Shown here one piece after another: positions 1-64,000 of a stretch of 64,000 bases of DNA. The first letter of the stretch is position 1. Each line of letters starts with the position of its first letter. The position numbers and the translations under genes were made by a program. A model generated the notes under the pieces. The model was not told the origin of the DNA and did not search any database. It worked only from the letters and a program-made list of their open reading frames with translations. Origin of the DNA: Rhizophagus irregularis (Eukaryota; Glomeromycota; Glomeromycetes; Glomerales; Glomeraceae); assembly GCF_026210795.1 (NCBI RefSeq), contig NC_089455.1, forward strand, positions 310,001 to 374,000, written 5' to 3'.

Positions 1-2320
1 ATTATGTATCAGGTAGTTAATGTTAGGAATGTTCACTATAATCTTTAATCAAGAATTTCCGCTATTTGAATTTTGTGGCGCAGTAATTCGAAACAAATTA
101 ATAATGCAAATAAAAATACGCTGAAAATTAAACTTTGTATTATGATTTATAAGTATTTTATATTTACCTGATATATTTAAATTTGTTTTAGATATCAACA
201 CTCCGAATCTGATGAAGTATAGTAGCTTTATTTTAATTTATTGGTGAATGAAATGATTGGTCATGCGGACTACTAAGTTACTGCGGGCCATGACTCATGA
301 CCTCACGGGTCATATCCTGATTGATAAAAACTCAACAAGATTCTGCTTTATAATGCTCTTTATCTATTCCTTCTACTCTTTGGTTATATTGAAATAAATT
401 AATTGAATATACTTAAAAAATTATATAATAAATTTATATCTTCTCTTACATAATGAGAACATAATAAGAATCATTATATGCATGCATACTTTGTTAAAGG
501 ATGGTGGAGGAAGTTTATTAAGTAAGGTTGTCAGTATCTGAATATGATCTCTAAGAAGAGTAGTGATGTTAAGTTCCTTGCATAATTCCTATTTGTTTAT
601 TTGTTTTCTTGATGATTAAATTATTTATTGATTTTCCTTTATTAATCGATCATTGCAATGACCCATGTTACTCATACATCAGTGCTTTTTGATTTAAAGG
701 TATTTTTCTAAGATTAGAAACTATTGAGGTTTATACGGGATCTAAAATGTCCGACTTTATTTTATTCATTTTCCTAAGCAATGTGGTAAAGTAGACCTTT
801 AATTTTGTGGTGACATATTTTTAAGACGTATGAAGAAGGCAACAGCAAACTGGTAACATGCAAAGTCAAGGAATTTCATAATTGAATTTAGAAAAAACGT
901 TTATAATTTATATAAATCATCATAAGTTTAACCTTTTCATCTATTTTTGAAAAAAAACAGCAATAAATGAACCTATTTTTAGATAAGTGTTATGATTGAG
1001 TATAAGTAATGATTTTTGCTGTTGAAATTAATTAAAAACAAAAAGGATATTCTTCTAAGTTCCCAGCAAATCAAGCGCAAAACTTTGCTTTCCGTTTATT
1101 TATGCTATCTCTTTATTCATGAGCATTGCTTAAGCCCATTTTTGAACTTTTTGATCAAAATTAATTGAAGTAATGACGAAAGATGGATTAAATGATAATG
1201 GTAGAATGAGCCCATAAGTTTATAACTGATCTATAATTTACTCAACATTTAGTAAGCCCGTAAGTTTACAACTTATCTATAATTTACTTAATATTTAGTA
1301 ATAATCAGAAAAAGAGTGCATTTGATTGAAGCTATATCTATATTGACGTAACTGGTCGCCAGTATAACGAAGATGGTTGAACTTTCTAGACCATATGTGA
1401 TTGTAGACGACCTGAAACGTGATAAACCCATAGCATATATGCCCCTGTCGAAATTATTTACCGTTCCTCAATATGATTTAATAATCGTGATTAATATGAT
1501 CTTAATAATCAATGTACGTTCCTGAAGAAACACAAAATATTATGAATTTCACAGATAATTGTAAGAGTATTAGATGAACATACATGATTTGATCCAATAT
1601 ATAATAAACAGATGGCTCAAAAACAAAAAAAAAAATGAAGTCAATTAATGTAGATTTGGTGCGTTTACAATGAACTTGAATGCATGGTTGCTTTAGCTTA
1701 CCATGAATTTGACCTTTGAATTATCTTGCCTTAAATACAGAATTTATGCTAATTAAAAATTTAAAGAATTTAAATGTCTGAATTAAATCTAAGTAAAGTT
1801 CAATAGCAGAAAAATATTATGTAAAATAAAATATTAGGTAAAAAAATTAATTTTTTCATTTTTGCATTGAATATGATCCTTGCTTTTATCGGTTAAAAAT
1901 TTTTCAATGATTCTAGTACCAAAAAGGGTGTGAATTAATTAAATCTTAGATCATGCAAATCAATTATTACCAGTTATTAATTGCAACATTAAATAATTTG
2001 AAAATCTTTGATTCTGCTGCATTGCACATCATCGATGTTCTTGAAAGCTTTTATATTAAATCGGATCATCTCTAATTCTTATTATAATTAGGAAATGATA
2101 TTTGAATAGGAAGAATTGAAAGTAGAATGTACTTCCAACCTTAAACGTAATGATTATATCTTAATTAAAATTTAATTCTTTCGTTTCCTATAATAAACAG
2201 TAAATTAGTAAATATTGTGGTTACATTCGTTAAAAATATATATATTTAGTTAGTAGATTAACACGTGTCCATTGATCACGATCACTGGCACGTGACCGAT
2301 TTTGCCAAAAATAGTTAGAT
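1..2320. other. Gene-free AT-rich stretch with a 46-bp tandem duplication
   Basis: I see no convincing coding signal in either strand. The only ordered structure is a two-copy direct repeat of 46 bp at about 1210-1301. Each copy starts GCCCRTAAGTTTA and ends ATTTAGTAA, with a few point differences between copies. Confidence 0.6.
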
Positions 2321-2329
2321 TAATTTATC

Positions 2330-2625
2330 GAACACGAACTGGTCGAACTGTCCTAGTGGTTCGGCCCTCATGACCAGAATCGGCAGGTTCTTGGTTCAAT
2401 TATGACACGGCTATAGTTGTGTTTATGTTTTCTCTCTCTCATTTCTTATACCTCGACTGTGCTTTTATAGCACCACCGTTCTTTTTTCCTTTTTATCACA
2501 CCAAGGTGGCATCGCTCTTTGGCGATTTGGTTATCAGTTTGATTGAATTACTTTTGATTCTAGTATATAGTTTCTTTGTAATTTTTACTGTAACTTTGTC
2601 ACGTTGAGAAATAAAATAAAAATAA
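2330..2625 (+). mobile_element. tRNA-derived SINE-like element
   Basis: The 5' part reads like a degenerate tRNA. A box A-like CCTAGTGGTTCGG (about 2353) is followed by an anticodon-arm-like segment with CTCATGA (CAT anticodon position), and then by a box B-like GGTTCAATTA (about 2392). After this head comes a pyrimidine-rich body of roughly 200 bp ending in an A-rich tail (AAATAAAATAAAAATAAAA). The 8-mer AATTTATC occurs just before the head (2322-2329) and right after the tail (2626-2633), and could be a target-site duplication. Head, unrelated body, A-rich tail and flanking repeat is the layout of tRNA-derived SINEs. In such AT-rich DNA the 8-bp match alone is weak, so this is a moderate call. 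A 62-codon reading frame inside (2419-2607) is probably not a gene. Confidence 0.45.
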
Positions 2626-2633
2626 AATTTATC

Positions 2634-4485
2634 AAAATTTTTGTTTTTTTTAGTAAATCTTAATACAAATATTATTCAGCTTTTATAATCATAATTTCTA
2701 TAGGAATAAATACTTTCTCTACAAGTTTGATTAGGGTGGGTTGTATACCATTTTTTGCTCATTTATATCTAAATTTGTAAAAGTTAACCTTAACAAAAAA
2801 TTGGCATTCAAACCCCATGTTTTCTCCTTAAGTAAACTTGCAGAAAAAGCAAAAATACATGTAAGATTCAATTTGGAGTCTGTATAGTAGGTTTTCTAAA
2901 TTTTAATTGAAAAATAAAAATATAAAATTTTCTCGTTACCGGATTATCATCTATTTTTGGAAACGATCTGTAAATTTTGATCACGTGCTGGAGATTTCTT
3001 GGTGGTTACGCTGGGAAATCTCATAACTTTGAGAGGAGAGATACGAATCACATGGATAATTCGGGCCAACCTGAAAAAAATTTTGTTTAAATTTCGTAAA
3101 AATACATTGGTTGATCAGTAACACAATTTATTTAATCTAAAAAAAAAATGAGTACTAGTACTATTGAATCAAAAAATATGAATGATCGGGTTAGAATAGT
3201 AACAAAACATTTTGCTCAGCCTGAAGACGCCCTTCAGAAAAAGCATAAATGGCTACATTGCATCTCTCAGAAGTCAAACTCATTCAGTTTTTCAAAGCTC
3301 TGCACCAAGGTACCTCACTAATACCTGTCATTCATGCAACAAAAAAGCCTTGCATTCAAAATTTGTATGTCATTTGGGAATTCTTGAAAACAGAGAAAGA
3401 TATTCACAGTAGAATTGTGATCGCGAAGCACTTTCAGTCCTCTGAATCCAAGAAAGGCCTAAAAGAGAACAAACAATTGACACGAAAAAAAATGACTGTT
3501 AAAAAGGTACATATTATTCTTCCCCAACAGGGAATTTAAAATCCACCATCTACATCAAGTATGCTAAGCCCCTCTTAAGTGAACTTATTAATGCAATAAT
3601 TGATAGGAAGCACTTGGGTATTAATATTGCTTTTCGAACCTTCACAACATTTATTGATAAATAGTACCTTATTATTATTTTTTATAATTTTTTTCGTTAA
3701 ACCAGAAGTGACAAGATTGATTTCGAGGGGACATGGAATAATATTTTTCTATGCACATCCATAATCATTTATGAGAAAATCTTCTTCGTAAACACTTTTG
3801 AATAAAGCATGAAATTCTGCTTCGGTAGATCTTTTTCTGTGTTTTGATACTTTGCAGAATTTGACTTGGTGGCAAAAAAGAATTTGAATCACTAAAAGTA
3901 ATGAATCACTTCAATCGTTTGAAGTGGCATTTGAAACATAAGGTACTGTAATATCAATATTCAATAGGTGTGGTAAGTTCATCGTCAAACTCGCGATCAA
4001 AATGTTCAATTTCAAAGAAGTAACAGAATTACTAGGTGAAATAGAAGGTTGAACTATGATCCACATTAGTCGTTGATTCTTGGTGTTCGATATAGGAGTT
4101 TGGATTAGAAAGGTTTGAATGCTTTTTTCTAAAAAAATAAATTAGGTTTTATTTTTTAGAAAGGTGATTTTACGAGAAAAACGCGTAACGACTATATGTC
4201 ATCAATATCAGTCATAAAAGAAGAGTCCAGTCATAATAATGTATGTTTCCACACCACTCGTATAGTATACAGCATAAACCTTCTTATGTGGACAAAATAA
4301 ACTTTATTATTGTTTAAAAATCCGGAAAAGCATTAATGGATTTAATTGATTTAGAATCGCACGCATTAATTTTGTTGTTGATATTTTTCTAGCATACTTT
4401 TTAATGAAACTGTGAAATTACCAGAATTCAAGAGGACACATCTACCAAATAAACAGATGAAAAAATTATAGTAAAAAATTTTTAT
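2634..4485. other. No recognisable gene
   Basis: Short open frames exist (for example 3249-3539, 96 codons), but I recognise no domain, splice pattern or codon bias supporting a gene. The sequence may hold old repeat debris. Confidence 0.5.
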
Positions 4486-4493
4486 GTCATAGT

Positions 4494-5752
4494 TAGGGTT
4501 GGTAAAATAACCGTTAGTTATGAATTTGGTTAATTAACCGGTTAATTAACGGTTAGTTAACGGTTAATTAACCCATAAATAACCTGTATATATAATTTTA
4601 AAGAAGTTAAAATAAATTTATAATTTATTAAATATTATAAAATTTTAATATATTTTATTTATTCTTCATCATCTAAATTAATAACATTTGCTTCAAATCC
4701 AAATATACTATCATTATCAGAACTATTATTATTATCATCTTCTTTATTTTCATTATCAGAACTATTATTACTATCTTCTTCATTTTCATTAAAATTACTA
4801 CCCATTTAGCTGTATGAGATTCTTCACCAGAATAAATAGCATCAAAGAATAATGGTTTTGGAGTACAAATAACAAAATTTTGAACTGATTCTCGATTAAT
4901 ATTAGACCAACCATCTGAAACCATTGTAAGAGATTTAGCTTGTAAAATTTGTTCATTACATTCAGCTTTAACTTCATCAAAAACATCATCAAGTAATTCA
5001 TCAGCAAGTTTTCTTCGATTAGGTAATTTGAATGCTGGACGTAATTGTTGAAAAAACTGAATAACATAATTATTTTCAAGAAAAGAAAAAGGAACTCCAG
5101 CAGCAAATAATGCTTGAGCTAGTAAAATTTCAAGAGTATCTTGTTCTTCTTCACTCATACGATCAACAAAATTCTCAATTGTTGTATTTTTTAAATGCTT
5201 TTTTGATGTTTTTACTGTAGGAATAAAAGTAGAAGTAGTAGCATCAGAAGTTTCTAATAGTTCAGGAATTTGTTGTTTCTTTGTTTTTGCACTTTCTGGA
5301 GCTCTAGGACAACTATCATTAAGATGAACTTGCATTCTTTTAGCTGTACCTTGTTCAAAAACTTTAGAACAATAATTACAACGTACAGAAGGATGTGTTT
5401 TTTTCTTAGACCTACTACTTTCTTCATTACTTTCTGCTTCAGTAATTATTGTCCAATGTTTCCAAACAGTTCCCTTTTTTTTTACCATGATAATGAACAA
5501 TAAATTTGCAAAAAAAAAGTGTTTTTTTAAAAAAAATTTATCTTAAAAAAAAGATCATGCAATATGTAGATCATAGATTTAATCAATATTTATATTAATT
5601 AATATTTAATTGTGTAACAAAATAATGGATTATCATTTAATCACATGATTTAAATTCTGCATTTTGATTGGCTAATTATAAATAACGGTTAATTAACCAT
5701 TTTAAATCAATCATAACTAACAAAATTAACGGTTAATTAACCCCCATCCCTA
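4494..5752 (-). mobile_element. Internally deleted hAT DNA transposon with TIRs and 8-bp TSDs
   Basis: The element is bounded by a perfect 8-bp direct repeat, GTCATAGT, at 4486-4493 and 5753-5760. This is the target-duplication length of hAT transposons. Its ends are inverted: the left end begins TAGGGTTGG, and the right end read inward begins TAGGGATGG (8 of 9 identical). Just inside both ends are several copies of GGTTAATTAACCGTTA-like subterminal repeats in both orientations, which resemble transposase binding sites. At 1259 bp it is much shorter than an autonomous hAT element. It carries the beginning and the very end of a transposase gene on the minus strand, with the middle missing. It probably needs a full-length relative for mobilisation (inference). 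Confidence 0.9.
4659..5488 (-). pseudogene. Truncated hAT transposase (BED zinc finger, part of DUF659-like region)
   Basis: The frame from the ATG at 5488 (a second in-frame ATG lies at 5500) opens with MVKKKGTVWKHW and a BED-type zinc finger with Cys37, Cys40, His55 and Cys60. An acidic linker follows, then a hAT-like segment with the SLTMVSDGW and GEESHT motifs typical of the DUF659 region. Right after that motif, near 4800, the reading frame becomes a nonsensical Ile/Met/Lys run. The same DNA in another frame encodes an acidic tail with NENEEDSNN ending INLDDEE at the stop 4659-4661, as expected for a hAT C-terminus. An internal deletion therefore joined the N-terminal third to the tail out of frame. 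The catalytic DDE core and the C-terminal dimerisation domain are absent, so no active transposase can be made. Confidence 0.85.
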
Positions 5753-5760
5753 GTCATAGT

Positions 5761-8439
5761 CTTAATAATGAGAATACTTGTTTCCTTATTTCCTGAGTCT
5801 GTGGATATTTGTTCTTCATATAACATTTGTGTCCTCTCAGTATTACGTTATAATTTCAAAGACTTATTGTCAAACTTACACCAAGCCAAATTCCACATAA
5901 CATGTCATCATATCTATTTTTCTATAAATTCTATGCAATAAATTTACTTGAAATATTAGTAATGGAATTAATAAAATAACGAACAGATCATAAACATGAA
6001 AAATAATCATTCATACGAAAAAAAATGTCTCTAATACTTTTTTGTTTGCTATTATTACTTTTTTTTAGGTCTTCTCTAGTAACTCAACGAAGCTTTTTTT
6101 TTAACGTCTAGCAATTACCACAAATATTCCAGCCTCCATGGACCACATAGTCATTACTGCTTGCTATTTCTTTTTGCGTGGATGTGAGTATAGATACGTA
6201 TATTCCCGAGACCTGAGTGATCAAATGATGTGATCGGTGGCAAGAAGTTTTTAAAAGACTTGGCTAAGTCAGCAACGATGGATAGATTGTAATATATTGC
6301 ACAAGCCGTAAATTAATTTATTCATATAGTGTGTATAAATGGAAATCCAATCCAATGAAAACTTTATTAACAATTCGCAAATCTTTGTACATTTGATAAT
6401 GAGAAACCATTTTCATTTATTTAATATATAAAGAAATTTAAATCATGAAAGAATTGAAAGATGGTTATACGTCACCTGTTAACAAACATCGAGAATTTTC
6501 TGACACACATTAAATATTGTACACAATCAGTTTGTTATCTTCCCTTGACATTATTCCCTTTACATCTTGCCAATTAATAAAGGAGTTCCTGTAACAGAAA
6601 ATAGAACTATTAATGAATAATCTTAAATGATTACGCATTTACGCTAGAAAATAATGCAATACCTCCAAGAGGCACCGAATTTTGCAATATCAAATGAATT
6701 ATATATTCTAAACTAAATACTTTAAATTCTGTATGTATTAATACCAACAAATCTGTAACATATACTAAAACATTATACCCTAAAAATATTAGTAAATTAG
6801 CATCATGTGTACAAATAAATAACTAACTGATCCATTAATACTCACGGATTTAATATTTAAAGAATACGATGTAAACATAGCAGTGGAAAAATTAACATTC
6901 AATATCAATAGAGGATGATACATTGTTAACAAGTTTTTTGTTTTGTTCTGTGACTAATGCAAAAGAAAGAGAACAGTGTGCTCAATATCCATTAATTATA
7001 TTGGTGCATTATTAGGTATTTGGTACAATCCGATTAAAATATTAAATGAAGACAATTTACAGTACTTACTCTCTTGGATTCGTAATTTTAATCATCAGAC
7101 TCTTTGTTCGTAATGATTTGGGATATTTCTCCCACGTCTAGTTGTAATTAGCGTGAAGTTCGTGCAAACGACAGATCAGTTCTCGCTTTCATGTCAAAAA
7201 TCTCCTACACATTGCCAGATATGAAGTACGATCTAAATAAATTTGGATATTTTGTTATAAAAATTTGTTAGTTAAGAGAACAATTGTAGGAGATAAAATA
7301 ATTCGATATGTTAAAATTATAAAATACCTGAAAAAGTATGTTTATTTATCTTCCGTGATACCGGTATTCATTATTCAACGCCCAAAACTTAGTAATACAT
7401 ATCTGATACCTTAATCTTATAATAAACTTATTCGGAACTTTTCATTCCCAAACAATTTTCGTGTTAAGGTCACATACTAAATTCTTTTTTTTTTATATAT
7501 TGAAATGCAATAAACTATCCACATACAAGAAGTTTAGCTTCGATTGTTCATTCTTCGAAACAATTATCGTCATCATAAACTTAACCTTCTTGGTGAAACC
7601 CACAATGATGTTACAGATCTCAATATCAAACTATGCATTCCTTGATCTTACATAATTCTCTCAATGTTAAATAATACCTTTTAATAAGAGAGGTCCGTCG
7701 TTCACAAGCAGAATTATAAAATAAATGATGATAAACATTAATATTGGATTTCCCCATAATCTGATCAAAATAAATTCTTTTTTAGAAATTTTATTAAAAA
7801 ATTGAATATTCAAGAGTAAACAAAAGATTTTTCGAAAAGGCATTAAAAAAATAGGAAGAATAAGAGGTTGTAGGCGAGAAAATCAAGTAGATCAAGTACT
7901 CCAATAATTACAGAAACTTAATCCACTTTCTCAGAGATGAAGATCAATCTATGGAAGAAATAAAAGGACAATTATTTTTAACTAGAAGATTTCAAGGCCC
8001 ATTACGGAAGCTTTTAGTTGTGAGATTTATCTTAGCGATGATGCCGATCAAATATTTCTGAACATCTGAATGAAACTAGAAAATAACTCGAGTCATTGTC
8101 TTCACCTAAATAATATTATTGAAATTAGTTAAATTCTAATGCCGGCAACTAGCTCAGTCAGATTCATCAACTCACTTATATACTGTAATAATCCCATTAA
8201 GGTAATATAAACAAAATAAATTAAATTACCCATTTACTAATAATTTGTGAATATACAAATACTTTATTTTCACAAGATAAAGAAAACAATATTCATAATG
8301 TTCAATAACATGAAATATTCGTAATAAAATAAAAACTAAAATTCATAATGTTCCTTTAACAATGATAATCAAAATTATACTGCGACACAAATAAAAAAAA
8401 AAGAAAAAAATTTCTAATAAAATTCATAACTACATGATA
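5761..8439. other. Gene-free AT-rich stretch
   Basis: No reading frame here has a recognisable domain. The 64-codon frame at 7461-7655 is low-complexity and probably fortuitous. The last 60 bases are probably the 3' untranslated region of the BTB gene on the minus strand. Confidence 0.5.
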
Positions 8440-9949
8440 CTAAGTATTTTTCTTTATAATCTGAAATACTTCATAATCATCAATAGAAAATAATTTTTCC
8501 GTATTTCTTATTTTTTCCTTGTACCTCTGTTGTTTACACCAATTAAAATTATAATCTCTCGAACTATCATTTTCTTCCACGCCTATAAAAATATCAGTAT
8601 CAAATGTGGGACCACATTCAACATGATGAGATAAAGCTTTATCGGGATCTTTCACACGACTTAAAATCGCACTATCAACAAAATGATCTTTACTTTTAAA
8701 GGAAAATATAAAACTATCTGTTGCTTTACCATATTCACCAGATGATTCTTTCCATATTGAAGGATTATATCCTCCAATAATTTCATCCGTATCTTTTATT
8801 TTAATAAACGTAACGGTATTAGGTTTGTCATCACACAACTCGTGAAACTTTTTGGGTGTAAATCCATCTCTACTTCCCCTTAATAATAATCTGAATTCAT
8901 ATGGTAAATAGAACTCTCTCTTATTTTTAACAGTATTATTATCAATCCAAGATGAAACTAAAGAAACAATATTTATGCCAATCAATTTTGAACCAAGGTC
9001 ATCGGATCTAGGATATAAAATATTATTTGGTGTTTCAATTTCAGGATCCAAATGATATTCTAATATATCTTCATAAAGATTATCTTTCAAAAGCTTTCTA
9101 TAAGGTCGAACTTGTCTTAAAAAATCTTTAGAAGATAAACCAAAAAATCTAACAAAGGGGAAACAATTTTGTAAAGTAGCTTTCATTGTATTGAGATCAT
9201 CTTCTGACCAATTTGAAGGATCTGAATTAATCGTAGGATTCCGTGCAAGACCCCATTTTAATACATAATCCCAAATTTTAACTTCATCCATTTTTAAATC
9301 GTCACGTTTAATAAGTGTGATTAAAGATTTTTCGGGAAGTGAATTTAAACTAAGCGATTTAAATATTTTTTCTGGAGATTTAGCCATATAATCAGTACAA
9401 AATTGTTGAAGTTCTGCTAAAGAATTAGATAGAAGACTCGTTTGATAAGTAAGTTCAAATTGTTGTTCCATCACTTCAGCTTTATTTTCAATTAAATATT
9501 TTTGTAAAAAATCGAGCAATTCTTGTAGATGAAATTTTGCGGCGGCAACCAATACATCTAAAATTACCGTAAGGTCTTGATCATCTAATGAAATGATACC
9601 TCCATAAATATATCTATATTATTAAAAAAAAATTTTTTTTTATATTCAATAAATGTTTAAATATAATTAACAATTAGGTAATAAAATTGATGATATAAAC
9701 TTACGTCAAAATACTGTGAAAAATATCTGGTGAAATATCCGGAAACGTAAGATGAGCTAATTCATTATTCTTTTTATTGGAGGTCAAAGTTCGTAAATAT
9801 GGAGAACGGTAGCACAGAATAATCATATGCCCACGAAAAACTTTCACATCTGGATCTTTACCAACTTCAATTGTAATATCATAATATTCATCATCATCCA
9901 GAATTTCAATATAATTTTTACTTAATTTTGGAAAAAATTGGGTTGTCAT
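8440..9949 (-). CDS. BTB-BACK-TLDc domain protein
   Basis: There are two exons, 9949-9705 and 9613-8440, separated by a 91-bp GT-AG intron. The join restores frame and gives about 472 residues. Residues 1 to about 110 form a BTB/POZ domain, with the family motifs DITIEVGKD, VFRGHMIILCYRSPYLR, TFPDISPDIFHSIL and YIYGGIISL. A BACK-like helical region follows (VLVAAAKFHLQELLDFLQKY, then KSLSLNSLPEKSLITLIKRD). The C-terminal part, from about residue 290, is a TLDc domain with FRLLLRGSRDGFTPKKFHEL, TVTFIKIKDTDEIIGGYNPS and YGKATDSFIFSF. BTB-BACK proteins often act as Cullin-3 adaptors, and TLDc domains are linked to oxidation resistance and V-ATPase regulation, but the role of this combination is not established. 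The fusion is strongly expanded in Rhizophagus genomes. The gene looks intact and stands alone. Confidence 0.93.
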
Positions 9950-11854
9950 TTCTTTCCTTAACTTTTTTTTTACGTATTATTATTTTTTTTTTTGAAAAAA
10001 AAAAAAAATTAAAATGGGGAAAGAAAAAAAATTCAATAATGTTGTCGATCAAACTTATTTAAGATATATATATTTTTAAAAAGGAATAAAAAAAGGTTAT
10101 TTTTGGAAATTCCATGGAATTAGAATGTCAATCATGCAGATTATAAAATCTATGGCTTTTTTTTACGAATTATTTTAACACAAAATTGTATATTACTGTA
10201 TGTAAAACAAAAAAGTATTTTTGATAAAAAAACTCAATTATGATTACCGATCAGCCACCCGCCTCATAAATATTTAACTCTGATTGGTCAATCTCCAAAA
10301 CGTCTCGTTGGGGCTGTTGAGGCTGATTCTAAAATTATTTATAGATAATCGATTATTTAATTCATATTACTATAAACTAGTTTCAAGGACTTCCTAGAAA
10401 AGTTTAGATTCTGTTCTCAATGGCAAAGCCATTTCCTTTTCATTTTGTAATTGCAGATTTTTTTGTAGACACGACTTAAAAAATATTCTACAGTTATTTA
10501 TTAGTTAAGAGAAATATGACAATTATTCCCCTGCATTACAATATACATGCGATTTATCATGTAACCTAATAATGCGGACAAACATTAACCGTTAATTCAC
10601 AAGCTGAATATAAAATCTGATTCCTGTTTATTGGGCACCTCGGCCATATCTGATAGTCAGCCATATGTGTAAATATTTTCCAAATTTTTTTGTAATACAT
10701 TCGGTGTTTCATATCGGTATCCAAAGAAACCCTAAAAAAGGAAAAACGATATCATAGTGGGTGGACAAGATTCCATGAATAGGTAAATTACGATTATGTC
10801 TAAGACTATTTTGGTAACTGTTCTTCTAAGTTCGCATACAACTTTTGTGGAACTAACTATTTCTTCGAAATTAGGTAATACGATATACTTATCACTAAAA
10901 TCCCGTAGGGATTCGCTCCACGAATCTGTTGCCTTCAAAAGTAGATTGTCTTGCTGTGTGACTATTCATAATCGTCATAATTTGGAATGATAATTTCCCG
11001 TATACATCTTCTCAAATATTAGTCTAGTAGTTTTTTTCAGACAAAAAAAAATTTATAACGTAATTAAACAAAGAAAAATCCTTAGTATGAAATCAAGCTG
11101 CGCAACGTGTTCCATTTGGAACTGATTTCTTCTCGTATGTGATGCTTCTTGTCATAGACGTTTTGACTGGTCACTCAAAGATGGGGGTTACCACATCGGA
11201 CTTGAGGAACTCAAGGCAGTATAATTGGCCGAGGTAGATGGGTATATCTCGCCTAGTTATTACTGTAAGAATCGGCCAATTTCAAGAACATCTAAATTAC
11301 GGGACTAGTAGGTAAGTTTAGTTATACATTTAGTTGATCGTTTTAGTTATACATTTTTAGTTGAACATTTTCGTTGTACGCAGGGGGAAGTCGACATGAA
11401 TGGACAGCGCCTCTTGCTAGTATAAGAAACAAAAGTCGGTGATTTTCACAAATCACAATGTTCTAGCAATCTTCCTTGTGGTCTTAAAGAAGCTAGGGAA
11501 ATTGCCCACAGTATACTAGTTATTCCAATTCATCTTCGAGAGTTGAATATTCGGTTAGCCGAACAAATTATTAGTCTAAACATAATATACAAGTACCCAA
11601 AATCTGTGACAGGTTGGTCATGTTTTTCAATTGTAAGGCTACACGTGCTAGTACATATCGAAATTTATTTATACATCTGCACGTGACCAACCAGTATAAT
11701 GAGTAAGAGGAGTGAGTAATTAGTAATTTTTTTGCTTAAAGAATCTACACATGTCACTAAAATCCTCAACTTTTTCTTCAAAACTTTCTATTTTTTGTAC
11801 CTTACAAAAAGAGTACCAAAAAAAAGATATTAAAAAAACAAATTTGATATAACA
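9950..11854. other. Intergenic stretch without a recognised gene
   Basis: Homopolymeric A/T runs upstream of the BTB start (9960-10070) probably belong to its promoter. Small open frames at 10732-10990 and 11720-11929 overlap on both strands and show no domain. I see no RNA gene. Confidence 0.5.
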
Positions 11855-12307
11855 ATGTTCAGGCATTTTGTGAGAAGAAGTTTGCCTCCTATTAAAAGAT
11901 ATTCTACTAACGCAAATGAAAAAGCTCATGAAGGTATTATTGGTGTTAATAAATTTTATTAAGGAATATAAAAATAACGTAAATTATATTAAATAGCAAT
12001 TTCTAAAGATGTAAAAATGCAAGATGTCTTCAAATACGGGGGTGCTGGAGCTGGTGGATTTTTCTCTGTTTGGGAAATGGTCCATATTTCCATCACTTCC
12101 ACGATCAAGCCAATTGAAAAGGTAAATGAAAAAAGGTTTAATGATCATTACTAGATAAACATAAAATTACTGATTTAAACATTTCATGTCTAGAAACTAG
12201 GAAAACTGGACACGCTCTCTGATGATGTATCCTTTATTAAAGGATACCTCAGTATCGAAAGAAAAACTGAGAATCAGAAAACTGAGGGCCAGGCAATTAA
12301 GGATTAA
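11855..12307 (+). CDS. Small mitochondrially targeted protein of unknown function
   Basis: There are three exons, 11855-11933, 11997-12121 and 12194-12307, joined by two short GT-AG introns (63 and 72 bp). Phases fit exactly and the protein is 105 residues. Residues 1-18 (MFRHFVRRSLPPIKRYST) are rich in Arg and lack acidic residues, as in a mitochondrial presequence. The middle holds a Gly-rich, mildly hydrophobic patch (YGGAGAGGFFSVWEMVHIS) that could be a short membrane-facing helix. The C-terminus is charged and predicted helical (KLDTLSDDVSFIKGYLSIER). I do not recognise the family. It could be a small inner-membrane or respiratory accessory subunit, but this is inference from size, presequence and glycine patch only. 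The gene is too fragmented by introns to appear as a long ORF. It stands alone between the BTB gene and the kinase pseudogene. Confidence 0.72.
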
Positions 12308-13421
12308 TCTTGTTTATGAATGACATAACAACTGGAAATTTAGCAGAATCAGATTGATAATCTATACGCAGTATTATTGGCTTAGTAAGAAATTCTTTTA
12401 ATATACTTATTCTATTAGCTTATTATCATAAATCATAATAAAGTTTTATTTGCGAACTTTTTATACTTTATGTGATATTTCCCGTTTTATCTGTTTTATG
12501 TTTTTTTGTACAAGTAAAGAAGGAACTGGATGCCTAAGTAAAAATGAATGTAATCAAAGATTAGAGTAGTAGGTTTCAAGGGAGGAATAAAGCATAAAAT
12601 ATGCCTGCCCCTAAACGTCATTACATATTAAAAGTAGTGGCAGTTCCTTTCCACTACTCCGCATTACTATCTAAGTTTTCATTGTTTTTACTATCTATTC
12701 ATAAGCAAATATCATCTAATGTGCAAATGTAACCATCTTTCTTCATGATATTTCTCTCGTAAAACCCTTGAATCGTATTCTTTTTGATTTTCCCTTCAAA
12801 CACACGAATTTTTATAGTTATGTGAAGGTAAATCTCCTTCGAATTAAATCCTTTTCCTTTGAATGTTATTAGACCCGATCTGGTACTCTACTAAAATAAC
12901 TAGTCCAGAGCAGTGATCATCAGTTCAGAAATTGTGTGACAAAAATTAATGGATCATCAGACAGGTCTGTACGACATTAATTTTCAAAAAGAAAAAATAC
13001 ATGCTAACCAGTACATCTATTTTTTTCCTGAACAAACATGAGAAAAATGTGAAAGAAAGTCTACATGCGACACAGGACTTACCCTATAAGTAAATAGTGT
13101 CAACGAAAGCATATGTTATTAAAGGCTGAGTGACTCACAATTTTGAGATAGCTGGACATAAGACTAACTATGTGTTTTTTCGATAAATTTACATGTGAAA
13201 AGGTATGGAGATTCCATTTGCATGTGTTTTCATAGAGGCCTTGGCATCATACGACAATGCTAATCATGCCTCATATCTCCTTAACTTTTTTCCAGCAAGA
13301 TATAAAGCATGTAGGAATATGTGGAAGTTCAGCCAACTTTTCCGCAAAAATTTTAAGATGCATAATAAGATATTATTTTTTTATATTACTTGTATATTTT
13401 TTATATATTACTTGCCTCTAG
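12308..13421. other. Intergenic; 3' flank of the small gene and upstream part of the kinase relic
   Basis: No clear coding sequence. A hairpin-forming GTAGTGGCAGTTCCTTTCCACTAC lies near 12634-12657. The start of the kinase N-lobe must have been upstream of 13422, but I cannot recognise it, so it is lost or too diverged. Confidence 0.4.
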
Positions 13422-14263
13422 GTTTATTTGACAAAAATAGTTGATGCTTATGCAAATATAATCAGATTCTACGGAGTTACTAAATTAGAATACTAAATTA
13501 GAAGGTAACCTGACAATTTTCTGATAAACCTATAATATTTTTGTTGACGTGTTAATTTTCTTTAGATGAAAAAAGGTATTTGCTTATTTTTGAATATGCA
13601 GAAGGTGGAACACTGAGAAATTATTTAAGAAACAATGTCATTGAATAGAGCACTCAATTAAGGTTTGCAAGAGAGATTACAAGTGCGATTTTATAGTTGC
13701 ACGATTATAAGGGTATAGTACATGGGGATCTTGTAAGTATATTCATAATGTTTAAACATCTACCTAATAAACTAGTTCGCTACATTGTGTAACTAATACC
13801 TTCTTTTTTTAGCATTCCAATAATATCTTAATACATAAAGTCACGATTAAATTAACAGATTTCAGCTGTTCATTTGAAAAAGGAAAGTGTTGTGATAATA
13901 CTGAAGTATGGGGGTAATATCTTATGTAGATCCTAAAGCATTTAACTGAAAAACTCCATATAAGATGAACGAGAAATCTGATATTTATAGCCTTGCAGTA
14001 ACATTCTGGGAATTAACAAGTTGCTCATCGCCTTTTAATTATGAAATGATAAAAGATCACACTTCTCTTATGTTAGATATTCTTAATGTACTAAGAGAAA
14101 ACCCTATTCCAAACACGAATATTAAATTTATCGAACTTTATCAAAGTAAGCATAGAGAAATGAATCCTTTGGTATTAATACAATTTTTATTCTTCTTGTT
14201 GCAATCTAATTTCAATCTATTTAAATAGAATGTTGGAAATACGAAACAGATGATAGGCCGAAT

Positions 14264-15282
14264 AGCATAGCAGACATCCTTATATCACCTTGCTGATCAT
14301 TTATCGATCACATAATCCAAATTTTAAAACTTCTTGCAAAAATGCAGATTTTTATTAAAAAATAGCATGACAAAATACAATGAAATTCAAGCTAAACATA
14401 ATATTTATTGTAAATTAATTATTGGTATAATTTTTTTATTTTGTTACAATACAATATTTATATGTGATAATTTAAGATCATCAGACAAAAATTGGTTGGT
14501 GAAGATGAATATGCATCGGCGAAACTTAAAATTTTGCATAAATATTCCTTATATCATATACAAACTGTGGCTAAAATAAAGCTCCGAATGGTTCGGTTCG
14601 GTTCCATTTTTTGGTTCTTTTCTGATTGATCAGAATCTGTTTTGTGCAATAACTCGCCATCCAGTAATTATAGAAACCTGATCTATAGCTCGTTGAAATC
14701 GTCTCATCGAGACGGTTCGAATGGTACCAAAATCATCGTTCTAGAATCGATAGATGGCGAGTTAATTTTGCCAATTTTTCAAAAATAACTTGCCATCATC
14801 TATCAATGCTAGAAAGATGATTTTGGTACCATTCAAACCGTTTCGACAAGACGATTCCAACAAGCTATAGATTGGATTTCTAGGATCACTGGATGGAGAG
14901 TTATTGTGCAAAACGGATTCTGACCAATCAGAAAAGAACTGAAAAATGGAACTGAACCGAACCGTTCAGAGCTTTAGGCTAAAATAAGACAGTAATCAGA
15001 CCTATAAGACAGGGTTTGTATTAATAGAGTTTTCAATGAAATAATGTTACGAAATTTAATAAATAAAATGCTATGAACCTTCATAAACAAATGCTTTTAT
15101 AAATTTTAATATACAGCAAATCAAAACTATAATTAAGTTGTTTATAAAGTTTGAGCATATATTATTATGTAGAATCTTTCAATAATTATAAATAATGACA
15201 TTTATATTATATGATATAATCTTAATAAATGATCATCAAATGATCGTCAAAATTGTGATAAAATAGAGATGTCTGCTATGCT
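14264..15282. mobile_element. MULE-like MITE inserted in the kinase relic (copy 1)
   Basis: It has terminal inverted repeats AGCATAGCAGACAT (left, 14264-14277) and the exact inverse at the right end (15269-15282), flanked by the 9-bp duplication AGGCCGAAT (14255-14263 and 15283-15291). Nine-bp duplications and AT-rich non-coding interiors fit Mutator-like MITEs. Subterminal motifs such as TGATCATTTATCGATCACA and AAATGATCGTCAAAATTGTGA are shared with copy 2 at 17550-18344. Its interior carries a second, nested element (14577-14976). No transposase is encoded. Confidence 0.88.
14577..14976. mobile_element. Foldback element nested inside the MITE
   Basis: This is a nearly complete inverted repeat of 400 bp. 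The left half starts TAAAGCTCCGAATGGTTCGG, and the right half read inward starts TAAAGCTCTGAACGGTTCGG. The arms stay homologous almost to the centre, around GCCAATTTTTCAAAAATAAC. It is flanked by the 8-bp duplication GGCTAAAA (14569-14576 and 14977-14984), so a hAT-type origin is likely. The transcript of either strand would form one very long hairpin. Confidence 0.85.
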
Positions 15283-16573
15283 AGGCCGAATATTCAGCAA
15301 GTAATTGCAGAACTTGATCTTATTGACCCTGAAAATAATGAAGGATCAACTAGTTTTTTTAAGAAAAGTGAAACAGTTAATGATTTGTATTTACCATCTG
15401 ATGAAATTGATGAAGAAACACCATGTGAGTGTTTGTTTTATTTAAACTCGAAATATTTAACTCATGCGTGTTCTAATGCAATTATATTACGTCAAATAGA
15501 TGTGGTGGAACAGCTTGGCGACCGTAAAGTTCTTCCAATTGAAGATATTAAAATTCTTAGTGAGCTTGAATATGTATCTGATTTCTTCTGAGATAAATAT
15601 AAAGAGACTCCATTATCTTGCGTAAGTTCAGGAATGGTTGACGAGAAGGCGGTACTTGTTGCTTTAGTATGTCTACCCAAAGGCACGCAAGTTAATTTAC
15701 CTGGTGAGTTTGAAGGATATCGTGTGCTAATAGACTATGGGAAATTGAACCGGCTCATCGTAAACGTCATGATGAGCTTAAGCCTGGTATAAGTATTGGT
15801 AATGTTATTGATCCTAATAGTGACCAAACATTTATGTTAGGACCAGTGTTTAAAACAGAACAAGATGAAAACAAAAGATATATACTTACAGTAGAACATG
15901 GAGTTAGAAATAGTAACCTCGTAATTCAACCAGAGAGTTCTGACCAAGTATGCACCCATTAAAGTTTTGACTTAATTTTGTCCGCTTGTTGACTCCTTTT
16001 AATGATCAGGTATGACACCTAGGGATAATTGTGCTGAAGTTATGTATACTTTTTATGGTGTTGACGAAGAAGGACGTTTTCTTGACTATGCTTTTTGCGA
16101 GATCAACAAACGAGAAATATCAATACCTAGTAACATTCCATTTGGAACTGAAGTTATTATTAAAGAACATAAAAACGATCCAAATAATCAGAAGAAAAGC
16201 TCGACTTTATTAAGGTTGAGAAGGTTGGTAGGACAACATTCCATACACATGGGTATGTGTTAGATAAATGGAAATATTTTAGGCCTAAGAGTCTCTCTAG
16301 AGAAGCCTCTGCTCTATTCGTCTATGGAAATAGTGGAAATTTTGGTAAGTCCTGATTTCGTTAATAATGTCTGAGGACAAGTATTAATGGCATATGATAT
16401 CATCAACAGGTACTTATGGAGATTCGGGTTCACCTGTTTTTGATAACATTGGTAGACTGTGGGGTATTTTTCAGGGAGTTTACCGAAATAGCAATCAAGC
16501 TTTTGTAATTCCCATTCATGTAATTTTAGATCATGCCGAAGCTAGAACTGGAAAGAGGTTTATACTAGTGTAA

Positions 16574-17540
16574 ATTACAGTCTTTACTTTATATAATCAA
16601 CGAACTGTTTGTTCCGAGATTGTCCTTATAACGAAAAAATAATAAATGTTTATTATACCTTTCAAAGAGTAATGGTACGTGGCAATGTTTTATTTTTTCT
16701 GACTATTATTACATTGGAAAGCAAAATTATGTTATCGGTGAAACTAGCTAATGCTACTGGATAACATAAACCAAAATATGAGCGTGACCCAATCTTTCCC
16801 CAATATTTTGTTAGTATATGTTTGAAAAGTTCTCGAACAAAAAAAATTACCTTCTTGGATTACGGATAGATTTTATGATTAACAATACTTGTAATGAACT
16901 TTAATGTTTCTGCCTATTATATCGCAAGAAAATGAACTTGGTTACTAGTATTGTGGAATTTTTTGTTATTACGTTAATCTAAAAATACTCACTTTATATG
17001 TACAGTGGTATTAAATTAATGGACATGAAAAATGTCTATTTTTAACATTTTCTTTCGAGAGTAATGATACCGTAATTGATATTTGGGCGTAGCTCAATCT
17101 CTGGCTGAATAAAAGTATCGGCTACTACTTACTAGGATCTTATCGTCAAACGATTAATAACATGCTACCCGGAAGGTACGAAGTAGAGAGCAGTCTATGA
17201 GAATCAGACACGTAATGCTTGCTTTAATTATTTCTACATAAAAATGTCTTGCATGATTACGAGCTTCCGATAGATTATTTCATGTTCTTTAAAGTTATAT
17301 ATCGTCGCCAAGGAATTGTATTCAACGTGTAGTAGTTGTATTATACTTCTAACCTATTAGTTTCCGTGCGAGAATTGGTTGAAGTTATATTGATGGTTAT
17401 ATAATGGTTATTGTTGGAATAATTGCCTACTAATCTTGGTTTCATGTAAAACGAATCTACAACAAATGATAGTTACCTCGTATTTGTTTAAAAGTAGCTT
17501 CTAGGCTTCGACTACGTGGAAGTAATAGTGATAATAGCTT
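16574..17540. other. No recognised gene
   Basis: 3' flank of the kinase-protease pseudogene. I see no domain or repeat I can name. Confidence 0.4.
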
Positions 17541-17549
17541 ATTCTATGG

Positions 17550-18344
17550 AGCATAGCGAACATCTCTATTTTATCACAAATTTGCCGATCATTTGCTGAT
17601 CATTTATTTGATCTTATCACATAATACATATGTCGTGACAGATCAATTTTACACAATAATAAATATAATAAGTGTTTAAAATTTACAAATAACTTCACAG
17701 AATTTTAATTTTATTAAAAATTTATATAAAACATAAAAATTAATACAAATACTAATAATTATATTAATAATTTAACCCATGTTTAGTATAATATTTCAAA
17801 CAGATTATCTATATTACTTACTATTATTTCTAAATTATTTTCAATATTCTCATCATTATTATCTTCACTTAAACTATTATCATCTTCATCTTCAACTAAA
17901 AGTTTTTCATTATCTTTAATGATGTAAATAATCTTTTTTATTAGAAATATATTAATAACAAATAATTGGCTAATTTCTCTATAAGCAAAAAACCTGCATT
18001 ATGGGTCGAAACCTTGCATTATTTTTTTTACAGATTATATATAATAAAAGGAATGTTCATGCAAAATTTCAAGTTTCGGCTTTGCGTATTCGGCTTCGGC
18101 CTTCAATTTTTATCCCGAAACTTCAAATTATCACATATTAATAATTTTGCATATAAAAATTAAAAATTATATAAATTATTTAATTTAAAGTTATACAACA
18201 ATAAAAGGTGGCATATTTTATTTTTTTCCTATTTAGGCATTTACTTTGCCTTGCACTTTTTCATAATTTAATCATTTTTTAATAAAATGAAACTTGTGAT
18301 CGGCAAATGATCGTCAAAGTGATATAAAGCATGTTCGCTATGCT
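17550..18344. mobile_element. MULE-like MITE (copy 2)
   Basis: It has terminal inverted repeats AGCATAGCGAACAT at the left (17550-17563) and the exact inverse at the right (18331-18344), flanked by the 9-bp duplication ATTCTATGG (17541-17549 and 18345-18353). The TIR differs from copy 1 at only two positions, and the subterminal CTCTATTTTATCACAA and GATCGGCAAATGATCGTCAAA motifs are shared. The 795-bp interior is AT-rich and non-coding; the 65-codon frame at 17966-18163 shows nothing recognisable. Confidence 0.88.
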
Positions 18345-18353
18345 ATTCTATGG

Positions 18354-20857
18354 TACTACTCTTTGTTACACAGATTACGCATTGATTATTGACATAAAAA
18401 AAAATAATAATAATATTAGGAGCACTTATTGTCGTACGATTAAATCAAAAAATGCGGCCCTACGTGTCAGTTACTGGACTATTATTTGGTTAATATAAAA
18501 TATTACCGCTTTGTATTTTGAAATATTTTATAATCTTCTATTAATAAATTACAATATCTATCATTTTATAATATCATTTCTGATACCAATAATTATCGTA
18601 CAGGGTTAGTTACATTTCTTTTGCAAGACTTTAAAATGAGGATAATTTTATTAAAAACAATTTTAAGAAAATATGAAACTATTAGTAGATACATCAAATT
18701 CATTATAGATTCCCCAATAATTTAATAACATTTTTCCACTTTAATAAAGGTGAAATTTTGGTTTTCGTAATCATAATTCGTAAATGTCTCCTTAAAATCA
18801 ATAAAATTTCTTTTCAGGTCAAATCATCTTAATAATAATTCGATTTCTTATACTCTATATGCAAATTTTATTTTTAATAATAGATCAATTTTGAAATAAT
18901 AGAAACAATTTGAAATTAACAATTTTTAAATCATTAATTTCATTAACTTTCTACATCTACTTTCTATATGCACCCTTTGGATACATATATGATTTTTCAA
19001 ATAATGCATTTAGAGATAGAAGGATGCATTTAAAGAGAATAAAATGATTGGGATCATATAAACTTGGTTCATTTATAGATTAGAAGATGCATTTATGGGG
19101 AATTTAACTGTATTTCTAGAAATCAACTATTAGTATCCAATAAGAATCCAACAATTCTTAAAGTTGAGTTTTAAAGTTATACAAGACGAACTTTTCATAG
19201 AAAATCATATTTTTTATAAAATAATTATCTCGTCAACAAGTCTAAGATTCTTTAAAGCTACTGACATTCAATACTTTAAATTGTCTCGTTTATTAAATGA
19301 ATCTAAATATTATTAAAGTGATGCGTATTTTATGTATGTATGTACAGTACATAGTACGTATTGTGTATATATGTAAACCAAATAATTAGATGGAGGAATA
19401 TTGAACTTATTCCTAATATAAAAATTCAGAACTTTTGCGGTAAATTGCTTGAACAAATGTTCCCTACGTATATACAGTATACGTAATGTGGAAAGACGAT
19501 CGAGCAATAAACACAGGTTTCTCTACTCAACTTTATTAAAAATTTGTTTAAGTATGGCTTTAACTTTTTAAAGTTTTTAACGTGGAGTTGTCGTACCTAC
19601 GGGTTTAAAATGAGATGTGGAGTTGGTTGTACCTTACCTATTACCATACTTATCAAGAAAAAAAAATAAAAGAAAAAGAAAAGCGAGAATGAATAAAAAA
19701 GGAGAGAGGAGTTAAAGAGAATAAAGAACAAAAAGTGGCATGTATTACTTACTTAACCATGTTATAAACATGTGAACTCTGATAATCGTAAACATGTGTT
19801 TGCAATAATTTCGCACGCCTTGTATATGACGTCAAATTTAATATACTATTTCAGTATTCATAAAACCTTAAATAATGGCTAATTTTAGTTCAGTAGAAAC
19901 ATTAGATATGGAGATAATATCAAAAAATCCGAGTTATGTTGAGTTATGATTTGATCTAATTTCCCAAATTCCATATTGTTCTTTATTATAACGAAGTATT
20001 GCCCGGAAGAACCTTTAGCTGTGATAACTCAATTATTCGATTTGTTCTCTAACTGACTAATGATGAACAAGCTAACTTTTATATATTCCGCGAATTTTTA
20101 CACAAAGTTTTCTACATGCTTCTATGCCTCTATAAAATTTACTTGATTATCATATCTAATCTGTTTAGTTTGACGCAGTATAAATTGTGACTTACTTTTT
20201 TCAAAGGTTATCTTTTTTGATTAAAGCACAGCATTTTAGACTTTTTGATCCGTAAATAAATAAGCTAGGCAATTTTTATTGACAAAGTTTACACAGCCGA
20301 TGTCTTCGCCCAATTTTTTCCCTTATTATAAATACATGTGCATTTATTTTACCAACATCACTAAGAAGGATTTAATTTTTTTTACCACATTAATTTTTTA
20401 TGATTACTAGTCTCTTCAATATTATATTTGTATCACTCCTATTTAAAAGATGATAAACGCAATCTTTTTTTACCAGACTTCATTTATAATTAATTTATTA
20501 CATATTATTAGAAAAAACTAGAAAAGCATTGTTTATTTTTTAAATATGCTAAATTACAACTCATGAAAAATACATATTATTTTGAATACCTATTATCCTA
20601 AAATCACTTTTTTATTTCTATCCAAAACATTCATTTCATTATTATAACATCAATTAATTGTGATATAAACTTTACAATTCTTTTTTATGAAATCATAAAT
20701 ACTTTTCAAGACAAGAAAAATGAAAAACTTGCTTGAGTTGAAAGATATAATTAATAATTAATAGTGACAAATTTAATCAAAGAAACTATATCGGGATTAC
20801 TAATTTTTACTTATAATTATTATGACAGAATTAAACTCTCACATACAGATAATATAA
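18354..20857. other. Gene-poor stretch with a polypurine tract
   Basis: AT-rich, with no gene I can support apart from the relic at 19875-20180. An almost pure A/G tract lies at about 19659-19735 (AAGAAAAAAAAATAAAAG and so on), with potential for triplex or nucleosome-excluding structure. Confidence 0.4.
19875..20180 (+). pseudogene. Unrecognised coding relic
   Basis: An ATG at 19875 opens MANFSSVETLDMEII and meets a stop after 24 codons. A coding-like stretch follows in another frame (KYCPEEPLAVITQLFDLF, then after a stop and frameshift NDEQANFYIFREFLHKVFYM). The amino-acid composition is that of a real globular protein, but three interruptions in 300 bp make it a relic. The family is unknown to me. 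Confidence 0.35.
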
Positions 20858-20862
20858 ATCAG

Positions 20863-21115
20863 AACAATCTAAATACTCTTATACTTCTAGAGGTTTAGAT
20901 AATATACAGTATACTGTATATCTCCTAATAAAGTGGAAACAATCTAAATATTCTCATACTTCTAGAGGTTTAGATAATATACAGTATACTGTATATCTCC
21001 TGATAAAGTGGAACCAATCTAAATACTCTTATACTTCTAGAGGTTTAGATAATATGCAGTGTATATTTCTTGATAAAGTGGAAACAGTTCAAATATTTTT
21101 ATACTTCTAGAGGTT
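20863..21115. repeat. 75-bp tandem repeat with internal palindrome
   Basis: There are three full units (75, 75 and 70 bp) and a partial fourth. Each starts AACAATCTAAATAYTC, continues ATACTTCTAGAGGTTTAGAT and ends TGATAAAGTGG. Units 1 and 2 contain the perfect 16-bp palindrome ATACAGTATACTGTAT. Unit 3 lost 5 bp there. Confidence 0.92.
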
Positions 21116-24092
21116 TATTCATATTTTATTTTTAAATTTTAAACCATATAATTTAAATATTTTTATTCTTTTTATAGACGAAATGTAATCTAATCATCTC
21201 TTACTATAGATCTTTGGATAGTTAAAAATGATAAAAATTGTATATAAAATTTTTATGAAAAAAAATACTTTGTTTCATGAGCAAGAAACTTGCATGGGAA
21301 TATACTCTGAAGATAGAATTTTAGAAGATGTATTCGCGGATTGGTGGTCTCAGAATGGGAATAAAACTCAGAAAAAATATCCAAGTTGTCAAAGAAAAAT
21401 TGGTTATTTAGGAGTTACTTGTTCATATATTGGTCAAAACATTCAAATTGAATGAAGTAACACTTGCAGTACAATATGTTCGTTATCCTCATACTGCAGA
21501 TCATATTCGAATATCATCAATTATTGTTTAAATTTAAGAATGTTTAAATACCAACAAAAGGGGGGGACACAAACTACCATCCACATTATTTGCCTTTCAC
21601 ACCATATTTTAATACTTTCAAAGATATTGATAACTGATAAATATGGTTTAACATATTCATCATTATTAAATATTACAAAAAAGTTTTAATGTTTAGAATC
21701 GTATTATATGCCAGAATACGACCCGATACGAATCTTTTCATTTGATATATGGAAGAGAAGAGATCATACCCATAGAATTGTGCATTTGAACCAACTATAA
21801 GTATTAACCAAGCCGAGGATTTCACCACAACTTATTCCTGCCGGCAGTTATATTCATTACCAATTGAAGAATAAAATATCATCATGGGAAGGAATAAAGC
21901 TATAGTACTACAAAATCATCAATCTGTTCTCATTTCAAAGAAAACTACTGAAAATAATTAATCCATGAAATATAAAATTTGATGATACACATGATATTGC
22001 GCAAGTGCTCGAAGTACGCCTTAAACAAACGGATTCCGATGTTAATAACTATAATATTATTAGCTAAAATGTGGATTCGTTAGTGATATCGGCTCAAATG
22101 TCATTACTATAATCATGATCACTGAATTATTATTTTACTATTAAGACTAATGTAGTACACATTATAGTAATTATTAAAATATGTTAACATTCATTCTTCA
22201 TCAAATTTATAATTTAATGTTAAAATTCTATAATGGAAACTAGAAATTTAAGAATTTAATAATGAATCAACTAAAATTGAATATTCTTTCACAACTTAGA
22301 TTTATAGAAAAACATAAAGTTTCATTGTAAAATAAATTCTTTATGAATATTTCAACCACCAGACTTTCTGAGAGTACTTGAAAGATATGCAAAATGAGTA
22401 TATTCAGAAACTTGAGAATTTCTTATCAGGAGAAAAAATTAGGCAATATTCAATATATTAATAAATTACTTAGCTAAACTTAATCATCATGATCGATTAT
22501 TAGTTAACAGACCAAAATCGCCAGTAATAAAATGAGACAATACAATTGTTGATATTCATTGCCTAATAGAATTAATTTTATTATTGTATATTATTGTATA
22601 TTTAACAATTTTCACTACTCAATATATATCATTCTTTTAACTTTTTTTAGTTTTATATATAAATATAAAGAGCAGATTTTCAAAGATTTATATTGCACAT
22701 GCAATTCAAAAAATGGTACATATACATCAAAATAAGAAAGTTGGCAATTAAATAATAGTACAATTTATTTCAAACCTTGATTAAACATGACGAACCCTCT
22801 TCAAGCTAAATTTTCAAATGATAATAGGAAATATTTTAAGTGAAAATATCACATTTATTAAAGTTACTTCTTAGATAACAACAAGAAGAAGTATATTCTA
22901 ATGCAGATTATATAGTATTTTTTTTTTGGACAATAGCAAGTTTAAAATTATATGGTTTATTATTCTATATGATAATACTTTCAAGAACCAACAAATATAA
23001 TTATCCATTATCATCATTTATTCTAAAATTGATCTATGTAAAAAAAGGAAGATTTTGCAAACTGAAATTTGTGACTTTGGCACCAAATTCAATTGTAGAA
23101 ACAATTTAATTTATAATATTCGCTCTATTTGGGCTAATTAAATCCAAGCAAAAATTAATGATTTTTTTATACAAATAAATCAATTATGAGGATTTTTGAG
23201 CCTAGCTTCATATTATCGCCGATTATTAGAGTACGGTAATGGAACGAATTTATAGTTGTTTCCTATATAATAAACAAAACTATTAGATGGATAGTATAAT
23301 ATTAATATGCTTATAATTACAATAGCAATCTTAAATATTTACTTACATGCATAATATAATTTTCAAATTATATTGTGAAATATGTAATAAGTGGATTGGA
23401 AACTCAATAATTTGAACTTATTTAAAGGAAATGATATTATATAAAGGAAAAAATAATTGAATGCATGGATATAATGTATAACATTACAGTTAAAATAAAT
23501 GCACCTTTAATATATTTAAAAAGTTTAAATAGGCTTATATCAAAGATAATATTTATAATTTAATATAATAATATAAATTATTTCAATTGGATAACTGATA
23601 CTATATTAGTTAAAGTTTTAGTATGGAGAATATTGGTTCATATTTCAAAAATTGTTTTGAGAAACAAAGTGTAACAACAAAATTGATACAATATCAATTA
23701 AGTAAAATTCTATAAATGAGATCCAAGACACATTCATTTCTGTATCCTATTTATTTAATTAATATAAGAATTTAATACAATGATAATGATGTTAAAGATT
23801 TCCACAATTTGTTACATACATGATTCCATTGAACCTCAAAGAGTTCACATCACTGCTGTATCAAGATTAGGCATCAATAACCCAACAAAAATAGTTTATT
23901 TGAAAATTAAAGCTTTCGTTCCATCAGATAGAAATATTGAGACACAAAAATCAAAGATTTTAAAAGGCCTAGATACTTATTATTAACGATAACTTTGGAC
24001 GAACATCAAAAATTAAGCATAACTATAATTAAGAGGGCCTTTTCGAAGAAATAGGAAAAAATACTAAATTGTAATATATTAATATATCTCAT
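21116..24092. other. Gene-poor AT-rich stretch
   Basis: Open frames at 21228-21455 (75 codons, two Cys-containing segments) and 23780-23986 (68 codons, KIVYLKIKAFVPSDRNIETQ) look coding-like but lack identifiable domains, so I list them only as possible relics. No RNA genes or arrays seen. Confidence 0.4.
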
Positions 24093-24107
24093 TGAAATTC
24101 AATAATC

Positions 24108-24355
24108 TGGGTCCTGTGATCACCAGACATTGAAGATAGGGCCTTTATGGCTAAGATGACCCGTTACTAAATGAAGTCTACCTACAGAGTCAAATGATCA
24201 CTCAACAGTGCACACATGGGGTACTACCGGTATGACGAGTGGTTTGTAGTTTAATTATATTAGAGTAGTTATTAGGGAATTTTACTTTGTATATATTTTT
24301 TCTTTATTTTTTTACTTTAATAAAACTGCAAATGCGCTGCGAAAAAAAAAAAAAA
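24108..24355 (+). mobile_element. Poly(A)-tailed retroposon with 15-bp target-site duplications
   Basis: A 248-bp insert is flanked by the perfect 15-bp direct repeat TGAAATTCAATAATC (24093-24107 and 24356-24370). It ends in a 14-A tail preceded about 25 bp upstream by AATAAA (TTTAATAAAACTGC). A long, staggered target duplication plus poly(A) and polyadenylation signal is diagnostic of LINE-driven reverse transcription. The body (GGGTCCTGTGATCACCAGAC onward) has no open frame and no clear Pol III boxes. It is either the 5'-truncated 3' end of a LINE or a short processed non-coding transcript. The identical duplications suggest a fairly recent insertion. Confidence 0.88.
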
Positions 24356-24775
24356 TGAAATTCAATAATCATGTTCTTAGACAAATTGAATAATAATATT
24401 TAGTTAGCTGTTTTTTTCATTGCACTAATTATTATATATTAAATTGCATTTCAAAATTATATGGTGATATTATCACTTGAGCAAGTTTGAAAAATGCTTA
24501 ATGAATTTGGTTTTAATAATAAGGAAGTGGAATTGTGGAATGAACCAATTGATCATATTTATCTCAAAATCAATAATTCTATTCAGTTGTATAACTTTAT
24601 CAAAACAGCAATAATTATCATGCAACAATATCTCCTATTACTAAACTAAAACTATATCATTTTAAATCTTTAATAATAAACTAGTTTTACAACAGAAGTA
24701 AAGGAACAACTATATTGTACCTCCTTATAAAATATGAACAATACAATGATTTTAAATATCTTAGACTATACATTC

Positions 24776-24991
24776 TAAGGTTGCTTGCCGAAACTTAGGG
24801 GTTTAGGCAAGATGGCGTTTCGCCGAAAAGCGAAATTCTGCTGAAACTATATTAAAGTTATATTAAAAAACTGGCAAAACTTTGGAGAAAGGCGAAACTG
24901 CTGAAACTCTGCCAAAACTATAATAAATCTATAGTAAAATTTTGACAAAACTAATCGTAGAATTTTGAAGAGGTTTAGACAAGCAACCTTA
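24776..24991. mobile_element. 216-bp hAT-like MITE
   Basis: Terminal inverted repeats TAAGGTTGCTTG (left end and, inverted, right end CAAGCAACCTTA) extend imperfectly to about 20 bp. They are flanked by an 8-bp near-duplication, ATACATTC (24768-24775) and CTACATTC (24992-24999). The interior is filled with short GCTGAAAC and GGCGAAA-like motifs and no open frame. Confidence 0.78.
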
Positions 24992-25236
24992 CTACATTCT
25001 ATGCACAAGAGAATGATAACTGGTTGAGTTTTTATATAATTTTTTTATAGAGTAGATTAAAGAAAAGATTAAAAAAGATGACATATATTGCTACTAAATA
25101 TGCAAATCAATATTATTACTATAATTTGAACAATTTCTCTTATCAAGCAGTTCAATTTGGAAAAAAATAACTTCTAGGATAGTGATTGTATAGATAAAAA
25201 AGTCTTGGATATTCATCAAAAGAAATATTTTAAAAG

Positions 25237-25901
25237 ATGTTTTTTATGCAATTATTATGGATACGTTCAAGAACAATTTGTAGGAAACTGTTGTCAGTGC
25301 TGACCGTTATACTTGAGCTTAATTTTATTGATCCTGCTGAAAATGGTAAACTTTATAAGACTGTAATTAATTCAGGCGCGGTAGAAGCATCTCTTTTTAC
25401 CATGTCCATAGTGTGCTTGGAAAAAAGGGATGGCAAGTTCATGTTGGGAGAATGGGAGAATAATCACAAATCAAAGGATTGTATATTAAAAAAAAGAAAA
25501 AATAAACTAGTTCTTTTTTAAAAAAAAAATATTTTATTTTTAAAGGCTCAAAAGGCTCAGAAACAAGAATAGATATTATGTTCATAGAGGAAGTATATTT
25601 ATCTGATACTTTCTATAACATTTATAACAATTGGTTAAATACAGAAATTAGAAAAATTAAATTAAAATCTGTATTCATAACTAATCTCGATTTGAGTAAG
25701 CCATCTGAGCTATTAAAATTAAAAAGTACCACCAATCAGATGAAAGGAAAGAGTTCATGGCAAGTCTTCTCAATAAGCAATAATGATGGTACAGGATGTT
25801 TCCAAGCACATCTTCAGAGCTGGCGTGAAAGTTGGAAAGGATCCAAAAACAAATCACAGGCGGATTACAGTTTAACAATGAAAATAGTTTTAAATCTCTG
25901 A
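25237..25901 (+). pseudogene. Unrecognised coding relics
   Basis: Two adjacent open frames, 25237-25521 (94 codons) and 25578-25901 (107 codons), have a protein-like composition, for example NFIDPAENGKLYKTVINSG and SSWQVFSISNNDGTGC. Neither carries a motif I know. They may be parts of one decayed repeat-family gene. They lie upstream of a hAT-like relic and could belong to the same old element. Confidence 0.25.
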
Positions 25902-26586
25902 AATAGAAGAAAGATAAAGAATTCAGAAATTGGATTAAATACGAGTTTTCTTTCGTCCCTTACTTTTCCAAATTCTTTTCTTCACTCCTATAGCTCCAAA
26001 ACTTTGAAGGTATATACCTTCAAATTTTTTACTTTTTTTTTAACTAATAATGATTTTATTAAATTATTTAAATATGCAGCTAATTCTTTAAATTATAACT
26101 ATAGTTAAAATTTTATCAGAAGAACTTGGTAGAACTATTCTAGTCATACGTTTCACCAATTTTAATTAATGATATAAACTTCAAATTTAGAATTTTAAAC
26201 AGATCAAAAGAATTATTATTATAGACACCATCGCTATCCGTAGTAAATCTTAGGTGCAACGCCTTACTGAGATCAAACAAAATTACATAAAAGGCCATTA
26301 TAGGTGAAGCATTGATGATTATTTCTGACCGTCCAAAAACACTCGTGTTATTGAGAAGGAAAGGTTTGTTGAACTTACTTATGTAGTTGGTTTATTAAAT
26401 TTATTTTATCTAAGCTATTCTTTGTCAGATCTCCATTGATACGATCTTAACCAATTATTCTAACAAAGATTAGCATTCAATCGACGCTTATCCGAAATAC
26501 AAGTTATTGGAACAACTCTAGCAAGATTGAAAATCGTTTGTCTGCAAAACATCAAACTATTATCAACTATTATCAGAAGTAATTTT

Positions 26587-26783
26587 ACTGGTCTTTCCGA
26601 AAAGCTCTTGCTTTAAAAAAACATGGATTTTTTGATGATATTCGTACATTATCAGATATTCTAAAACCCATTAAAGATGCAATTTTAGAGGAACCTCATA
26701 TTTTAAACAAATGCTTATCAAGCATTAAGAAATTCATGTGCCAAGAATCCCTTCATATATACTTATATTTACAAATAATTTAG
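26587..26783 (+). pseudogene. hAT transposase relic
   Basis: The frame encodes KALALKKHGFFDDIRTLSD followed directly by ILKPIKDAI. This resembles the 'FW..L..L..IL.PIK.AI' block in the middle of hAT transposases, just before the region with the third catalytic residue. Stops precede and follow it within a few tens of codons, and no terminal repeats are evident. The flanking sequence 26220-27100 may be more of the same element. Confidence 0.45.
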
Positions 26784-27212
26784 CTCACAAAAAAAAAAGC
26801 ACCCTTGTGCATTTGAACCATTACGTAAGATTCAATGCATAACAGTCTATTTCATGATTTAAGGCCAATAGTTGGAGGTATTTTGGGGGATATCGTTAGA
26901 ATAAGATTGTGATATGATGTTCAGATATTTCCAAGATACCGAAAATTTTTCAGTCTGGTGTTGAAGATTATTGTGTAGATATTACGGCCAATGTTCTTAA
27001 TATTTGAATGAGATTAACTAAAGAATATACTGAAGCCAGAAAAAGGGAACTAAAGGTCAAAGAGAAAGCAATTAATAACAAAAACTTTATTAAACAAAAA
27101 TGACTTAATATAGACAAAAAATTTGGTATTGGATATCAAATAATAAATTATTATTAATTTATTACTTTCTCAACAATTTCTACAAAAATTAAAAAATTAT
27201 ATTGTATCTTAG

Positions 27213-30200
27213 TTAAGATTTATTATTATCATCCCAATCCCATAATGTATTTTCAACATCTAAATTTTTTTCTACAAATAAATCTTTAATTTCCGCAATT
27301 TCTTCTTCATATTTACTATATAATTTAATATCCTTTTTTTTATCACTTATTTCTTTCCAAGTGTTTAAACATGATGGTGTACCTAAATAAAAAATATATT
27401 TCGGATCTGGTTCTAAAGGTAAAAAATGTATATCATCCAATGCTTCATAATCCGAAACACTATCTGCTCTAAATCTTAATAAAGCATTATTTGCTTGCGT
27501 ATCTGCTTCAGAATAAATTCCACTAAAATAAATATAAATTTAGTTAAATAACTTATATTTATACCGTATATTATTATTAATTTTACTCACCCCATAAAAG
27601 CAATGAACATGTTTTGTAAAACTGTTACCACAAAGATACTGGCAAGTAATGTTAAAGTTTCTACAGCCCAAAAATCCCAAGTATCATTTTGTACGTAACT
27701 TCCGCTCAACCAAAAATAAGATGAAATTAATGAATCAAGAAAATTTGTATTTGGATTATCCAATCTACTATTCGGATCAAAATCCTTTGTCACTGTAACA
27801 TCTATAGGTTTATTCGTTGTAGAATATTTTAAGGAATATGTATCAGATTTTTGAGTAACGTTTGTAAAAGTTGGATGTTGTAATAAAATAAACCTATATA
27901 ACAGATATAAGATATACTATATTATTATTTTTTTTCTCGTAAAGTACAGAATTAAGTAAATTAAAACTTACATTGAATGAGCAAAAGCTGCAAGTACCAA
28001 AAACATAAATAAAAGAAAAATATACGATTTTTCCAAAATATTTAAAATAATAAATATGTATCTTGCAGTCTCTAAGACAAATGAAGATAAATTAGCTTAC
28101 TAAAAAAAATTATTTTAGCATATAATAATATATTAATGTCATAAGATACTGATACCTGATAACAAACGAAGATATAAAATCTAGAATTCAAAAATGAATA
28201 AGGGATATTAATATCGTATCGGTAATAATAATTGTTGCTTACATAGATATCAGATACTTACAAATTCAAACCAGAGAATTAACACAGTAAAAGAAATTGA
28301 GACAGTTATTTCTTGAGTTGTAACTACATCTGCGAATCCATTTGAAAACTTATATGATTTTATAATAAATACAGACAATACAAATAATGGAGAAATAATA
28401 GCAAATAAATCAAAAATATTGAAAAAATTAATATAATTCTTCCATCCAAGATGAACTAGTTGCCTGTATTCTACAAATATTAAGAAAAATCCCAAATAAT
28501 AAAGATAAATTATCAAAACAAATATAAAATTATTAAGATGCCCCGTCATTCTAACATGAGAAAGATAAAATCCGCATACAACAGCATAACAAGTTGCATA
28601 CAAAATAAAAAGCACGTAAAGTCGAAGAAAATAATTTCTTGCTGGAACCCATCTATAATTAATTGCAGCTTCCATCGTTGGATTATTAAACACGTTATTA
28701 TCTTTTTCAGCTCTAATAATTTTAACGAATGGACTAAGTTTTTCTGATATTTGTGATAAATACCCTCGAGGAACAAATATTAAGTAAAATAATTTTGAAA
28801 AGGATGATTGCGGATTATCCTTTTGACCTTCCAATTGCCCTTCTACAATTTCACTTGTAGCAAATTCATATAGAGGTACAATTCTTATTTGCGGAGGAAT
28901 TTTTCTAAAAGGATTCGGAAAAATATATTGATATATCGCGGTATAAATATCTATATATTTTTCTCGAAGATATTTTAAATCAAATCGACGATGTGTTTCT
29001 TTAACAACTAATTTTGTATTTGGAGAGAATGCAATAAAATTTTGTTTTTTTTTTCTCTTTTTTTCAATTTCATAAGGTATAACATCTCTATAATCAATAT
29101 TATATGACATTTCCATTCCAAGAAAACACTTCTTATAAAATATTTCCTTAGCATAATAATCTAGATAAATAATATTTAAATTATTTGCATCTTTGTATAT
29201 ATTAACATATATGAGGTTAAACTTACCTAACAATTTATGTCTATATAATTCCGGAATTGCTTTAGAAACAGTAATTAACCATCCAATATTTTGAACCGCG
29301 TTGTTAGTATAATACTCTAAAAGATATCCAACGATAACAACATGACGATCAATGCGCCTGTCTGAAAAAAAAAAATTTTTATACATTCATTTAGACTTTA
29401 AATTTGGGTTAGTAAAAAAAAAAAAGAATTACCTTTTGAACAGAAACAAATCGCAACTTGTAAGTCAGTTAATTTATCGTTTATTTCTTGTCTATCATAC
29501 TCATCTTGTATGCTCTCCACATTCTGTTCTACAATTTTTTCTTTGACATAAATTGTGTCATCTTCCCATCGCTTAATTTGAGGAATGTGCAAATGCGTAT
29601 CTTTTTCGCCAAATAAAATATATTTCACAAGAAATGTAGAACCTCCAATGATAATGTTCCTCATAACATCATAACGAACATCTATTAATTTCCAAACAAC
29701 TGGATTTTTCTTAATAAATCTCCAAATTACAAGAGAAATTCTATTTATTAACTTTACAAACTTATGATTTTTTTTATGACCTACGAGTCTATATTTTCGA
29801 TAATTCAAATGAGCAAGAGCTTCACAAGCATGTCTTATAGCAGTAACATGTCCATCTGGGTATGGCCATCTAATTGTAGCATTTTCCTTAATACCTTTAC
29901 AAGTCCAAGAAACTTTTAGGTAAAAAGTTCTTTCTCCAACATCTAATTCTTCAATATTTAGTGTATCTTCTTCATCATTATCTCTTAGTTTTGTTTTATT
30001 TGACCAAATATATTCGAGAAATACATCATCTTTATTTCCTTGCCAAATTTGAACCGTAGTTCTTCCAACAATTAATTGAATTGTTTCTTCTTCGTCCAAA
30101 TAAGCAGAAACTCGTTCATAATTATGATCTATCACCCAAGGTTCTTTATTATTGACCAACGGTTTTTCATCTGAAGGATCTTTTTTACGACGGTAAATAA

Positions 30201-31689
30201 TATGTGCCGGATGATTTTTAGCATGTTTTTTTGGCATCATATATGAATTTTTATCCTCGGGGATTAATTTACAATAAAACTTACTTTGTGAATCCTCCTC
30301 TTCTTCTTTTGAACTCCATGTCTCAAATATTGAAGTAACCTTCCCATTAGCATCAACTGTTAATAGATCTCCAAAACACCTTGAGTTGTAAGATTTAAAT
30401 GCTGTATGGTCTTCTATTGTAATAAAATTATCGTCACCTTCGTGATATTGAATATGATTTTTAGCCGAACTAAATAAGCTCCAAATTACGACTGTTGCAT
30501 GTTTTTTTTTTGGTTCTTTAATAATTAACATTAATTCTTTATCTCCTTTAGTAAATTCACCAAACATTATTTTAACATCATCCCCAAATTTTCTACAAGC
30601 TATCTCCAAACCACTCTCAATAAGAAATATTAAAACAGAATCAATACCTGTTGAAAACATTATAAGAAGTCTATTTCGAGAAATTGAGAAAATTGGTTTA
30701 GAAAACTTTTTGTATGAATATTTATATAATCGCTCTTGAAAAATTTGTTCCATTTCCATTGTTATTAAATTAAATATTTGTATTGCTTGGATGCCTTCAT
30801 TATATTGTTCAATTACAAAATAATGATCAAAAAGACACGCTTCTATCCTTTCCAAACAAGGGTTAATATTGTATAAATTAGTTAATTCATCTTCAAGTAA
30901 TTTCGGATATAAAAAATGCTTTGGAATGTTTTTCTTTGAAGAATGATATTTACTATCATATGTATATCTAAAAATTCCTTTCGAATTAATAATAAGACAC
31001 CATATTCTTGCAGATTCATTTGAATGAATAAATCTAACAATTCCACCTATTTGATACTCTCCATATTTTTCTAGACTGTTGAATGATCCTGAATCATCTT
31101 TTACCATGCGATAAATTAATGTTTTACCATGCTGTTGATTTTTTGAATCGACCAACATATCACTTTTTTCCACCAATGATATTGCGATAAAAATAACTTT
31201 TTCGTTAGGATATTCAACAAGTCTTGATAATGCAGTTTGAAATAAAGGATATTGTTGGTTTTCCAGAATTTTCATTTCAGTATTTAGAAAATAACTTTTA
31301 TCAACTTGAAATGATTTCTCTTTAGATAATTCGTCTTTTCGTTCCTTCTCAATAATTTTAAATTGTAACGTATCTAAAAAGTAAAAAAGAAGAAAAAAAT
31401 AAAAATTATAAAATTCTCTATATTATCTGAATTATATACTATACATACAATTGTTGAATATAAGAATATATGATCCATCCAGGCTTATAGCTAAATGCCA
31501 TCTTGCCTTACTCGATATTTCATTATTCTGTTGCTTAGAAGCTATTAAAAAATAAATAAATTGGTTAAAAAATAGATTACGTATAAAGTAAATTAATATT
31601 TTTTAAAATAATAATATACAAGATGCGAAGGTTTCCGTAGAAATAATTATATTATCTGCATCTGATGAGCTTAACATTCCTTCCGACAT
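27213..31689 (-). CDS. Large ion-channel-family membrane protein (ion transport domain)
   Basis: There are seven exons on the minus strand: 31689-31620, 31541-31449, 31373-29433, 29361-28262, 28069-27972, 27893-27591 and 27522-27213. Phases agree throughout and give about 1304 residues. The N-terminal half is soluble and beta-rich (WHLAISLDGSYILIFNN, VIFIAISLVEKSDM), perhaps WD-like. Transmembrane segments begin about residue 945 (YFLRLYVLFILYATCYAVV), followed by FIFVLIIYLYYLGFFLIFV, FDLFAIISPLFVLSVFII and VSISFTVLILWFEF. Exons 5-6 supply SYIFLLFMFLVLAAFAHSM and a pore-loop-like stretch (LISSYFWLSGSY), then the last membrane helix (TLTLLASIFVVTVLQNMFIA). The cytosolic tail begins GGIYSEADTQANNALLRFRA. 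The arrangement resembles TRP/voltage-like cation channels. Ion selectivity cannot be read from the sequence. The exon 5 acceptor (TTAGAG|ACT) is the least certain boundary. A decayed copy lies upstream at 33420-34330. Confidence 0.87.
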
Positions 31690-32070
31690 ATTTGAATATC
31701 ATTGATAGGTAAAAATTTTTAAGATATATTTTCGGATTTTATTATTATTATTTTTCTTCTTATTTTTTGATATCTTTCATGTTTACGGTGTATATTTATA
31801 GTCTATTATACGTGATATTTTAATAAAAATATTTTTGGTTATTATATTGTTGGTTATTATTCTTAATTCATCTATTTTAATTAATTGACAAGATAAAACG
31901 TGTTGAACGCCCGATTTACGTGCGTAATATTAAACAAAAATTCATTTTTTTGCAAAAATTGTGCCACATAATAATAAATAACCGACAACTTAATAATTAA
32001 TATTGTCCCACGATATATGGCGCCTCATTTCGAATTTCTTGTATAATCATTCAAAACATAAATCATTTTA

Positions 32071-32670
32071 CATCGCCACATTGTATCAGCCTCCTTTATA
32101 ATTTAGAGAAATATGGATTTATTACTCGCCTGTTGATTGGACTAAAATATAGCGTTAAATTGCACTTAATATAATGACACGTACGTTGTTAATTTTTACA
32201 ATAGTTGTTAGATTTTAAACGGTTGGCAATGATGTTTACTGGCTCTGCTATGTTCAATTGTCCAAAAAATAATTTTTTTTTGGGACATTTTTACCTGTAA
32301 ACTACTTATAAATTATGTCCCATTTACTGGGCTTTGTACGCGTGATTCTTTACAGTAATAATTATTTAATTAGCCATCAGTTAATCGATAATAAATCATT
32401 AAATCATGTGCACTGCCCGATAATTTAATAAAAGTTCTTTTGGTGCAAAAGCTGTGTAAAAGGTATCATTAATTAAATTAATTGTTTTCATTTAATCTTA
32501 ATATTTTAAACAATCGACAAGATGATATGCCCTTATTTTCTAATCTCTTGTGTATTTATTCTCGTTTTAAAATTATTTAATTTATTCGAATCATGCTGCA
32601 TCGCCATATTATATCAGCCACCTTTTTTAATTTAGAAATATATGGCTTTATTGGCTTTATTCACATATTT
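32071..32670. repeat. Diverged direct duplication in the channel upstream region
   Basis: A segment starting CATCGCCACATTGTATCAGC at 32071 is repeated as CATCGCCATATTATATCAGC at 32599, an offset of 528 bp. Both copies continue CTTTWTAATTTAGA.AAATATGG.TTTATT. The duplication lies between the channel gene start and its decayed copy, so it may mark duplicated promoter sequence. The rest of 31690-33419 shows no gene. Confidence 0.6.
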
Positions 32671-33419
32671 TTTTTGATTGTGGCTTTTATGGTATTATTT
32701 TTTTACGATTAATCGTGATTGGACAGTAAAAATCATCACACATTTAATAACACGTACTCAAATTATTTTTTAATAAATTACAAAACAATGATGCACTTAC
32801 TATCAATTTATTGGTAGAGAAGTGAGAAATGCGGATTTAGTCAATACATACACCAGTTAATTTTATCAAGTAATGATATTTGAATTCGTGTTTTTAAAAA
32901 ATGGCATCTTAATTCTCCCCTATATTAAACCAAAATTATATTGAAATTTTGAAATAGTATTCGTGCATATATGAATGTGTGATCATTCTATGTCTATTTT
33001 TACGACGAACTTTGGTTTTCAATAAAAAGAAATAAGGACATTTTAACTCATATAAAGTTCTCCCGAAGTTCTTCCATATTATTTTAAAGTAAGTTATACA
33101 GTATTTATTAATTAATTTCGTTAGATAGATATTACTTATTTAAATCATTTATTATTTATCAGTTATGATAATCTCATAGTATTGATGAACTCCTTGAGTG
33201 GATTGAACAATATATTGATCTATTCATTGAACAAGTTTTCAATCAATTTCTTTAAAATTTTTGTATAGGTTTTTATGCAATAAATGTTATTTTTAATATA
33301 CTGTAGTTATCATGTCCCCTATAAATGTATTATATATCAATCCATTAGAACTAATGAAATAATATGGATAACATCTCAAATGCATATTAACTGAAAGCAT
33401 AAAGTAATGTATAGTTAAT

Positions 33420-34330
33420 TTATTCTTTTGCTATCTTTCTCTTGTTTGTTCTTCATTATTCTTTGATATAAATCGTGTTATCTTCCTACCATTTAGCTCT
33501 CGCTATGCTAAATTCATATTTTTCTACCAAATAAAATATATTTCAATGAAAATTTATCATAACATTCACTATTTTCCAATATTTTCAGTTTTTTCTTGTT
33601 GATAAATCTTCAAAATCACAATAAATAATTTTATTATTAACTTTACAAACTTTTTATATTCTACAAGTCTTCTATATTTCGATAATTTAAGAGCTTCACA
33701 ATAAGCATATCTTATAACAATGACATATAATAGTTATTACAAGTTGTTTTTTTCTATTATTGACTGGTTTGTATAATTAAATCCTTATTCCCTTGTCAAA
33801 TTTGAAATAGTTCTTGCATTAATAATAATACTTCGTCCAGATAAGCAGAGATCTTTCGGCTGTCCATGAATGACAGCTTTGGTGTATAAATGATAAAAAG
33901 ATGCCTGTTACAATGTTACATTTATGTATACTTTACTTTAAATAGTATGTGCTCGTTTATCTTTACCATATTTTTTGGAATCGTTTATGAAGTTTATTCG
34001 ATTAATTTGAAGAAATTTAAAACTTTTTTTAGGAAATCACCTTGAATTAAGAATAGTCCTATATAGTTCTATATTAATACTTTAGAATTCTAGTTGTATT
34101 GATTCCTTTATTAAATTATAATTAATAATAACTTCAATTAATTCACCACCAAACATTATTTTAATATATTTCTATTCTTTTTGAAACCTTTTTGGATAAT
34201 TTAATTATTGTTATTATGTTTCTTTAAGATTATTCATTACTAAAGAATACATCATAATTTTGCAACTTTAATAATGGGCATTTTAGTAAATTCTTGGATA
34301 TGAGTACTTTTGTCATGAAATTATTGTGTT
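33420..34330 (-). pseudogene. Decayed duplicate of the ion-channel gene (exon 3 part)
   Basis: Blocks along this stretch match exon 3 of the neighbouring channel gene in the same order and strand. Examples: TTTATTAACTTTACAAACTT (29744) versus TTATTATTAACTTTACAAAC (about 33630); the block around CAAGAGCTTCACAAGCATG (29814) versus TTAAGAGCTTCACAATAAGC (about 33686); GTCCAAATAAGCAGA (30096) versus GTCCAGATAAGCAGA (33836); CACCAAACATTATTTTAA (30559) versus 34146. Stops and indels are everywhere. It is an old tandem duplicate that lost function. Confidence 0.78.
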
Positions 34331-34908
34331 ACATTTGGCTATACTTTATTTGTTTTTTTTTATTTTAGAGCACTTTGGTTTTTAAATTAAACAAAGAATT
34401 GAGGGATTAAATAAAGTTGTTTAGTAATTATGGATTATTTATAGCACAAAAATGAATTATTCAGGCGCGAAGTTCCTTAAAACACTGGTTTTTAAAAATC
34501 GAAATATGTCTTCGGATAATATCATGTCTAGAAAAATGTCATGTAGATATTCAGGATATGTCACGAAATATTGTTGTTGTAACCTTCGAACTATTTAATT
34601 ATTTGATTGTACAATAAACAACATATTACATAAGCGTATATCTTTGGTAAACACTTGCATATAGTTAGATATAGTACTGTATATTGCGAGTTTTTTGATT
34701 CGCGATTTCTGAGTAAGCCAAAATTCTATATTGTATATAAATCAATAACTAAATTTAATTTAAAATTTCTTAATAATACAAACTTTCAATTTGGACTATA
34801 CAATAAATAAATAAATTATATAAATACAACTATAACTAAATACATATAATATATATATATACTGTATAAAAAAAAAAATTATTAAATAAACTCTTAACAA
34901 CAATTAAA

Positions 34909-36681
<1,773 letters not shown>

Positions 36682-36941
36682 TTTAAAAAATTTACCAAAG
36701 TATTGATAAAAGCAAAATTTGAATGGTTTTTGAATTGTTCGCCAATATTAGCAGTATATTAGCCCGATCACGTGAACCGAATAAAAACTTTTACTAACTT
36801 CTTTATTTGGTTAATACCTTAGAGTAGAATTCTAGAAATTCGCACGTTGTACTTGTACATCAACATCGAAATCACGTGAATGTGAAAGATTGTGTCATAA
36901 ACTTTTGTGATAAAAAAATTTTCTGATGTCTGATAGTAAGC
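36682..36941. promoter_or_regulatory. Divergent promoter region between CaM kinase and CCT5
   Basis: Only 260 bp separate the two start codons, so both promoters must share or abut here. The stretch contains GATCACGTGAACC (about 36768) and AATCACGTGAATGTG (about 36871), two CACGTG E-boxes about 100 bp apart in an otherwise AT-rich context. bHLH-type factors could bind them (inference). Confidence 0.6.
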
Positions 36942-39294
36942 ATGTCAAAAGATATGAGTGCTGTTTATGCGACAGACGAATATGGGCGACCTTTTATCAT
37001 TGTAAGAGAACAACAAAGGAAAAGTAGACTTAGTGGTATTGATGCTATAAAGGTGAAACTAGCTATTTTCGATGCTTATTGATCTATGGTCAATTCAATA
37101 ACTTTTGTTCCTATTCATAATAGTACCATATTTTAGCTGCAAAAACTGTTGCTTCTATTATCAAGACTTCTTTGGGTCCTAGAGGTGTGTTATCAATTAA
37201 TTTATATAATATTAGGTTGATTATTAACATATTACTATTATTATCCCATTTTTGTATTTCCACAATTGAATCAACCAAAGGTCTTGACAAAATTCTAATA
37301 TCACCTGATGGAGATATTACCGTTACTAATGATGGTGCAACAATTTTGACTCAAATGGAAGTTGAGCACCAGATTGCAAAGTTATTGGTTCAATTATCTA
37401 AATCTCAAGACGATGAAATTGGGGATGGAACAACCGGTGTTGTCGGTATGTTTTTAAAACTTAAGCTTCTTTTTATATAGCATCATTCCTTTTTAAAAAT
37501 TATTTAGTTAAATCTCATTTTGTTAAGTTCTTGCGGGCGCACTTCTTGAACAAACTGAGACTCTCTTGGAACGGGGTATTCATCCTATTCGTATAGCAGA
37601 TGGATTTGAGAGAGCGTGTAAAATTGCTGTGGAGCATTTGGATAAAATTTCTGATCTAGTAGAATTTACCAAAGACAATACCGAAAGCTTACTTAAAACT
37701 GCAAAAACAAGTTTAGGAAGTAAAATGCAAGTATATTATTTAATTAATATCTTAAAGTAATAATGAAATTTACCAACAATCAATTATTTTTTTTTCCGTC
37801 TGTTAGAGTTTCAAAATATCATGGACAATTTGCTAAAATAGCAGTTGACGCAGTATTATCAGTAGCAGATTTGGAGCGTAAAGATGTTGATTTTGAATTG
37901 ATTAAAGTGGATGGAAAAGTAGGAGGTTCATTAGAAGACACTAAATTGGTACAAGGAGTAGTAATCGATAAAGATATGTCACATCCTCAAATGCCACGTG
38001 AAGTACGTGATGCTAAAATTGCTATTTTAACATGCCCATTTGAGCCTCCTAAACCAAAAACTAAACACAAATTAGATATTACTTCTGTCGAAGAATATAA
38101 AAAATTACAAAATTATGAAAAAGAAAAATTTGAAGAAATGATTAAGCGTGTCAAAGATACCGGTGCTAATTTAGTTATTTGTCAGTGGGGTTTTGATGAT
38201 GAAGCTAATCATTTGTTGATGCAAAATGAGTTACCGGCTGTCCGTTGGGTTGGTGGTCCTGAGATAGAGGTATATTAATATACTTGTTCGTTTTAGGATT
38301 GTAAAGTTTGATCGAATAATAATTTTCAGTTATCACTATTTTTATACAGCTTATTGCCATTGCTACAAATGGACGTATTGTTCCTCGTTTTGAGGATCTT
38401 AAGCCCGAGAAACTTGGTAAGGCCGGTCATGTTCGTGAGATTTCCTTCGGTACTACAAAGGATCGTATGCTTGTTATTGAGGAATGTTCAAATTCTCGTG
38501 CCGTTACCGTATTTGTTCGCGGTAGTAACAAAATGGTGCGAAGCTATCCTTTTTTTTCTTACATATCATTATATTATATATAACGTGTTTTTGGTGATGA
38601 TTCCATTTTTTGTTGCAGATAATTGATGAGGCTAAGAGATCCATTCATGATGCTTTGTGTGTTGTACGTAATCTTGTTCGTGATAATCGTGTTGTATATG
38701 GAGGTGGTGCTGCTGAAATCAGTTGTTCACTTGCCATCTCTCAAGCTGCTGATAAGGTAATATAATATTCAACCAATTTTGTTTTCTTACCTTGTGTAAT
38801 TCTAAATATTTTATTTGTGTAATCCTAATTACTTTTATTTATTAAGATATCGTCCATTGAACAACATGCTGTTCGTGCATTCGCTAATGCTTTGGATGCG
38901 ACTCCTTTAGCACTTGCGGAAAATTCTGGCCTCTCTCCAATAGAGACATTGGCTGATATTAAATCGCGCCAAATAAATGAAAATAATAGTCAATTAGGAA
39001 TTGATTGTATGGGAACTGGATCTAATGGTAAATAATTTAATTGTGCTCTTACTCCAAAAGAAAATGCTATTAATCTTTTTTTTTTTTTAGATATGAAAGT
39101 TCAATTTGTTTATGATCCACTTATTTCCAAAAGGCAACAATTCTTGTTGGCGACTCAACTCGTAAAGATGATACTTAAGATAGATGATGTAAGATAATTT
39201 ATTTATTTATATATTGTTGTTTTTAAAATGAACATATTTACATTATAATCTCTTTTTAAATAACCAGGTCATTACAACGGGATCCGTCGGTTAA
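36942..39294 (+). CDS. CCT5: T-complex protein 1 subunit epsilon (CCT5 chaperonin)
   Basis: There are ten exons: 36942-37052, 37124-37184, 37281-37445, 37528-37726, 37807-38269, 38350-38535, 38619-38756, 38847-39027, 39091-39188 and 39268-39294. They give 542 residues, almost exactly the family length. The N-terminus [20 protein letters not shown] is diagnostic of the epsilon subunit. ATP-site motifs follow in order: [28 protein letters not shown] and GGGAAEI. Epsilon-typical blocks include [19 protein letters not shown] and [15 protein letters not shown]. It is one of eight paralogues forming the cytosolic CCT/TRiC ring that folds actin and tubulin. Intron 4 starts with GC (AAAAT|GCAAGT) and ends TTAG; only this join keeps frame into [14 protein letters not shown]. 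The first ATG upstream (36925) runs into a stop at once, so 36942 is the start. The last exon is only nine codons. Confidence 0.97.
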
Positions 39295-39710
39295 ATTTAC
39301 AAGTAAACATTTTTTTATAACCAATAACTTACAACGTTAACGTTGCCTGTAAAATGATGCATATTTTTTTAATATATGTTGAAAAACTTAAATTAGTACC
39401 AAATGAATTTAATTTTAATAAATTAGACACAAAATTGAGTATGTATTGCAACATAATTTCCAACGAATATAAAATATATTTATTGTTTCCATAAAAACAT
39501 ATCTGAAATTTAACCAACTTATGATGGGCATATTTGCCACAATATATGTTAACACATTCCTAATATAATAATATTTCATTACTAACATTTTAATTTATTC
39601 CAATCATGACTAAAAATTACAATTAAAATGAATATCATTGCATCTCAATGAGGAAAATTATTTTTTTCTTTTTTTATATTTTAATTCTATTAAATTCCCT
39701 TAAAATTAAT
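39295..39710. other. Convergent 3' intergenic region (CCT5/eRF3)
   Basis: 416 bp separate the two convergent stop codons and must hold both 3' untranslated regions and cleavage sites. AATAAATT near 39417 and TTTATT runs on the other strand could serve as polyadenylation signals. No gene. Confidence 0.5.
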
Positions 39711-42535
39711 TCATTGATTTTCGATAACTTTAGTAACTTTCCCAATAGCGATTGTTTTTCCTATGTAAGTTTATTATCATTAAGTAATATTAAAATAAAT
39801 GTAATATAATAAATGAAAATGAAATCAAACCTTCATCTCGAAGAGTAAATCTGCCTAATTGAGGGTAATCCTCGAATGTTTCCACGCAGATCGGTCCTGG
39901 AGTTTCAAGTCGTGCGATTACTTTTTGTCCTTTCTTAACAAATTGTGGTGCTTTCTTTGATCTCTTTCCTGTCTTTTTCTCAAGCACATGTAAAAGAGCC
40001 TGTTAAAGGAAAGACAATTATAAATTAATATGATTTCACATGGTAAACATTGATAAAGTAAAAAACTTACGGAAACAGATATTTCTTCAACACATGAGTG
40101 TATGTGCAGAATTGCACTGTATCCAGCACAAATAATATTCTTATGTTCTAAAATGGCAAGTTGCGCTTCAAAGGTAGTAGTTGTCTTTACCGGTTTTTTA
40201 ACATCACATACAACAAAACCAGTGGAACATTCCTACAAGAACGAACGGTTAAACACTTGAGGTAATATAATATCTTAAATAATGAGTACAACGAACCTCT
40301 TCTTCGATACCCTTAAGTCGTAACCGAACGTTATCACCACAATAACCGGTGGATACTTCGTCTTCGAGCTCATTGTAAATTGCAGATATTTCAACGGTAC
40401 GCTATTTTTAACGAATAAATATAAGTAACAATAAAAATAATTCGAAATATCGGAGAATGGATAATATCTTTAAATGTATTAAATACCTTGTTTGGCATAA
40501 CCATTACACTTTGACCTTTAGTAACTTTTCCGGATTCTACTTTTCCCACTACAATAGTGCCCATATCCTGTAAAATAAATGTATAGAGATTGATTTAATG
40601 ATCACAATTTAATCATGATATAAACAAATAGGTTTAAATCATACTTTATATTTCTCTATAATTGGCACCATTAATGGGGAATTAATTTTTCTGTCTAACG
40701 CCTGCATGTTATCCAGATATTCCAATATCGAAGGACCACTAGTGGATTTGAATTAGATACATTTGAATTAAATACCAATAAATTAAAATAAAACGAAATA
40801 GAAAATAGACTGATGATATCCTACTTGTACCAATTACAAACATCTTTTGAGACTCGATCTTTCAAATTCAAACCGGTAAAGCCAGATACTGGCATAAATT
40901 CAAGGTCTAAATTACCATAGGATAAAATCGAGTAAATATAATAGATAGTCGTACGGATTTACAAATAAACTACTCTAAATCATCAACACATTTTACCTGT
41001 AGCAGGATTGAAGCCGCTTCCCTTCAAAAATGGGGTCAATTTATTAACGCACTCATCATATCTAAATGAATAAAATATTTTGGTTTTCGAATTTATATAT
41101 GCAAGTGAAATTTTGGTTTTTAACTACCTCTCCTTGGACCAAGTCACTGTAGGATCATCCATTTTATTAATTGCAACTATCAATTTGCTGACGCCTGAAG
41201 TTTTTGCTAAAACAGCATGTTCACGTGTTTGACCACCTCTCTCAAATCCTGTTTCAAACTCGCCTTTTCTAGCTGATATGACCTAAAATGATTCAAAAAA
41301 TTTAAATAATTAAAATTAATCGAATATTTCCTCGATACGGCACATGAAAAATGATAAGTGTACCAATATTCCGACGTCCGCCTGAGAGGCACCACCAATC
41401 ATACTGGGTACATAGTTTTTATGGCCTGGAGCATCTAAAATAGTGTATCGGCGCTTATCTGTTTCAAAATAAGCACGACCACATTCAACTGTTTTTCCCT
41501 ATAAAATGAAATGTTATTAGAGTCTAAAGAAATAATTATTACATAATCTTTATCGTTAAATATAAAATAAAAGTACCTTTGCGCGCTCTTCCTTGTTTGT
41601 GTCAAGTGCCCATGATAAATACCATGACTCACGACTTTGTTCTTTAGCTTCTTTTTCGTATTTATCCATAGTTCTCTGATCAATCATTCCTGTCAAAAAC
41701 CTTTATAAAATTTAATTAATTAAATACCATACTTGCAAAATTATGAAACAATAAAAAAAAAATACTTACAGGATATTGCCACCCATAGTGGATTTACCGG
41801 CATCTAATTGCAAATTGAAATAATTATCGTAAGAAATATGTACACTAGATGTCGAGTCATCAATTAATTGAAACACAAAAAGATTCTGATCTCTCGGACT
41901 GAGGCTTGATAATGATAGAATATTAAAACCCAATTGTAGTATTTCCAGATTTCCAGATCTACTTCCATCGAATAACAATAAAAATAAAAATAGGAAAATT
42001 GAGGATCAGGTCCGCAAATGAGACTTTAATTATATTACTAACCTACATGACCGATGAATACCAAATTAATATGTTCTTTTCCATATAAATCTTCAATAAC
42101 CTCACTGTCTACAGCCTCGTCTTCGGCTTGATACGCAGCTACAGAAATCGATTTTTTATCATCATTCGGTGCTGGTGCTTCAGCGGGAGCCTGAGCTTCA
42201 GTGGGAGTTGGTGCTTCGGCAGGAGCTGGAGCTGAAGCTGGTGCTGGTGCTGGTGCTGGTGCAGGAGCTGGCGCCGGCGCTGAAGTTGTTTCTGTAGCTG
42301 AAGCAAAACATTAAAAAAGTTGATAAACATTAAAATCTTTTTAAATAATAGCGTAATTTTTTAACGAACCATTTTGAAGCCAACTGGGAACAAATTCTTT
42401 TGCATTTACGTTCGGTTTAAAGACGGGAGCATTAGCATTTAAACCCATTTTTGAAAAAGTTTGTGGAAGAGCTTCAGTTTCTGCAGCCTCTTCCCAATTT
42501 TCTCCGGGGGCTATTTTTATATTCTCTTCGCTCAT
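39711..42535 (-). CDS. SUP35: Eukaryotic release factor 3 (eRF3/Sup35 GTPase)
   Basis: There are fourteen exons: 42535-42370, 42297-42043, 41803-41770, 41700-41577, 41498-41364, 41282-41128, 41061-40997, 40906-40825, 40738-40645, 40567-40487, 40401-40297, 40232-40071, 39999-39831 and 39760-39711. Phases fit and give 558 residues. The GTPase domain shows [12 protein letters not shown] (G1), [15 protein letters not shown] (G3) and NKMD (G4), then beta-barrel domains with [27 protein letters not shown] and [15 protein letters not shown]. eRF3 binds eRF1 and hydrolyses GTP to release nascent peptides at stop codons. The N-terminal region differs from yeast Sup35. It is short, lacks Gln/Asn prion repeats and has an Ala-Pro repeat ([13 protein letters not shown], about residues 62-85). 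It carries two overlapping PAM2-like motifs, [10 protein letters not shown] and VNAKEFVP, which would bind the MLLE domain of poly(A)-binding protein. This matches metazoan eRF3. Confidence 0.97.
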
Positions 42536-42977
42536 ATTGACTTAATTTTTTTTTGGATTAAGCAGATGATCCAAGGTGCTTCGTATTTATAAGTATTACA
42601 AATCCGGTATGACCATTTTTTTGTGGTTCAACGCCACAAAGTGATATCACATGCAATCTTGTGGCACAGCCAGCCGATTGTGGCGCAACAAAATCGCTAA
42701 TCTCATCTTGGGCAAAGAGTAAAATTGCTGCGCCACTAAACTGACTTTTAAATTATTGGGTAGGGGTTGAAATATCACCGAACTTAAAAGCATGTGATAA
42801 TAATCTATATGACGTAATGCAATAATTTATCTAAAAAATATCAGTATGTTAGATCCGATTTGGCTGCATAATAAAAAGATATCAGATATAAATATAATTA
42901 ATATTTAGTCCAAAGCAACTATCCATTTCCGGACCTTTTGCAATTTATCCTTTAATAATACCGTATGTTGTATAAGG

Positions 42978-42985
42978 TATAAATA
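42978..42985 (+). promoter_or_regulatory. TATA box upstream of the coiled-coil pseudogene
   Basis: TATAAATA sits in GGTATAAATACCC, 336 bp before the ATG at 43314, with an A-rich probable leader between. It suggests the pseudogene once had a defined Pol II promoter. The rest of 42536-43313 shows nothing else; its right part includes the upstream region of eRF3. Confidence 0.4.
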
Positions 42986-43313
42986 CCCTGTTCCGTAAAT
43001 GTTAAATCTGAAGCTAAAGATAGAAATTAGGAGCGAATAATATCAGTGAATAGCGGTCGTTTAAATACAATAAATTTAATTGTAATACTATCTCCGAAGG
43101 ATCTTAACATTCTTATGAATTAATAATCATTCATATTTATGTAATTTGCTCTTCGTAAATATCATTGTTGATTATATGCTACAACGAATGCAGATGAGAT
43201 TAAATATTATATTTTAAATTTCATTCCTGGGTTAAATATAAATTTTTTATACAAGAAGTAACAAGAACCTAATTTCGAATCTATCCGAAAATAAAATTGA
43301 ATAAATTTTAAGT

Positions 43314-43819
43314 ATGGAACAAACCGAAAACAAGGAAGAATTTTTAGGAAAAGAACAAATGAGTGAATTCATGAAAGGAATATTCGAATTAAAGCAGTAC
43401 TTGAAGCAGAGAAAAAATTGCAGAATGTTTCAAGGAAGAAGAAAATTTAAGGGAAGAAATTAAAGATTATGAACAAGAAATGATGAGTCTTGATACTCAG
43501 TTTGAAATGAAGAAGGATGGGAGCTTTATATACGGAAGGCTCGAGAAATCAAACGGGAAAAAAATAGATTAATTTGGGAAAGAAATTCTATTGAATCGGC
43601 AGAATCTCAACAGTTAAAAGATATTTGGCTAGAAAAGAAAAGAAATTTTAATGAAAGAATAGAAAAAGTGAAAGAAAAAGAAGATTATCTTTATAGAAAA
43701 GCAAGGAAAATATCAATTAAATTAGCTATAGAAAAAGGGAAAAGGAAAAGTATACTAAATGGGAGGATGAAGAGAAACCGGACTTCCAGTATACGGGAAC
43801 AGACTGGGAAGAAGACTAA
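43314..43819 (+). pseudogene. Frameshifted charged coiled-coil protein gene
   Basis: The ATG at 43314 opens MEQTENKEEFLGKEQMSEFM. The coding sense then jumps frame at least three times: near 43398 to ECFKEEENLREEIKDYEQEM, near 43520 to AREIKREKNRLIWERNSIES and ERIEKVKEKEDYLYRKARKI, and near 43740 to EKYTKWEDEEKPDFQYTGTD ending WEED with the stop at 43817-43819. Read through, it would be about 165 residues, nearly all Lys/Glu/Arg-rich helix with coiled-coil periodicity, ending in an acidic tail. I do not know the family. The single-base nature of the breaks suggests recent loss, or sequencing errors. It lies between eRF3 and the oxidase, on the opposite strand to both. Confidence 0.65.
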
Positions 43820-44203
43820 TAATATATAAAAAAGGGGAATTTATAACATGTAGTGATTGTAGTGTACAGTACATTGTCTCTATTTCTGTAATATCAGAAT
43901 AAATTTCAAGGATTCTTAAAATTTCTCATACTGGTTCATTTATTAAATTAACAAAAAAAAATTATTTCTCGATGTGAAACATGGTACTTAGTATTATGAT
44001 GATCAGCACGGCAATAGATTCATATAATTACTTTTTCAAAATCAGAACAATAAAAAAAAATAAAAGATTTAATTCTCAATAAAGAGTCGTTTATATGAAT
44101 AAATAATTTAATTTGTGCGTTAAAGTCTACATTATATTTGAGAAACTACATAGTATAACAGTATTAATAACCGAAAATAAAGGTAATTAAATTCCGAAAC
44201 AAA

Positions 44204-47177
44204 TTACAATTTGCTTTGCATTCCAACCGATAGATCCTTTAATAATTCACCTAAAAATAATGGAGAAGACAAATTAATAAAGAGCAAAGAATATAAACGA
44301 CTCTTATTGCGATGATTATTTACCTTGATTATCAGTTTCATTATATTTCACCCAATCATTCGCAATTGGGGCATAGAGAATACGTGGATCAACTCCTAAA
44401 ACATTAATAAGTTGCTTGTTGTATGGAGCTAAGTCTTTAACAATCTCTCGGATTAATGGTTGTACAGTCGCAGCAGTCTGTACAGAAATTAACCGATTAA
44501 TAATATACCACGAAAGATTTGCATCAATTTGAGTAAGAGCATAAAGACGAGCAACATCCGCAAGTATTTTGCTGTTAAAAAGATGAATTTTTTTTTCTTA
44601 GTAAAAGACACCATCATCATCAATTTAGACTTTAGACATTTCAACCTTAGATATACTTACGACGATCCGCCTGTTAATTTTTGAATAGACACAACAACTT
44701 GTTCAAGAACTATTCTGTCACCATGCGCTCTAGCTAATGCTTGAATTGTATCAGATTCTTGCTTCATCCATGCTTCAAAGACGGAAACTCCCGATGATGT
44801 TTTCTTATTCATTTTTGCTCCCAACTAGTAAGTAATATTGAACGTAAGATTATTATAAGAATTTATAAATAATATTTATATTACATAAATAATTACCTCT
44901 TTAACCAATAATTGTTCTCTGAGTCTGAATAATTTAAGCTGATTATCTAAATTAGAGATATCCCACGACTGAGCACTATCGGCATCTGACACAACGGGTA
45001 ATTTAACAGAGCCAGATTGTACCCCCGCCAACAATTCCTTGGAAACTAAAAAAAAGAACATATTACAGTATAAATGAACCGTTTAAAGTACAGTGGGCCT
45101 GAATATACATAATAAATACTTTATATACCTTTCTGCATAAGTACGCTGTTATCACCCTCTAAATTAAAAGTAAAATTAAACAAGTTTCTTTCTCAAATTA
45201 TAAAATTTTAACATAAAGGAAAAAAAAATAGCAACCAGCCGTCATCCCAGCGTGACTGAATCCAATAAAACTTCCAAATCTGTTAACACTTAAATATCCT
45301 TGACCACCACATCGTTCTCTACAAATAGAAGCAACGCGTTCATAGTGCCAGGTTACTAAAGGTTTTATTACGCAACATAATCTTACAACTTCTGGCACGT
45401 CTCTATCCGTCTGTAAAATGATAAAATAAAATTTTATATAAATTCCATAAGGTTCATAAAGTTCGTAAAAATAAGCCCAATTCATTAATTTACCTGTTCT
45501 AACCACCTAACTTTACAATGATTCAAACCGATATTTAATGCAATAGTCGTAGCCAATAATGGTAGCAACGCACGTTGTTGAAGCTGGTAATCTAAAATTG
45601 GCGTATCGCTATTACAGAAAATTTTTTAATATAAAAATTTATTCATATGATGCAAACTTTAAACAAAATTGGCACCTCTTTCCATTTGGTCCAACGGCTA
45701 ACCGAGTGCTTGCATAACTGAATGCAATGGATATACAAGCTATAATTTGATTAGACATTATACAATGTAAATAAATGACAGTACAAAGTACATGTATCTT
45801 GATTGCACACACTTTTAGTTCCTCCCAAGTTTAATGACGCGATAGCCAATCTACCAGAAAGTAGCTGATCGGCTACTTTTAAAAATCGACTAAATAGCAA
45901 CATCGCTTATTACAAATAAGATCATATAAATATGTATATATAATTAAAAGATTACATACTCCCGACGATTTTTGACGACACTTGAAAAATTGTTATTTTC
46001 GTCAATATCAGAAAATCGATTCAAAAGATTCTGTACTGGAACTCGTACCTATATTATATAAGACGAAATAGTGTTCAATCCCCCGAAAGAAACACGCAAA
46101 GTGACGTAAGACAACTTACATTCTTGAACCATAATTTGCCTATATTGACATAATATACATTAATTAAATATAATATAATGTAATTTAGTAATATAATGCA
46201 TCACATACCATTATCTACCCCATTACATTCAAATTTGACACCCATATCTTCAATAACGACCCCTTTTGAAGGTTTCATACTATAAACAAATAATGAGTTA
46301 ATTGGAATTATGGTAATACAAATAGTATACTTGAAAAAACTTACTCCTCTTCACGAATTCTGACAAGGATTGCATGTATTCCTTCATTCTTACCACGAAT
46401 TATAGTTTGAGCAAAAACAACAGACCATTTTGCATGAACAGCAGACTAGTTTTGTTCAAGGGATATTAAATAATTAAATATTTATAAACCAAATTTTTAT
46501 AGCTTTAATTATAAATATTACGTTCGTGATCCAATATTTTTGAGCCAATGGTGTTGGAGTATTAATGATGAATTCTCTTTTATTATCATCATATATAGCA
46601 ATAGTTTCCATTTCTACCGCATTATTACCATAACCTAGTTCAGTTAATGCAAAACATCCTATATCATGCAGGTTATCCACACCAGGAAGAAGATTTCGGT
46701 GACGTTCAGTTCCAAGTTTAATAACTGATCCACCAAAAAGGTTCCATTGAACTGTCATCTGAATTTTATATAGTATTTTAATTAGGATGATTAAGATTAA
46801 ATTTTTTTAAAAAAATACCTTTGTACCCATAGATCCATCGACCATACCGGCTATCTCATGTGCTGATTAAACAATTTATTAAATTCTGTACTAAATTATC
46901 TTTAATTAATAAATTCTTAAACGAAATAAATACCAGCAAAAATATTGAGCGGGTTTTTTTCAAAGTCAAATACAGATATAAATCCTTTGTCAGCAAGTTT
47001 TTTCAAACGTTGCAAGGCAAGTTCTCGTTCAAATTCAAGTTTATTATTATATCGAGGAATGTAAATTGGATCATTAGCAATAAAATCAAGCATCGCTTTT
47101 CGGTTTGCATGATTATCGTGAGCTAAATGATGTTGTATTGCTGCAAAATCCTGAGAGGTTGCTTGTTGTTTACTCAT
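44204..47177 (-). CDS. Peroxisomal acyl-CoA oxidase
   Basis: There are sixteen exons: 47177-46934, 46862-46819, 46758-46522, 46445-46345, 46279-46209, 46139-46120, 46048-45960, 45889-45813, 45739-45676, 45608-45494, 45410-45236, 45158-45129, 45045-44897, 44824-44661, 44571-44324 and 44250-44204. Phases fit and give 624 residues. The enzyme oxidises acyl-CoA to trans-2-enoyl-CoA with FAD and O2, producing H2O2, the first step of peroxisomal beta-oxidation. Family marks are [20 protein letters not shown], the FAD/substrate signature [36 protein letters not shown], and [11 protein letters not shown] with the presumed catalytic Glu413. The last three residues are SKL, a peroxisomal targeting signal 1. 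The length and the [13 protein letters not shown] start of the catalytic domain resemble the ACX3-type branch. Exon 6 is only 20 bp. The gene is complete and its introns are short. Confidence 0.96.
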
Positions 47178-47957
47178 TTTGATTTAAAGAAACTTGAAAA
47201 TAAGAAAAATCAGAGATCAGTATAATCATGTGGACAATTACTTTATGCACCCCTTAATCTAATCCGTGAACTAAAATTTACGTTGGTCAATTAACAATTT
47301 CCTTACCCTAATAAACATGTATTGTATATGAAATATATGAAATTAAGCGATTATTATTAATAATAATATAAATGAAACTTTTTAAATACTTTCAAATATA
47401 CAGAATACAAGCAAAATAAAAAAGTAAAAAACACAAATTTCTTATTAACAAATTTTTTTCCTAGTATCCCTGTATATTCTGTGATAAAACAACTTGATTT
47501 TTTTACAGTATATTATTATATATTTAAATTTTAATTAAAAATTTAGATTATTTGCGAATAGTTATATTATTATTATATAATTCAACTTACTAATGAAAAA
47601 TACTACTAATTTTAAATAGTAGACTAGTAGTAAACCTGTATTAACATTTACATAATATTTTAATATATGCAATACAAATATAATATATAAAAGATAAAAA
47701 AATTAAAAATACTTTTTAAATTTAATTTATTATTATAATAGTATTATAATATATTTTTAAAACTTAATTCGCAATCCGTCTAAAAAGTAGAGAATTTAAT
47801 TAATAAAATTCGGGAAAAGTATAAAATTATAAAACAGATCTTTACATGAGTTTTCTTACCAAAAGTTGGTTTAACACCAAATTTCTACATTAGTATAGAG
47901 TAAATTTTACTTTTTTGAACTTTTTATATCATTTAATGATGCATACACGTTAGAAGT
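47178..47957. other. Upstream region of the oxidase; no gene
   Basis: Extremely AT-rich. It contains the oxidase promoter on the minus strand, but no motif I can assign. Confidence 0.4.
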
Positions 47958-48894
47958 AGTGTTTCGATCCGTTTCCGGATAAATTTTTTTTTTAGGTATC
48001 CGGATAATTACGGTTTTTACCCGGATAAATATCCGGATAAAAAACAAAATTTTTTTTTTAAAAAATTTAAATCACTTATTAATTTTCATAACATTTCATA
48101 TATTTTTAAATAAATAAGTTAAATACTATGTATGATTCAATAATTCAATTTGGTAAATTCATATTTTATAAAGGCTAGATTTTACTTTAAAGATATAATA
48201 ATATATTTTTTATTATTTTTAATTATTCATTAACTACAAGAAAAAAATTTTAAATTATATCACAAGATTTGTCATATAATTTGAATATAAAATATTAAAT
48301 TCGTGGCATTTATTATTAAATTTATATAGTTCAGCATTTATTTATATAATAAAGTAAATATTATGCAGTATTTATTTATTTTGGTTAAGGCTTAAGACTA
48401 GATTAACTGTAATTTAAAATTAATAAATAAAAAGATAAATGTTATAAATTGATTAATAAATTTTTACAAGAATCCCATGAAATTTAATTGTCATATATTT
48501 AATAAATGCCACAAATTTAGTTCAATAAAGCCACAAGTTAAAGGCACAAATTTAATTAAATAAATCATGAATTTAATCGAATAAAAGCCACATACTTAAG
48601 TAAAAAACACTAATTTAATTAAATAATACCACATATTGAATTAAATAATTGCAATGAATTTAATTAAATAAATGTTACATATTAAATTAATCAAATTCCA
48701 TATATTAAATTAAATGAATGCCACAAATTTTATTTATTAAAAATGATTTACAGTAAAAAAAAATTTGATAATTTTATCCAGGTTTCAGTTTCTATCCAGA
48801 TATATCCAGATTTTTATCTGAGTCGAATAATCCAGATAGAAACTGGATATTTTTTTAATTTATCTGGATGACAGTTTCTGCCCATATCAAACAG
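47958..48894. mobile_element. Possible old hAT-like MITE with 'ATCCGGATA' termini
   Basis: The left end (AGTGTTTCGATCCGTTTCCG, then several ATCCGGATAA copies) and the inverted right end (CTGTTTGATATGGGCAGAAA, then several ATCCAGATA copies) are related over about 100 bp but strongly diverged. I find no clear target duplication. Boundaries are approximate. Confidence 0.45.
48500..48735. repeat. Irregular AT-rich minisatellite
   Basis: Variants of GCCACAAATTTAATTAAATAAAT recur about nine times at irregular 20-30-bp spacing, inside the preceding element. Copies differ by substitutions and indels. Confidence 0.6.
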
Positions 48895-49084
48895 AAATTG
48901 CAATTGTTATACAGGAATCTGTGAATGTCATACAAAAACTTTATCACATATAAAACATTTTTTTATTTCTTTAAAAAAGGTACCAAACTTTAAGTAAATA
49001 TAACCAACTAATGTATTTATATATATTTAGCTTTAAATTTGAATTATATTTAAGAAATACATACTTGTCTATAAAGAAAAAAAA

Positions 49085-49379
49085 GGACCCCGGATATCTC
49101 CAAAACAGGTCATAAGTCACACTTTCGGCAGATTGGCCCATTTTTCAGGGGCTCAAAAAATCGTTTTTTGTAAATATCTTGGCATCCAGTAGTCCAATTT
49201 TGATGAACTATTTTTTAAATTGTAGAGCTAAATGAGGGCTACAAAATAAAAAAAAGTTCATTAAAATTGAATTACTGGATGCTGAGATATTTACAAAAAA
49301 CGATTTTTTGAGTTTTAGCAAAAAGGGGTGTTTTTGGCCAAAAGTCCATTATGACCTTTATATTAGATATCCGGGGTCC
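49085..49379. mobile_element. 295-bp foldback element
   Basis: Perfect 15-bp terminal inverted repeats GGACCCCGGATATCT (49085-49099) and AGATATCCGGGGTCC (49365-49379). Inner arms also pair: CAAAAAATCGTTTTTTGTAA near 49154 with TTACAAAAAACGATTTTTTG near 49289, and further toward the centre CATCCAGTA with TACTGGATG. The target duplication is unclear. Confidence 0.8.
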
Positions 49380-49700
49380 TATCTGAATACCACATATAAT
49401 CTAAATATCATATATAATCTGAATAACACATATAATCTAGTAAATATTACATATAATCTGAATACTACAGTCAACTCTTATTATAACGAACTTAGTAATT
49501 CGATCTTAACTTCGCTATAAGGTTATAGTGAAGATTTTAAGAGATTTGATTGGTTAATTCGTTATAGTGAAGGGAAATTTATTATAGTTGTCTGAAAAAT
49601 TCACTATATCAAAGGCAAGGTTTAACTGTACATATAATCTAAATAATGTGATCTAATTACCACATATAATCTAAATATTGTTATTTAAATACCATATATA
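49380..49700. repeat. Minisatellite of CATATAATCTRAATA units
   Basis: Units like ACATATAATCTAAATA recur about eight times at 49385-49465 and 49629-49700, each 18-24 bp. The array is interrupted by a TA-flanked insertion at 49468-49628. Confidence 0.75.
49468..49628. mobile_element. Tigger/pogo-like MITE in the minisatellite
   Basis: The 161-bp insert starts CAGTCAACTCTTATTATAAC and ends GGTTTAACTG. Its termini match as inverted repeats with a CAGTYAA start and internal ATAACGAA/TTCGTTATAGTGAA motifs, typical of pogo/Tigger elements. It is flanked by TA on both sides (49466-49467 and 49629-49630). Excising it with one TA rejoins the unit AATACTACATATAATCT. Confidence 0.82.
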
Positions 49701-50469
49701 ATTTAACACTTTTTATTATTTTCTTATATCTCTTTTTTTATTCTAGTTATGTCTATAAGTTCTTTTTTAATATTCATATTTTTTTTATGCTAATATATTT
49801 TTATTATCACATTATTATCTAATTACCATATATACATATAATCTAAATACTACACTTTTTTTCTTATTTCTAAGTCATTTACATACTAGATGTAATTTTG
49901 AATCACCTTTCCTGTTTTCTTGGTTAGTTCTTTATCAATACATTTCTGGTAAAATGTAAAAGAATCTTAGGATATGCAAAGCTCAGATACAATATAACAC
50001 AAATATTTTTTGGCAAACCTTTTCATTGTCAAGAATAGAAGCAGGTGTTGACTTAAAATAATCTTTAATAGTCTGCTTATATCCATTATCTTTGTAGTTT
50101 TTATAATATTAACCAACTTGAAATCATCACTATAAATTTTAAGGATCACACTAAAGACGGCATACCATTTTGAAATAGCTATTTTCTTTAACGTGCAATT
50201 GAACCTTTTAAAAAATGCTATTGGCATTAAATTTGCAATATTAATAAAAAAAATCACATTCTTGTAAGAAAATTTGGGCCATCATTGAGTCTATTAAGTC
50301 TGAAGTTGGGTAAAAGTGAACATGTTCTATATGTTCTATATATGATAATATGAGCACTCTTGGTAATATGACTCGTAACTCAGTTTTTGCCTATGTGATA
50401 ATTAGGTGTGATAATATGATTTTAACTCAATAGGTCACAAATTTAAGAAAATGGTTTCTTTTTTTATTC

Positions 50470-51060
50470 AACGTGTTGATAACTCCTGTGAGATGTGTTC
50501 TGGTGCAGATTGGCAAAACTGCGATTATTCTTCATCAAAAGGTCTATTTATAACCAGATCTTTTTATAGAAGACAATATAACTACTGAACGTTTAGAGGA
50601 ACTGCGATTATCTCACAGCTCTCAGAGTTATGGCTCACACTTGGTTGTCAAGAATTATATTGTGAGTGCATTCCATTATTTTATAGCAAGTTCTTTTTAG
50701 TTTTTCGTAAGCATTTGATTTTTTAAGCAAATCATAATTCACAAACCACTTGCTAATTGTATTTTGTTTTGTTCTTTTCAAGAAAAATTACTTTACCTTA
50801 TATGGCAGGACATGGACAAGGTTGGTCAAAAACTGCAGTTATTTTTAAAGAGGGTACCTGTTGTGACTTGTTATATAGAAAATGGTTCACTGACCGATCA
50901 TTCTGAAAAACTGCAATTACCTCTTCAGCTCTTTTGAGAGTTGTTAGTTCATGATCAGTTGACAAGAATATGTATTACGTGCTCAATTGCTCTTATTTAG
51001 CATGTGCTTATGGGAGAAATTGTATTTATTGATTGCATGCTTAGTTTTTAGCAAAGTAGA
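50470..51060. repeat. Diverged two-copy repeat of about 300 bp
   Basis: The succession GGCAAAACTGCGATTATT ... GAACTGCGATTATCTCACAG CTCTCAGAGTT ... GTTGTCAAGAATTATATT ... TTTATAGCAAG (50510-50690) recurs as GTCAAAAACTGCAGTTATT ... AAACTGCAATTACCTCTTCA GCTCTTTTGAGAGTT ... GTTGACAAGAATATGTATT ... TTTAGCATG (50822-51005), offset about 305 bp. It may be a tandem-duplicated relic of a gene or element. I cannot name the source. 49701-50469 shows nothing else. Confidence 0.55.
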
Positions 51061-51510
51061 AAATTAATATAATAGCAGTTAAATATATGACAAGATTTTA
51101 AGAAAAGGAGACCAAGTCATTTAATGTGAATCTTAGCGTCAAAGTTATTTCTTTACTCTTTCACTATATTTACAAAATTTTGATTTATAGAACAGAGATA
51201 CTGTATTCTGTTTTTCCTGAAGGTATATACCTTTTTTATTATTTTAATGCATATCACACATCCACATAAGTTTAAAAAACATGTGTAAAAGTAAATGAAT
51301 TTTTTATTATACTAAAAAATTTCAGAATACGAATACAAGTGTTAAGGTGTTCTGAAGCCAGATCTTCTCCAGTATCACCGTCACTTTTCTACCCCACATG
51401 ATTTTATGTTACATTAGCTTCATTGATTTATTTACGTTTAACAACAGTTGATTTTGTAACTTTCGTAATTCTTTCTTATTTTTTCTCTTTTTTTCTTTAA
51501 TGTCAGACAA

Positions 51511-52045
51511 AAAGTTTATATTTAATTCGTGATCTGCCAGTGAACCATAAAACTTGGCTATTAAATTCCAGCAAAAGTTATAGTATATATATTTACTAAT
51601 AGCGCGAAATCTACAGTTCCGCCAATGCAAGGTACAAATTACTAAAATATTATATGAAAACTAATATTATAGGCATAAAAATATGCCATTTGGCTATCTT
51701 AATAATAAAAGACCGGTAAAAATTTTAAGCACCAAAAGACACTTTCATAAGAGCTGAAAATTTGAATTTGAAAAAAAGAAAAATTTAGTATTTTAAAATT
51801 TTAAAGATAACTCATCATCTAGTGGTCATAGGAAAATAAAATTTGGTTTATCAGATTCGTCTTATTGAGACGCATCTAATAGTAATGATTTTATGTCTCT
51901 ATGACTAATAGAAGGCGAGTTATCCCATATTTTTTCTCTGGAATCGCAGATTCTAAATTATTGATAAAAATATATATGAATTTATCACCGCCTTTTAATA
52001 GTCAAATTTTATGGTTCACTGGCGGATCACGAATTAAATAATTAT
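51511..52045. mobile_element. Foldback element related to the one at 14577-14976
   Basis: The termini are inverted over about 40 bp: AATTCGTGATCTGCCAGTGA (left, about 51524) against TCACTGGCGGATCACGAATT (right, about 52017), continuing ACCATAAAAC. An inner inverted pair GATAACTCATCATCTAGTGG / AGAAGGCGAGTTATC (about 51808 and 51910) and the TCTTATTGAGACGC core recall the AACTCGCCATC and TCGTCTCATCGAGACGG motifs of the other foldback. I see no convincing target duplication. Confidence 0.7.
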
Positions 52046-52303
52046 TTAAGTATAAAATTTATTGTTAGTTTATTTTTAACTATTATATTAGCTGTTTTTA
52101 TTTTTTTTGTTTATTTTTTTTATATAAAGATTAAGGCGTAATTTTGGTACTTTAGTCATTCTTTGAAGGCTAAATAAAGTTGCTTAAATAATTATTTTTA
52201 TTGAATTATTTTACCTATTTGTGGAGTTATAATTATACTTTGTAACAATATTAAGTGCATTATACATTTTTTAAATCTTTTGAAAGAACGCCGAACGCGT
52301 TTG

Positions 52304-52500
52304 TTTATATATTTATTTAGATTATATATTTATCATATTTGTTTTATTATATCTATTAGGAGAATTAAGAAAGACGCATTTTTATATTATTTAAGTGTTA
52401 TTTATTGTATTTGCTTTATTATATCTATCAGAAGATATAGAAGACATGCATTTTTATATTTATTTAGGTGTTATTTATTACATTTATTTTATGGTTTATG
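52304..52500. repeat. 72-bp tandem repeat, about 2.7 units
   Basis: Units run GCATTTTTATATT ... TTATATCTATYAGRAGA ... AAGAMATGC with period 72. The 78-codon frame across it (52280-52516) is a by-product of the repeat. Confidence 0.7.
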
Positions 52501-53040
52501 CATTTTATTTTATTAATAAATAAGCAGACATAAATTTCAAAGTAAAAATCAAATGAACTTATCATTTTTTATCAATAAAGCATATTTTATTGTTTTATTA
52601 ACTTCTAGTAAATAATTTTTTTTATTAAATTTACAAATATCATATTCAAGAATTATGATGTAATAAATAACATTATATATCCAGTTTATACTCATATAAT
52701 AGGAGTTGTATAAAGATCTGCATTACTGTTAATCTACCTAATAATTCTTATTACTATTATCTAAATTTCTACTCTACCTATGACTTTTATTTAGTTTATT
52801 TATGCTTGGTATCTGGTGATTACATTGGCCAGAATTATAATATAGTCATTATAGTGTCAGCCAAAATTAATTGCAGATCTATTACACCACTTGATATGAT
52901 TTTTTTACCACAATTTGGCATTTAAACAGGTAACCAAATAGGTGCAAAGGGTAAGCATTCTAATATAAAATCTAGCATCCAATCAGATGCAGGAGGTTAG
53001 CACTTCAATATAAAATTAGGTATCTAAACAATTACAAAAA

Positions 53041-53400
53041 GTCAACAACCTCATTGATGAACTCCTTTCTAACGATCAAGTAAATTTGAAACAACCTCGT
53101 CTGATGAAGCCTGTTAGTAATAGATCATTGGCTGAATCAAAAATAAATAGAGTTGATCACATTGCTAATTTGCCTGATAAAAGAGATAGTAATACATTAG
53201 GTTTTAATGCTTGTCTTAAATAAAGGGCGAATAGCAAGAGCACTTTCTTAAAAAGCTGACGTTGTATTAATAAAGAAAATTTGCAAAGTAAAAAGCCTAA
53301 CTTTAAACTCTTAATAAATACGAATGATAAGATTCTCTTTGGTGTGGTCAAATCACCAAAATATAAAAATTCATCTTTATTAGCCTGTCAGAATCTTATC
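53041..53400 (+). pseudogene. Unrecognised coding relic
   Basis: A clean stretch encodes VNNLIDELLSNDQVNLKQPR and KINRVDHIANLPDKRDS before a stop at about 53220. A second stretch in another frame follows (KENLQSKKPNFKLLINTND, KILFGVVKSPKYKNSSLLA). The composition is that of a disordered, basic regulatory protein. A third fragment, HSLCNLKDSVSNVLEIITSN, lies near 53763. The family is unknown. Confidence 0.35.
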
Positions 53401-54299
53401 AAACTTGTGAATTTTCAGGTATTTTGGACGAACTAATTAAAAAATATGGAAATAGGATAGGGATGGCATATTTTGGAATGTGGATTTGTAATAAATACTC
53501 ATGTTTAGTTTGAATTTTAAAATTCTTATACATTTGTTAACACTTGGTTGCATTTATAGGAGTACAAATCCACATTTATAAAATGGATTTAAAATATAAT
53601 AGGTTATACAGGATGTATTTAGTTGCAGATGTAGCTATACCCACTCAGAAATTCTAATTCATAAGTTTAGTGTCATTATTGGAAGCACTTTATACCATCA
53701 AAGTAAGTAATTATTGGTGGATTTAAAAATATTTGTTTATTATCTCAATGCAGATGTTGACTCACTCTCTTTGTAATTTAAAGGATTCTGTTTCCAATGT
53801 TTTGGAAATAATTACCTCAAACACGTTACCAAGTCAATTTCGTTCTGATTATTGCAGATTACCCTCACCAGAATCTGTCAAAATTACAATGTTGGGAAAC
53901 TGATAATAAGTTAGAATCATATTTTTTCTGTAAAGTTAGTAAGTTACATTGAGAATACAAGTTCATTAACTAAGTAATTTTGAAGTCAGAGAAGCAATAG
54001 CATAATCCTAACTGATATGTAATATATATTTTTAATACATTCTTAAAATGCATATTCTTTATATAAAAAAATATTACACATTGTAATATTCATAGGCAAA
54101 AAATTAATAAATTTCTTGATAAATGTGCGAAAATTATACATATTTCTAGCTGAGATCAGTATGTAATAAATGTTGTAATTGGTGTTACAAATGGTAATGC
54201 ACACATGACAGTATATTATTCTGTATTATGGCTCAAGTCTACTTAGGTGAAAAAAAAACAGGAATCAGATTCTATTCATTAGCTAGGGCACTCCACTAC

Positions 54300-54890
54300 A
54301 ATTGGCACATACAAAGCTGAACAGTGAAGTAAACAGGTCTATGGTAAATTCGGAAATAGTTTTAGAGGGATTGATAATTATAATTTTGCATCACCTCAGC
54401 CATGGAGTTCACCGTGTCCTATTTGCGATGGAAAACATGGGAACTATGGATTACATGGCGAATGGTATAGGAATGGAACAGAATATTGTCTTACCTGCAA
54501 CACTTCAAGCAATAAACTCAAGTTCGCGATGATAGCATAAAAACTCTGTCATGTAAATCGATCACCTGAAAAAATATGCAGAACGCCAAAATAATAGGAC
54601 TGTGCAACGTAAGGCTGAAATTTTGGTCATATGAGAATTTTTTTTTATTATATTAATATTTATATATCATGCCGAATCTCTTAACAAACAATCAGGATAG
54701 TATTAGCTTATAAAGAGCTGGAAGGCGCTTTGCTAAGGCAGAACTACTTTGAAAAATGGCATATATTTAGGGGATGGAAGCATGGATGTAAGGTTTGTGA
54801 GGAATGCGATCATCACTCACATCTGTATTGCAAAAGGTGTAAGAAGGTGGCGGAAGTTTATAAGCGATGTGAATGTCCTCAAGTAATTTG
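54300..54890 (+). pseudogene. Cysteine-rich zinc-ribbon-type gene relic
   Basis: One frame (about 54370-54540) encodes PQPWSSPCPICDGKHGNYGL and NGTEYCLTCNTSS, a pair of CxxC knuckles spaced like a zinc ribbon. After a possible acceptor (ATTAG, about 54698) a second segment encodes QNYFEKWHIFRGWKHGCKVC, ECDHHSHLYCKRCKKVAEVY and KRCECPQVI with a stop at 54890. The two parts may be exons of one small zinc-binding protein. A frameshift precedes the first part, so I call it a relic. I do not recognise the family; some repeat-encoded proteins look like this. Confidence 0.45.
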
Positions 54891-55256
54891 ATCAGTAAAG
54901 CAATGGTGCAAATTTACCAAACATTTTATAATTTTTTCGCATGGAATGAGTGACGAGATTGTGTGAAGCAAAGTGTGTACTATTATTTTTTCAATCAAGT
55001 ATATTGTAGTTTGATAAATAAATACGCAGTAATATTATAGTAATTATTACAGGAACAAGTAATTGCGCATTCTCAAACTTTCTCGCACATTCTCAAAATT
55101 ATGTATAGCCCCTTGATGATCTTTACATATGGATTATGAATAGCGTTGATTTTTTTTTATTAAATTAAGGAGAAGCCGTTGATCAGATTTACGGGATGCG
55201 TTCATATTAACGTAATTTTCCCCAAAAGCATATTCCAAAATCGATCCTGCAAATTG

Positions 55257-55264
55257 TATAAAAA
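55257..55264 (+). promoter_or_regulatory. TATA box with A-rich leader
   Basis: TATAAAAA in a TTGTATAAAAAGGTG context, followed by CAAGCAAAAAAAAATTC and further A/C-rich sequence typical of a fungal 5' leader. It probably served the decayed gene ending at 56212. Confidence 0.4.
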
Positions 55265-55689
55265 GGTGATGTCCCGGCTAGTGAATCCTTTTATCTGCCT
55301 CATGCAAGTAAAATAAAAATCAAGCAAAAAAAAATTCAAATCAATCAAGCTTACCATTATTAAAATCATTGATATTAACAATCAAACGAACTTGCATTTT
55401 CCACAAAGTCATAATAAAGTAAGTTAGTTTATTGTTCGACTAGCTTCTTGAAACATGTCATCACGATGCTAATCGATTTCCGCTTCTATTAGATGTTCCA
55501 AAATAAAACGGACGTATAACTCTTCTTGTTATATATCGGCGTTTTGATCTTCGCCGAGAAAATTTTGACAATCATCACGCGTACAATAGGCGCAGTGAAA
55601 TTATTCACATAAATCACGCTCCTCAATAAACTTTGGCGCAGTATCGTACTGGCAATAAAAAAATCGAATTACCTTTATTGTAATGCATT

Positions 55690-56212
55690 AAGTAATAAAT
55701 TTCAGGCGGAATGTAATGTTGCGAAAATTAATAATAATGGTAAGTATGAATCGGAAATATTTTTTTTACCTCAGTTGCTAATCTCCTGAATTTATCCATA
55801 GAAACAAATTAGCTATAGATATTTTTCGTAAACGTGAGAGAGCAAAAAAATAACTTGATGCTGCATTAAATGGCCTAGGATCCGTGTACTCCTTCCCTCA
55901 TTGATAGCATCATACATTCACTCAATTAAAAACATTTTTATAGACGGTAATTGTGGAGAATTTTTGTAGATGTGAAAGAGAATCAAAAATCCTTTGTTGA
56001 TATGATAATACACATGTTAGTCCAAGGAAATCGTTTCATTTTGGGATTCGATATTAGAACGTGAAAAGCGTCACGCTACCGAAGAACATGATTACAAGAC
56101 ACTTGAGCAAGTTCGAAGCAAACATGTCTCAATTGGTGGTGCTGACGTTGCTAGAGCGCAACGAGAAAATGCTCATTCCGAAGAATTAGCTTTCATCTTA
56201 TATAAGCGTTGA
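55690..56212 (+). pseudogene. 3' part of an unrecognised multi-exon gene
   Basis: The last segment (56053-56212, after acceptor GATATTAG) is clean coding sequence: KRHATEEHDYKTLEQVRSKH, VSIGGADVARAQRENAHSEE and LAFILYKR with TGA at 56210-56212. Upstream, LAIDIFRKRERAKK (about 55808) and GNCGEF look like other exon pieces, but a stop follows the first. I cannot build a complete model. The helical, charged tail gives no family. It may be a living gene with exons I misjudge. Confidence 0.4.
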
Positions 56213-56305
56213 TCGATAGCTTATGTATTTGTTATTTTTGTTGAGTTTGTTCTCGTCAAAGGATAAAACGTATTTATTAAATTACCAACTATAATAAAGA
56301 AACAT

Positions 56306-56552
56306 CCACCGCTCCGCCGTCAAGTTGACAGGCGCGGGACACGGTGGCCTACCTTTACGTGCAGAACGTTCACCGTCAGGTTGACAGGCATGAGGTCGTT
56401 CTGTACGTACCTCTACCACATCACCGTCAAGCTGGCAGGCATGAATGTGGTAGGCGACTGCAAAGAGGAGGTCACCGTCAAGTTGACAGGCATGATAATC
56501 TCCCCTTGCACTTCCAGACACAACTTGCCGTCAGGTTGACAGGCGCAAGTTG
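56306..56552. repeat. GC-rich array of five hairpins: shared 16-bp core, unit-specific complementary stems
   Basis: The core CCGTCARGTTGACAGG (itself an imperfect palindrome) occurs at 56317, 56373, 56424 (as CCGTCAAGCTGGCAGG), 56475 and 56528, with spacing 56, 51, 51 and 53 bp. Each core is flanked by inverted arms whose sequence differs between units: CCACCG/CGGTGG (56306-56311, 56342-56347, plus CCGC/GCGG inside); ACGTGCAGAACG/CGTTCTGTACGT (56357-56368, 56397-56408); CTACCACAT/ATGTGGTAG (56413-56421, 56445-56453); TGCAAAGAGGAG/CTCCCCTTGCA (56459-56470, 56500-56510, imperfect); CAACTTG/CAAGTTG (56521-56527, 56546-56552). In the middle three, CA precedes and CATGA follows the core. GC content is far above the surroundings. 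Open frames cross it on both strands, but the repeats are not all in one frame, so DNA or RNA structure rather than protein seems to be conserved. Confidence 0.93.
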
Positions 56553-56555
56553 CGT

Positions 56556-58648
56556 GGGCAAAATACAAGTTCGTCCCAGCATCGCCATAAAAAATTCACG
56601 ACCACGTGATCATAGTCGGTGTGTGAAATCCTATTTGATATAACTAAATGAATAGTATTTATTTTTATATATTACTATAAAGTCCTCTATTTTTTGCTAT
56701 AATTCTGATAAAGGCTTACTTTTAAAGGATACTTACTTTTGGAACTTTATGGTAATTCAATTTGCATTTTTAATTTGTATTATTTAATATTAAAATATTG
56801 CATTATTTTAGAAATTTTCATTAAAAATTTTTTCATTAAAAATAATATAATTTGAATTAACAGATAGATTTTAGCAGAATTTTATATATTTTTTTATGAA
56901 AAGTATTTTATATAAAAATATAAACTCAAATTTAAAACTACTATTAGTAATATTTTTGTATTGTTAGTACCTTAACAGGTTTTTCTGTAAGTATGGTTAT
57001 TAAAATTACAATAATTTATATTAACAAAAGAATATTAAATTACCAATTATTCAATATTATGTGAAATATGAAAGTAAATTGTTACACCGAACACTCCAAG
57101 TCATGCTTTACAATACTGTAAATATAAATTTTATTATAAAGAATGTATCTATTTATATGACTTTTCAATTTTTGAGATAACATGGTAATTAGTCATTATT
57201 GTATCGATTGGTTATTGAGAAGTTTCAGTGAAAAAGTACGTGTCCATTATACTTGATTTTAAATTTAGTAATTTCCGTGCGAATTCCAATGATATTAAAT
57301 AATAAATATTTATTATTTTATTTTTATCTGAAAAAAAAAAATTATAATTCCGAAGTTGTATAGTTGATATGATTACGTAAATCATTTATCATTTTTTATT
57401 TAGCCCCAGATAAAATAAAAAAAGAAAATTTCAAAAATGTATGATTACAATTTTATAAAAATAAGAATTCTGAATAAAATACCTAAATTGTCTTGCTACT
57501 TAAATTGGACACATTGGTCAAATTTGATAAGATGGATCATTTGAGCCAAATGTATTTGACGATGGCAAGATAACTAATACTACTAATACTAAAATGTTAA
57601 TATTCATAAAAGTTTGAACAACTTTTATTTAGTAAAAACCTGTTAGAAACAAAAATAAAACTGATTAACCAATTAAAGATTTCAAGTGTTCTCATAAATT
57701 TTTGTAACAAAATTCGGGGTAGAAATTTTTTTAAGTCGTATGACTCGTTTGAAACATATAAAACATATTGTTTGTTTATTTTTATTATGTTTCACACATA
57801 ATGTTTGTACCAACTTAAATTAATTATTAATTTTTAATAATTTGTTTTTAAAAAAAATATTTAAAATAGACCAACATATTTTTATAATAAACATAATTTT
57901 TTTGACTATTCTTTTTACAGAATTTTATTACCTTAAAAAGTTTTATTGAAATACGCCTCAAATGATCATATTGTTATTATACTTTTTTTGTAAAATTCTT
58001 TTAAATGTTTGGAACAAACATATGGCATCTCTTTACCTTAGTTTGTTAAAACGCGAAAAAGGAAATATCACGATTTGATCTGCATATTATATCACGGGAC
58101 TCGGATAAACTGAAAAGATTCTTACATTTATTTTAAAATAAAAGTTAATAAATAAATGCTGAAGATTTATTAATTATATGAAATATGCTAAGAACTAAAT
58201 ACAAAAATATAAATATTCGGTGAAATAAAATCATATAAAATAATTTAATATTATAGAATAATTTTAGCATCCATCAATCCACCAATCCACAAATAGGATT
58301 CATATGCATACAATAGCAATTTGCGTAACATTGATTGATATTTGGAAGTTTTTATTTTATTAGATTTTTAGATTTGATACAAGATTCTTTTCTTGTTAAA
58401 ATGAATTATATTAATTGTTATGCGCAATATTCTGTGTAATATTACATATACTAGATCAATGCGCATTTCTTTGTCGGGTGTCCCTTGATTTAATGATAAA
58501 AAAAATTACTATTGTTCAGCAGATATTTGTTACATATTTTTTTTCCACCCGTTTTATCATAGAAAAAAATTTATATATAAATGCTATATTTTATTTCTTC
58601 ATGGTTTAAAAAATTATTTAATCCATTCCCCCTTTTTAAATAATACCA
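56556..58648. other. Gene-free AT-rich stretch
   Basis: No reading frame with a recognisable domain and no named repeat. The last 100 bases include TATATAAATG (about 58573), a possible TATA box for the MATA-HMG gene. Confidence 0.45.
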
Positions 58649-59179
58649 ATGTCACTAGTTAATTCTTTCTCAACCGAATACTTGGCAATTTCATTACATT
58701 CTCGGCTGGATAGAAGAAATATATTTCCACCATTATTTAATGATCCGGAATTATACGTTCCTCCAGCAGAAGATAATTTTCGAAAAAGAAGGCCTCCTAA
58801 TCCATTTTTAATATGTAAAAAAAATGTCCATGAAGAAGCAAAATTAAAGGGTTCTTATAATATGCGTATAATTACTAAAGCTACAAGTATTTTTTGGAAA
58901 AATGCTTCACTTGAAGAAAAAAACTGCTATAAAACTATAGCTAAACGTGTTGCCGATATTTATTATGGAAGAAAAGCTTCTTTTTATAAAATTATTACTT
59001 TCCAATTATTACCGCCTACTCCTTCAAATTATTCGGTGGAAACAAATCCTTCCTTTTTTCCTCCTACAACTTCTCTTTATCCATCTACCGTGAATAATAA
59101 TTATCCCATTTCTTTTAACTATACTCAAATTGATCCAGATCAATTTGTACCACCATATAATACTTTTATATTTATGTAG
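58649..59179 (+). CDS. MATA-HMG box transcription factor
   Basis: A single-exon gene of 176 residues. The HMG box spans about residues 47-106: RRPPNPFLICKKNVHEEAKL, NMRIITKATSIFWKNASLEE and KNCYKTIAKRVADIY. It has the Pro-Asn-Pro-Phe start and the W-K-N core of the MATA-HMG subfamily. Such proteins bend DNA and, in other fungi, determine mating type. Glomeromycotina carry tens of copies, most of unknown role. The N-terminus (NDPELYVPPAEDNFRKR) has the usual basic lead-in. The C-terminus is rich in Pro, Ser, Tyr and Asn (LLPPTPSNYSVE, FFPPTTSLYPST), probably a disordered activation region. It stands alone in AT-rich DNA. Other ATGs upstream are out of frame. Confidence 0.93.
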   Translation: MSLVNSFSTEYLAISLHSRLDRRNIFPPLFNDPELYVPPAEDNFRKRRPPNPFLICKKNVHEEAKLKGSYNMRIITKATSIFWKNASLEEKNCYKTIAKRVADIYYGRKASFYKIITFQLLPPTPSNYSVETNPSFFPPTTSLYPSTVNNNYPISFNYTQIDPDQFVPPYNTFIFM

Positions 59180-59870
59180 GTTCTTTTATCTGATGTTTTT
59201 AAATATTCTTTCTTTTGAACCAAATTTTTTTTTTTTAAATTATTATTTAGTATATTTATTACATATTAAATATTACAGTTAGTTGTTAAATTTAGTGAAA
59301 TTGAATTAACTTTCTTTAATTTTAAATCAATAAATTCATAAATTTTATAAATTTTACAAAAAAAAAAATACAGTCAATGATTTGTAACTCCTGCTTCAAA
59401 TAATGTATCATTTTTACATGGAAAACAATCTTTTTTTTTGTTCTCACGCAAATAAAACAAATATGTAAGCACTTACGTTAATAAGTCATTGTTTTGGGTA
59501 ATAAATTAATCCATATACGGAAATCCAATAAATCAGATAAAATCATATAAAAAAAAAATATACGATTTGAGGCGTTTTTGTGTACGTGTAACAGGACTGT
59601 ACAAGCCGTAGCAGAGTAGAAGTATAGCAAGACTTTGATAAATATTTATATTTGAAAGGAATACGTAATTTTTATGAATAATTTAAAAAATATATAGTAT
59701 ATTGAATATCGGTATATTTATGCATAATGTTTGTATGACTAAGTTATCATATTATGCCATAGTTTATTAGTTTATTAATGATTACACAAATCATTTAAAT
59801 CATTTGCAAGATGAGTCATTGATAAAATTATATATAAAAATATGTTTTTTTGTATTTTTTTTCAAAATTT

Positions 59871-59940
59871 TTTGTAATTTCTTTCAAACTTTTGTAATTT
59901 CTTTCAAATTTTTGTAATTTCTTTCAAACTCTTGTATTTG
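59871..59940. repeat. 20-bp tandem repeat, 3.5 units
   Basis: TTTGTAATTTCTTTCAAAMT repeats exactly every 20 bp at 59871, 59891 and 59911, with a degenerate half unit at 59931. The rest of 59180-60000 shows no gene. Confidence 0.85.
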
Positions 59941-59999
59941 TTTTTCCATACTATTGTATTTTTATTTTTTTTTATCATCATAATTATTTATTAAGTTAA

Positions 60000-60300
60000 G
60001 CAAAACAGACTTATAGATAAAAAAGTTGAAGGGGTGAATATTTCTAGTATTTTTTTTGTATTCTGCTAACTTTTCATTTTTTTTTTTTTTGACTCTAACT
60101 TTATAACTTTTTTTAAGCATGGCTACTGTACGTGAAGCTTGATTTCGTTTTGGACATTGGTTAATATCATATGATTTAGGTGCAAGGGCATTAACCGATT
60201 CATTCGGTTCCCACTCCAGGTATTGTATTATGAGCAAGTCATGAGCGGGTGTGGCTGTCAATTTAGGTGCAAGAACATACCTGACTTATATATTTGGTGT
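60000..60300 (-). pseudogene. Unrecognised coding relic
   Basis: The minus strand at about 60300-60100 encodes RYVLAPKLTATPAHDLLIIQ, YLEWEPNESVNALAPKSYD and NQASRTVAMLKKSYKV without interruption, then runs into poly-Lys from a T-tract. The composition is convincingly coding, but no family comes to mind and no start or splice context is clear. Confidence 0.35.
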
Positions 60301-60640
60301 CAGTGATATCATGACAGTAGAGATTTATTCACTTACATTTTATATGAGCTTTGCTCCTTAAGGTTAATTGAGCTTGAGAGTATTTGCTGATTCTATAGTT
60401 CTGTTCAAATATATCAATCTCAAAATAGTGGGATGTTTTATAATTTAGAAATCTCAACCTCATGATACCATCTCTTTTCCAGAAGCTTTTTTTTATATGG
60501 GGTATCTCTTCCATCTGATACCAACCATGCTAATGTTGTCTTCCTCATTTCGACAAAAGCTCTTGTGGATTTTATAACTATGGTTTATGAAGTGTTAAAA
60601 GCAAAAACTCACTATCTATCTTTTTTGTATTATTATCCGC

Positions 60641-61330
60641 ATGGTAGGTACTACTTCAATCATTGCATATGATCGTATTATATTAGGGCTTGACTATGAC
60701 GACGCAGAAATTATTCGCAAGGAGAAAATTTATGGTCGTGTCGTCCTTAAGTTGACCAAGAAAGATTTTCGAGATTGTGGTATGCCTGGCGGAACTGCTG
60801 TGATACTTGCGAATTTTGCCAAGGAATGCACTACCTAAAATTCGAAGGAGATGCCTTAGGATAAAACGCTCATAACAAACCAGGAAAAATACCGGTACGA
60901 CTTTTCACACAAGGGACGAAACATCCAGTAATAACGTATTATACAACAATTTTCCCAATAAACGCAGAAGGAAAAAAAGTCACGCGTAACTCTTGCCTAT
61001 TATTATTCTGGAGCACCACTTCTATTTACTGATATCAATCAAATGACAATAGTTGAAAGTGGTTTTGGGCGTTTTCAGTCAGTAAATCCACCAACTGCCT
61101 CTCATTTTGAAACGATGTGCGATAATGAAAATATATTGTGCATTCTTCTCGTACAGGACTAAGAAAGACTTAAAGAGGTGTTAGGGAAGTAATCATTGAA
61201 GGTTTCAGAATTGTCCATTTGATTAAGTATTTCGGTGAAAGAGACCATTTAGAACACTTTGACATTCTCGTGCAACCGCCAAAGAGGTTAATCGCGTATT
61301 GAAGTTTGGGTGGGATTATTTTTCCCTCCT
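60641..61330 (+). pseudogene. SAM-domain protein pseudogene
   Basis: The first block (60641-60838) is a SAM-like helical bundle: LGLDYDDAEIIRKEKIYGRV, LKLTKKDFRDCGMPGGTAVI and LANFAKECTT. It matches the 'L.L...D..I.....I.G..FL.LT...L...G...G....L' pattern of SAM domains. A stop then ends the frame. Further blocks in shifted frames include LLFTDINQMTIVESGFGRFQ, NPPTASHFETMCDNENILCI, a SYRTKKDLK motif (about 61147) that in this family precedes a conserved VL.KY segment, and the hydrophobic C-terminus YTALIISAFSAIILYTLTYK. At least three breaks disable it. SAM domains mediate protein or RNA contacts. These genes are a large, fast-changing family in Rhizophagus. Confidence 0.7.
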
Positions 61331-62804
61331 GCGGTACACTGCATTGATAATTTCTGCTTTTAGCGCAATTATCCTTTATACACTCACTTATAAAATTTTT
61401 TTAGAATGAATCTTGATTAATTTATTCAACTTTGCAAATAACTTTTGATGATTGACTATCAACTTTTCATTAATATCACAAAAACATATAGAATACAATT
61501 TATCTTCACATAAAAATGAAAGATATAATAAATTCCAATCAGTTCAATAATGTGGCTAGTTAAGTCTGCATCAGCTTTTGAAAATTGTGTTGCCATTGTT
61601 AAATGTATACGGTATGATTTTAGAAGTACTACTGGGTTTAACCTATTTGTTTCTTTTTTAATAAGTAGAAATTTGATGTATTCACATAATAATACAACAG
61701 TGTAGCTCGATTTGTATTATTATTGTGAAATTTTCGTTTAAAGAAGGGTAAAAAGGAGTTAATTTATATGTTAATATATTTTTATGACTTAATTTATCGG
61801 TGACTTAGAAAAACGTATTTTATTTTATTTTAGTAATTGACATTGTATTTTTCGCCCAGTTTAAAATTTTCCTTTTCCACGGACACACATGTTGGTACAT
61901 AATATGTAATAATTTCCTTTCATAATTATAGAGACGATTAATAATATACGCAAATGATTTCCCTGATTTTTCTACGAATAATAATATAATTTTGACGCGC
62001 TCGCAAATAAATAATATTTTGTTATGGTATGTGTATTTGTTATGGTATTGTGCTTTATTGTCTTTTAGGTATGAAACTTTCTTTCTCACCTGTTTGGCTG
62101 TTTCTCTGGATGACATACTATACAAATACAACTAAGCTTACAGGTACAGTACGAGGTCACCTAATAAAATATAATATCTATAATATTTTTACTTTTTTAA
62201 AAATTTACCATTAAAAAGTCGAAGGAAATTTTTTATAAATTAGTTTTCATTTTATCTACAATACAACTGTAAAATACTAAAATTTATTATCAAACATCTT
62301 TAAAATTACACTTTTACATCTTAAAAAAAATTTACGTTAAAGATTTATTTAATTGTTTCAAAATAAATTAAAAATTCAGCAAGCTAAGTGGTTTTCAGTA
62401 AATTCTGTCCGGATTATAAAATAAGATTCATTATATAATTCGAAATTTTACTATAATGTTATAATGTAATTAATACCAAAATTTATTCATGTGATATTAT
62501 GGTATTTCGGTAGTCGGTACGATTGGCATCGTACCCATTGTAACTGTACATAATTAACAATACCTTACTTATTATATCATATCGTACCATACTATTTTAC
62601 TATATACTCAGGTTTTTTGGTGCTAAATGTACGTGATATAAAAGATTGTATAATTAAAGTTTATATATAATAACATTTTATTATAGTTTATGATAAAATG
62701 CATTTTCTTATATATGATTTAATCAATAGTTTATACTTTCAATTTCTACCGTTATATTTTAACGTTCTTATATGCAACTATTGAAAGTGATTTACTTAAC
62801 TGCA
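61331..62804. other. Intergenic, no gene recognised
   Basis: A small hairpin GGTACGATTGGCATCGTACC lies at about 62516-62535. The rest is AT-rich and holds the promoter of the shugoshin-like gene at its right end. Confidence 0.4.
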
Positions 62805-63320
62805 ATGTCACATTCTTCTTATTCGTTCAAAACATTAAAACCAATTATGAATTCTTACCCGTACTTTACACTTCAACAAAAACTTGAAAATATAGATGAA
62901 TCTTTGAAAGAAATAGTTCTTAATTATATTCAATTCAGTAAGATACCGTTCTTCTACTTTCTTACAAAAAAAGAAACCTAAATAACAAACTTCTCGTTGA
63001 TTTAGTCATTAATGTGCATTCGGCTCAAAACAATGATATTATCAAGTATATATTATATTTATTATAATAAATTTTTATTTATGAATAGAAAGTTATATAT
63101 TCTATTATAATAGATCTAACACATCATACGCGTTAAGACTTCGTGAATCCGAAATAAAAAATAAACAACTTCAGTCTGAAAATATTGGACTAAGAGTTAC
63201 TGTTGCGCAATTAAGAGCAAAGGTTGAAAAGCTTAGGTGCCAAAGAGCGAAAACGAATGACAACTTCAAAGAAAGTGTTAAGGTAATCCTTCTATTTTAC
63301 TTTTTTTGAATGAATGAATG

Positions 63321-63354
<34 letters not shown>

Positions 63355-64000
63355 ATGAAGGTATTTAAATTGGTTGCCATTTTAGTCTGCAAATGACAAA
63401 ATTATCGCTTTGGTTCAACAATTACAAAGTGCTGCAGACTCTTTAAACACCATCGTGGACCCTGAATCAGCTCGAGGCTCCAGTTTCATTTCCGATGGTA
63501 AATAAGACTCTTGCTAATTCCGTTAAGGTTAAAGGTTAACTAATTTCTATATGTTAAAAAAAAAATAGGTTCGTCAATATTAAGTTCTTCAATTGATCTA
63601 CCAAATGGTGGTCTCTATGCTACAAACGGAATTCAATATCCTGATACAGACACTACAGAGATGAATATGCATAAAAAGAAGTCTATTAATTCGGTAATAT
63701 AATCCTTTTTAAGAATTTTTATGCGTTCATTCATTCAATCTGAATTTTAATAGTTGACCGCTTACCGGAATGAACCAAAAGACTTGATCCCAATCAATGA
63801 GCAAGAAGATCCAGAATCTTTAATTTCCGCATCAAATTCGCATAAACTGTGAGTTAATGCTCAACGTATACATCTTTAACTTCTTTGCTTAATGTCCTTT
63901 CTCCTTTATCTTTTGAAGCGAGCAAGACGGAGATGAATATCTGTCAGAAAAAGCTGAAAGAGTTCAGGCAAAGATTCCTCAAGAGGAGCAGCAGAGGGAT
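62805..64000 (+). CDS. Shugoshin-like centromere protection protein (5' part)
   Basis: Exons: 62805-62937, 63089-63282, 63386-63497, 63569-63693, 63754-63848 and 63919 to beyond the window edge, all phase-compatible. The N-terminus (YFTLQQKLENIDESLKEIVL, then SYIFYYNRSNTSYALRLRES) runs into a coiled coil, EIKNKQLQSENIGLRVTVAQ and LRAKVEKLRCQRAKTNDNFK. This fits the shugoshin N-terminal domain: a basic/aromatic lead, the 'NR.NTS..LRLRE.E' core, and a coiled coil that dimerises and recruits PP2A-B56. Shugoshin protects centromeric cohesin until anaphase. The following 130 residues are acidic and Ser-rich, as in the disordered middle of the family. The C-terminal basic box lies outside the window. 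An in-frame ATG at 62772 would add 11 residues; I prefer 62805, where MSHSSYSFK starts the polar region. The last base seen is inside exon 6. Confidence 0.8.
63321..63355. repeat. (TA)n microsatellite in shugoshin intron 2
   Basis: An almost pure TA run of about 33 bp within the intron 63283-63385, with a preceding (TGAA)3. Confidence 0.95.

Follow-up and report, generated by a model that had tools for sequence, protein, structure and literature searches.

A tandem array of hairpins with a constant bulged core and unit-specific pairing arms in Rhizophagus irregularis

Introduction

Integron attC arrays consist of tandem imperfect palindromes that matter through their structure and take their polarity from unpaired bases; their outer boxes are conserved, their centre is variable and cassettes lie between the sites. 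CRISPR arrays are built from short palindromic repeats at regular spacing with unique DNA between them, and the spacers are unpaired around the repeat. Iron-responsive elements and MS2-type hairpins are protein-bound, with the bulge and loop fixed and the stems free. The repetitive hairpin-forming elements (RHE) and double hairpin elements (DHE) of mitochondrial DNA in sponges and fungi are short hairpins, at times in tandem, that are potential control or recombination elements, and the sponge mitochondrial elements have conserved stems and variable loops (PMC2800124). About two-thirds of the transposable elements of Rhizophagus irregularis are reported to be unclassified (PMC11075540), so an undescribed repeat in this fungus is unsurprising in itself.

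Here we describe a tandem array of five hairpins in a 64-kb stretch of R. irregularis DNA (C27:310001-374000; the window), positions in which are counted from its first base. Like attC sites, its units are tandem and imperfectly palindromic, but attC keeps the outside and varies the centre, whereas this array keeps the centre and varies the outside; we found neither cassettes nor conserved outer boxes nor a variable centre, and units 51–56 bp apart leave no cassette room. Like CRISPR, it repeats a short palindrome at regular intervals, the copies being separated by unique DNA, but CRISPR spacers do not pair with themselves around the repeat, whereas here the unique DNA does (of 120 arm assignments the true one ranks first), and the host is a fungus. 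The likeness to CRISPR and attC arrays that had been pointed out in the initial annotation found no support beyond appearance. With iron-responsive and MS2-type hairpins the array shares a constant bulged core and paired arms that are free in sequence; it differs in having no Rfam match. Neither the window nor L007-L009 had a match at the gathering thresholds of Rfam 15, and a permissive search of 56200-56700 gave two matches (best E 0.52), both off the hairpins.

The arrangement is the opposite of that in sponge RHE, in which stems are conserved and loops vary (PMC2800124): the core stays constant and each unit has outer stems of its own. Nor is the locus placed like mitochondrial RHE, since its contig is 3.46 Mb long, in a genome of 147 Mb, and such arrays occupy four places among the best candidates scored, without being dispersed. 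A mitochondrial origin was also considered; by term search, the main text of a Rhizophagus mtDNA paper makes no mention of hairpins or palindromes (PMC3630166). In literature searches that covered few subscription papers, we recognised no description of an array of this kind from the nuclear genome of a fungus.

Array anatomy and position

The five cores, each of 18 nt (CCGTCARGYTGRCAGGCR), stand in tandem at 56317-56545, with starts at 56317, 56373, 56424, 56475 and 56528 and hence core-to-core spacings of 56, 51, 51 and 53 bp, in agreement with the initial annotation of five copies at 51–56-bp spacing. Matches to the core with at most three mismatches number five in the whole window, against 0.08 expected. 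The core can form two stems, CC/GG and GTC/GAC, an inner A-T pair and a small loop; a bulged A that separates both stems stays unpaired, as does, 3′ of them, a bulged CR directly ahead of the arms. Because the bulged CR is likewise constant, the core is better given as 18 nt, 2 nt longer than first described. The core variant CTGGC in unit 3 stays wobble-compatible, with a T-G pair kept, as had been noted. Over 260 bp at the array the GC content is 55.8%, against a window mean of 28.1% and a maximum of 50.0% in the rest of the window, bearing out the description of a GC-rich island; published R. irregularis assemblies, of 146.8–161.9 Mb and 33 scaffolds, have 27.89% GC (PMC10640383).

All five units are given on the plus strand. 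Unit 1 (56306-56347) has its left arm at 56306-56316, core at 56317-56334 and right arm at 56335-56347, the arms being interrupted by a small internal loop. In unit 2 (56357-56408) the left arm (56357-56372) and right arm (56391-56408) form 12 outer pairs, including one G-T, around the core at 56373-56390. Nine perfect outer pairs join the arms of unit 3 (56413-56453; left arm 56413-56423, core 56424-56441, right arm 56442-56453). Unit 4 (56459-56510; left arm 56459-56474, core 56475-56492, right arm 56493-56510) is homologous to the A units of the related arrays on C5, C23 and C18, and unit 5 (56519-56556; left arm 56519-56527, core 56528-56545, right arm 56546-56556), with seven pairs, is the probable homologue of their B units. 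By eye, the outer pairing takes in 0–3 additional nucleotides on the 3′ side. The arms of units 2, 3 and 5 are as originally described. The further claim that arms differ completely stood in that they are unit-specific; it did not stand in full, as units 2–4 have an innermost TCA/TGA in common and the arms of units 1 and 4 are interrupted.

Tandem Repeats Finder did not return the hairpin array. An inverted-repeat finder reported no pair at 56000-56900 and so missed the hairpin arms too, probably because these are short and interrupted. Upstream, a high-copy repeat ends at 55863-55918, about 390 bp before the array, and recurs in at least 39 other genomic places at 86–95% identity (best 40 of 100 candidates scored). 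No tRNA genes were found in the window. A 63-aa frame upstream of the array had no Pfam match and one weak relative, and the 15-unit model described below found no array in the stretch around that relative.

Arm pairing in the window array

We compared the true assignment of left to right arms with all re-assignments, taking 18 nt per side with the constant core between them. The true assignment ranked 1 of 120 by hairpin fold energy and by duplex energy, confirming the within-unit pairing that had been reported from inspection. When arms were shuffled 1000 times per unit, 26, 0, 15, 68 and 13 shuffles folded as well for units 1 to 5, unit 4 being the only one above 5% by fold energy; in a second run the counts were 20, 1, 11, 22 and 11 of 500. 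By duplex energy the corresponding p values (1000 shuffles each) were 0.045, 0.000, 0.016, 0.008 and 0.030.

The three core-adjacent pairs are formed, ungapped, in 15 of 15 cells, a result matched by none of 100000 random draws, and for every one of them at least one unit has both partners changed. Taken alone, these inner pairs are served equally well by 6 of the 120 arm assignments because TCA/TGA is common to units 2–4. Together, these results support the conclusion that pairing, not arm sequence, is conserved within the window array, and the earlier proposal that structure is kept rather than sequence holds there.

Core-like sites and control hairpins

The host genome was searched over 146,748,485 bases in 32 contigs, with only the best candidates scored. 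Within that scope, the core patterns turned up isolated sites besides the window array and a few of its relatives, and no dispersed core copies with paired flanks, contrary to the suggestion of a palindromic mobile mini-element. Ten isolated core-like sites (7 of 15 rows of one core search and 3 of 9 rows of another) were compared with 500 shuffles each: 17 shuffles did as well as a site on C20, and 83–498 as well as the other nine. The expectation that genomic core copies would have pairing flanks was therefore borne out by the five window copies and failed for nine of the ten isolated near-matches.

Other candidates were discarded. Three of the 15 matches in one core search were an unrelated 8-bp satellite on C24, which mimics the core at L001 1074-1225 with units ACGTCCTG/TCATCCTG; the same C24 locus carries, at L001 1787-2010, a 66-nt inverted repeat that is 97% complementary, with 92 nt between its arms. 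A two-core pattern matched two stretches in viral contigs and seven in genome contigs, all of which were unrelated repeats or coding-looking DNA by eye. With the array as query, a plasmid match of 32 bases (E 2e-3) fell at 56594-56625, outside the hairpins, and a phage match covered 20 bases (E 4); both were unconvincing.

Chance cores in viral contigs served as one control. They occurred in 37 stretches, 20 of them with distinct flanks (some near-duplicates); arm energy was 1.5 SD better than shuffles in 0 of 20, and all three inner pairs were present in 1 of 20. The core pattern of the C5 type had no match in viral contigs. As another control we took GC-containing hairpin nuclei from 20 sources (the window and 19 genome loci), finding 54 and setting aside two that lay in related arrays. 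Paired flanks at p 0.05 were seen at 3 of 52 control nuclei (mean z -0.08), against five of five array units by duplex energy (Fisher p 1.3e-5) or four of five by fold energy; the control nuclei are perfect 5–7-bp stems and the array cores are bulged, so this comparison is not like with like. Within these limits, neither this core nor the hairpins of the sampled sequence have paired flanks as a general habit.

Related arrays

BLASTN with the window array led to C5:5386287-5386351, and BLASTN with the C5 array led to C23:1167436-1167633 and C18:748188-748485. The best candidates scored thus held four arrays including that of the window, the three relatives having ten units and all lying on duplicated DNA; because the genome searches score best candidates only, diverged further arrays may exist. 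A regular expression picked out 15 units (five in the window, three on C5, three on C23 and four on C18), and a model built from these recovered the same 15 at 29–45 bits in 21 sources, together with a 16th on C18 (L009 3248-3269) at 16.8 bits, in which, by eye, 11 nt of the core hairpin appear to have been deleted between GTC repeats. All 15 units have the bulged A and the bulged CR, a constancy that is partly by construction because the unit-picking regular expression demanded the bulges. The C5-type loop is 1 nt shorter than the window loop.

Units 4 and 5 follow each other in the same order as A and B in the arrays on C5, C23 and C18, and unit 5 is probably homologous to the B units, judged by eye from this order and a shared CACTTCCAG linker. 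Units 1–3 as query found no relative beyond the window array among the best candidates scored. After each B unit a second hairpin (CCTGCCAGGAGGCAGG and variants) is present, at L009 3109-3122 and 3223-3238 and as variants on C5 and C23; it has the length of the 16-nt core, and the two C18 copies, when tested, were without paired flanks.

C5 and C23 have about 3.7 kb in common at 92% identity, helicase included, C18 carrying a shorter block; a gapped block of about 0.9 kb that bears the array is common to all three. The C5 array adjoins a truncated helicase copy (AAA_12, E 7e-32), which breaks off where a C20 paralogue, a 1180-aa open frame, goes on differently. Paralogues of this helicase also cluster at ten places at about 2.45-2.82 Mb on C26. 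Beside the three related arrays lies a repeat family (L007 4518-4780 and relatives) with 113 matches, self included, to a 739-base query; it often forms short tandem arrays and by eye has GGTAAGT-like exon ends on the minus strand. No hairpin array was found in 13 loci, 12 of this family and one, on C13, of a neighbouring segment.

Arm pairing was much less evident in the relatives. Of 500 shuffles, as many as 240, 188 and 369 were as good as the arms of the C5 units, 260, 84 and 59 for C23, and 232, 77, 8 and 71 for C18, so that 1 of 10 units passed 5%. The innermost two pairs are kept in all ten units, and the third is absent from the four B units. Folding around the relatives, as initially proposed, hence upheld the pairing for these innermost positions and not for whole arms, which were not significant at 5% in 9 of 10. 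Plus-strand RNA folds gave z scores of -0.42 for C5 and -1.08 for C18, both no better than shuffles, against -3.68 for the window array. C5 and C23 are 94.3% identical in the array and 94.3% in the flank; compared with C18 their arrays are 91.0 and 92.9% identical and their flanks 85.2 and 85.8%, although this flank is of low complexity and hard to align. The arrays on C5, C23 and C18 are apparently decayed, which argues against a general function of the family and not against function at the window locus.

Covariation and folding

In the alignment of all 15 units, the named structure is paired in 87.3% of 150 cells, compared with 79.9% in shuffles (0 of 500 reach the observed value) and with 16.7–40.0% when the structure is slid along the alignment. 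Four of the ten pairs are changed on both sides (2.3 in shuffles; 11 of 500 reach four), and covariation is 0.290 against 0.143 (0 of 500); all these shuffle figures overstate the evidence, because the aligned units are related paralogues and also supplied the structure. Pairing is thus kept through two-sided changes across the 15 paralogous units, as in a structured RNA. The prediction that arms covary more than shuffles succeeded by this covariation score and fell short in the count of further pair types, one covariation measure out of five, which was 10 against 9.5 in shuffles (274 of 500 reach it).

The RNA fold of the window array has z -3.68 on the plus and -3.11 on the minus strand, and on neither strand did any of 200 shuffles do as well. 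With DNA parameters z is -3.75; DNA folds as well as RNA, which makes RNA indistinguishable here from single-stranded DNA. G-U pairs over the five units number eight on the plus and eight on the minus strand, with no strand bias. The minimum fold of the plus strand contains five hairpins, and a predicted helix, in which 56347-56352 pairs with 56554-56559, would close units 2–5 into a multibranch structure at pair probabilities of 0.74–0.82. In the plus-strand ensemble the core hairpin has a probability of 0.73–0.88 in units 1, 3 and 4, of 0.47–0.48 in unit 2 and of 0.15–0.26 in unit 5; the cores of units 2 and 5 are paired in the minimum fold otherwise than in the proposed core hairpin. The outer arms of unit 2 nevertheless pair with probabilities of 0.98–1.0 in the plus RNA fold, and the arms of unit 5 are still paired in the ensemble despite its improbable core hairpin.

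Discussion

The anatomy of the array is real and unusual. The explanation we prefer, tentatively and at somewhat less than an even chance, is a tandemly duplicated array of hairpins of the protein-binding type that act as RNA and whose stems are kept by compensatory change. The structured hairpins would have been lined up by tandem duplication and would most likely function as RNA, the constant bulged core of each unit being a putative protein-recognition site. Arms that need just double-strandedness would drift by compensatory change and so become unit-specific. The locus would then be transcribed, from one strand or the other, a protein would bind the core, and arm pairing would be maintained by selection rather than by mutation. 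A fuller picture, which as a model we consider on the unlikely side, would be a low-copy nuclear RNA of a new type in an AM fungus, with five tandem bulged recognition hairpins in a multibranch fold, its stems rewritten by compensatory change and its core held constant by a protein.

Paired arms could also arise without function, a possible though doubtful account, if the core palindrome folded back during replication and one flank were copied onto the other by template switching. Each tandem copy would then gain its own complementary arms, and the hairpins would be products of mutation, subject to later decay of which C5, C23 and C18 would be examples. Template switching has been proposed to create and repair hairpin stems in single events (PMC8794818), and it would account for unit-specific arms, unequal arm lengths and decayed relatives without selection; by eye, unit 5 and unit B look closer to each other in their right arms than in their left arms, which would fit a rewriting of one arm. 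Such a process is not a general tendency in the sampled sequence of this genome, however, given the scarcity of complementary flanks at other hairpin nuclei (3 of 52 at p 0.05), although those are perfect stems, unlike the cores. Moreover, the match of unit 4 to the C5 A unit covers both arms (56459-56517), from which it follows that these arms predate the split of the arrays. Transposon ends can carry repeated binding sites, and the cores could be sub-terminal protein-binding sites of this kind in a mobile-element remnant, the blocks on C5, C23 and C18 being moved copies. The gapped block of about 0.9 kb with its array on three contigs, and its junction on C5 with a helicase copy that stops where the C20 paralogues continue, fit such a remnant, which we still regard as improbable. 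BLASTN of the window against the three loci matched, near the array, within 56459-56517 only; no copy of the 3′ flank of the window array was found, and the 5′ flank yielded just the separate repeat that ends about 390 bp upstream. Terminal repeats or a target-site duplication were not noticed by eye at the block edges, and the inverted-repeat finder, which reported no pair at 56000-56900, is one that also missed the hairpin arms. The roughly 3.7 kb common to C5 and C23, helicase included, suggests segmental duplication instead, and binding sites have no need of paired arms.

A decayed protein-coding repeat whose codons are palindromic by chance is a highly improbable source of the array, for all that open frames cross it (90 and 104 aa on the plus strand, 82 and 60 aa on the minus). 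Units 2, 3 and 4 share one frame, and by eye the two peculiar changes of unit 3 would be synonymous in one minus-strand frame; but units 1 and 5 fall into different frames owing to their spacings of 56 and 53, and the 1-nt shorter C5-type loop shifts the frame again. A coding repeat in one frame, named at the outset as what would overturn the structural reading, is therefore broken at both ends by the spacings 56, 51, 51 and 53, and the non-coding-RNA reading survives, no single frame running through all units. Pfam gave nothing above cut-off in four frames (best E 0.26), tblastn with two of the four frames against plasmids and one against phages gave nothing convincing, and a protein-level search of the host genome with one frame found the window alone. 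Coding would also leave the paired arms unexplained.

A constant centre within stems that differ yet pair suggests maintenance of a folded shape, now or in the past. If the stems are selected, the array would amount to five parallel experiments in compensatory evolution at one locus, and, in a fungus difficult to manipulate, it would point to a protein that binds RNA or hairpins. If template switching built them, it would offer a clean natural case of unit-specific palindromes formed round a fixed nucleus.
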